Below, one piece after another: positions 1-42,702 of a DNA stretch of 42,702 bases. This DNA comes from Prevotella sp. (lineage in GTDB: Bacteria; Bacteroidota; Bacteroidia; Bacteroidales; Bacteroidaceae). The stretch spans positions 1-42,702 of the forward strand of contig JAFWQE010000162.1 in NCBI GenBank assembly GCA_017509155.1, written 5' to 3'. The position numbers and the translations under genes were made by a program. Within the stretch, counting starts at the first letter, position 1, and each line of letters opens with the position of its first letter. The notes under the pieces are model-generated. The model was not told where the DNA came from. It was given only the letters and a program-made list of their open reading frames with translations, and did not search any database.

Positions 1-120
1 GGGCGGAAGGGGCGGCTAATGGTTGGGCGCGCTCGGCGGCGTAGGATACGCTTTCATAGCGAAACGGTGAAAGAAAGGCCAACAAGCAAATAGCCCAAGG
101 CAGTCGTTCGGCTAATGAAA

Positions 121-314
121 CGGCCTGAAAGGCCAACAAGCAAATAGCCCAGGGCAACGCCCTGGGTTATAGCCATGTGCAAATGTACGCCCTGAAAGGG
201 CAAAAGCATTGATGTTTTTTAATGCTTTTGCCCTTTCAGGGCGTCACTTCCCACGTGGAATCGTACCCAGGGCGCTGCCCTGGGCTGTTTGCTGTTGGCC
301 TTTCAGGCCGTACA
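121..314. repeat. nested palindromic repeat element (REP/MITE-like)
   Basis: The core is a perfect 24-bp inverted repeat (187-210 and 221-244) around a 10-base loop; each arm carries GCCCTGAAAGGGC. Outside it a second, imperfect pair of arms (about 121-169 and 269-314) matches in inverted orientation and contains CCCAGGGCRNYGCCCTGGG and GGCCTGAAAGGCC-type sub-palindromes. A partial direct copy of the outer arm lies at about 73-102. No reading frame here looks real. Small palindromic elements of this look are often spread by REP-associated transposases; that origin is inference. Confidence 0.75.
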
Positions 315-324
315 TTGGCCGATG

Positions 325-395
325 GAGAACGCGAATGGAGCGGAAGGGGAGAATGGAGCGGAAGGGGGGCATGGGGCGGAAGAGATGAATATGCG
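325..395. repeat. short G-rich degenerate tandem repeat
   Basis: Degenerate tandem copies of a roughly 17-bp unit built on GAATGGAGCGGAAGGGG follow the nested palindrome. A related GGGCGGAAGGGGCGG string opens the window at 1-15. The short reading frames crossing it are low-complexity and have no Bacteroidota-like start region, so I treat the stretch as non-coding. Confidence 0.55.
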
Positions 396-473
396 GAAGG
401 GGCGAGAGGGTTGGGAAAGACGGGAGAGCGGGAGGAAAATAAACGGGGGTGCTAATTTCTTTGACGGGAATGG

Positions 474-504
474 TTGGCAGAAAGAAATAAAAACAGTAAC
501 TTTG
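474..504 (+). promoter_or_regulatory. promoter candidate upstream of rnhB
   Basis: TTG at 474-476, a 20-base spacer and TAACTTTG at 497-504 fit the Bacteroidota consensus TTTG-N19/20-TAnnTTTG. No gene follows until rnhB at 842. Either rnhB has a leader of about 330 bases made mostly of repeats, or this drives a short untranslated transcript. Confidence 0.5.
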
Positions 505-514
505 CGGCGCTGAA

Positions 515-720
515 GCGCCTAAATGATAAATGATAAATGACAAATGATAAAGCTGAAGCGGCGCTGAAGCGCCTAATGAATAAATAATAATGAATAAATA
601 ATAAAGCGAGGCGGAGCTTGGCGGCGCGGTGCGCCTAAATGATAAATGATAAATGACAAATGATAAAGCTGAAGCGGCGATTGGCGGTGCAGAAGCGCCT
701 AATGAATAAATAATAAAGCA
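515..720. repeat. 49-bp direct repeat within a ~116-bp duplication
   Basis: Positions 515-563 and 631-679 are identical over 49 bases, offset 116 bp; each holds several TGATAAA/TGACAAA steps bounded by GAAGCGGCG and GCGCCT. A second part, GCGCCTAATGAATAAATAATAA, is also repeated after each copy (from about 579 and 695). The arrangement is a tandem duplication of a composite unit in the leader region of rnhB. The stretch from 721 to 841 holds nothing else clear except a repeat half-arm at 775-792. Confidence 0.8.
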
Positions 721-841
721 AGGGGGGGCGGAAATGAGAGAGAGTGAAGAACTGGGGGAAAGATGAATCTTTAATTCTGTAATTCGTGATAAAAAAGAAA
801 TCGAACAAAGGTGATAAAAAGATAATCGTATAAAGAGAGAG

Positions 842-1513
842 ATGCTGAAGAGACACTATTATGAAGGGCTGACGGAGGCGGGGTGCGACGAGGCTGGTCG
901 CGGATGCCTGGCGGGCAGCGTGTATGCGGCGGCGGTGATACTGCCTCCGGACTACGAGAACAGTGAGCTGAACGACTCGAAACAGCTGACAGACCGCAAA
1001 CGACACATGCTGCGCACGGTGATAGAACGCGACGCGGTGGCATGGGCCGTGGGCGTCGTGACACCCGAGGAGATAGACCGCATCAACATCTTGCGGGCTT
1101 CGTTCCTGGCGATGCACCGCGCCCTGGACCAGCTGAGGGTGAAACCCGAGGCGGTCATCGTGGACGGCAACCGCTTCACACCGTACCGGCCACAGGGGGC
1201 CACCACTCCCCTGCCCCACACGTGCATCGTGAAGGGCGACGCGAAATACCTGTCGATAGCCGCGGCAAGCATCCTGGCCAAGACGTATCGCGACGACTAT
1301 ATGGACAGGCTGGCCGAGGAGTTTCCGCAATACGACTGGAAAAGCAACAAGGGCTATCCCACACGCAAGCACCGCGAGGCTATCAAGGCATACGGCACCA
1401 CGCCCTACCACCGCATGAGCTATAACCTGCTGGGCGACGGACAGCTGGACTTGTTTGCCGGAGAATGGAACAAGACGCCTAACGAGCAAAAAACCGAAAT
1501 AAAAGAACCATAA
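842..1513 (+). CDS. rnhB: ribonuclease HII
   Basis: Cleaves the RNA strand of RNA-DNA hybrids and removes single ribonucleotides misincorporated in DNA; cytoplasmic. The 223-residue length fits the family. The N-terminal DEAGRG motif gives D16 and E17; the other expected metal ligands are D108 in VDGN and D151 in the AKTYRDDYM helix. The C-terminal GYPT.KH..A...G..P.HR signature is present (about 171-191). The start ATG sits 7 bases after a purine-rich GAGAGAGA run. The next gene begins 2 bases after the stop, so the two are probably co-transcribed. The last ~15 residues are charged and poorly conserved in type. Identification is secure. Confidence 0.95.
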   Translation: MLKRHYYEGLTEAGCDEAGRGCLAGSVYAAAVILPPDYENSELNDSKQLTDRKRHMLRTVIERDAVAWAVGVVTPEEIDRINILRASFLAMHRALDQLRVKPEAVIVDGNRFTPYRPQGATTPLPHTCIVKGDAKYLSIAAASILAKTYRDDYMDRLAEEFPQYDWKSNKGYPTRKHREAIKAYGTTPYHRMSYNLLGDGQLDLFAGEWNKTPNEQKTEIKEP

Positions 1514-1515
1514 AC

Positions 1516-2160
1516 ATGAAAAAATTAATCTATTTTCTTTTTGCTGCAACGCTTTTCAGTTGCCACTCTCAGAACAAGGAACAGGAAGCTACCGTAAAGG
1601 AAGTTGATTCCTTTATGAACTTCAAATGCTGTCCGCCGACCATTTATCTGCAGCCATGCAACAATTTCACACAGGCAGAGGCTCGTGCCATTATCCCGAA
1701 TATGAGGAAAGAGCTTGTAAGGTTTACATACATAGACGACCTTGAAATCGTCGTCAAACCAAATATCAAGCTCCCAGATTCTTTATTAAACACCAACAAA
1801 ACACGGTATCGCGCCGACAAGATAGTAAAATACTTTTCCAAGGAGGCCAACGACCACAACGTGATTATCGCCCTCCTGCATCAGGACGTTTCCACTTCGC
1901 TTCACGGGAAAGCAGACTGGGGAGTACTTGGTCTGTCCCTTCAGCCCCTTCAGGACTGTGTGGTTTCCGACTATCGGCTGAAAAACAAGAAGAGAGACCT
2001 TTGGAAGGTCGTTGTGCACGAGTTTGTGCACACATACTTTATAGCCAAGCACTGTGCTCAGGATGATCCGAAATGCATCATGCAAGACGCGAAAGGACAC
2101 GCCGACTTTAGCAACAAGACCGCCTTATGTGACAGTTGCTCAAGAAAATACAGAATTTGA
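1516..2160 (+). CDS. archaemetzincin-like zinc metalloprotease lipoprotein
   Basis: A 214-residue lipoprotein: signal peptide with lipobox LFSC (C16). The C-terminal third carries a recognisable archaemetzincin-type zinc site: HEFVH (H168, E169, H172), then H179-C180, C187-x-M189 and C205-D-S-C208. Archaemetzincins have HExxHxxGxxHC, C-x-M and CxxC. Here the second and third histidines are separated by six residues instead of five, the metzincin glycine is absent, and the HC-to-C spacing is six rather than four. It may be a divergent active peptidase or one with altered zinc geometry. The substrate is unknown; the lipobox suggests membrane attachment facing the periplasm or surface. It follows rnhB with a 2-base gap. 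Confidence 0.75.
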   Translation: MKKLIYFLFAATLFSCHSQNKEQEATVKEVDSFMNFKCCPPTIYLQPCNNFTQAEARAIIPNMRKELVRFTYIDDLEIVVKPNIKLPDSLLNTNKTRYRADKIVKYFSKEANDHNVIIALLHQDVSTSLHGKADWGVLGLSLQPLQDCVVSDYRLKNKKRDLWKVVVHEFVHTYFIAKHCAQDDPKCIMQDAKGHADFSNKTALCDSCSRKYRI

Positions 2161-2270
2161 ACCCACCCCCGGCTCCTCCCCAAGGGAGTTAGGGGAAGGG
2201 CGGGAGTATTCTTATAGATCCGTACCTCGTTATTCCGGGATTTCGGGGTTTCGGGATTTCGGAGTTTATT
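2161..2270. repeat. CCCACCCC-type palindromic repeat and 8-9-bp TTCGGGAT tandem
   Basis: Directly after the lipoprotein stop, ACCCACCCCC … CTCCCC and GGGAGTTAGGGGAAGGG form one member of a GC-rich intergenic repeat family seen five times in this window. It is followed by near-tandem TTCGGGAT/TTCGGGGT units at about 2237-2266. No coding signal. Confidence 0.55.
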
Positions 2271-2303
2271 TTATTGGACCTCTAAAAAAGGAAATCTGAC
2301 ACT

Positions 2304-3206
2304 ATGCGCCACGACAAGCTTGAAAAGCAGCTGGACCTGATGCTGCTGCTCACGGAGAACCGCGGGAATAACGTGGATCAGATCTGCGGGCGGCTGGGGC
2401 TCTCGCGCCGAAACTTCTACTACTATCTGGAATTCTTCCGCGACTGCGGCTTCCACGTTGAGAAGCGGGCAGGCGGTGTGTACACCATTGGACGGGAGTC
2501 GCCGTTCTTCCGAAGACTGATAGACCGGGTGTCGCTCACGGAGGCGGAGGTGATCGTGATGCAGCGGCTGCTGGCGGGGGTGACGGAACGCAACGCGGTG
2601 GTGGAAGGGCTGAGGCAGAAGCTGAAGGGATACTACGACTTCAGCATCCTGGACGAGAGCCCGGCCAACGAAGGGGCGTCGCTGATGGTGGACCAGCTGC
2701 ACGAGGCCATCAAATACAAACGGATGGTGGTGCTCCACGGCTACTCGTCGCCCCACGGACAGAGCCACCGCGACCGACTGGTGGAGCCGTTCATGCTGAT
2801 GGATGGCAACCAGGACGTGCGCTGCTTTGAACCGGCATCGCAGATGAACAAGACGTTCAAGGTGGCACGCATCGGCAGCGTGGAGCTGCTGCAGGACGAA
2901 TGGCGCTTTGAGGCGCAACACCGGCAGATGCACACGGACATCTTCATGTTCAGCAGCGAGGAAACCCACACGGTGGAACTGCTCATGGGCCGCCTGTCGC
3001 ACGACCTGCTGGTGGAGGAAAGGCCACGCGCTGCAGGATACCTCTCGCCGCAGGACAACGACCACTGGACATTGCGGCTCCCCGTGTGCAACTATGCGGG
3101 CATAGGGCGCTTTGTGCTCGGGCTCATGGAAGACATCGAGGTGAAGGGCGACGAGGGCTTCCGCGAGTTCCTGAAACAGAGGATTGAGGCGATGAGACAA
3201 TGGTAG
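2304..3206 (+). CDS. HTH/WYL-domain transcriptional regulator
   Basis: A 300-residue cytoplasmic DNA-binding protein. Residues about 1-65 form a winged-helix domain (…QICGRLGLSRRNFYYYLEFFRDCGF… followed by a GGVYTIG wing). Residues about 135-210 look like a WYL ligand-sensing domain, with RLVEPFMLM and a degenerate QDVRCFEP where family members often have a W-Y-L core. The last ~60 residues (HDLLVEERP … F..G) match the usual WYL extension. WYL proteins regulate DNA-damage, phage-defence or metabolic genes in response to nucleic acid or small ligands; the target here cannot be read from the sequence. It is a single gene with its own strong terminator at 3254-3287. Confidence 0.85.
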   Translation: MRHDKLEKQLDLMLLLTENRGNNVDQICGRLGLSRRNFYYYLEFFRDCGFHVEKRAGGVYTIGRESPFFRRLIDRVSLTEAEVIVMQRLLAGVTERNAVVEGLRQKLKGYYDFSILDESPANEGASLMVDQLHEAIKYKRMVVLHGYSSPHGQSHRDRLVEPFMLMDGNQDVRCFEPASQMNKTFKVARIGSVELLQDEWRFEAQHRQMHTDIFMFSSEETHTVELLMGRLSHDLLVEERPRAAGYLSPQDNDHWTLRLPVCNYAGIGRFVLGLMEDIEVKGDEGFREFLKQRIEAMRQW

Positions 3207-3253
3207 TTTAGCCTACAAAAAGCACTATGCTCAACTTATAGTGATGAAAGTGT

Positions 3254-3291
3254 GAGGCGGAAGAGGTGCATGCACCTCTTCCGCCTCTTTT
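3254..3291 (+). terminator. rho-independent terminator of the WYL gene
   Basis: Perfect 17-bp inverted repeat (3254-3270 and 3271-3287, no separate loop, GCATGC at the centre) followed by TTTTAT, 47 bases after the WYL stop codon. Confidence 0.85.
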
Positions 3292-3310
3292 ATGCAACTT
3301 CCACCTCTCT

Positions 3311-3347
3311 GCAGAACCCCCTCCCTTGGGGAGGGGCAGGGGTGGGT
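3311..3347. repeat. CCCCTCCC/GGGAGGGG palindromic repeat
   Basis: CCCCCTCCC-TTGG-GGAGGGG followed by CAGGGGTGGGTT; another member of the dispersed GC-rich intergenic repeat, between the convergent WYL and M6 protease genes. Confidence 0.65.
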
Positions 3348-3349
3348 TC

Positions 3350-5470
3350 TTACTTCACAATCACCTTCTTGCCATCGACCACATAGACGCCGGCCTTGGT
3401 GGGCCTTGCGCTGAGCGTGCGGCCGTCGAGCATGTGCCACGTGCCGTCTTCGCGGTCGGCCTTCACCTCACTGATGGCCGAAGGTCCGGAGATGCGAACC
3501 ACCTTCACGTCGTCGAGGAAGAACTGGAAACGCGTGGTGGCAAAGTGCAGGCGGACGACGCCGTCAGACTCGAACTGAAGCTTGTACTCGCTCCACTGCT
3601 TGCGGTCCATCACGGGATAGGTTTCCTTGACAATCTCCTTGCCGTTCTCGTTGAGCACGCTCACCACCATCTGCTGCCAAGTGGTCATCCACGGAGCCGA
3701 CTTGAAGGTGAGTTCATAGACGCCTTCGGCCAGCATCTCGGGCGAAGTAATGGAGCCCTGGCTACTCTCAATGCCTATCTTGACGCATTGGTTGGCCCCG
3801 AACTTGTTCTTGCCAAGCCAGCCGCGATAGTCGCTGCGGAAGACACCCTTACCGGCGTTGCCGCTCCAGCGGTTGTCGTTGCCGCCAATGCCCTCGCACT
3901 TGTCAAAGGTCTCGCAGAACAGCAGGTCGTCTTCGCTGGTAATGACTTCTATGACTTCTCTCCCTGACACATAGGAGAAGCTGATGGTGCCGTCTTCTTC
4001 AAGCTTGATTCCATCTATGGCATCATGGAAGTCGGTGCTGCCTTCGTCGTCGGCGTTATACCAGAAAGCCTTCGGCATGCTCTCATCGCTCAGCGTATTG
4101 TTGCTGCCGTAGGGATAGGGATGACCATGTTCGTCCGACTTGTTGTTGTTGGCCATGAAGATGGTGCACCGCTGATGGTCATTGTATGCGGCGTATTCTC
4201 CCGTTGTGGTGTTCACAATGTTGTTGCTCCACAGATCGCTGTTGTAGTCCACATGGTGAATCAGCATGCCGCTGCCCGGGTTATACTTGTCCCAGCCATT
4301 CCTGTCGCGGTTCTCCAGTATGTAGTATTCGTCGTCCCAACTGGGGTTTCTAATCATGTAGGCCTCACCATGGGCGCTCTGCGGTTTCATGCCGGTGATG
4401 CTGACCGACTCGCTGCCCAGCTCCTCGAGTTCAATCCATCCGGCCACCCACTTCTCGTAGGCACTGTAGCCAGAGGGATGGAAACCGTCGTTGTTGTAGC
4501 ATCCGCCGTCCATCATGTCCCAGTTGCCCATGCCGTAGTTGCCGCCGTAGTCGATGTCATAGAGGTCGGGGAAGCCCAGGCAATGCGAGAACTCATGGCA
4601 GATGGTACCGATGCCGTTGATACCGCCGGAATAGCTCACCTCGTTGCCGCACGCATAGGTGTCGATGGCGCAGTCGTCAAGTATGAGCGTGGAACCATAG
4701 TCAGACGAGCTCAGCTCCCACTCATGAGGCCAGATGGTACTGGAGTTGCCGCCGTCGGCCTGTCCACGTCCGGCATAGAGAACGAACACCTGGTCCACCA
4801 CTCCGTCGCCGTCCCAGTCGTAGTCGTTGAAGTCTACGATGTCGTCAACCATCTGACAGGCCGTGGCCACCATCTCTCCTGGCCGGCGGTCGTAGCCACT
4901 ACGGCCACCGACATCCTGTCCATAGTACTGATAGGTGGTGTCCATCTGCACGGGGCCCACGACGTCGAACGTGAGGTCAAACAGACCATTGCTCTGGTCG
5001 TAGAAATAGTCATGCACCGAGCCGCTGAAACGGCCATCGTTGAAGCCTTCCTCATTGGCAATGCGGTCGTAGAGGACCTGGTCGTGGCCCTCGGCAAACT
5101 GTGAGTTGGTGTATTCAACGAGAATGATGATGCCTTTCTTCGTTCCCACGATAGGTGCATGCTCATGGCCTATCTGCGTATGAAGGGGAGCGCGGCGCGC
5201 ATGGCGCTGTGCGCGCTTCATGTGCATGGAGCGTGACGTGGCGCGCAGCTGATTCATGTCGGCCAGCGCATAGGTGCCGTCTTCCTGCTCCACAAAGCAG
5301 CGACCATCGACAGACTGCCAGAAGTGGGCAAACTCATCGCCTGAAAGCTGCGCCAACACGGCCGTGCCGTCTGTCAGCGTAAGGGCGCGCCACAATCCGC
5401 GCTTGGCGGGTGTAGCATTAGCGGTGATCACAAGGGTGAGCACTGCCATGATGATAAAGAATTTCTTCAC
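3350..5470 (-). CDS. secreted M6-family (immune inhibitor A-like) metalloprotease with C-terminal tail
   Basis: About 706 residues starting at a GTG (VKKFFIIMAVL… signal peptide). An upstream ATG in frame at 5548 is ruled out because it precedes the promoter -7 box. The catalytic zinc motif is HEFSHCLGFPD with H292, E293 and H296; upstream are the KGIIILVEYTN and DYDWDGDGVVDQVFVLYAG segments typical of M6 domains. A beta-sandwich domain follows (about 520-660), then a 45-residue tail ending KAGVYVVDGKKVIVK, resembling short Prevotella C-terminal tails that I would compare with type IX secretion signals. Likely exported or cell-surface peptidase acting on proteins. It is monocistronic, convergent with the WYL gene. 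Confidence 0.9.
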   Translation of the reverse strand: MKKFFIIMAVLTLVITANATPAKRGLWRALTLTDGTAVLAQLSGDEFAHFWQSVDGRCFVEQEDGTYALADMNQLRATSRSMHMKRAQRHARRAPLHTQIGHEHAPIVGTKKGIIILVEYTNSQFAEGHDQVLYDRIANEEGFNDGRFSGSVHDYFYDQSNGLFDLTFDVVGPVQMDTTYQYYGQDVGGRSGYDRRPGEMVATACQMVDDIVDFNDYDWDGDGVVDQVFVLYAGRGQADGGNSSTIWPHEWELSSSDYGSTLILDDCAIDTYACGNEVSYSGGINGIGTICHEFSHCLGFPDLYDIDYGGNYGMGNWDMMDGGCYNNDGFHPSGYSAYEKWVAGWIELEELGSESVSITGMKPQSAHGEAYMIRNPSWDDEYYILENRDRNGWDKYNPGSGMLIHHVDYNSDLWSNNIVNTTTGEYAAYNDHQRCTIFMANNNKSDEHGHPYPYGSNNTLSDESMPKAFWYNADDEGSTDFHDAIDGIKLEEDGTISFSYVSGREVIEVITSEDDLLFCETFDKCEGIGGNDNRWSGNAGKGVFRSDYRGWLGKNKFGANQCVKIGIESSQGSITSPEMLAEGVYELTFKSAPWMTTWQQMVVSVLNENGKEIVKETYPVMDRKQWSEYKLQFESDGVVRLHFATTRFQFFLDDVKVVRISGPSAISEVKADREDGTWHMLDGRTLSARPTKAGVYVVDGKKVIVK

Positions 5471-5500
5471 GTGTGTAGTCCTAAAAATGATTATTCTTTG

Positions 5501-5508
5501 CAAAGGTA
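5501..5508 (-). promoter_or_regulatory. -7 box of the M6 protease promoter
   Basis: On the minus strand TACCTTTG, matching TAnnTTTG; transcription would begin near 5495, about 25 bases before the GTG start. No TTTG at the usual -33 distance was seen. Confidence 0.65.
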
Positions 5509-5630
5509 AACATTTTTTCGATAACATGCTGCGCCACATTCCACCCATCTCATGTTTTTAACAAATATTTTTGTTTCGCATCATGACGACAATCTGTCCG
5601 TCTATCTTCATCGCCCCCAACCACCGCCTT

Positions 5631-5845
5631 GTAGGGGCGGATCGGCGTATCCGCCCGAAGATAAGTCTTTCGTATTATTCGTCAAATTCGTTGTCGGAAG
5701 AAAATAGATATCCGTTGAATCTGTGTCATCCGTGTTCGTTGGTTTTATGAACACCGATTGCACGGATTGAATGCGGATTTTTCTGTGTCTATAGGATAGG
5801 CGTTCCGCGTTGCAGTGGCGGGCGGATGCGCTGATCCGCCCCTAC
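5631..5845. repeat. 27-bp inverted repeat pair, each arm itself a hairpin
   Basis: 5631-5657 and 5819-5845 are inverted copies with 25 of 27 bases matching. Each arm contains GGGCGGAT…ATCCGCCC, so it can fold alone. They bracket the 70-bp dispersed repeat at 5701-5770. Part of the 1081-base gap 5471-6551, which contains only repeats. Confidence 0.75.
5701..5770 (+). repeat. 70-bp dispersed repeat, copy A
   Basis: 68 of 70 bases match the reverse complement of 29689-29758. It contains ATCCGTTGAATCTGTGTCAT and GATTGCACGGATTGA. The adjacent 20 bases at 5677-5696 also recur, at 29630-29649, but in a different order relative to the 70-bp block, so the two loci are rearranged mosaics of the same parts. 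Confidence 0.85.
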
Positions 5846-5928
5846 GATATCGCGGCTTTGAGATGGCGCCTTCCATTAGCGGAAACGGTGTTCTCAGACA
5901 AGAAAAGCAGCGGATTGGCGAAACGAAA

Positions 5929-6016
5929 TCAATGGAATTGTTGAACGAAATCAATGGAAACGTTCGACAAAATCAACGGAATCGTTGAACAAAATCAATG
6001 GATTTGTTTCTTGAAA
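5929..6016 (+). repeat. 22-bp x 4 repeat array, locus 1
   Basis: Four units start at 5929, 5951, 5973 and 5995, exactly 22 bp apart. Each begins TCAAYGG and the first three continue to a TTGA-like half-site, giving a dyad TCAAYG-N4-YRTTGA. The fourth is the variant GGATTTGTTTC followed by TTGAAA. GAAAC on the left and GTTTC on the right frame the array. It lies 459 bp upstream of the M6 protease. A short minus-strand frame across it is low-grade and unlikely to be a gene. Confidence 0.85.
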
Positions 6017-6263
6017 ACGGCAGATTGGATGGGGGAAAGCGGCAAAATGACGAGACAAAAGCGACAAATTAACTGATTGAGACGGCTGAAGACGCAAGAC
6101 GATTATGCATGGAGACGCACGCATGATGCTGTGTTTTCCTCGGCTTTCGGGGAGAGACGGGGGCAAGAGTTGAGTGGCTTATACGATTCAAGTTTCGGAA
6201 GTTCAGGAGTTCCGAAAGTTAAGTTAGTTGTTTAAAAGTTTATATTGGGGATTTATGGTTATC

Positions 6264-6431
6264 ACCCCACCCCTGCCCCTCCCCTAAAATGGGAGGGGAG
6301 TGGCTACCGCCGACACTAAGCGCAGCAGCTCCCCTCCCTTCTTAAGGGGTCTTATGGGAGGAGAGTGGCTACCGCCGAAACGATGCGCAGCAGCTCCCCT
6401 CCCATCATAGGGGAGGGGGCAGGGGTGGGGT
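6264..6431. repeat. 168-bp MITE-like element with GC-rich inverted ends
   Basis: The ends ACCCCACCCCTGCCCC (6264 on) and GGGGCAGGGGTGGGGT (to 6431) are inverted over about 22 bases with one indel. The interior holds two near-identical copies of a ~48-bp block (GGGAGGGGAGTGGCTACCGCC … CAGCAGCTCCCCTCCC) at about 6291-6342 and 6356-6403. No coding capacity. It lies downstream of the carboxylesterase gene. Confidence 0.75.
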
Positions 6432-6551
6432 ATCTACAAAGATCGGGAGCGAAAAATGGAAAACGCCTGAGCTCCTGAAGGTCAGCACGCCAGACGATTA
6501 CATGGGTATTCATGGATATTCGTGTAGCGCCGCAGGCACAAGAATGCGCCG

Positions 6552-7985
6552 TTACTTTCGCATCATGCGACATTCGGGTGCGTCGAAGCGCATGGTGGCC
6601 TCGTCCTTGACGGTGAAGGGGCTCCACTGGGGCAGGCCGTCGGCATTGGGATTGCCGGTGCGGGCGAAGTTGAGGAGAGAGCTGCTCATCAGGTCGCCAA
6701 GGTGCAGGCCTTCGGGTGTGGCGCCGGTCATGCTGGCACTCTTCAGCACATTGTTGAAGAAGAAGGGGATGTCGGAGCAATGGCAGGCATGGAAGTCGCC
6801 GTCGACGGTGGGCACCTCGTAGGCCGAGAGGTAGACATAGACGGGCGCGCCGTTGTCGGCACAGCGCATGGCAGCCTGACGGATGACCGACTGGCGGACG
6901 AACTCGTCGACCTGCGGCGTTGTGAACTCATGGAGCGTGGAACCGACGAGCAGGGGTATGTCGTTGGACAGGCGCTCGCAGCCGTTCTCAAAGACTCCGG
7001 GCACAGCGGCGCCATCGTTGATGGGTCCCCACCCCACGCGGCCAAAGCGTCCGCCGCCCTCGCCCTGACGGCGCGCGTTCACCTCGTTGATGGCTTTCTG
7101 CGCTGCATCGAGCAGGGTTTCATAGGGCACGGTCTGTATGCTGTCGATGGTCTGCGCTGTCAGGCCCAGATACTCGGCGGTGAGACAGCCCACCTCGCGA
7201 GAGATTTCCTGCGGCGTGCTGCCCAGGAACGAGCCGCTCATGACCATGGCGCGACGGAACAGGCCGTGGGCAGAGGGCATGCACATCAGCGTGGACACCT
7301 TGCCGCCGCCACCGGACTGGCCGAAGATGGTGACGCAATTGGGGTCGCCGCCGAAGTAGGCGATGTTGTCTCTCACCCAGCGAAGGGCTGCCACGATGTC
7401 GGTCATGCCGAGATTGCCCGACTCGCGGTATTTCTCGCCAAAGGCGGAGAGGTCGAGGTGGCCGAGCACATTGAGGCGGTGGTTGATGGTGACGACGACG
7501 ACGTCGCCCTTGTCGGCGAGGTTACGGCCGTCGTAGCCGGGATGCTCCTGACCGTTGCCCGTGGTGTAGCCACCGCCATGGAGCCAGAAGAGCACGGGAC
7601 GTTTCCTGCCGTCGATCAGGCCTTTGGTCCAGATGTTCAGCCGCAGGCAGTCCTCATCGGGGAAGCCGTCGTTCCACTGGTAAAAGAAGGCCGTCTGGTC
7701 GTTGCGCCAGCCGTTGTTCTTGGGCTGCGGACAGACGGGGCCCCAATGGCGCGAGGAGCGCACACCGGTCCAGGCGTCGGGCGCCTGTGCGGGCTGGAAG
7801 CGGGCGGCCTTGGCATAGGGGATGCCCTTATAGGTGTAGACGCCACCCTCGATGTAGCCGGCCACCTGACCATAGCGAGTCTGCGCCAGCGTCGCCTTGG
7901 TGGAGCTGTCGAACACTTGTGCGTGGAGCTGGGCGCCAAAGGAAAGCGCCAGCAGCGTGAGAAGGATTTTCCTGAATTCTTTCAT
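6552..7985 (-). CDS. secreted type-B carboxylesterase
   Basis: 477 residues from the ATG of MKEFRKILLTLLALSFGAQL (signal peptide ending AQLHAQ). A longer in-frame start at 8063 overlaps the upstream gene and would bury the signal peptide. Alpha/beta-hydrolase of the carboxylesterase/cholinesterase family: YKGIPYA near the N terminus, the oxyanion segment WLHGGGY, nucleophile S224 in GQSGGG (the family usually has GESAGG), and likely E353 (TLHEF) and H402 (HCSDIP). Hydrolyses carboxylic esters; in gut Bacteroidota relatives often deacylate plant cell-wall esters, but the substrate is not readable here. It starts 38 bases after the Rpn gene on the same strand and may be read with it. Confidence 0.88.
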   Translation of the reverse strand: MKEFRKILLTLLALSFGAQLHAQVFDSSTKATLAQTRYGQVAGYIEGGVYTYKGIPYAKAARFQPAQAPDAWTGVRSSRHWGPVCPQPKNNGWRNDQTAFFYQWNDGFPDEDCLRLNIWTKGLIDGRKRPVLFWLHGGGYTTGNGQEHPGYDGRNLADKGDVVVVTINHRLNVLGHLDLSAFGEKYRESGNLGMTDIVAALRWVRDNIAYFGGDPNCVTIFGQSGGGGKVSTLMCMPSAHGLFRRAMVMSGSFLGSTPQEISREVGCLTAEYLGLTAQTIDSIQTVPYETLLDAAQKAINEVNARRQGEGGGRFGRVGWGPINDGAAVPGVFENGCERLSNDIPLLVGSTLHEFTTPQVDEFVRQSVIRQAAMRCADNGAPVYVYLSAYEVPTVDGDFHACHCSDIPFFFNNVLKSASMTGATPEGLHLGDLMSSSLLNFARTGNPNADGLPQWSPFTVKDEATMRFDAPECRMMRK

Positions 7986-8023
7986 GATTCGTTGATAGGA
8001 TTGATAAACAAGGTTGGTGTGGG

Positions 8024-9145
8024 TCATAGTGTCTCTATGATGTCGGCAGACAGTCCGGTGCACTGAGCAATGGTCGCGATGTCGATGCCTACGGATTTCA
8101 TCTTCATGGCAGTCTGCCGCGCTGCTTCTGCAATGCCTTTCTGCATGCCTTCAGCCATTCCTTCTTTGCGTCCCAGCTCTTTGCCTTCTTCCAAGCCCTC
8201 GGCACGGCCCTCTTTTCTACCCTCGGCACGGCCCTCTTTTCTACCCTCGGCACGGCCTTCTTTTCTACCCTCGGCACGGCCTTCTGCTATTCCCTCAGCT
8301 CGGCCTTCAGCAAGACCCTCGGCTCGACCCTCGGCTCGACCTTCCGCACGACCCTCCGCACGACCTTCCGCACGACCCTCCTCGCGCCCTTCGAATCTTC
8401 CTTCCAGCTTTCCTTCACCTCGTGCTGTGAATATCTGGTCGGCAAGGATCACGCGGTCGTCAACATAGCGGCGATAGGCGGCCTGCTCCTCACGGCTCAT
8501 CTTTGAGAATAGCAACTTCTCGCGGGCTTCCGCAAGGCCCGGAGCATCGGCATCCTCGGGTATCTCGCTCGTCGAAAGGAAGTAGATCCATTGCTCCAGA
8601 GGGACCTTAGACCAGCGGTTGAAGTCGTTCACCTTCAGGATATAGTATTCAGGATAGAGCTGATAGACCTCGTTCACCCCGAACTGCTGACGCTGGAACG
8701 TCGACAGCCGAAGCACGTCGTCCTCGTGGATGCCCCGGAACTCGGTCTTGCCGTGATAAACGAAGTCCTTGCCCTGACCCAGGTCGAAGTAGACGATGTT
8801 GATGCTGTACACCTTCTTCACGTTGTCGTAGTTCTTACCGCTGTCGATATACTCCGTGACGAGTTTCGAGGCGCCGAAGAGGATGCGCTGGAAATAGGCG
8901 TATTCGGTCTCGCCCTGCACTTCGATGAGCAGCAGTTCGCCCTTCTCGTCCTCGGCCAGGATGTCCACGCGGTTTGACTTGGAATCCTCGCGGTCCTTGT
9001 TGCCCTCGCTCTCCAGGAGGCGGTGAATCTTGATGCTCGTCTCCAGCAGCGTGCTGAGGAAGCCCTCGAGCACACCGAAGTTGGCCTTGTCGCGCAACAG
9101 GCGCTTCAGGGCCCAGTCGAAACTGATGTATGTACGGTCTCTCAT
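8024..9145 (-). CDS. Rpn/PD-(D/E)XK nuclease-family protein with expanded EGRA repeat
   Basis: 373 residues. Residues 1-230 match the Rpn/'PD-(D/E)XK nuclease family transposase' type, with the likely active site D61 (RVDIL), E75 and Q77 (IEVQGE). Rpn proteins are DNA endonucleases linked to recombination or phage defence; they are not classical transposases. Residues about 243-339 are a hydrophilic, probably helical repeat with EG every four residues, mostly EGRA/EGRK. The last ~30 residues end TIAQCTGLSADIIETL, a helix-turn-helix-like segment shared with the second Rpn protein of this window. The start ATG follows an AGGAG ribosome site and a TATATTTG promoter box. Confidence 0.85.
   Translation of the reverse strand: MRDRTYISFDWALKRLLRDKANFGVLEGFLSTLLETSIKIHRLLESEGNKDREDSKSNRVDILAEDEKGELLLIEVQGETEYAYFQRILFGASKLVTEYIDSGKNYDNVKKVYSINIVYFDLGQGKDFVYHGKTEFRGIHEDDVLRLSTFQRQQFGVNEVYQLYPEYYILKVNDFNRWSKVPLEQWIYFLSTSEIPEDADAPGLAEAREKLLFSKMSREEQAAYRRYVDDRVILADQIFTARGEGKLEGRFEGREEGRAEGRAEGRAEGRAEGRAEGLAEGRAEGIAEGRAEGRKEGRAEGRKEGRAEGRKEGRAEGLEEGKELGRKEGMAEGMQKGIAEAARQTAMKMKSVGIDIATIAQCTGLSADIIETL
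8196..8291. repeat. 24-bp in-frame tandem repeat inside the Rpn gene
   Basis: Units start at 8196, 8220, 8244 and 8268 and are nearly identical over 24 bases (CCCTCGGCACGG then CCYTCTTTTCTA), encoding EGRAEGRK. To the right the repeat degrades to 12-bp units. Such perfect in-frame units can gain or lose copies by slippage without changing the frame. Confidence 0.9.
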
Positions 9146-9177
9146 GTCTGTCGTATCTCCTTTATCTGATTACGCTG

Positions 9178-9185
9178 CAAATATA
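9178..9185 (-). promoter_or_regulatory. -7 box of the Rpn gene promoter
   Basis: Minus-strand TATATTTG (TAnnTTTG consensus), 33 bases before the start codon. No TTTG at -33. Confidence 0.65.
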
Positions 9186-9252
9186 CATATTTTTCTTGAC
9201 TTCTCTGTCATGTAGGAAAAGATTTTTCGCTTTTTCATGACATGCCAATACG

Positions 9253-9289
9253 AAAAAGAGCCGCGACCACAGCGGCCACGGCTCTTTTT
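9253..9289 (-). terminator. terminator of the SusC/SusD operon
   Basis: 11-bp arms AAAAAGAGCCG and CGGCTCTTTTT around a 15-base GC-rich loop, 21 bases beyond the last stop of the operon. The A and T runs on both sides make it usable on either strand. Confidence 0.75.
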
Positions 9290-9309
9290 ATGATTAGTTT
9301 CGAAAGGAA

Positions 9310-11655
9310 TTACTTCACGATGAACTTCTTGCCGTCCTTCACGTAGATCTGTCCACGAACGGGAGCAGAAACGCGCTGGCCTGCGAGGTTGAAGATGCTG
9401 CCGTTGGTAGCGGTGGCCACTTCCTTCACAGTCTTGATGCCAGTGTCGGTGCTCTTGTTGTTGATCACAATCTTGGTGATGACCATGCCCTTGAAGACCT
9501 GGAAAGCGAAGTAGCCGTCCCATGCCTTCTCCATGACGACCTTGGCGCCAGAGGCGATTTCAGAAACGCCCGTTACAGCTGCCTCGCCGTTGATGGTCAC
9601 TTCGTTCTGCTGCTCGGTAGAGGGGCAGTAGACGATGTTCTTGCCGTCGGCAGTGGTGTATTCAATCGTTACCTCAGCACCGTTGTAGAGGCCGTCGATG
9701 ACCATCACACGGTCGTTGGGGCACTGCAGACCGCCGTCCTTCACGTTGCCGTTGATGCGGTCGCTGCGACGCCATACATGGCACTCAGCGGGCAGGTTGG
9801 CACCGGTGTAGTTGGTGTAGCCCTTGAAGTCCTGACGTGCATCGTTCTTCTCGTTCTTGATGTCCCAGAAGGCGAACTTCTGAGCAGCACCGCCGTTGAA
9901 GTTCTCGGGATTTTCGCCAGCAGCGGCGGCAGCGGCGAAGTTGTAGATGTCGCCCTCTTCCTCCTCAGGAGTGAGATACTCGCTGGGATCCACTTCACCC
10001 TGAACGATGATGATGGGAATCTCAGAGGTGACACCACGACCCTTGACGAAGGTCTTCACGAAACGACCCTTGGTGCCAGAAGGCAGAGCCTCGGCCTTCA
10101 CGCCCACGATGTTGAAGGCGGGATAGTCGTAAGAGGGGTTCATGTAGTAGCTGTCGTCGACAGTAACCTCAGTCACCCAGTCGGGCAGCTCGTCGAGATA
10201 GTAGTACTCATCGCCAGTGCCTTCGGTGTCCTTCCAGTAGTTGGCGGTGTACACATAGACGCCGGGGAAGTAGCCATCGTCGCCAGCAGCAACGCCGCAC
10301 TCAGAACCATCGTCGGAGACGAAGAGCACATTGCAGTTCTCAAACTCGCCGCCTTCGCTGTCGGTCAGGGCATCGGCAACAATCACTCCGTCCATCATGC
10401 CGGTGAGCGACATGTTGAGGGCAGAAGCAGAATAGTAGTGCTGGTAGGCTCCATCGGGTACCTCGACCACGAAGTAGCCAGCGCCGATCGTTCCGTTGTA
10501 GTCGAAGTCAGATTCGTCCTCAGCGTTGATGTCGTTACAGGTGAAACCAATGCTCACGCCTTCGCCATCGATGCCAGAGAGGACAACGGTGAAGGGCTTG
10601 TCGAGAACAAACGGCTCAGTGGTCTCGATGCCGAATTCGTCGACAACCTTGTTGCTGAATGTGAGACACCATCTGTAGTATACACCAGTCTGAGTGTACT
10701 GCACGGTATTGGGCTGTCCGTCTCCCTCAAGGTCAGCCTTGGTGGCCTTGAGCACGAGGAAGGGATCCGTGTCGGCTGCACCGGGACGGCCTCTGTCATC
10801 GATAACAGTGTCGTAGAACGACAATGTCAGCTCCTTTCCTTCGGGAAGTGGATCGGGACCGTCGGAGAGACAGTTGAAGTACACGTCCTCGACATAGAGG
10901 GGAGAAGCGGGCTTCGGGAACGACTGCATGATGTAGCGGCAGACACCGACTTCGTCAACTTTACCGTCTTTGTCGTTATCATACTCAATGTTACCAGTAC
11001 CATAGAGATAACCGGTGCTCATCGAACCGAAGGAGTAGCCACCTGCATGGTCATCGGTGAAACCGAGTGTGGTCACAGAGTCGATGACTACACGTGTGTA
11101 GTAGTTGGGGTTGGTGAGATTGCCGGCCTTGTCGGTCTGAGACCAGTAGTAGTTGGTCTTGGCACCGATGGTGAACGAGTCGGTCAGCGCCTTGTCGGCC
11201 ACTGTGGGAGCTGCCATGTAATAGCCAGCTTCAAGGTTGCCGATGTAGTCGCCGTTCTCCTCAGCATACGGAGTGAGGTCGCGGAACGGGTTGGAGTTTC
11301 CGGGATAGTTGCCATGCCAGAGAGTCTCTGTCGGCTTTTCAGACAGGTTCTTGAAAGTGAAGTCCTGCCATGCAGGAACGCTGATGTAGGTCGGTCCGTA
11401 GCCACTTCCAGACTTATCCCACGCCCAATAGAGAGCGCCAGCGGGCTTGGAGTAGTAGAGACCTGTCTCCTTCGACCTGCGAGGTGAAGACGAGAGATCT
11501 GTTGTCTTGCCAACAGTCATCATTGGACGGTCAATCTTGGCGGCCTTCACAAAGTCCGTCATCATGACCTTGGTGTCCGTCATCTCGGTACGCAGCTGAG
11601 CAAAGCTCGTGCCACAAATGCCGAGAGCGGCCATTAACAGTAATGATTTCTTCAT
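9310..11655 (-). CDS. large secreted protein of unknown function with C-terminal tail, last gene of uptake operon
   Basis: 781 residues with a clear signal peptide (MKKSLLLMAALGICGTSFAQ). I do not recognise a catalytic domain. The protein is acidic and rich in Tyr, Gly and Asp, with segments such as DYNGTIGAGYFVVEVPDG and YDNDKDGKVDEVG, the latter resembling a calcium-binding loop. An Ala-run linker near 580 precedes a C-terminal beta-sandwich-like region, and the end (SIFNLAGQRVSAP … GQIYVKDGKKFIVK) is the short tail also seen on the M6 protease and the LRR protein. It lies 15 bases after the DUF4302 gene and shares the operon terminator. Probably a surface or secreted partner that captures the operon's substrate; this role is inferred from position alone. 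Confidence 0.85.
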   Translation of the reverse strand: MKKSLLLMAALGICGTSFAQLRTEMTDTKVMMTDFVKAAKIDRPMMTVGKTTDLSSSPRRSKETGLYYSKPAGALYWAWDKSGSGYGPTYISVPAWQDFTFKNLSEKPTETLWHGNYPGNSNPFRDLTPYAEENGDYIGNLEAGYYMAAPTVADKALTDSFTIGAKTNYYWSQTDKAGNLTNPNYYTRVVIDSVTTLGFTDDHAGGYSFGSMSTGYLYGTGNIEYDNDKDGKVDEVGVCRYIMQSFPKPASPLYVEDVYFNCLSDGPDPLPEGKELTLSFYDTVIDDRGRPGAADTDPFLVLKATKADLEGDGQPNTVQYTQTGVYYRWCLTFSNKVVDEFGIETTEPFVLDKPFTVVLSGIDGEGVSIGFTCNDINAEDESDFDYNGTIGAGYFVVEVPDGAYQHYYSASALNMSLTGMMDGVIVADALTDSEGGEFENCNVLFVSDDGSECGVAAGDDGYFPGVYVYTANYWKDTEGTGDEYYYLDELPDWVTEVTVDDSYYMNPSYDYPAFNIVGVKAEALPSGTKGRFVKTFVKGRGVTSEIPIIIVQGEVDPSEYLTPEEEEGDIYNFAAAAAAGENPENFNGGAAQKFAFWDIKNEKNDARQDFKGYTNYTGANLPAECHVWRRSDRINGNVKDGGLQCPNDRVMVIDGLYNGAEVTIEYTTADGKNIVYCPSTEQQNEVTINGEAAVTGVSEIASGAKVVMEKAWDGYFAFQVFKGMVITKIVINNKSTDTGIKTVKEVATATNGSIFNLAGQRVSAPVRGQIYVKDGKKFIVK

Positions 11656-11670
11656 AATGGTTGAGTTTTA

Positions 11671-13008
11671 TTAATTAATAAAAGTAAGTGTAATCCAGTC
11701 GTTAGCATTCGAAGCCGACGTGAGCTTGATGTTCATCAGATTGAACTTGCTGCCATCCTGAGACGCGTTGTAGGTTGTGGCAATGGCGTTGACAAAGTCC
11801 TGAAGGCCGTTGATGTTGCCGATTACGGCTGCGGCATTGTCCACAGGCTGAGGATTGGAAAGCGTCAGCTGGTCGCCGTTGCGGGCGAAGTCGTACTTCA
11901 CGCTGATACGCGTGTTCGAGGTCTTACGGTAGGTGATGCCGAGAACGAACTCACCGTTTTCATTGATAGAGAACTGCATGTTCGACAAGGTGAAGCCGCG
12001 CGTCTTGAATCCGTTGAACACGGTTTCATACTTCTCTTTCATCGACTCTGACATGGAACTGCTGCGAAGGAGCTGCCACTTGTGGGCATTGTCGAGCGCA
12101 AACTGGCAGAACTCTGCTGGGTTGGGACCCGAAATGGTGAACTCAGGATTGTTGACTTCCCTGAAGATGTCCTCGGCCTCGTTGTACTCAAACTCCTGTG
12201 CCTTCTGGTCGTCTTTGAGCTCGAAGGCATCGCGCAGACGCAGATAGTAGTTGCCGTTTCGCTTGGTGATGAGGAACGGATGACGGGTCTCGTCGGCGAT
12301 TTCGTCACCGTTGTAACGGTAGAAGTTGGGAATGGTGGTGCTGGCCTCTGCTATCTTCATGATGCTGTCGCCGAAGGTGGCAACATTGAAGTTGGGCGCA
12401 TTCGACGGGAAAATCCTGTTCTGGAATTCGTCCACGTCCATAAGATAGCTGTTGAAGTCGGTGCCCTCGGGAACGCGGGTCATACGGGTATATGTGCCAC
12501 GTTTCTTTCCTTTGAGCATGATCATCTCGCCGCCCTCGGGCACGTCTACCATCACAAACTCATAGTCGCCGCCGACACCTGTTCCCTGGTCGCCAATGGC
12601 AATGCCGCGAAGATAGGACTCTGGGTCGGAGAACGTGTGGATACATTCGTTGTAGGCGTTGAAGCTGAGCACTGGTCCGTTGTCGGTTATGACCTCCCAA
12701 GGTGTCGTGTCTTCAAGGTAGTTTCCGTTGGAAAGCTCGTTGTTCATGCCAAGCGTCACAGAATGGTCTCTGTTGAAACGCGACATAATCAAGTAGCCGT
12801 AAGCGCCATAACCTTCCTCATCGTTGGTGGGATAGTACTCCATGACCCATCCGCCGGGCGAGGCTTCAAGGCGCGATGTGTAGATGGCACTGGTCTCATT
12901 CAGTCTTTCGGCTGCAGACTTATCGAAAAGATTCTCTTCCTCGCCTGCACAGCTTGCCAGGGCAAGGGCGCCTGTCAGTAAGATGGATGCTGATAATATC
13001 TTGTTCAT
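11671..13008 (-). CDS. DUF4302-type lipoprotein
   Basis: 445 residues with lipobox ALASC (C20). Sequence type LFDKSAAERLNE … ASPGGWVMEYYP at the N terminus is what I associate with the DUF4302 family of Bacteroidota lipoproteins, which are found next to SusC/SusD pairs. No catalytic motif is visible. It lies 23 bases after the metallohydrolase gene and 15 before the next gene, so it is part of the operon. Expected to sit at the outer membrane and help bind or present the imported ligand; that is inference from family and context. Confidence 0.82.
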   Translation of the reverse strand: MNKILSASILLTGALALASCAGEEENLFDKSAAERLNETSAIYTSRLEASPGGWVMEYYPTNDEEGYGAYGYLIMSRFNRDHSVTLGMNNELSNGNYLEDTTPWEVITDNGPVLSFNAYNECIHTFSDPESYLRGIAIGDQGTGVGGDYEFVMVDVPEGGEMIMLKGKKRGTYTRMTRVPEGTDFNSYLMDVDEFQNRIFPSNAPNFNVATFGDSIMKIAEASTTIPNFYRYNGDEIADETRHPFLITKRNGNYYLRLRDAFELKDDQKAQEFEYNEAEDIFREVNNPEFTISGPNPAEFCQFALDNAHKWQLLRSSSMSESMKEKYETVFNGFKTRGFTLSNMQFSINENGEFVLGITYRKTSNTRISVKYDFARNGDQLTLSNPQPVDNAAAVIGNINGLQDFVNAIATTYNASQDGSKFNLMNIKLTSASNANDWITLTFIN

Positions 13009-13031
13009 AGCTATATGTATCTTGAAGGTGA

Positions 13032-14267
13032 TTATTGCAATGACTTATACTGATTGACCTCATCGAGTAGTTTCTCCATGAAGATTCTGCCGTCCTCAGA
13101 CGTAGTAATCAGACGGTTGATGAACTGTCCGTTTTCGTCGAACTTGAAGGTTCCGTCGGGATTGGTCTCCCACTGACGCTGCTGCACTTCCCTTCTCAGG
13201 TCGTCGAGCTTGACGTTGAAGTTGTCCAAAAGCCACTGGCGTGTCATCTCCAGCTTGCGCAGGATGATTTCGCGTCCGTTGATGCCGCTGGTCTTCAGGT
13301 AGATAATCTTGCCGTTGGCGTCCACTTCTGCATAGTCGTTGGCGTCGCGCTGGATGAGCTTGCGCTGGATGTTGTACTGGCCGTCGGAGCCGCTTGATGC
13401 GTCAGGATTCTTGCGGTCGATGTAGCCAACTGAGTCGCGGTCGGCACGTCCGGTGCGCACAAGGATGTTGTAGGTGTCCCAAAGTTTCTTGGAAACGGAA
13501 ACGCGTTCCCAGTCGTATTCGGCGCTGTTGAGCATGTTGTTCCACGAGATGCTGTCCTTGACGATGTAGTTGGCAATCGTCTCCACCCAGTCCTCACGGT
13601 CGGCCGATGAGGCATAGTCGCTGACAAAGCCCTGAGAAATGGCTATCGAGTCGGCGGTTTCCTGCCAGCTAATCGGGTTATAGAGGCTTCGCGAGATGAG
13701 GCGGAAGTCCTGCGGATACTCTATCGTCTGATGGAGAATGTGGCTGAACTCGTGGTGCATGGTCTTGAAGAACTTCTCGTTGAGGTCTTCAATGTTGTAG
13801 ATACTCATGTGGTTGGCGTTCATGAGAGAGATTTTCAGACCGCCTTCAGCGTAGCCCAGCGTCTCGGTACCCGATGCGGGATTGTACGAAGGAGAACCGA
13901 TCACATGGATGATTCTGGGGCTGTACTTTCTCAGGAACTCCTGTCCGGCGCACTTCTCATAGACATCATACCACAGGTATTTTGCCAGAACAGCCAGCTC
14001 ACAACTCTTGTCGTAGGAGCAGGGCACGAGGTTTTTCTGGAGGTCAGAGCCGATGTCCTGCATCTTGTAGATGAAGCGCATGTTGTACTTCTCCAGGAAG
14101 TTCTTCTTGACAAAGGTGTCAAGCGGGAACGTGTATGACGTCTTGTCGAGGGGATATTCTCGTGTGTCGAAGATGGTTTCGGTGAAATCCTCGTCGGAGC
14201 ACGAGAGCGTACCCAAACAGCTCAATCCGATGATTGCGGTGATAACCAGATTAAAAACTTTCTTCAT
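13032..14267 (-). CDS. zinc metallohydrolase lipoprotein associated with substrate import
   Basis: 411 residues with a lipobox LSC (C23). The zinc motif HEFSH (H172, E173, H176) is preceded by another histidine (KTMHHEFSHILHQ) and followed about 50 residues later by SADREDWVETIANYI, which may carry the third ligand. This fits the family described as substrate-import-associated zinc metallohydrolase lipoproteins, regularly encoded with SusC/SusD and DUF4302. Probably a peptidase at the outer membrane trimming or releasing a protein-bound nutrient. The gap to susD is 19 bases. The substrate cannot be told. Confidence 0.85.
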   Translation of the reverse strand: MKKVFNLVITAIIGLSCLGTLSCSDEDFTETIFDTREYPLDKTSYTFPLDTFVKKNFLEKYNMRFIYKMQDIGSDLQKNLVPCSYDKSCELAVLAKYLWYDVYEKCAGQEFLRKYSPRIIHVIGSPSYNPASGTETLGYAEGGLKISLMNANHMSIYNIEDLNEKFFKTMHHEFSHILHQTIEYPQDFRLISRSLYNPISWQETADSIAISQGFVSDYASSADREDWVETIANYIVKDSISWNNMLNSAEYDWERVSVSKKLWDTYNILVRTGRADRDSVGYIDRKNPDASSGSDGQYNIQRKLIQRDANDYAEVDANGKIIYLKTSGINGREIILRKLEMTRQWLLDNFNVKLDDLRREVQQRQWETNPDGTFKFDENGQFINRLITTSEDGRIFMEKLLDEVNQYKSLQ

Positions 14268-14286
14268 ATCTGTATTCCTCCTTCAG

Positions 14287-16032
14287 TTATTTCGTTTTTC
14301 TTAATTCTGTAGCCTGCTGGAATTCGGTGTAGTCGAGTGGCGGACGCGACGGAGCCAGACCGGCGGCCATGACTTCCTGCGGCACCTCAATGGCTCGACG
14401 CGGGTCGTTCCATGTCAGTTTGTACTCAATGTTGTCGACGCCATAGAAGTGAGAGTACTCCATGCCCCAGCGCTTCAGGTCGAAGAAACGCAGTCCTTCC
14501 CAGTTGGTTTCAAAGCGGCGCATGTCGTTGATGGCGTTCATATAGACCACCAGGTTCTGCGGAATGACGAAGTCAGGACTCATGTTCTGCGTGAAGTCCC
14601 AGTTCTCGAAGCAGTTGTAGTTCACGGGCTTGCTGTAGTAGCTTTCCAGCGTGGCACGGGTCAGATCCACCAGAGCGTTGCCGTTGCGGAAGGTGCGCTC
14701 GTCGTCCTCGGTAAACGTCCAGCGGCTGTTGTCGTAGGCGATAAGGTCTTCCACGCAACCATCCACATCGGGATTCTTCTTCAGCAGCTTGGCCTCAGCA
14801 CGTTCGAGCAGCAGCTCGGTGCAGGTGAACTCACGACGGATGACGTGAGCGTAGCCAATGCCGGCCACTTTGTCGGTGTACTCGAAGGTCTCGCCCGACT
14901 TCATCGACATGAATCCGTAGTCCTGGTTGCTGCGGTAGAAGGTCATGCCCGAGACGTAGGCACAGGGAATGACATACCAGCGCCAGTTGGGGCCAAGGTG
15001 ATAGATGGTGGACTGCAGTGCGGTGGAAATCTGACCGTAGCGATAGCCTGCGGCACGGCGCGACGACGTGGAGTGCGTCGCCACCAGCATGATGTTGTTG
15101 TTGAGATCGGCATTCTGCCACACGTTGGCGTAGTCGTCACCATAGGTGCAGTTGGCAAATCCGTCGTAGCGCATGAGCAGATTAGGCAGGTTGGCGGTGC
15201 CAGGCTCCAGCACGGCATCTGCATGTTCAATCACCTTCTCATAGTTGCGGGTGTAGAGGTAGAAACGCGCTGCGAAGGCGTGGGCTGCATTCACGTTGAA
15301 GTGCCACTTGGGCTTCTCGTAGTAGGTGTTCACCACGAGCTTGAGTCCTGCTTCCAGGTCTTCGCGTATCTTTGCGTAGGTTTCAGCCACGTCGGAACGG
15401 TCGTAGTTCACGAGCACCTTGTCCTCGGGCGTGGTCACATACGGAATACCGATGTCCTGCCGGCTGGCCTCTTCGTTCTTGTATGCCTGAGAGAAGATGT
15501 TCACAAGCACGAAATGATAGTAGGCACGAATGAGCAGCGCCTCGCCGCGTGCGGCATTCTCTTTAGCCGACGGTGCATACGCTGCGCCCGTTGCGGCAGC
15601 TTCCTGACGCTCTTTCTCTTCAATCTGGTCGAGATAGACGAGCGCATGGTTGGCTGTTGCAATGGCGTTGTAGCAGTCTTCCCAGATGTGAGAGGGCGAG
15701 TCGGAACCCGTCGACGACTTCACCTGTTCGAAGCGGAAGATCTCATCGTCCATACGTTCATAGGGCTGAAGGTTGTAATGCACAAGTGTCTGCTTCTTGT
15801 CATCGTTGGATGCAGGATAGTGAGGAGCGTTGTTGTCCATGAGGTTATCGCTCGACAACTCGCAGAGCCAGCCATAGTTGGCCGTACAGTAGGCGCTCTT
15901 GAGAAGCGAAACGACCTTGTCCACATCGTTGATTTCAATACGCTCATCGGGCTCCTGATCGAGGAAGTCGTCGCAAGAGACGAGTCCCAGTGTCAGCAGT
16001 GCAGCAACTGATATATATTTTACGATTTTCAT
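14287..16032 (-). CDS. SusD/RagB-family nutrient-binding lipoprotein
   Basis: 581 residues; lipobox LVSC (C20) then DDFLDQEPDERIEI, the classic SusD start. Alpha-helical TPR-like regions are indicated by EALLIRAYYHFVLVNIFSQAY (about 155-175), and the C-terminal LRFFDLKRWG motif is typical of the family. Forms the lid of the SusC barrel and binds the ligand outside the cell. It starts 45 bases after susC. Family members near a zinc peptidase rather than glycoside hydrolases are more likely to take up peptide or another non-glycan ligand. Confidence 0.95.
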   Translation of the reverse strand: MKIVKYISVAALLTLGLVSCDDFLDQEPDERIEINDVDKVVSLLKSAYCTANYGWLCELSSDNLMDNNAPHYPASNDDKKQTLVHYNLQPYERMDDEIFRFEQVKSSTGSDSPSHIWEDCYNAIATANHALVYLDQIEEKERQEAAATGAAYAPSAKENAARGEALLIRAYYHFVLVNIFSQAYKNEEASRQDIGIPYVTTPEDKVLVNYDRSDVAETYAKIREDLEAGLKLVVNTYYEKPKWHFNVNAAHAFAARFYLYTRNYEKVIEHADAVLEPGTANLPNLLMRYDGFANCTYGDDYANVWQNADLNNNIMLVATHSTSSRRAAGYRYGQISTALQSTIYHLGPNWRWYVIPCAYVSGMTFYRSNQDYGFMSMKSGETFEYTDKVAGIGYAHVIRREFTCTELLLERAEAKLLKKNPDVDGCVEDLIAYDNSRWTFTEDDERTFRNGNALVDLTRATLESYYSKPVNYNCFENWDFTQNMSPDFVIPQNLVVYMNAINDMRRFETNWEGLRFFDLKRWGMEYSHFYGVDNIEYKLTWNDPRRAIEVPQEVMAAGLAPSRPPLDYTEFQQATELRKTK

Positions 16033-16077
16033 ATCTTTCTTCTGTTTATTCCTATTATATATAAAAATGTACGCGCG

Positions 16078-19000
16078 TTAGATACCAAGACGTACGGTGA
16101 ACGTAATCTGCTTAGGCATAGGAGTGGCCACACCACCTGAGTTGACGAACTCAGGATCCTGTCCGTTGAGCTTGTCGTCGGCATAGATGAGGAACAGGTT
16201 GGTGGCGTCCAGTTTCAGCGATGCTGTAGAGAGTCCGATCTTGTTGGTGAAAGAATGCGGCACGTCGTAGGTCAGCGAGATGTCCTTCATGCGGATGAAA
16301 CCACCGTCGGCCACGCGTGCGGTCGAGTAGTTGTAGGCATTGTAGGCATAGCCCAGCTGGTTGTTGTTGTAGTACTGGCGCACACTGGCGATGGTGGGAA
16401 TGTCGGTGATCTTCTCGTCACCGGGCACCACCCAGCGGTTCTTGAACTCCTTAGGCATGGCGCTCATGTCGCTGTAGCCGGCAGAGAACTGCGGGTCGAG
16501 ACGCACCTTGTTGCCGAACGAATAGGTGATGAACACGTTCAGTCGCCAGTTCTTCCAGGTGAACATGTTGTTCAGACCACCGGTGATGGTGGGCTCTGTG
16601 GGACCTTCATAGACCAGGAAGCCGAGCTTTTCATACTCCTGGAAGTAGATGTCGCTCACCACATGGTCGTTGTCTTCGTTCAGGAAGGTGGGCAGACCTT
16701 CGTCGTTCAGGCCCATGAACGGGATGCTGAACAGAGCCGAACGCGGATAGCCCACGCGGAAGTGGTCGCTGCTGGTTCCGGTGATAAGGTTGATGACGTT
16801 CGAGCGGCTCTCCAGGTCGGTAATCTCGTTCTTCGCATAAGAGAAGGTCAGGTCGCTTGTCCAGTTGAAGTCCTTTGTCTGGATGTTCTTCGTGGAAAGC
16901 GTAGCCTCGTAACCGCTCGACTTCATGGTTGCCACGTTGGCATACTTGGTGAGCACGCCGCCGGCACCCTGCGTCTTGATGGTTCCAATCAGGTCGTAGT
17001 TGTTACGCCAGTAGGCATCGAAGGCCAGGTTGATGCGGTTGTGCAGGAAACCGAGTTCCACGCCGACGTTGAACTCCTTCTTCTTCTCGTAGGTGAGCTC
17101 GGTGTTGGCAATGTTGCTCATGTAGATGCCCTGCTCCTGCTGCTCAGCCACGGGGCGCCAGATGTTGTAAGAGTAGAAGATAGGCCGTGCATTCGACACG
17201 AACGAGGGCACGCGGTCGGCGGTGAGCGAGTAGCTCAGGCGCAGCAAGGCGTGCGACAGCTTGTAGTCGGTGTTCTCCATCCACTTCTGCATCCATGCCT
17301 CCTCGTGGGCGTTCCATGCTGCCGACACGTTCCATGTGGGCAGCCAGCGCGAGCTGCGGCTCTTTCCCAGTCCGTTGGTTCCTTCGTAGCGGCCGGTCAT
17401 GTTCAGCGTATAGCGGCCCTTGTAGGAATAGCTTCCGCTGAGGAAGTAGGCGAGGTTGCGCGTCCACGACTTGCTACCGCTCCACAGCGTCGTGCCTTCT
17501 TCCTTGGCCTGCTTGTAGAAGTCGGAGTTGGGGATGTGCAGGCGGGCGTTCTCATAGTCCACGCCATACTGTCCCTCATACTGAGCCTCACGCTCCACCT
17601 TGTTGGCTTCCATACCGCCAAAGAGGTTCATGATGTGGGTGTCGTGCCAGATCTTGTTGAACTGAGCCGTTGCACGGAACTGCAGCTGCTCCATCGTATT
17701 GTCGTCGCGGATGAAGATACCGCCGACGGGCATCACGGAGATAGGCTGCGAGTTGGGTTTGTCGGGGTCCTGATAGAGGTACGGGTTGCTGTACATTCTG
17801 TTCGGGTCGCCCACACCGGCGCGGTAGGCCTCAGCCATGTTAGAGTGGTTCAGGATGATGTGTTCCTGACGGCTGGTCACCGTGCGATAGGCGCCCATGG
17901 CGTGCAGCTCGAGTCCCATGACGGGCTTCCAAGTGGCCTCGGCCTGGTATTTCATGTCGTTGATGGCGAGGTCGATGTAGTTGTTGTCGAGCTCGTCGAA
18001 GATGTTGAACGGAGCATAGTTGCGCGTGTAGATCTGGTTGGGATCAAGCGTGCGCGACGTGTTCATGGCATAGCTGTAGGGGTTGATGTCGAACGAACGG
18101 TTCACAGAGCCGCTCACCACGTCGGTGCTCTGGCTCAGTGTGCCCGGTGCCTGCTGCTTACGCCAGCTGTTGTTGGTGAGCAGGCTGACGCTGAGTTTCT
18201 TCGACAGGTTGAACGTGGCGTTCATGTTGGCCGTGTAGCGCTCCACCTTCGAGTCCTTGGTCCATCCCGGGTCGTTGATGACCGAGACAGATGCGTAGAG
18301 GTTGGCCTTCTCCGTACCAGTGGAAATGCTCACCGAGTGGTTCTGCATGATGTTGTCCTTGAAGAGCAGGTCAAACCAGTCGGTGTTGCGGAACTCAGCC
18401 TGCTGCAGGTAGGCGTTCATGGCAGCGTCGGTGTAGGGCAGTCCGAACTGTCCCGAAGTCTCGTCGTAGCGCGCAATCAGGTTGTACATCTTACCGTAGA
18501 GACCTGCCGTGCTACCGTTGGCCAGTGCCGAGAATTCCAGCCATCCCTTGGCGGCCATCTCCTTGTAGATACCCATCTGCTCCTGCGAGTTCGAGATGTT
18601 GTAGTTCCTGTAGCTGGGTTTCAGACGATAGGTAAACTCGCCTGTATAGTTGATGCTGCTGCGTCCGGCCTTACCACGCTTGGTGGTGATGACCACCACA
18701 CCTGCCATGGCGCGTGCACCATAGATGGAGGTGGCCGAGCCGTCCTTCAGAATCTGGAAGCTCTCTATGTCGTCGGCACTCAGACCGGAAATGGCGTTTG
18801 AGATCAGCGTCACGGCGTCACCGCTCGACAGGTCGTCGGCGCTCACGTCGACAGCATCCTCCTGAATCACACCATCGATGACCCACAGGGGCTTGGAACT
18901 ACCGTAGATGGAGGTGGCACCACGCACGCGGATCTTCGGCGCCGTACCGAACGTACCCGACACATTCTGCACCGACACACCGGCTGCGCGTCCTTCCAGC

Positions 19001-19422
19001 GCACGGCTCACGTCGGCCACACCGTCGAGTTTCGTCTTTTCGGCGTCCACCTTTGTGGCAGCACCGGTAAACAATCGCTTGTCCATCTTCTGCATACCGG
19101 TGACAACCACCTCGTCCAGTTGCTGCGAAGTGCCGTCGGGTTGCAGGGTGATCTTCATGTTCTGACCACCTTTCACGGTCACTGTTTTCATTCCGATAAA
19201 GCTAATGACAAGCTGCGGGTTCTTCTGACTCGTGGTCAGCGTGAACTGTCCGTCAATGTCTGTAGCTACACCTTGTCTCGTACCTTTCACCAGAACAGAC
19301 GCACCAATCACCGGTTCGCCATCTTCAGACGATACGACTGTACCAGACAAAGTTGTCTGAGCCAATGCCGCTCCCAGCGAGAGGAGCAGGCAAGCTAATG
19401 TAAAAATCAGTCTTCTTCTCAT
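16078..19422 (-). CDS. SusC/RagA-family TonB-linked outer-membrane transporter
   Basis: 1114 residues, signal peptide MRRRLIFTLACLLLSLGAALAQ. Next comes a carboxypeptidase-regulatory-like domain (TTLSGTVVSSEDGEPVIGAS, about 23-100), the TonB box region LDEVVVTGMQ (about 102-111), the plug with IRVRGATSIYGSSKPLWVIDGV and the SusC signature ADDIESFQILKDGSATSIYGA, then the 22-strand barrel ending in ITFTVRLGI. No extra STN domain. Active import across the outer membrane powered by TonB-ExbBD. It is the first gene of the operon and has a near-perfect promoter about 65 bases upstream. A long open frame on the opposite strand is a shadow. Confidence 0.96.
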   Translation of the reverse strand: MRRRLIFTLACLLLSLGAALAQTTLSGTVVSSEDGEPVIGASVLVKGTRQGVATDIDGQFTLTTSQKNPQLVISFIGMKTVTVKGGQNMKITLQPDGTSQQLDEVVVTGMQKMDKRLFTGAATKVDAEKTKLDGVADVSRALEGRAAGVSVQNVSGTFGTAPKIRVRGATSIYGSSKPLWVIDGVIQEDAVDVSADDLSSGDAVTLISNAISGLSADDIESFQILKDGSATSIYGARAMAGVVVITTKRGKAGRSSINYTGEFTYRLKPSYRNYNISNSQEQMGIYKEMAAKGWLEFSALANGSTAGLYGKMYNLIARYDETSGQFGLPYTDAAMNAYLQQAEFRNTDWFDLLFKDNIMQNHSVSISTGTEKANLYASVSVINDPGWTKDSKVERYTANMNATFNLSKKLSVSLLTNNSWRKQQAPGTLSQSTDVVSGSVNRSFDINPYSYAMNTSRTLDPNQIYTRNYAPFNIFDELDNNYIDLAINDMKYQAEATWKPVMGLELHAMGAYRTVTSRQEHIILNHSNMAEAYRAGVGDPNRMYSNPYLYQDPDKPNSQPISVMPVGGIFIRDDNTMEQLQFRATAQFNKIWHDTHIMNLFGGMEANKVEREAQYEGQYGVDYENARLHIPNSDFYKQAKEEGTTLWSGSKSWTRNLAYFLSGSYSYKGRYTLNMTGRYEGTNGLGKSRSSRWLPTWNVSAAWNAHEEAWMQKWMENTDYKLSHALLRLSYSLTADRVPSFVSNARPIFYSYNIWRPVAEQQEQGIYMSNIANTELTYEKKKEFNVGVELGFLHNRINLAFDAYWRNNYDLIGTIKTQGAGGVLTKYANVATMKSSGYEATLSTKNIQTKDFNWTSDLTFSYAKNEITDLESRSNVINLITGTSSDHFRVGYPRSALFSIPFMGLNDEGLPTFLNEDNDHVVSDIYFQEYEKLGFLVYEGPTEPTITGGLNNMFTWKNWRLNVFITYSFGNKVRLDPQFSAGYSDMSAMPKEFKNRWVVPGDEKITDIPTIASVRQYYNNNQLGYAYNAYNYSTARVADGGFIRMKDISLTYDVPHSFTNKIGLSTASLKLDATNLFLIYADDKLNGQDPEFVNSGGVATPMPKQITFTVRLGI

Positions 19423-19486
19423 AAAAAACTATATTTTATTTTTATTATTACGCTTAGAAATCGATAGGGTGTGACAATTCAATTTG

Positions 19487-19518
19487 CAAATGTACACGTT
19501 TTTTTTTCATTGAGCAAA
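19487..19518 (-). promoter_or_regulatory. promoter of the susC operon
   Basis: Minus-strand TTTG (19515-19518), 20-base A-rich spacer, TACATTTG (19487-19494). This is a complete match to the Bacteroidota housekeeping consensus and lies about 65 bases upstream of the susC start. No sigma/anti-sigma pair is encoded nearby. Confidence 0.85.
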
Positions 19519-19778
19519 TTATTTGCAAAAAAAGTGAAAAAAAGAACAAACGCGCGGTCGCCAAGGTGAATACCGTAAGTAATCGCGCTGTTTTTACGGC
19601 AAAATGGTTTTACGCTGGCTTTCGGAAGTTGTGGGAATCAGGGGTTCTCTGCAAGCAAAACGTCCAAGGACCGTTGACCTTGGCCGAGCGCAGGGGTTGC
19701 AGGAATTGCAGACGTCAGCACATCTGCTCTGTTTGAAGAGTCTAGCGCCAGAAATCTGCCAGATAAAAGCAGTTTAAA

Positions 19779-19909
19779 CGGCAGATTTTTGAAACAAAAA
19801 CGGCAGATTTCTGAAACAAATCCAATGGAATCGTTCAACGAAGTCAATGGAATCGTTGAACAAAACCAATGGAATCGTTGAACGATTTCAATGGATTTGT
19901 TTCTCGAAA
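19779..19909 (+). repeat. 22-bp x 4 repeat array, locus 2, with extra 22-bp leader units
   Basis: CGGCAG-type units start at 19779 and 19801 (22 bp apart, each reading CGGCAGATTT-N-TGAAACAAA). They are followed by four units at 19822, 19844, 19866 and 19888 (22 bp apart) beginning YCAATGGA. The fourth is again the GGATTTGTTTC variant, followed by TCGAAA. Lies in the 725-base gap between the divergent susC and the secreted-protein gene at 20148, 400 and 238 bases from their starts. Apart from promoters and this array the gap (19423-20147) holds no gene. Confidence 0.88.
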
Positions 19910-20011
19910 ATGGCGGTTTAGGTGCCTGAGAATGGCGGTTAGGCGGCCTGAAACTGGCGTGTTCAAGCCATCACAATTGCACCGCAGAATGCAAGAAAAA
20001 CGGCAAAACGC

Positions 20012-20042
20012 TTGCAAATGTAAACAAATATGACTACCTTTG
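20012..20042 (+). promoter_or_regulatory. promoter of the 20148-22486 gene pair
   Basis: TTG at 20012-20014, 20-base spacer, TACCTTTG at 20035-20042; start codon 105 bases downstream of the box. Confidence 0.8.
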
Positions 20043-20147
20043 CAGCAACAACACTCCATCTCTGCAACCATAGCATGCCGCAAGCAGCTGGAAGTTGAGC
20101 GAATGCAGGACTGAATTCATCACCTTTATTTATCAATAGAACAAACC

Positions 20148-21191
20148 ATGAAGAAAATCTTACTATCACTGCTGTTGCTGTTGGCAGGGCTGACAGCACA
20201 GGCCCAGACCACACTCGTGGCCACACTCATCGACACTGAGGGCAACGTTGAGGGCACCTTCTATGGCGCCGATGCACTGAAAGATGCCCACACTTCGGCC
20301 TCCCATGGCTACACCATTGTTCTCTCACCTGGACAGTTCAATGCCGGCTTTACGTTCAACAAGCTGATCACCATTCGTGGCGCCGGCATGACCGATGTGC
20401 CGGAGAAAAGCATCCATTCCACCGTGCTCAACGGCATTCCGACATTCTCTTTTTCCCCTTCACTGCAGGAGTATTCTACCACCAGCTACCGTCTGAAGCT
20501 GGAGGGAGTGTGCATTCGGGAGCGCATTAATTTCGCCAACAACTGCGGACTGAAAGACGCGCAGTTCCTGAAGTGCTGCATTAGCGACATGAGTTACTTC
20601 AGCGCCAATATTGGGTGGACAAACGTGAGCTTCGTAGACTGCTACATTCTTGGACATATCAACATTCCCAACAACAGCTCCGTTTCGTTCTACAACAGCG
20701 TCATCAAGCTGATTTCCAGTAAAACACAATCGTCCACCGTGTTCATGATGAACTGCGTGGCCAAGCTGAACGGAGGCGATGGCTGGACCCCAGGCATCGT
20801 GCAGGGCCAGCTGTGCAACAGTTTCCTGCTGAACGGGATGCTTGACTACTATCCGCCTGCATCGGTTGACTGCCAGAACTGCTACAGCACCAACTCAGAC
20901 ATGTTCGTCAACCAGACGGGCCAGTCGAACACAGCACTTTCGGTTGGCATCAACACCATCTTTGCAAACTTCGACGGCACGAACTGGACCGACACCTACG
21001 ACTTCTACAAACTGACCACCGGAGCCGCCGGAACGCTTCTGGGCGGCGACGGAAAGCAGATGGGCATCTACGGCGGTCTGGTACCTTTCAGCCCGCTCAC
21101 CTCTGCACCACAGGTCACCAAGTTCGAAGCACCGGAGTCCACCACCAACGGAATACTCCCCGTCAGCATCAAAGTGGAGATGCCACAATGA
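20148..21191 (+). CDS. secreted protein of unknown function, possible right-handed beta-helix
   Basis: 347 residues, signal peptide MKKILLSLLLLLAGLTAQAQ. I do not recognise a named family. The middle (about 95-230) reads as short repeated strands with stacked Asn, Cys and Ser, such as ANNCGLKDAQFLKCCISD, VSFVDCYILGHINIPNN and VSFYNSVIK, which is how right-handed parallel beta-helix proteins look. No pectate-lyase-like catalytic cluster is evident. It lacks the C-terminal tail seen on other secreted proteins here. The next gene starts 68 bases later on the same strand and both are probably read from the 20012 promoter. Confidence 0.8.
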   Translation: MKKILLSLLLLLAGLTAQAQTTLVATLIDTEGNVEGTFYGADALKDAHTSASHGYTIVLSPGQFNAGFTFNKLITIRGAGMTDVPEKSIHSTVLNGIPTFSFSPSLQEYSTTSYRLKLEGVCIRERINFANNCGLKDAQFLKCCISDMSYFSANIGWTNVSFVDCYILGHINIPNNSSVSFYNSVIKLISSKTQSSTVFMMNCVAKLNGGDGWTPGIVQGQLCNSFLLNGMLDYYPPASVDCQNCYSTNSDMFVNQTGQSNTALSVGINTIFANFDGTNWTDTYDFYKLTTGAAGTLLGGDGKQMGIYGGLVPFSPLTSAPQVTKFEAPESTTNGILPVSIKVEMPQ

Positions 21192-21259
21192 GCATAACAG
21201 GCTCATTCTCTGATTCTTCTGATTCGTCATTACAAATAGTTACTTAAGCTGTACGAATT

Positions 21260-22486
21260 ATGCATGACAAAAGAACAATCATACTGACGCTGATAGCGGC
21301 ACTGTTCACCTCCACCATGCAGGCACAATACCAATACCGCTACTGGTTCGACCAAGACGCGCCGACGACGGTTGCCGGCTCGGGCAGCGGCACGTGGAAC
21401 GTCAACGCGCGCAACTTGGCCGAAGGCTTCCACACGCTGAGGATGATGGTGAGCGAGAACGGCTCCAATGTGTGGAGCTCACCGCGCACGCTCTATTTCG
21501 TCAAGGCTCCCGCCGCAGCCGACCTTCAGCCCATGACCTATGTGGCATCGGTTGACGGGCGCGTGGTGGGGCGCGGCACCGTGAACGCCAGCAACGGCAC
21601 GGCTGTCATCAATGTCGACGTGAACGATGTGGCCAACGGCTTCCACTGCCTGAACATGGTGCTGCTCACCAAGCACGGAGTGGCCGCAGACACGAAGTCG
21701 GCCTATTTCTGGAAACGGCCCACAGGCGGCAACCACATCATCAGATATGAATACTGGCTCAACGACGGAGAGAACATGCACGTGCAGGAGGTGGCATCGA
21801 CCGACAATCCATTCCTGCTCGACATTTCGCTCGACCTGGGCGACGAGGTGTTCAGCTCGCGGCGCTACGCCTTTGCAGTGGTCGACAACAAGGCCTACGC
21901 CTGGGCCAAGAACAAGCTCACGGTGCGCTTCTTCGACGTGGACCATCAGTCGGTGGAGGTATCTAAAGACGTGATCGACTTCCGCGTGGGTGGTCTGATT
22001 ACAGGTCCCTATATTGGCTGGGCAAGCTTCGAGCCCGTCATCGCGGGAACGCCGCAGACGGTGGCCGAGCCTGCACCTAACACCATCCACTGGTTCCAGA
22101 CCTACGTCAACAAAGGCGACTCCATCACGCTCACAGCCAGCCGCGCCTGCATGCTGGAAGCATACGCGCCCGACGGCACTGAGGTGTATGCCACCGACAA
22201 CGGAACCCGGACCGACGGCTTCCGCGCAAAGGTTTCGGGCACGCACTATGTCGCCCTGCACGACGTGGCCGTGCAGAACGGCAGCGGCGTAACGCTCACC
22301 ATCACCCTCGTAGAAGAGCAGAATATGCCCACGGAAATCAGCACAACCGACAACGACAGCCAGCTGCTGCGCACGGAGACCTTCGCGCCTGATGGCACGC
22401 AAGTGAGCAACGATGCCGGCGGACTGCGCATCATCCGAAAGACCTACGAGGACGGAAAGGTCAGCGTGGAAAAGAGAAGGAAATAG
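21260..22486 (+). CDS. secreted repeat protein of unknown function
   Basis: 408 residues with a signal peptide (…IILTLIAALFTSTMQAQ). The N-terminal ~220 residues contain three degenerate ~60-70-residue repeats: YQYRYWFDQD … GFHTLRMMV … TLYFVK; a weaker second ending FHCLNMVLL … SAYFWK; and IRYEYWLNDG … SRRYAFAVV. The C-terminal half (about 250-360) looks like a beta-sandwich (GDSITLTASRACMLEAYAPDG … GTHYVALHDV). The end, TETFAPDGTQV … IIRKTYEDGKVSVEKRRK, resembles another type of Bacteroidota C-terminal tail. Probably surface-exposed; function unknown. The neighbour upstream is likely co-expressed. Confidence 0.82.
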   Translation: MHDKRTIILTLIAALFTSTMQAQYQYRYWFDQDAPTTVAGSGSGTWNVNARNLAEGFHTLRMMVSENGSNVWSSPRTLYFVKAPAAADLQPMTYVASVDGRVVGRGTVNASNGTAVINVDVNDVANGFHCLNMVLLTKHGVAADTKSAYFWKRPTGGNHIIRYEYWLNDGENMHVQEVASTDNPFLLDISLDLGDEVFSSRRYAFAVVDNKAYAWAKNKLTVRFFDVDHQSVEVSKDVIDFRVGGLITGPYIGWASFEPVIAGTPQTVAEPAPNTIHWFQTYVNKGDSITLTASRACMLEAYAPDGTEVYATDNGTRTDGFRAKVSGTHYVALHDVAVQNGSGVTLTITLVEEQNMPTEISTTDNDSQLLRTETFAPDGTQVSNDAGGLRIIRKTYEDGKVSVEKRRK

Positions 22487-22521
22487 CAAGAAGTCCGTGT
22501 GAGTACGCGGCACGACATGAT

Positions 22522-22566
22522 AGGAGTTCAAGAGTCTCAGGCTTCTGCGACTCTTGGGCTCCTTTC
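22522..22566 (+). terminator. terminator after the 20148-22486 operon
   Basis: AGGAG-TT-CAAGAGTC (22522-22536) pairs with GACTCTTG-GG-CTCCT (22549-22563) around a 12-base loop, followed by TTTCT. It lies 35 bases after the stop, immediately before the orphan tail. Confidence 0.7.
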
Positions 22567-22656
22567 TGGAAGCTCATCGACGGAAAGAAACTCAATGGTC
22601 AGCCGAAGGCCAAAGGGGTGTACTTCAGGAATGGACGGAAAGTTGTTGTTAAGTGA
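22561..22656 (+). pseudogene. orphan C-terminal tail fragment of a lost secreted protein
   Basis: Frame starting at 22561 encodes FWKLIDGKKLNGQPKAKGV then YFRNGRKVVVK and a stop at 22654-22656. This matches the tails of the LRR protein (WYTIDGRKLDGVPTAKGVYV…) and of the M6 protease (WHMLDGRTLSARPTKAGVYV…) far better than chance. No start codon or gene body precedes it, and the upstream gene ends in another frame 70 bases earlier with its own tail. It is the remnant of a deleted tailed protein gene or of a gene replacement. Confidence 0.8.
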
Positions 22657-22666
22657 AGTTTAGTCG

Positions 22667-22699
22667 TTTGGGAGTTCTCTACTGCAGAGAACTCCCAAA
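22667..22699. terminator. bidirectional hairpin between convergent units
   Basis: Perfect 14-bp arms TTTGGGAGTTCTCT and AGAGAACTCCCAAA with a 5-base loop, between the orphan tail and the stop of the GH51 gene. T-tracts are short, so termination strength is uncertain. Confidence 0.65.
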
Positions 22700-22705
22700 C
22701 TCCTA

Positions 22706-24682
22706 TTAGAAACGGTATACGGCGAATGTCTTTGCCGGAACGCTGGTCTTCAGAACGTTGCCCTGCACTTCGCTGGCAGGCACGTCTTTGGTCTGAGGCA
22801 CCACGGCGTTCTTCTTTTCAATGGTGTTTTCGGCGCGCGGGTTGTCGGCATGCAGCGTCGTCACCTTGCCGTTGCCCAGGGTCTTGATGCCCTTGAAGGT
22901 CAGCTCGATGGCCTGCGGCTGGTCGCTGGTGTTCACTATCTTCACGATGTAGCCCTTGGTCTTGGCGTCGTAGGTGGCCGAGGCGCAGAGGCCGTCCTGT
23001 CCGGTCACGGGCTTCTTGCCTTCGGTCAGCGGGAGCACGTGTGTCCCGGGGTTCTGGCCGTAGAGCTGCTGAACGTAGTAGTTGGGGGTGCGCACGGTGG
23101 TCATGTTGTCCATCCAGATGAGGTCGGGACGCCACTGCCAGCCCTCCACATGCGAGAACAGCGGGGCGTAGGTGGCCATGTGCACGATGTCGGCGTTGCG
23201 CTCGAAGCCCGTCATGACGGCAGCCTCGGCGAGTGCAGCCTCAAAAACGTTCTTGCCCGTAGGACTAGCTGGGTTGGCATCGATGTGGCAAGCATATTCG
23301 CCGGCGAACACCTTCGGGCCTTTGCGGTTGTAGTTGTCGTATCGCGTAACGTTCTCCATGAACCACTGCGGCGAGCGATAATAGTGCTCGTCCACGAGGT
23401 CGGCCTTCAGGCGGGTCATCTGTTCCCATCCGTAAGTGAACTGCTTTCCGTCCTTGTCGTCGGGACTTGGGCCGCTGGTGCCCACTATCTTCATCTTCGG
23501 ATATTTGGCGCGAATGGCGGCGATAAACTTCTCCAGACGCTCGGGATAGAGCGGTCCCCACTGCTCGTTGCCGATGCCTATCTGCTGCAGGTTGAACGAC
23601 TCGGGATGACCCATCTGTGCGCGCAGGGCGCCCCACTTGGTGTCGGTGGAGCCGTTGGCAAACTCTATGAGGTCGAGCGCATCGTCGATGTAGGGCTGCA
23701 GGTCGTCAACAGCCACGTGGCACTGTGCTGCGTTCTCGTCGGGATTCTGGAACTGGCAGGCCAGACCGCAGCTCAGAACGGGCAGTGCCTGTGCGCCAAT
23801 CTCCTCGGAGAGCAGGAAGAACTCGTAGAAGCCAAGTCCGTAGCTCTGGTAGTAATTGGGATAAAGGCGATGGGGGAAAGTGTAGTTCCAGCGGTTCTCA
23901 TTGAGCGGACGGTTCTCGGCCGGTCCGACAGAATTCTTCCACTGATAGCGCGAACCCAGGTCGGTGCCTTCGACAATACAACCGCCCGGAAAGCGGAAAA
24001 CACCTGGGTGCAAGTCCTTCAGATCCTTCACGAGGTCGGCCCTGAGCAGTCCCTTCCATGCGTCCTGCGGGAAGAGGCTTACGTGGTCGAGGTCGACGCC
24101 TTTCTGGCCTTCCAGGTAGACGCGCATGTAGCCCTTGGCGTCGGTTTTTGGCGATTCCAGCGTGGCAGTATATTTCTTCCACTCTCCACCCTTGATGGCG
24201 ATGCCCTGCTTGGCCATCACCTCGTTGTCGCTGCCAATCAGCTCTACGCGGATGCGGGCGTCGGCGCCGTCGTTGGTACGTGCATAGACGGAGAAGTCAT
24301 ACTTCATGCCCTTCTTCAGACCTATGCCGAAGAAACCGCGGTTCTCCAGTCCGGTGAACTTGTCGCGGTGGCCGCTTCCCTTGAGCGATGCGTAGTGCGG
24401 ATTGCGCTCAAAAGCAGGTTTCTGGTCCTTCACTTCCACCTGTCCGAAAGTGTTCCAGCCCATCAGTCGCTGCGGGAACTCAAACGAGCGGTTCTCCACC
24501 AGCTCGGCATAGAGGCCACCATCGGCACCGAAGTTGATGTCTTCGAAGAAGATTCCGTACATAGTGGGCTGAATGGGCGCCCCCAGTTTCTTGGCCTGCA
24601 CCGTCATCTGGTGCTGCGCGCTGGCCGACAATGTGGCCATGGCTGCCACGGCCATCGTGGCAAGGATTCTCATTTTCCTCAT
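22706..24682 (-). CDS. GH51 alpha-L-arabinofuranosidase, secreted
   Basis: 658 residues with a signal peptide (…MAVAAMATLSASAQ). An N-terminal strand region (MYGIFFEDINFGADGGLYAELVENRSFE) is diagnostic for GH51. A CBM-like jelly-roll (about 90-210, FTGLENRGFFGIGLKKG … DLDHVSLFP) is followed by the (beta/alpha)8 barrel with acid/base E373 (GIGNEQWG) and nucleophile E462 (VFAGEYACH), and a C-terminal beta-sandwich. Removes terminal arabinofuranosyl side chains from arabinan or arabinoxylan. Not linked to the SusC/SusD operon, which is on the other side of a convergent pair. A minus-strand TACATTTG box at 24729-24736 drives it. Confidence 0.95.
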   Translation of the reverse strand: MRKMRILATMAVAAMATLSASAQHQMTVQAKKLGAPIQPTMYGIFFEDINFGADGGLYAELVENRSFEFPQRLMGWNTFGQVEVKDQKPAFERNPHYASLKGSGHRDKFTGLENRGFFGIGLKKGMKYDFSVYARTNDGADARIRVELIGSDNEVMAKQGIAIKGGEWKKYTATLESPKTDAKGYMRVYLEGQKGVDLDHVSLFPQDAWKGLLRADLVKDLKDLHPGVFRFPGGCIVEGTDLGSRYQWKNSVGPAENRPLNENRWNYTFPHRLYPNYYQSYGLGFYEFFLLSEEIGAQALPVLSCGLACQFQNPDENAAQCHVAVDDLQPYIDDALDLIEFANGSTDTKWGALRAQMGHPESFNLQQIGIGNEQWGPLYPERLEKFIAAIRAKYPKMKIVGTSGPSPDDKDGKQFTYGWEQMTRLKADLVDEHYYRSPQWFMENVTRYDNYNRKGPKVFAGEYACHIDANPASPTGKNVFEAALAEAAVMTGFERNADIVHMATYAPLFSHVEGWQWRPDLIWMDNMTTVRTPNYYVQQLYGQNPGTHVLPLTEGKKPVTGQDGLCASATYDAKTKGYIVKIVNTSDQPQAIELTFKGIKTLGNGKVTTLHADNPRAENTIEKKNAVVPQTKDVPASEVQGNVLKTSVPAKTFAVYRF

Positions 24683-24728
24683 AGTCAGGTTTTATTATTC
24701 GTTATTAGAGATGTGGCAATATGACATG

Positions 24729-24736
24729 CAAATGTA
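24729..24736 (-). promoter_or_regulatory. -7 box of the GH51 promoter
   Basis: Minus-strand TACATTTG, 46 bases upstream of the start; no clear TTTG at -33, which may indicate a need for an activator. Confidence 0.65.
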
Positions 24737-24885
24737 CGAATAAAACCTGCATTATTGGTGGATTTTCCGAGAAAACAGGTGGATTTTATGCTTTTTTCAG
24801 ACTAAGCGGGGTCTGTCGGCAGAGAAGGGACTCGAGAAAACAGGACAGAACAATTGTAATACAAGTTGCAGGATACTACATTCAA

Positions 24886-24925
24886 GGCTTACAGGAGTCT
24901 CCTGCGCAGATGACTCCTGCAAGCC
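24886..24925 (-). terminator. hairpin downstream of the 24932 lipoprotein gene
   Basis: GGCTT-A-CAGGAGTC pairs with GACTCCTG-C-AAGCC around a 12-base loop, six bases beyond the stop. Without a T-tract, so termination is only probable. Confidence 0.55.
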
Positions 24926-24931
24926 CTAACA

Positions 24932-25534
24932 CTATGGCTTCTGCAACGTCGCCACATCAACGGCATGCTCAGTGGCATCGGCCAGCTCATCAGGCGTCAT
25001 GGCCCTCAGGTCGTAATAGATGTAGTAGAGGCCAGATTGGTGGTCAATCTCGCGTGCCTTCTCAATGAGCTGCAGTCGTTCATCGGAAATCGAGATAACG
25101 GTAAGCCGGTTGTTGAAGGCCAGAAAGCAACTCAGTTCCCCACTACCTATCACCAACTCATTGGTGGTCTCATCGTAGTCGAACTTCACACCATCAGCAA
25201 AGGCAAGCGTGTGAAGATCAAGATAGCTAATGAAGAAGTCTCTGATGGTGCCATCGGGTTTCACGTAGAAGAACTGACCGTTGACTCCAATCATCGACGG
25301 AATACCCTTTGTTCCGTCTTCTGCCACATCGTTCCATGCCGCCCTTTTCCAGGCATGCGCCTTGAACACTGTCATGAAGTCATCCTTGCTGATTCCCTCT
25401 ATCTCCATTGGAAATCCAGCAATTTGGCGCTTTTCAGTCACACTCCTCTGACCTTCGTCTTGAGGTGAGGCTTCGTCATCATTGCCGCAGGCAAACAGCA
25501 ACGGAATGAACATAAGTAACAAAAACTTTTTCAT
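24932..25534 (-). CDS. small lipoprotein of unknown function
   Basis: 200 residues from MKKFLLLMFIPLLFACGNDD, lipobox LFAC with C16. The start at 25534 is preferred to the ATG two codons upstream because it begins with the usual MKK signal. The mature part is a mixed alpha/beta region with no motif I recognise (SKDDFMTVFKAHAWKRAAW, GVNGQFFYVKPDGTIRDFF, AREIDHQSGLYYIYYDLRAM). The TDG/NGQFF pattern recalls small Prevotella lipoproteins of unknown role. It has its own promoter about 130 bases upstream and is a single gene. Confidence 0.8.
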   Translation of the reverse strand: MKKFLLLMFIPLLFACGNDDEASPQDEGQRSVTEKRQIAGFPMEIEGISKDDFMTVFKAHAWKRAAWNDVAEDGTKGIPSMIGVNGQFFYVKPDGTIRDFFISYLDLHTLAFADGVKFDYDETTNELVIGSGELSCFLAFNNRLTVISISDERLQLIEKAREIDHQSGLYYIYYDLRAMTPDELADATEHAVDVATLQKP

Positions 25535-25664
25535 AATCATTGTGTATTTGGTTGAACATGATGATATATTTGCACATACGTACTATAATCTGTATTGTCG
25601 CTCCTTGTTGATGGCAATGTGTCTGCTATCTTTTGACTAATATCATATTCATGTTATTTTTTTG

Positions 25665-25696
25665 CAAAAATAGTGTTTTTTGATAAAACCAACAAA
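25665..25696 (-). promoter_or_regulatory. promoter of the 24932 lipoprotein gene
   Basis: Minus-strand TTTG (25693-25696), 20-base spacer, TATTTTTG (25665-25672). It implies an untranslated leader of about 125 bases. Confidence 0.75.
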
Positions 25697-25892
25697 AATA
25701 AAAGCGTAAAAAAAAGGTTAAAATTAAGGTGGCGTCTAATAATTCAACAAATTATCCGTGCCATCCGTCTCATCCGTCTTCAGTTTTCTTATCCCCCTCA
25801 CTTGGGGAAGGCTGTGGTGGATGAAATAAAAATACGCTGATTCTCAAACGTGTGATAAATGGAAAGTCCCTAAACTAAATAACAGCACATTG

Positions 25893-25972
25893 GAGGGCGG
25901 GCCTCCGAAACCGCCACCACCGTTGCACAACCTGTGCAAGACGGCAGGTGACCGGCTCGGAGGCGCGCCCTC
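25893..25972. repeat. compact GC-rich palindromic/structured element
   Basis: Outer arms 25893-25908 and 25957-25972 pair over 16 bases with one mismatch (GAGGGCGGGCCTCCGA and its partner). Inside, TTGCACA (25923-25929) and TGTGCAA (25933-25939) form a 7-bp stem with a 3-base loop, extended on the minus strand by CACC…CCG pairing with CGG…GGTG. It sits 12 bases beyond the end of the beta-galactosidase gene. Could be a terminator-like hairpin (no T-tract), a REP element, or a structured RNA. The rest of the gap 25535-25984 holds the lipoprotein promoter and, near 25757-25822, ATCCGTCTCATCCGTC and CCCCTCACTTGGGG repeat fragments. Confidence 0.7.
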
Positions 25973-25984
25973 AGCTTATGGGTT

Positions 25985-29320
<3,336 letters not shown>

Positions 29321-29362
29321 TCAAAGAGGAAAAGCGCCAAAACGCGACGCCTGTTTCGCCAA

Positions 29363-29530
29363 TATCAAAGAACCATTCCATTGATTTCGTTCAACAAACC
29401 CATTGATATCGTTCAACAAATCCATTGATTTCGTTCAACGATTCCATTAGATTTGTTTCAGAAATCTGCCGTCTTTATTTAAAAAATCTGGCGTCTTTGT
29501 TTCAGAAATCTGCCGTCTTTTTTGCTCAAA
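29363..29530 (-). repeat. 22-bp x 4 repeat array, locus 3, with three further 22-bp units
   Basis: Read on the minus strand, four units start at about 29450, 29428, 29406 and 29384, 22 bp apart, with AATGG and TTGAACGA/TTGAACGATA parts. To the right a second 22-bp unit type (plus-strand CTGCCG/CTGGCG then TTTATTT/TTTGTTTC) starts at 29466, 29488 and 29510, in the same period. The whole gap 29201-29978 otherwise holds repeat mosaics (29581-29760), two promoters and no gene. Confidence 0.87.
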
Positions 29531-29688
29531 CTCGTCAACTTCCTCTTTCACGTATGGCGTTTTTGTCTGGGAGCGATGGCATCCTCGGCCGCCGAAACGG
29601 TCGTTCTCGCGAAGCGCCCACACCTATGTCGACAACGAATTTGACGAATCAAACGAATTATTTTTTTCTTATCAACTGAAAAATCCGG

Positions 29689-29758
29689 TCAATCCGTGCA
29701 ATCTGTGTTCATAAAACAAACGAACACGGATGACACAGATTCAACGGATATCTATTTT
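29689..29758 (-). repeat. 70-bp dispersed repeat, copy B
   Basis: Reverse complement of 5701-5770 with only two mismatches. The companion 20-bp piece at 29630-29649 is identical to the reverse complement of 5677-5696, but lies on the other side of the block. Confidence 0.85.
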
Positions 29759-29865
29759 TGCCGGCGCATTGTTCCACACACCCGCTCAGCCTTCCTTGAT
29801 ACTCCCTGACGCACAAACTTCCAGACTCGCGCCACCTTTTTACCGCGATTTAACAAAAAAAGCAG

Positions 29866-29881
29866 AATATGTGAACATATT
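29866..29881. promoter_or_regulatory. palindromic operator candidate AATATGT-GA-ACATATT
   Basis: A perfect 7-bp inverted repeat separated by GA. Its centre lies about 24 bases upstream of the -7 box at 29898, covering the position where the TTTG -33 element would be and is missing. That placement fits a site for an activator that replaces -33 recognition, or a repressor. Confidence 0.55.
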
Positions 29882-29897
29882 GTGCACAAACACCCCG

Positions 29898-29905
29898 TAA
29901 TTTTG
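29898..29905 (+). promoter_or_regulatory. -7 box of the small membrane protein gene
   Basis: TAATTTTG, matching TAnnTTTG, 73 bases upstream of the start at 29979. The usual TTTG at -33 is absent. Confidence 0.65.
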
Positions 29906-29978
29906 CAGTCGGAAAGAGGAACGCCCCACGGCTCTCCCTCCACGACAGACAAGTAAAACAACAAAAAAAGAATAGAAC

Positions 29979-30299
29979 ATGAACACCCAAATGACACTCC
30001 AGACCCGCCCGCAGACCTTCACGCAGCTGGCCGCCGCCACCCGTCGTCTCGCCCTTCAGGCCACACTCAGCCTGAGCAAGCTCACACGCATCAGCCTTTC
30101 AAGACTGACACGCTACTATGCCCAGGTGCTCGACCGTCCGCTCGACAACCGCCACACCCTCGCCCTCCTCGAGGCGCAGGCCGCCTTCTTCCTCGGCATG
30201 ATGCCGGCCTACTGCCCGCTCCTCCTCCGCGTCGCCCTCCTCCTCTGGGCCACCCTCGCCGTCGTGCGATGCAAGCGGCTTCTCAGCGAAAATCCCTGA
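29979..30299 (+). CDS. small helical membrane-associated protein of unknown function
   Basis: 106 residues. The first ~45 are amphipathic and Arg/Thr/Ser rich (RLALQATLSLSKLTRISLSR). A hydrophobic stretch at about 66-95 (AAFFLGMMPAYCPLLLRVAL… WATLAVV) could form one or a kinked pair of membrane helices, followed by a basic end (RCKRLLSENP). I do not recognise a family. Supported by codon use like its neighbours, a good -7 box, an AAAAAAAGAATAG leader before the ATG and a hairpin after the stop. Cannot tell its role. Confidence 0.6.
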   Translation: MNTQMTLQTRPQTFTQLAAATRRLALQATLSLSKLTRISLSRLTRYYAQVLDRPLDNRHTLALLEAQAAFFLGMMPAYCPLLLRVALLLWATLAVVRCKRLLSENP

Positions 30300-30308
30300 A
30301 TTTTAGAG

Positions 30309-30393
30309 TATCACGAATTTAAGAATTTGAGATTTTTTTGCGCCATTCTTAATTCTTGAAGGCATAAATTCTCAAATTCTCTAATTCGTGATA
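30309..30393. terminator. AT-rich 24-bp inverted repeat between convergent genes
   Basis: 30309-30332 and 30370-30393 pair with 22 of 24 bases. Between the end of the small membrane gene and the phosphatase gene. A single arm-like copy (AATTCGTGATAAA) occurs at about 780-792 in front of rnhB, so it may be a mobile repeat that also serves as a bidirectional terminator. Confidence 0.6.
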
Positions 30394-30418
30394 AAGATAT
30401 AGAATACTAGGCCCTGCT

Positions 30419-30895
30419 TCAGGGCTGGACTAAGAGCCAGTCGAGAAGTGTGGCACAGGCATCCTCGATGAGGTCGAGGGCTAGTTCGAAGTCCTGAGGG
30501 CCACCGTAATAAGGGTCGGGAACGGTGGTCTGGCCGGGATGGTGGCGCAGGAAGTCGGCAAGGCAGAGGATGCGTCCGGCAGCCTCTTGCGACGGAGCCA
30601 GACGGCGCAGGTCGTGGATGTTCTCGTCGTCCATGCCGATGATGTAGTCAAACCGTTCGAAGTCGATGGCGCGCACCTGTCGGGCAGGATGCGTCAGACT
30701 GAGACCACGGCGCTGGGCGTGCTGGCGCATGCGGCGGTCGGGAAGCTGTCCGGCGTGCCACGAACCGATGCCGGCGCTGTCTACCGAGAACAACGCCTGC
30801 AGGCCGTTCTCCTCTATGAGTCGCTCCATGACGCCCTGCGCAGCCGGACTGCGGCAGATGTTTCCCAGACACACAAACAGGATTTTCTTCGACAT
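30419..30895 (-). CDS. low-molecular-weight protein tyrosine phosphatase
   Basis: 158 residues from MSKKILFVCLGNICRSPAAQ. The P-loop C-x5-R is C9 to R15, with the family signature VCLGNICRS, and the general acid D127 lies in VPDPYYGG. Length and layout are standard for the cytoplasmic LMW-PTP/arsenate-reductase fold. ATG at 30895 is preferred to the ATG at 30907, which is only a few bases from the expected transcription start; GGAGAA precedes 30895. In Bacteroidota these enzymes are usually single genes of unknown substrate or linked to capsule regulation; no such genes are near here. It diverges from the second Rpn gene. Confidence 0.93.
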   Translation of the reverse strand: MSKKILFVCLGNICRSPAAQGVMERLIEENGLQALFSVDSAGIGSWHAGQLPDRRMRQHAQRRGLSLTHPARQVRAIDFERFDYIIGMDDENIHDLRRLAPSQEAAGRILCLADFLRHHPGQTTVPDPYYGGPQDFELALDLIEDACATLLDWLLVQP

Positions 30896-30918
30896 ATTCT
30901 TCTCCATAAAAAGCCATG

Positions 30919-30949
30919 CAAAGGTAACGCAAAAAAGCGAGGCGGCAAA
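30919..30949 (-). promoter_or_regulatory. promoter of the LMW-PTP gene
   Basis: Minus-strand TTTG (30946-30949), 19-base spacer, TACCTTTG (30919-30926). It lies back to back with the divergent Rpn promoter: the two -33 elements are 26 bases apart. Confidence 0.75.
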
Positions 30950-30975
30950 AAAATCACCAACTTTTGCACAAATAA

Positions 30976-31006
30976 TTGCATGGATAAAGAAAAAAACGTA
31001 TCTTTG
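30976..31006 (+). promoter_or_regulatory. promoter of the second Rpn gene
   Basis: TTG at 30976-30978, 20-base spacer, TATCTTTG at 30999-31006, leaving a leader of about 110 bases before the ATG at 31122. Confidence 0.75.
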
Positions 31007-31121
31007 CATCGGCCTTAAGCGAGCCCAGGACAATTCTTCCGGTTGTATATCAAAGAAGCCTGCGCTCTCTTTTAGACAAGATAAACAATTGATTGCTGAA
31101 AAAGAAAAGAAAAGAAAGAAA

Positions 31122-32024
31122 ATGAGCAGATTCATCAACCCATTCACCGACGTTGGTTTCAAACGAATCTTCGGACAAGAGGTGAACAAGGACTTACTGA
31201 TAGATTTCCTCAATGGTCTTCTCTACGGCGAGCGGCACATTGAGGACCTGACCTTTCTGGACAAAGAGCAGTTGCCAGACCTGTCGACGACAGCAGACCG
31301 TTCACTTATCTATGATATCTACTGTCGCACATCGACAGGTGAGCACATCATTGTGGAAATGCAGAACAAATCACAGAACCATTTCAAGGAGCGTGCCGTG
31401 TACTATATGTCCAACAGCATTGTGAACCAAGGAAAGCGAGGCGATTGGAAATACGACGTGAAGGCTGTCTATGGTGTGTTCTTCATGAACTTTGCCACAG
31501 CGAACTTTCCCAACAAGTTCAGGACAGACGTGGCCTTGATGGACATGCAGGACAAGGAAATCTTCTCCGACCGAATCCGCATGACATTCATCCAGCTACC
31601 TCTGTTTCACAAAGAAGTGGATGATTGCAAGAATGATTTTGAACGTTGGATCTATGTATTGAAGAATATGGAAAACCTGAACAGAATGCCTTGGGGCGCG
31701 CAAGATGCCGTCTTCAAGAAACTATTTGAAATTGCCGATGTGGCCAGCATGACGCCTCGTGAGCGCGACATGTACAACAACAGTCTGAAGGTCTATCGCG
31801 ACGGACTCGTTGTCTATGACGCCGCCGTAGAGGAAGGCATGCAGAAAGGCATGCAGGAAGGCATGCAGAAAGGTATGCAGGAAGGCATGGAAAAAGGCAT
31901 GCAGAAAGGCATGCAAGAAGAAAAGATACAGACGGCACGGCGATTGAAAGCCATGAACATGAATGTGGATACAATAGCACAGGCAACAGGGCTTTCGGCT
32001 GAGGAAATTGCAAGAATTGAGTAG
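31122..32024 (+). CDS. Rpn/PD-(D/E)XK nuclease-family protein with GMQ repeat
   Basis: 300 residues from MSRFINPFTDVGFKRIFGQE, the typical start of this family; the in-frame extension to 30666 overlaps the phosphatase gene and two promoters. Catalytic residues are likely D65 (YDIYC), E79 and Q81 (VEMQNK). Residues about 238-266 are tandem EGMQKGMQ units (24-bp, in-frame). The C terminus NVDTIAQATGLSAEEIARIE matches the end of the Rpn protein at 8024-9145, although the cores are diverged. Rpn-type proteins are nuclease-like and are implicated in recombination or defence; here no partner gene is visible. Ribosome site is a long AAAGAAA-type purine stretch. Confidence 0.87.
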   Translation: MSRFINPFTDVGFKRIFGQEVNKDLLIDFLNGLLYGERHIEDLTFLDKEQLPDLSTTADRSLIYDIYCRTSTGEHIIVEMQNKSQNHFKERAVYYMSNSIVNQGKRGDWKYDVKAVYGVFFMNFATANFPNKFRTDVALMDMQDKEIFSDRIRMTFIQLPLFHKEVDDCKNDFERWIYVLKNMENLNRMPWGAQDAVFKKLFEIADVASMTPRERDMYNNSLKVYRDGLVVYDAAVEEGMQKGMQEGMQKGMQEGMEKGMQKGMQEEKIQTARRLKAMNMNVDTIAQATGLSAEEIARIE

Positions 32025-32082
32025 GCAAACAGGCACAAAGCGCACTTTTTAGTTGCTTGTCAGACAATAATTTGCGAAATTA

Positions 32083-32114
32083 TTTGGCGGTGTGAAGAAA
32101 AGTTCGTACCTTTG
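32083..32114 (+). promoter_or_regulatory. promoter of the rimP-nusA-infB operon
   Basis: TTTG (32083-32086), 20-base spacer, TACCTTTG (32107-32114): a complete match to the consensus. Start codon 63 bases downstream of the box. Confidence 0.85.
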
Positions 32115-32128
32115 CACCCGTTCAGTGG

Positions 32129-32160
32129 AATGAGGGGCTCCCCGAGAGCTCCTCATTTTA
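32129..32160 (+). promoter_or_regulatory. leader hairpin before rimP
   Basis: Arms AATGAGGGGCTC (32129-32140) and GAGCTCCTCATT (32146-32157), one mismatch, 5-base loop, then TTAATTTA. It lies between the transcription start and the ATG, so it could act as an attenuator or stability element. Confidence 0.65.
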
Positions 32161-32176
32161 ATTTATACAAGCATTT

Positions 32177-32644
32177 ATGATTGACAAGCAGAACGTAAAA
32201 GGTATTGTTGAGGAATGGCTCCAGGACAAGGAGTATTTTCTCGTAGATGTTGAAATTAGCAATGACAACAAGATTGTCGTAGAGATTGACCATGCCGACG
32301 GTGTCTGGATTGAGGACTGCGTGGAGCTGAGCCGCTTCATTGAAGACCGCCTGAACCGCGACAAGGAAGACTTCGAGCTCGAAGTGGGATCGGCAGGCCT
32401 CGGACAGCCCTTCAAAGTGGTGCAGCAATATGAGAACCACATCGGAAAGGAAGTGGAGGTGCTCACGGCCGACGGGAAGAAAGTGAAAGGAATACTGAAG
32501 AGTGTGGACGCACCGGCATTTGTCGTCACCACGCAGGAAAAGACAAAGGTGGAAGGAAAGAAACGCCCCGAGTTGCGCGACGTTGACCATTCATTCAGCA
32601 TGGATGAGGTGAAATACACGAAATACCTCATCAACTTCAAGTAA
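32177..32644 (+). CDS. rimP: ribosome maturation factor RimP
   Basis: 155 residues; needed for maturation of the 30S subunit. The N-terminal alpha/beta domain (…LVDVEISNDNKIVVEIDHADGVWIEDCVELSRFIE) and the FELEVGSAGLGQPF segment are diagnostic (Bacteroidota have EVGSAGL where others have EVSSPGL). The C-terminal SH3-like domain (about 85-155) follows. It is the first gene of the classical rimP-nusA-infB cluster, 26 bases before nusA. Confidence 0.96.
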   Translation: MIDKQNVKGIVEEWLQDKEYFLVDVEISNDNKIVVEIDHADGVWIEDCVELSRFIEDRLNRDKEDFELEVGSAGLGQPFKVVQQYENHIGKEVEVLTADGKKVKGILKSVDAPAFVVTTQEKTKVEGKKRPELRDVDHSFSMDEVKYTKYLINFK

Positions 32645-32670
32645 GCAAGAAACAAAATAAAGAAATACTT

Positions 32671-33930
32671 ATGGCAAAAAAGAAAACAGAATCCATCAGC
32701 TTGGTGGATACATTCAACCAGTTTACGACGGACAAGCAGATAGACCGTACCACACTGGTGAGCGTGCTGGAAGAGAGCTTCCGCAACGTGATTGCGAAGA
32801 TCTTTGGCAGCGACGTCAACTTCGACGTCATTGTGAACCCCGACAAGGGCGACTTCGAGATCTATCGCAACCGTATTATCGTGGCCGACGGTGAAGTGCA
32901 GGACGAGAACAAAGAGATGGCATTGAGCGATGCCCGCAAGATTGAAGAGGACTACGAAGTGGGTGAGGAAGTGTCGGAACGTGTGGACTTCGCCAAGTTC
33001 GGACGCCGCGCCATCCTGAACCTGCGACAGACGCTGGCCTCAAAGATTCTCGAACTGGAGCACGACTCGCTCTACAACAAGTACAAAGACCGTGTGGGAC
33101 AGGTCATCAGTGCTGAGGTCTACCAGGTGTGGAAGCGCGAGGTGCTGCTCGTCGACGACGAGAACAACGAGCTTATTCTGCCGAAGGCCGAGCAGATTCC
33201 CAACGACCAGTACCGCAAAGGAGAGACCATCCGTGCCGTCATTCATCAGGTAACCAACGAGAACAACAACCCGAAGATCATCCTTTCGCGCACCAGTCCC
33301 GTCTTCCTGGAGCGTCTGCTCGAAGCCGAGGTTCCCGAAATCAACGACGGCCTCATCACCATTCGCCGCGTGGCCCGCATGCCTGGCGAAAGAGCAAAGA
33401 TTGCCGTGGAGAGCTACGACGAGCGCATTGACCCCGTGGGAGCATGCGTCGGCGTGAAGGGAAGCCGCGTGCATGGCATCGTGAGAGAGCTGAACAACGA
33501 GAACATCGACGTCATCAACTACACGTCGAACATCAAGCTCTTCATCCAGCGCGCACTGAGCCCCGCACAGGTGTCGAGCATCTCCGTTGACGAGGAGAAC
33601 CACAAGGCTGAGGTCTACCTGCAACCCGAAGAGGTGAGTCTGGCAATCGGCCGCGGCGGACTCAACATCAAGCTCGCCTCCATGCTGACAGAATATACCA
33701 TTGACGTATTCCGCGAAGTGGACTCCAACGAGGAAGACGAGGACATCTACCTCGACGAGTTCTCCGACGAAATCGACCAGTGGGTGATCGACGCCATAAA
33801 GGGCATTGGCCTCGACACAGCCAAGGCTGTGCTCAATGCTCCGCGCGACATGCTCGTAGAAAAGGCTGACCTCGAAGAAGAAACCGTAGACCAGCTGATA
33901 AACGTCTTAAAGGCTGAATTTGAACAATAA
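32671..33930 (+). CDS. nusA: transcription termination/antitermination factor NusA
   Basis: 419 residues. N-terminal RNA-polymerase-binding domain (about 1-130), S1 domain (about 135-200, VGQVISAEVYQVWKREVLL), then two KH domains with GACVGVKGSRVHGIV and SLAIGRGGLNIKLA GxxG loops (about 255-345). A short acidic linker (EEDEDIYLDE) and a helix-hairpin-helix region (KGIGLDTAKAVLN) end the protein; no long C-terminal AR repeat, as usual for this phylum. Binds RNA polymerase and nascent RNA. Confidence 0.97.
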   Translation: MAKKKTESISLVDTFNQFTTDKQIDRTTLVSVLEESFRNVIAKIFGSDVNFDVIVNPDKGDFEIYRNRIIVADGEVQDENKEMALSDARKIEEDYEVGEEVSERVDFAKFGRRAILNLRQTLASKILELEHDSLYNKYKDRVGQVISAEVYQVWKREVLLVDDENNELILPKAEQIPNDQYRKGETIRAVIHQVTNENNNPKIILSRTSPVFLERLLEAEVPEINDGLITIRRVARMPGERAKIAVESYDERIDPVGACVGVKGSRVHGIVRELNNENIDVINYTSNIKLFIQRALSPAQVSSISVDEENHKAEVYLQPEEVSLAIGRGGLNIKLASMLTEYTIDVFREVDSNEEDEDIYLDEFSDEIDQWVIDAIKGIGLDTAKAVLNAPRDMLVEKADLEEETVDQLINVLKAEFEQ

Positions 33931-34033
33931 GAAGAATTTCAGCACATTTTGGTGGCGGGTGTAGGTGTGAGCCAACGCTTTTGCTGACCACCACCACCCA
34001 GAACCCATCACCATCACCCAACAACGAAAGAGA

Positions 34034-36871
34034 ATGAGTATAAGATTAAACAAAGCAATCAGAGAGTTGAACATCGGACTCCAGACGGCAGTGGAGTTCC
34101 TTGAAAAGAGAAGCGACCTGGGCGAAGTGAGGTCCGACCTTAGCTTCAAGCTGAGCGACGAGCAGTATGAAGCGCTCGCCGGCCAGTTCAAGAAGGACAA
34201 GGAGGTGAAGGGAATGGCTGAGAAGTTGTTCCCCAAACACCAGAAGGATAAGAAGAAACCCGCCGAACAGCCCAAGCCAGCTCAGGTTGTGACCACGCCA
34301 AGCGAGCCCAGACAGCAGTTCAAGCCGCTGGGAAAGATTGACCTGAACAATCTGGGAAAGAAAGCTGAGCCTGCAAAGGCTGAGAAGAAAGAGGAGCCGA
34401 AGGCTGCTGCCGTCAGCCCAAAGCCCGAGACAAAGAAAGAAACAGCTGCCGAGAAGAAAGAGCAGCCCAGCAAGCCGACACAGCCGGAAAAGCCTGCTGA
34501 AACCACCGAAGTAACAGCACCAAAGGCCGCAGAAACCAGTCCTGCAAGCGCCGACACGGCCGCCGCAACACAGCCGGAACCCGCCGCTGTCACGGAAGAA
34601 CAGACCAAGAAAGAGCCTGAAGTGTTCACGCTGAAAAGCGAGAAAAAGCTGGCACCAAAAGTGAATGTGCTCGGCAAAATCGACCTTTCGGCCATCAACC
34701 AGAGTACACGTCCGAAGAAGAAATCCAAAGAGGAGAAACGACGCGAACGCGAGGAAAAGGCCAAGCAGGCCAACGCCGGAAATGGCGAGAAGAAGAAGCG
34801 CCAGCGCATCAACAAGGAGCGTGTGGACATTGAAGCTGAAGGACGCAAGCCGCAACCCGGAGGAAACAACAATGCCGGAGGAAAGAACGGCGGAGCCGGA
34901 AACAACGGCAACGGCGGACCTGGAAAGAAAAAGAACAAGAAGCGCACACAGAAGCCTCTGGAGGTGAACGAGGAGGACGTGGCACGCCAGGTGAAGGAGA
35001 CGCTTGCAAGGCTTACCAACAAGCAGAGCCAGAACAAGAAGGGCGCCAAGTATCGTAAGGAAAAACGCGACGCCGTTCAGGAGCGTCTGCACGAGCAGAT
35101 GGCCGAGGAACAGGCAGGAAGTAAGGTGCTCAAGCTGACGGAGTTCGTAACGGTGAGCGAGCTCGCCACCATGATGAACGTGGGCGTCAACCAGGTCATC
35201 GGCACCTGCATGTCAATCGGCATCATGGTGAGCATCAACCAGCGCCTCGACGCTGAGACAATCAACATCGTGGCCGAGGAGTTTGGATTCACCACAGAGT
35301 ACGTAAGCGCCGAAGTGCAGAACGCCATCACCGAGGAAGAAGACGACGAGAACGACCTCGTTCCGCGCGCCCCGATCGTCACCGTCATGGGACACGTCGA
35401 CCACGGTAAGACATCTCTGCTCGACCACATACGCAACACCAACGTCATTGCCGGTGAGGCTGGCGGCATCACACAGCACATCGGCGCCTACATCGTGGAG
35501 CTGAAGGACGGCCGCAAGATCACATTCCTCGACACGCCGGGCCACGAAGCCTTCACCGCCATGCGTGCCCGTGGTGCTCAGGTTACCGACATTGCCATCA
35601 TCATCATTGCAGCCGACGACTCGGTGATGCCCACCACCAAGGAGGCCATCGCCCACGCCCAGGCCGCCAACGTGCCGATGGTGTTCGCCATCAACAAGAT
35701 AGACAAGCCGGGCGCCAACCCCGATAAGATTCGCGAAGACCTGGCCAACATGAACCTGCTCGTTGAAGAATGGGGCGGTAAATACCAGAGTCAGGAGATT
35801 TCTGCCAAGAAAGGCATCGGCGTAGACGAGCTCTTGGAGAAGGTGCTTCTGGAGGCCGAGATGCTCGACCTGAAGGCCAACCCCAACCGAAAGGCCACTG
35901 GCTCCATCATTGAATCGTCGCTCGACAAGGGCCGCGGCTACGTGTCAACGGTGCTCGTTTCCAACGGAACGCTCCATGTGGGCGACATTGTGGTGGCCGG
36001 AACCAGCTACGGACGCATCAAGGCTATGTTCAACGAGCGCAACCAGCGCATACAGGAAGCCGGTCCTGCCGAGCCCGCCATCATTCTCGGTCTGAACGGT
36101 GCTCCCACCGCAGGCGACACTTTCCACGTGATGGAAACCGAGCAGGAGGCCCGCGACATCACCAACAAGCGCGTGCAGCTGCAGCGCGAGCAGAGCCTCA
36201 GAACCACGAAGACGCTCGGCCTCGACGACATCTCTCACCGCATCGCTTTGGGCGAATTCCACGAGCTGAACATCATCGTGAAGGGCGACACCGACGGAAG
36301 TATCGAGGCATTGTCCGACTCTTTCATCAAGCTCTCTACGGAGAAGGTTCAGGTGAACGTCATCTCAAAGGCCGTGGGACAGATATCGGAAAACGACGTC
36401 ATGCTGGCTTCCGCATCAAAGGCCATCATCGTGGGCTTCCAGGTGCGTCCAAGTGCCGACGCCCGCAAGCTGGCCGAGCGCGAGGGAGTGGAAATCAACA
36501 CCTATTCAATCATCTACGACGCCATCGACGAAGTGAAGTCTACCATGGAGGGCATGCTCGACAAGGTGAAGAAGGAAGTCGTTTCGGGCGAGATCGAGGT
36601 GAAGCAGGTGTTCAAGATATCCAAGGTGGGCACCGTGGCCGGTGGCCTGGTCATCGACGGCAAGGTGCACAACAAGGACAAGGCACGCGTCATCCGCGAC
36701 GGCATTGTCATCCACACCGCCAACATCGATGCGCTGAAACGCTACAAGGACGACGCCAAGGAAGTGGCCACAGGCCTCGAATGCGGCATCTCGCTTGTCA
36801 ACTTCAACGACATCCAGGTGGGCGACATCATCGAGACATTCACCGAAATCGAAGTGGAGCAGAAACTCTGA
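34034..36871 (+). CDS. infB: translation initiation factor IF-2
   Basis: 945 residues. The long N-terminal part (about 80-330) is a low-complexity Lys/Glu/Ala/Pro stretch ending in an Asn/Gly-rich run ([16 protein letters not shown]…). An IF2-N region precedes the GTPase domain with G1 GHVDHGKT (453-460), G3 DTPGHE (from D500) and G4 NKID (N554). Domains II-IV follow to [10 protein letters not shown]. Positions fMet-tRNA on the 30S subunit. It is separated from nusA by 103 bases of imperfect GGTGG/CCACC dyads without a gene, and ends at a strong terminator. Confidence 0.97.
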
Positions 36872-36892
36872 ACCACCTTGTTCACTACATAG

Positions 36893-36929
36893 AAAAAGGG
36901 CGAAACGTTTGGTCGTTTCGCCCTTTTTT
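36893..36929 (+). terminator. terminator of the rimP-nusA-infB operon
   Basis: 15-bp arms AAAAAGGGCGAAACG and CGTTTCGCCCTTTTT with a 6-base loop and T-run, 21 bases after infB. Confidence 0.9.
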
Positions 36930-37018
36930 CATATCTTTTCGTTGATGCAAAGCCTCGTGAAATGCAGTGTCTTAATGTTTTTTAAGAACTTCATCACGGC
37001 CGTTCAACGTTTTTTTCA

Positions 37019-37026
37019 TATCTTTG
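37019..37026 (+). promoter_or_regulatory. -7 box of the LRR protein gene
   Basis: TATCTTTG, 67 bases before the start codon; no clear TTTG at -33. Confidence 0.65.
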
Positions 37027-37093
37027 CAACGTCGAGCATAAGGATTAACGGCCTTATGTTCAGTGAAAAGAGAATAACTAAAAACGAAGCCTT

Positions 37094-40000
37094 ATGAAAA
37101 AACTAATTCTATCTACGATTATCATCTTACTGCCCCTTTTAGCGGGAGCAGAGATATATTATGGGTATGGTGAGGCTTTTAATACTCAGCTATACTATTC
37201 TTTTGATACGGAGACGCACAAGTGTACCGTTCTGCCACGTCCTGATCAAGCCCCGTACACGATGGGCACGATAGAGATTCCTGCGTATGAGGTGCACGGG
37301 GATCGTGCTTTCCCAGTGACTGCTATCGGTGCAATGGCTTTTAATATGTGCCCTGCAACCTCCATCACGCTTCCGGCTGAATTGGAAAGCATTGGGTCGG
37401 GCGCATTCCATGAGTGCACAAACCTGGCGTCCATAGAATTACCTGCGACCCTGGTGAGCATCGGCGATTATGCGTTCCAGTATTGTTCTAGTCTGACGAG
37501 TGTGGTGCTGCCTGACAACCTGACGACACTTGGCAAAAATGCTTTCGCCTGTTGCGATGCGCTGACATCGGTGACGATTCCCGGCAGTGTGAAGGCCATC
37601 AGCGAAAAAGCCTTCGCAGAATGCCCGGAATTGACAAGCCTTACGTTGAAAGAAGGGGTGGAGACAATCGGAATGAGGGCGTTCTACCATGCGAAGTGTT
37701 TTGCCAACCTGAAAATTCCGAACAGTGTAAAAACCATCGGGGAAGAGGCTTTTGCCAATCCCCAAACCACCCAATATCTCACAATCCACCACGTGACGTT
37801 CGGCACGGGGCTCACCACCATCGGCAAAGGGGCATTCTACGGAACCTATTACGAAGACCTTAACATTCCCGACAACGTGACATCAATCGGAGATAATGCC
37901 TTTGCCAATTGTCGCCTCAGCAACAACTATCGCACAGTCGTGCTGGGCAAGAAAGTCACCTCGCTTGGACACAACGTCTTCAAAGACGGCCGCGTGCGGA
38001 ATATCACGGTAAAGAACCGCGAACTGGCCAACAATATCTGCGACGACACGTTTACGATGTATCCGGTCGGCCAGGCACATGTCCCGGCAGACTTCCTGAT
38101 TGTTTACCAGAATCCTCTCTGGCAATCGTTCTTCCCCTCTATCGTGGGTGACGGCCCCGAAATGGAATATCCGCTGTGGGTAGGCGGCACACAGGTGAAG
38201 ACGGCGAACCGCCAGTCGCTGCCAGCCTCTTCGGGCACCATCTCCTTCGACCCAATAAACAACGTACTGACCCTCACCAATGCCACCCTCACCACCAACA
38301 GTCAAGGCGACTACTGCATCAGCAACGGTGACCCGTGGGAGCACAATGCACAGGGCATCAGCGGCCTTACCATCAACGTTAATGGCAACTGCCGCCTCAC
38401 GTCCGATGACATCGCCATTGTCGTCAACGATAACACCACGATTAACGGCGACGGAAAACTGATTCTCGACAGTAAAGACCAAGGCATCTGGGTGGGGCAA
38501 AACAAGCAGCTCACCATCAACGTGCATCAATTCCAGGCGTCAACCACAAAAGAAGCTGTCTTTGCTGCCGGCGGCAGCTCCAAGCTCACCCTCAGCGGTA
38601 TTACGTTTGAGTGCACAGAGAAGAGTCCCGGCACCTTCTCGCCCATCAGTGGCTTTTCCAGCCTGACGCTCACAAACGTACGCTACTCCGACCCCGGCGG
38701 CGCTTGGAAATATGCCGACACGAGCAAATACGGCTACGACACATCGGCACGCTACATTACCTTCGACAATCAGAAACATACGTCCAACCTGCTCATCGAG
38801 CGCAAAAGTGAGCCTCGGAAATACCGTCTGTGGATAGCTGGCACTCGGATGAATTCGGCCAATATCCAGGAAGAGAATCTTCCGGGAACTGAAGGGCTCA
38901 TCATGTTCTATCCGAGCAGCAACACACTGTTTCTTGAAGGTGCTACGATTAACGCCACCCAACAGGGCGACTACTGCATCAGCAACGGTGACCCCGATCT
39001 CAATCTGGAGGGCATACCTGGTCTCACTATCCAACTCACAGGCACCTGCAAGCTCAATTCCCTTGACCGCACAATGGTCATCAACGGCAACACCACGATA
39101 ACGGGTAACCAATACAGCCGCCTCGAGCTGAAGAGCAACTACGAAGAAGCCATCCTCGTAGGCCAGCACTCACAGCTCAACTTCAATATCGGACAGTTGT
39201 GGGCCAACGCATCCAATCCCGTCATCAAAGGCATCGGAGGAACTTCCAAAGTAGTCGTCGACTGTCTGGAATCATTTGAATGTGTACCCAAGTCGAGCAG
39301 CTCCAGCTCCACCATCAGCGGTGCCGGCTCGTTTACAATCTCCGACAACTGCCGATGGGGTGACCCGGGCGGTGCGTGGGTGAACGCACTTCAAGAATCC
39401 TATAGATACGACAACATCGGACGACAACTGCTTGTCGATGGCACGCCCTACGGGGGGAGAGTGCTCATCGAGGCGCTGTCACAACCCATTAAGTATCGCC
39501 TGTGGATTGGAAGAGCGCGCGTGACATCGGAAAACATGGGAAGCATTCATAGTGACGAGCCAATGGTTACTCGTGGTACGGTGTCATTCGACCCCACAAC
39601 AAATGTTCTCACCCTTAACAACATCAACTACGTTTCATCGAAAGAAGACATACACGGCGTGAGCAACGGCGATGCGAGCATCGGCTTGGAAGGCATTCCC
39701 GGACTGAAGGTTGAACTGCTCCAAAACAACACCATCAACACATACGATTCGGGCCTGATGATTGCCGGCAACACAACCTTTACCGGTGACGGCAAGCTGT
39801 CGGTGACGACAACCAACATGTATCCGGCCTACATCGGCAGCAACAGCACGCTGACCTTCAAGGATACCGATGTGACGCTTTCGGGAATTGGAGGTGTCAG
39901 AGGCGTGGACAAGAACCGGAACACCGGCTTCACCGTCAACCATTCGCGCGTCGACATACAGCCCAATGACCGCAGAGCCGTCAGCGCCCTCAGCGCATTC

Positions 40001-40288
40001 CACATGCAGGCCTGCCAGTTCGCTGATCCCGGCGACCTGAACTGGGTCGTCTATCCCGGTGACTACGAGTTCGACGATTATTACGGCGTCCTCCTGTACC
40101 GCCAGGATGAAGTGATGTGGCACACGCTTATTGTACCCACCGACACGCCCACTGACATCAGTCTCACCCCATCTCCAGAAGACGAGGAGAGCGATTGCTG
40201 GTACACGATTGACGGACGGAAGCTCGACGGTGTGCCGACGGCAAAAGGTGTGTATGTCAAGAACAGCAAAAAAGTCGTGATTAAATAA
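37094..40288 (+). CDS. BspA-like leucine-rich-repeat surface protein with three internal modules and C-terminal tail
   Basis: 1064 residues, signal peptide MKKLILSTIIILLPLLAGAE. Residues about 70-300 are BspA-type LRR_5 repeats (IGAMAFNMCPATSITLPAEL, IGDYAFQYCSSLTSVVLP …). From about 357 there are three ~220-residue modules, starting near 357, 575 and 799 with (Y/K)YxLWI.G.R(V/M).S.N, then an F(D/Y)P..N.L.L strand and, in all three, a (GDYC)ISNGD-like motif; they read as beta-solenoid/sandwich units of unknown function. The tail (about 1015-1064) ends GVPTAKGVYV then KNSKKVVIK, like other exported proteins of this window. BspA-like proteins mediate adhesion to host or food matrix; the role of the modules is unknown. 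Confidence 0.9.
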   Translation: MKKLILSTIIILLPLLAGAEIYYGYGEAFNTQLYYSFDTETHKCTVLPRPDQAPYTMGTIEIPAYEVHGDRAFPVTAIGAMAFNMCPATSITLPAELESIGSGAFHECTNLASIELPATLVSIGDYAFQYCSSLTSVVLPDNLTTLGKNAFACCDALTSVTIPGSVKAISEKAFAECPELTSLTLKEGVETIGMRAFYHAKCFANLKIPNSVKTIGEEAFANPQTTQYLTIHHVTFGTGLTTIGKGAFYGTYYEDLNIPDNVTSIGDNAFANCRLSNNYRTVVLGKKVTSLGHNVFKDGRVRNITVKNRELANNICDDTFTMYPVGQAHVPADFLIVYQNPLWQSFFPSIVGDGPEMEYPLWVGGTQVKTANRQSLPASSGTISFDPINNVLTLTNATLTTNSQGDYCISNGDPWEHNAQGISGLTINVNGNCRLTSDDIAIVVNDNTTINGDGKLILDSKDQGIWVGQNKQLTINVHQFQASTTKEAVFAAGGSSKLTLSGITFECTEKSPGTFSPISGFSSLTLTNVRYSDPGGAWKYADTSKYGYDTSARYITFDNQKHTSNLLIERKSEPRKYRLWIAGTRMNSANIQEENLPGTEGLIMFYPSSNTLFLEGATINATQQGDYCISNGDPDLNLEGIPGLTIQLTGTCKLNSLDRTMVINGNTTITGNQYSRLELKSNYEEAILVGQHSQLNFNIGQLWANASNPVIKGIGGTSKVVVDCLESFECVPKSSSSSSTISGAGSFTISDNCRWGDPGGAWVNALQESYRYDNIGRQLLVDGTPYGGRVLIEALSQPIKYRLWIGRARVTSENMGSIHSDEPMVTRGTVSFDPTTNVLTLNNINYVSSKEDIHGVSNGDASIGLEGIPGLKVELLQNNTINTYDSGLMIAGNTTFTGDGKLSVTTTNMYPAYIGSNSTLTFKDTDVTLSGIGGVRGVDKNRNTGFTVNHSRVDIQPNDRRAVSALSAFHMQACQFADPGDLNWVVYPGDYEFDDYYGVLLYRQDEVMWHTLIVPTDTPTDISLTPSPEDEESDCWYTIDGRKLDGVPTAKGVYVKNSKKVVIK
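38306..38994. repeat. identical 29-bp coding repeat in two modules of the LRR protein
   Basis: 38306-38334 and 38966-38994 are identical over 29 bases (encoding GDYCISNGDP) and exactly 660 bp, or 220 codons, apart, within modules that are otherwise diverged. Confidence 0.85.
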
Positions 40289-40327
40289 CCGAGCCAACGT
40301 CAAAAAGTACGGTTCCGTAGCGAACAA

Positions 40328-40454
40328 TGGCGCAGCCGCTACTCTCACATTCAGCGGGAGAGGCGCAGGGGTGGGGTGAGCCTATCCATTGCCCACAAGA
40401 GACTGATACCCCACCCCTACCCCTCCCCTGAATGGGAGGGGAGCGGCTGCGCCA
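40328..40454. repeat. 127-bp MITE-like element
   Basis: Perfect 13-bp inverted ends TGGCGCAGCCGCT and AGCGGCTGCGCCA. Inside is another inverted pair AGGGGTGGGGT (ending near 40378) and ACCCCACCCCT (from 40409), then CTCCCCTGAATGGGAGGGGA. Related to the element at 6264-6431. Located just after the LRR gene in the 914-base gap 40289-41202, which holds only repeats and the sufB promoter. Confidence 0.75.
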
Positions 40455-40553
40455 GAAAACAGGTAAACGATTCGCGCGAACACACGTCGGCTGATATGAT
40501 GTCAGCAGCTTTTTATTATCTTTTCAAGTTTCGCATTCACTCAATTTCTTGGA

Positions 40554-40679
40554 GTTGCAGGAGTTCAGGAGTTCAGGAGTTCAGACGATAGTGCTGAAGG
40601 TTCTCTTTGCGTCAGTTTACAGGGGTTGGAAGTATTGTCTGAACTCCTGTAACTCCTGTAACTCCTGAACTCCTGTAAC
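40554..40679. repeat. 10-bp tandem repeats arranged as a large inverted repeat
   Basis: 40554-40585 is built of AGGAGTTCAGG steps (10-bp period); 40638-40679 is built of the complementary ACTCCTGTA/ACTCCTGAA steps. The arms can pair over about 30 bases around a ~52-base spacer. Confidence 0.75.
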
Positions 40680-40848
40680 TTGCGAAAGTTGAGTTATCTT
40701 TTTTCGTTGTCCGTTTTTACTGTCTGGAGTCACATTGTTTAGGAGTTTCAGGAGAAACAGATGAAAGATTGATTAGCTGATTTAGGCAGAATCGAGCCTG
40801 AAAACCTGCACTTTCCAAGGCCTTTTCTGGCGTTTTCAAGCAACGATG

Positions 40849-40936
40849 TCAATGGATTTGTTCAACAAAATCAATGGAATTGTTCAACAAAATCAATGGA
40901 ATTGCTGAACGATTCCAATGGATTCGTTTCCGGAAA
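40849..40936 (+). repeat. 22-bp x 4 repeat array, locus 4
   Basis: Units start at 40849, 40871, 40893 and 40915, 22 bp apart, each YCAATGGA then TTGTTCAAC- or TTGCTGAAC-like. The fourth is again the terminal variant (GGATTCGTTTC followed by CGGAAA). Located 267 bases upstream of sufB. Confidence 0.87.
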
Positions 40937-41164
40937 CTGCCGCTTTCAGCTCGCGAAACCAACAAGTCATACACGATAAAACACCAAGAAGAGCGGCCAA
41001 CAGAAAGAATCCACCCCATTAAAAAACCAAACGCCGTCCGCCGAAAACGAAAGGCGGCAGCAAATTCTTCACTCTTCACTCTTCACTCTTCACTTTAAAA
41101 AAACTCTTCACTTTTTTTCTTCCAATTTCTTCTTCCGAATGGTGGTTGTCTCACATTTTTTGTG

Positions 41165-41172
41165 TACATTTG
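41165..41172 (+). promoter_or_regulatory. -7 box of the sufB promoter
   Basis: TACATTTG, 30 bases upstream of the ATG at 41203. The nearest TTG lies at a 16-base spacing, so the -33 element is weak. Confidence 0.7.
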
Positions 41173-41202
41173 CAGCCTAATTTGGATTTTGCAGACATTT
41201 AC

Positions 41203-42654
41203 ATGAGCAACAGTAACGAGTTTGTCAAGCAGGTTGCAGAGCAGAAATATGAGTTCGGCTTCACCACCGATGTGCATACCGAGGTGATACCCGTCGGCCT
41301 GAACGAGGACGTGGTGAGACTGATTTCCCAGAAGAAAGGGGAGCCCGAATGGATGCTGGAGTTCCGCCTGAAGGCCTTCCGCCACTGGCAGACCATGACG
41401 CAGCCGACATGGGGACACGTCAACGTGCCCGAAATAGACTACCAGGCCATCAGCTACTATGCGGACCCGACGGCCCGCCCTGCTGCCAACGGCAATTCCG
41501 CAGGCATAGACCCTGAGCTGGAGAAGACCTTCGACAAGCTGGGCATTCCCCTCGAGGAGCGGCTGGCACTGAGCGGCAACACCGCCGTCGATGCCATCAT
41601 GGACTCTGTCTCGGTGAAGACAACCTTCAAGGAGAAACTGCGCGAAAAGGGCGTCATCTTCTGCTCCATCGGCGAGGCCATCAAGGAACACGGCGACCTG
41701 GTGCGGCAGTATCTCGGCACCGTGGTTCCCTATCGCGACAACTTCTTCGCCGCCCTCAACTCGGCCGTCTTCTCCGACGGGTCGTTCGTCTACATTCCCA
41801 AAGGCGTGCGCTGCCCCATGGAGCTGAGCAGCTATTTCCGCATCAACGCGCGCAACACAGGCCAGTTTGAGCGCACACTCATCGTGGCCGACGACGACAG
41901 CTACGTGAGCTACCTCGAAGGCTGCACGGCTCCCATGCGCGACGAGAACCAACTGCACGCGGCCATCGTGGAAATCATCGTCAACGACCGCGCCGAGGTG
42001 AAATACTCCACCGTACAGAACTGGTACCCTGGCGATGAGAACGGACGTGGCGGTGTGCTCAACCTGGTGACCAAGCGCGGCGACCTGCGCGGCGAAGGCT
42101 CCAAGCTTTCGTGGACTCAGGTGGAGACGGGAAGCGCCATCACATGGAAATATCCTTCGTGCGTGCTCCGCGGCGACAACTCGGTGGCGGAGTTCTACTC
42201 GGTGGCCGTGACCAACAACTACCAGGAGGCCGACACAGGCACCAAGATGATACACATGGGGCGCAACACCAAGTCGACCATCATCTCGAAGGGAATATCG
42301 GCCGGACACTCGCAGAACTCCTACCGCGGAATGGTGCGAGCCACGTCGAAGGCCGACAATGCGCGCAACTATTCATCGTGCGACTCGCTCCTGCTGGGCA
42401 GCGACTGCGGCGCCCATACGTTCCCTTACATGGACGTGCACAACCCGACAGCCATATTTGAGCATGAGGCAACCACCTCGAAAATCTCCGAGGACCAGCT
42501 CTTCTACTGCAACCAACGAGGCATTCCCACCGAGCAGGCCGTGGGCCTCATCGTGAACGGATACGCCAAAGAGGTGCTCAACAAACTGCCTATGGAGTTT
42601 GCCGTGGAGGCACAGAAGCTGCTCTCCGTGTCGCTTGAAGGAACCGTTGGGTAA
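41203..42654 (+). CDS. sufB: Fe-S cluster assembly scaffold SufB
   Basis: 483 residues from [20 protein letters not shown]; the in-frame ATG at 41146 is rejected because it lies upstream of the -7 box. The SufB core is typical: [44 protein letters not shown], then [20 protein letters not shown] and the HIP-type region [16 protein letters not shown] … [18 protein letters not shown]. Part of the SufBC2D complex that assembles iron-sulfur clusters; sufC, sufD and sufS are expected just to the right. Unusually, a long inverted repeat lies on either side of the gene, including the place where sufC would be expected to follow closely. Confidence 0.96.
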
Positions 42655-42702
42655 AATTAAGTGAAGAGTTTTTTAAAGTGAAGAGTGAAGAGTGAAGAGT
42701 GA

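Follow-up and report, generated by a model that had tools for sequence, protein, structure and literature searches.

Four 22-bp repeat arrays in a 42,702-bp stretch of Prevotella DNA (hereafter the window) are part of a dispersed intergenic family of at least 119 elements in the genome concerned. We consider them to be a PINSR-like dispersed repeat that acts as a phased, multi-dimer platform for a putative protein, a reading to which we give a probability of roughly one half. In this genome the elements have a common architecture of symmetric sites at constrained spacing, lie between genes and lack base-pair covariation in their symmetric columns. Related species carry arrays with the same pitch, at other positions and with another core sequence.

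The arrays had been picked out by a first-pass annotation of the window; all four are real and lie where it placed them (Table 1), and Tandem Repeats Finder reports a period of 22 at each. Every core consists of four CCAWTGG-type and three GTTSAAC-type dyads and ends in GTTTC or a close variant, the fourth unit being a half unit only at all four sites. The imperfect dyad noted in most units is more accurately seen as a pair of odd-length palindromes in each unit, at a distance of 11 bp. The left flank of element B has 2.0 copies at period 22 (Tandem Repeats Finder), on the same lattice as is seen genome-wide, and the lattice centres of its right flank are model columns 114, 136 and 158. Window genes neighbouring the arrays include those for a peptidase M6 protein, a TonB-linked receptor, a beta-galactosidase, a leucine-rich repeat (LRR) protein and SufB (Pfam), with the LRR protein gene on one side of element D and sufB on the other.

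Table 1 Array cores and in-phase flanking units in the window.
Feature	Coordinates	Strand	CCAWTGG-type dyad centres	GTTSAAC-type dyad centres	Remarks
Element A core	5924..6010	+	5932, 5954, 5976, 5998	5943, 5965, 5987	Dyad centres from the genome-wide column map
Element B core (array under study)	19817..19903	+	19825, 19847, 19869, 19891	19836, 19858, 19880	
Element B left flank	19776..19820	+			Two in-phase 22-bp 'A' units (AAACGGCAGATTTCTGAAACAA)
Element B right flank	19906..19959	+			About 2.5 in-phase 22-bp 'A' units (GAAAATGGCGGTTAGG...)
Element C core	29369..29455	-	29447, 29425, 29403, 29381		
Element C flank	29462..29520	-			2.7 'A' units of 22 bp; plus-strand consensus AAATCTGCCGTCTTTATTTAAA
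Element D core	40844..40930	+	40852, 40874, 40896, 40918		

The window's genome (G000) is a 3.44 Mb bin of 229 contigs, 82% complete with 6% contamination. The typed pattern CAATGGAATNGTTGAACNNAAA, with up to three mismatches, matched it 142 + 139 times, a number well above what chance would give, against 0 + 0 for the same pattern reversed. A sequence-only model was built from the four window elements and 150 of 929 first-look candidates were scored, so that the counts for this genome are lower bounds; the stretches studied (847 kb) were chosen for holding arrays and are not a random sample. Profile search of these stretches gave 122 matches, 120 of them with zero net indel and both exceptions at a single locus, C43. 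Dropping three matches below 55 bits (two at C43 and a second one at C191) left 119 elements that score at least 55 bits, a copy number above 100 for a genome bin that is 82% complete. A de novo scan for 22-bp periodicity recovered all 122 matches and seven further arrays, some of them of the outer 'A' type. The elements carry a mean of 22.1 substitutions from the consensus over 118 columns and have a median pairwise identity of 73%, and the scarcity of indels is thus not simply a sign of recent origin.

Column frequencies over the 119 elements place the CCAWTGG sites at columns 26, 48, 70 and 92 and the GTTSAAC sites at columns 37, 59 and 81, together a palindrome every 11 bp, within a core that begins with GAAAC and ends with GTTTC. 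Outer 'A' sites of the form AAAYGSCRGWTT follow in phase at columns 4, -18 and -40 and at columns 114, 136 and 158; they are degenerate, keep the same 22-bp phase and weaken with distance from the core. The column frequencies have mirror symmetry about column 59 (r = 0.815) and translational symmetry at 22 bp (r = 0.96), with eight local symmetry axes above r = 0.75 (columns 26, 37, 48, 81, 92, 114, 136 and 158); the lattice columns 59 and 70 fall below this value as local axes. Conservation peaks at the centre of the element and not at its ends. The number of exactly four units, reported for the window, holds for 109 of the 119 elements when the run of CCAWTGG sites is counted, with three sites in seven elements and five in three. 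The run of GTTSAAC sites is three in 97 elements, four in 13, two in 6 and another number in 3.

All 119 elements are intergenic according to a codon-usage gene caller written for this analysis. Where a gene was called on both sides (n = 100), the two genes are convergent for 29 elements, divergent for 21 and co-directional for 50, and the comparison set of intergenic gaps of at least 150 bp in the same stretches (n = 262) has 55, 53 and 154, respectively. Across the genome the elements show no orientation bias relative to genes. Other dispersed mosaic repeats adjoin the arrays in intergenic regions of this genome (for example at e70, e84, e16 and e57), among them a GAACACAGAGAC hairpin and an ATTCGTG...GCGCCGCAGGC repeat that occurs in either orientation, and they are often common to several elements. 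A second sufB gene (G000:C1:2474-3787) encodes a protein 90% identical to that of the window, which suggests that the bin holds some DNA of another Prevotella.

Searched against 39 other genomes, of which 23 belong to the same genus, the model gave no strong match. Weak matches only were found with model R1, in 2 of the 39 (G005 and G006), and they turned out to be arrays of the same pitch in other letters, so that a homologous core in relatives was rejected and a de novo lattice scan followed, which scored identity at shift p in stretches of 66 bp with 0.62 as the threshold. G016 (400 kb scanned) had 13 matches at period 22 and no more than 2 at any period other than a multiple of 22. G040 (also 400 kb) had 5 at period 22, one of which was a run of N that matches at every period. 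In 346 kb of G006 there were 19, with periods 14 (12 matches), 21 (10), 28 (8) and 18 (7) also raised, and in three G006 arrays GCC-containing units that resemble the 'A' units by eye lie in phase outside the array. None of the de novo arrays lies within a called gene (0 of 148 in G000, 0 of 19 in G006, 0 of 14 in G016 and 0 of 5 in G040) in genomes with a coding fraction of 0.79-0.86; these four are the genomes in which gene overlap was checked and for which 'intergenic' holds.

Around three conserved genes (SufB, Mrp-like and AlaS; 90 loci, 356 kb), 15 matches were found at period 22, 0 at periods 23-26 and 7 at period 21; the 15 include three of G000's own, three of G006 and one (L300) in low-complexity AT sequence. 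Arrays of other sequence occur in G015, G017, G018, G043, G049, G050, G060, G063 and G074, and no 22-bp array was found in 362 kb from four genomes of other Bacteroidales families. The arrays examined in relatives number 48: the unit count is exactly four in 36 and between five and eight in 12, with a bias against three because most three-unit arrays go undetected. Tested one by one, 13 of the 48 are palindromic (p<0.05), with 1 of 14 in G016 and 0 of 5 in G040. Pitch and unit number thus recur across the sampled species, and dyad symmetry is not evident in every species. Between a MerR-type gene and alaS in G006 (L297, contig C88), an eight-unit AAATTGATTTGC array is directly followed by a second 22-bp array of other sequence. 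A wider contig search returned 11 stretches, 8 of which were dropped as single 20-mers with a profile score of at most 19 bits (seven in other genera and one in P. disiens). A plasmid or phage origin was rejected, the window element being without a match in plasmids or phages; viral contigs gave no match to one exact 20-base pattern of the element.

The positions of the arrays change between species. Among 83 adjacent ortholog pairs in sampled stretches of four genomes, five have an array in either member, and in all five the relative is without it, the gap shrinking from 394 to 31, 754 to 132, 500 to 45, 279 to 70 and 650 to 147 bp; four of these five arrays come from G000 because its stretches were picked for arrays. 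At 29 other sufB loci, no array was found upstream of sufB within the 1.5 kb examined. The comparison with close genomes covers three contigs. One from Prevotella sp. UBA3837 (L126) is 96% identical over its length to contig C12 of G000 and has its array in the same place with exactly one 22-bp unit fewer, four versus five. One from RGIG6559 (L123) is 97% identical to contig C53 up to a break within the third unit of the array, at about position 1815, and the array may be the rearrangement point. The third (UBA3837, L127) joins differently around its array, in a comparison cut short by the end of the G000 contig. In these three contigs only, array position is kept once, broken in the array once and apparently rearranged once.

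Some copies within G000 are recent duplicates, with identity as high as 95% along 321 bp. The boundaries of the element are diffuse but clustered: of the 338 pairwise alignments that are 180 bp or longer, 140 have their left end near column -50 and 199 have their right end near columns 140-170, and one recent subfamily of seven copies spans about -53 to 226. The annotation's option of a mobile or dispersed repeat is borne out in part, by the positions that differ between species and by the recent copies.

A serious alternative to the platform reading is a purely selfish intragenomic repeat, REPIN- or MITE-like, in which the lattice is the recognition site of a transposase or recombinase and has no role for the host. 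The clustering of the ends, as in a mobile unit, adds weight to this alternative and takes weight from the platform reading, and the dispersed, species-specific and recently duplicated copies, the orthologous gaps that are empty in five of five cases, the span of the seven-copy subfamily and the two of three close-genome comparisons that break in or near arrays all point the same way. However, it is the centre of the element that is most conserved, and the seven-copy subfamily has neither inverted termini above shuffles (the rest were checked by eye) nor a consistent direct (target) duplication at its ends. Nor does a mobilizing enzyme follow the arrays among the families tested, Y1 and PDDEXK_2, and we regard a purely selfish origin as possible but somewhat doubtful.

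The same two families were the candidates for a binding protein, both failed, and no binding protein was found. PDDEXK_2 was not found in 7 of 12 genus genomes, including G006 with its 19 arrays. The Y1 (RAYT) transposase is present in G000 and is not constant across the genus, as it was not found at E 0.001 in 9 of 24 genomes, among them G017, which is 94% complete and has a clear array. In G016, 22-bp arrays lie within about 700 bp of two of the three Y1 loci (L241 and L245), and these two share sequence beside the array. The window itself has two PDDEXK_2 nuclease genes, at 30666-32024 and 8468-9121, which we take to be Rpn-type; the first adjoins element C and contains a 12/24-bp repeat at 31831-31915 (Tandem Repeats Finder).

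Symmetric sites could also act as paired RNA or as a cruciform, which is unlikely given that base-pair covariation is lacking. On the global axis, 65.1% of cells are Watson-Crick compared with 65.5% after shuffling (z = -1.2), several local dyads pair below their shuffles, column 92 pairs above (z = 2.4), and corrected mutual information finds mainly short-range coupling between columns. Symmetric columns without covariation favour the recognition of half-sites on duplex DNA. It is improbable that a structured or small RNA is transcribed from the arrays or that they terminate transcription, although each of the eight strands of the four window elements has a more stable fold than its shuffles on average (z from -0.8 to -8.9, with -7.2 and -8.9 for element B) and the elements have a slight convergent excess over intergenic gaps (29 of 100 versus 55 of 262). 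Element A folds weakly (z = -2.4 and -0.8), tandem palindromes by themselves can give better-than-shuffle folding, and a search of Rfam gave no match for the window and, for six array-bearing loci, nothing but a tRNA. The small-RNA template suggested by the annotation is thus not supported by hairpin-axis covariation, Rfam or orientation bias, though single copies fold better than shuffles.

Operator sites of a transcription factor are a further reading. Each window element lies upstream of at least one gene (for example sufB or the TonB-linked receptor), so that the upstream placement described for the window stands there; it does not extend to the genome, in which the 29/21/50 split of the 100 elements shows no upstream bias. 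Apart from a few large families, no gene family was seen repeatedly next to arrays in the four genomes compared, and positions are not common to species, which makes operator sites of a transcription factor governing a regulon very improbable. An ordinary drifting minisatellite is the least credible reading and is largely refuted by the copy-number distribution, since the one-unit difference in a close-genome pair, the ten of 119 elements with three or five dyads and the eight-unit array of G006 stand against a fixed number in 109 of 119 dispersed copies and a near absence of net indels.

Of the options given by the annotation, a multimeric binding site is the best supported, by the 22/11-bp phasing, the symmetry without covariation and the near absence of indels. 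A lattice with a near-fixed number of sites, central conservation and independent half-sites is the trace expected of a multivalent protein platform. The working part would be phased DNA: four dyad sites are spaced at 22 bp, dyads of a second type sit between them at 11 bp, and weaker sites lie beyond in the same phase. Two helical turns of DNA correspond to 22 bp, and homodimers of the putative protein, one per dyad and lined up along a single face of the helix, could cooperate from one dyad to the next; binding would nucleate at the central four and extend from there into the flanks. Ladders of the same pitch in different letters suggest landing pads for a fast-evolving putative DNA-binding protein. 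The letters change species by species, which suggests that reader and repeat may change together, and the recognized sequence would then change quickly because protein and repeat population do so jointly. Copies would spread, through some copying process, or be lost as intergenic DNA and so would not mark particular genes. For bacteria it would be unusual that recognition sequences are replaced so quickly while the scaffold stays fixed.

In literature searches, judged by titles and the beginnings of abstracts among the matches listed, no such lattice was found for Prevotella 22-bp or palindromic repeats or for a 22-bp period in bacterial intergenic DNA; interspersed palindromes in Bacteroidetes returned none, subscription journals being mostly outside the scope of the search; and a single paper was the sole match for PINSR in Prevotella among the matches listed. 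The TAACTGA direct repeats of Beggiatoaceae are likewise an abundant intergenic tandem motif, a heptamer found mostly just upstream of start codons, and their abstract has no 22-bp lattice (PMC4679880). REP, BIME and REPIN sequences with RAYT transposases also form, in the parts of the papers used here, an extragenic population of palindromic repeats (PMC8266576, PMC3733652, PMC3116915). In contrast to REP and REPIN, the element here has no stem covariation on the global axis and no constant Y1 transposase across the genus sample, and the consensus of the window's genome has no GTAG tag. The BrickBuilt MITE of Porphyromonas gingivalis is, in the sections of the paper used here, likewise intergenic and dispersed and contains a tandem minisatellite whose unit is about as long; it has a 23-nt unit in 1 to 22.8 copies, a leader and tail and IS5-like inverted ends (PMC4596501), whereas the present element has a 22-bp unit in near-fixed number and no inverted ends in the seven copies tested.

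The closest likeness is to PINSR, which the passages used of the original description present as a 188-bp intergenic, non-coding repeat that occurs in P. intermedia (177 and 184 copies in two strains), P. nigrescens, P. falsenii and P. disiens, is present downstream of tnaA, lacks terminal inverted repeats and keeps about three-quarters of its positions between strains (Naito et al. 2015, PMC4755523). G097, a genome of 2.7 Mb in two contigs, has a 22-bp lattice after a tnaA-like gene that scores below the family cut-off; the tnaA-like loci of G077 and G212 have no period-22 array at 0.6. A 191-bp stretch of this lattice recurs in G097 (all 40 scored among 286 candidates) and matches ten places of P. 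nigrescens NZ_CP082843.1, at best with 78.5% identity; it has 0 matches in G000 and none in G077. From location, group and copy number, and set beside the description in the paper rather than its consensus, we infer that the repeat of G097 and P. nigrescens is PINSR.

Scanning 300 of the 568 kb of NZ_CP082843.1 at a threshold lowered to 0.56 gave 27 matches at period 22 against at most 4 at any other period from 15 to 33. This sequence is listed as a P. nigrescens plasmid, carries ileS, dnaB, htpG and other core genes, and looks like a second chromosome. The stretch holds 30 PINSR-like copies, none with its midpoint in an annotated CDS, and their runs of AAAA-N7-TTTT dyads, counted with no shuffled control, are four in 17 copies, three in 9, two in 1, five in 2 and six in 1. 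In a P. disiens locus (L128, about 7177-7310), three AAAA...TTTT dyads 22 bp apart are visible by eye below the scan threshold; PINSR has been reported in this species (PMC4755523).

Like PINSR as described in those passages, the element of the window's genome is high-copy, intergenic, non-coding, clade-restricted and, in the seven-copy subfamily, without terminal inverted repeats, and like the putative PINSR of P. nigrescens it has a 22-bp lattice with modally four dyads (109 of 119 and 17 of 30, respectively). Unlike the present element, PINSR has more variable units, a defined length of 188 bp and, in its putative P. nigrescens copies, looser dyad runs (three in 9 of 30), and the window element has no sequence match to it with the G097 copy as query. 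The annotation's statement that no named family was known thus holds for sequence and not for kind, as PINSR is alike and its putative copies show the lattice. The kind of element is not new, since PINSR already names it; the shared 22-bp architecture, which goes unmentioned in the passages used of the PINSR paper (PMC4755523), appears to be new within the literature searched. We tentatively propose a genus-wide class of nucleoprotein platforms that would combine about four fast-evolving sites, an invariant 22-bp pitch and a co-evolving reader, with PINSR as the sole named member. Pitch and site number would give unexplained Prevotella intergenic repeats, PINSR included, a shared invariant, and the purpose of PINSR becomes testable through a protein that protects DNA every 22 bp.
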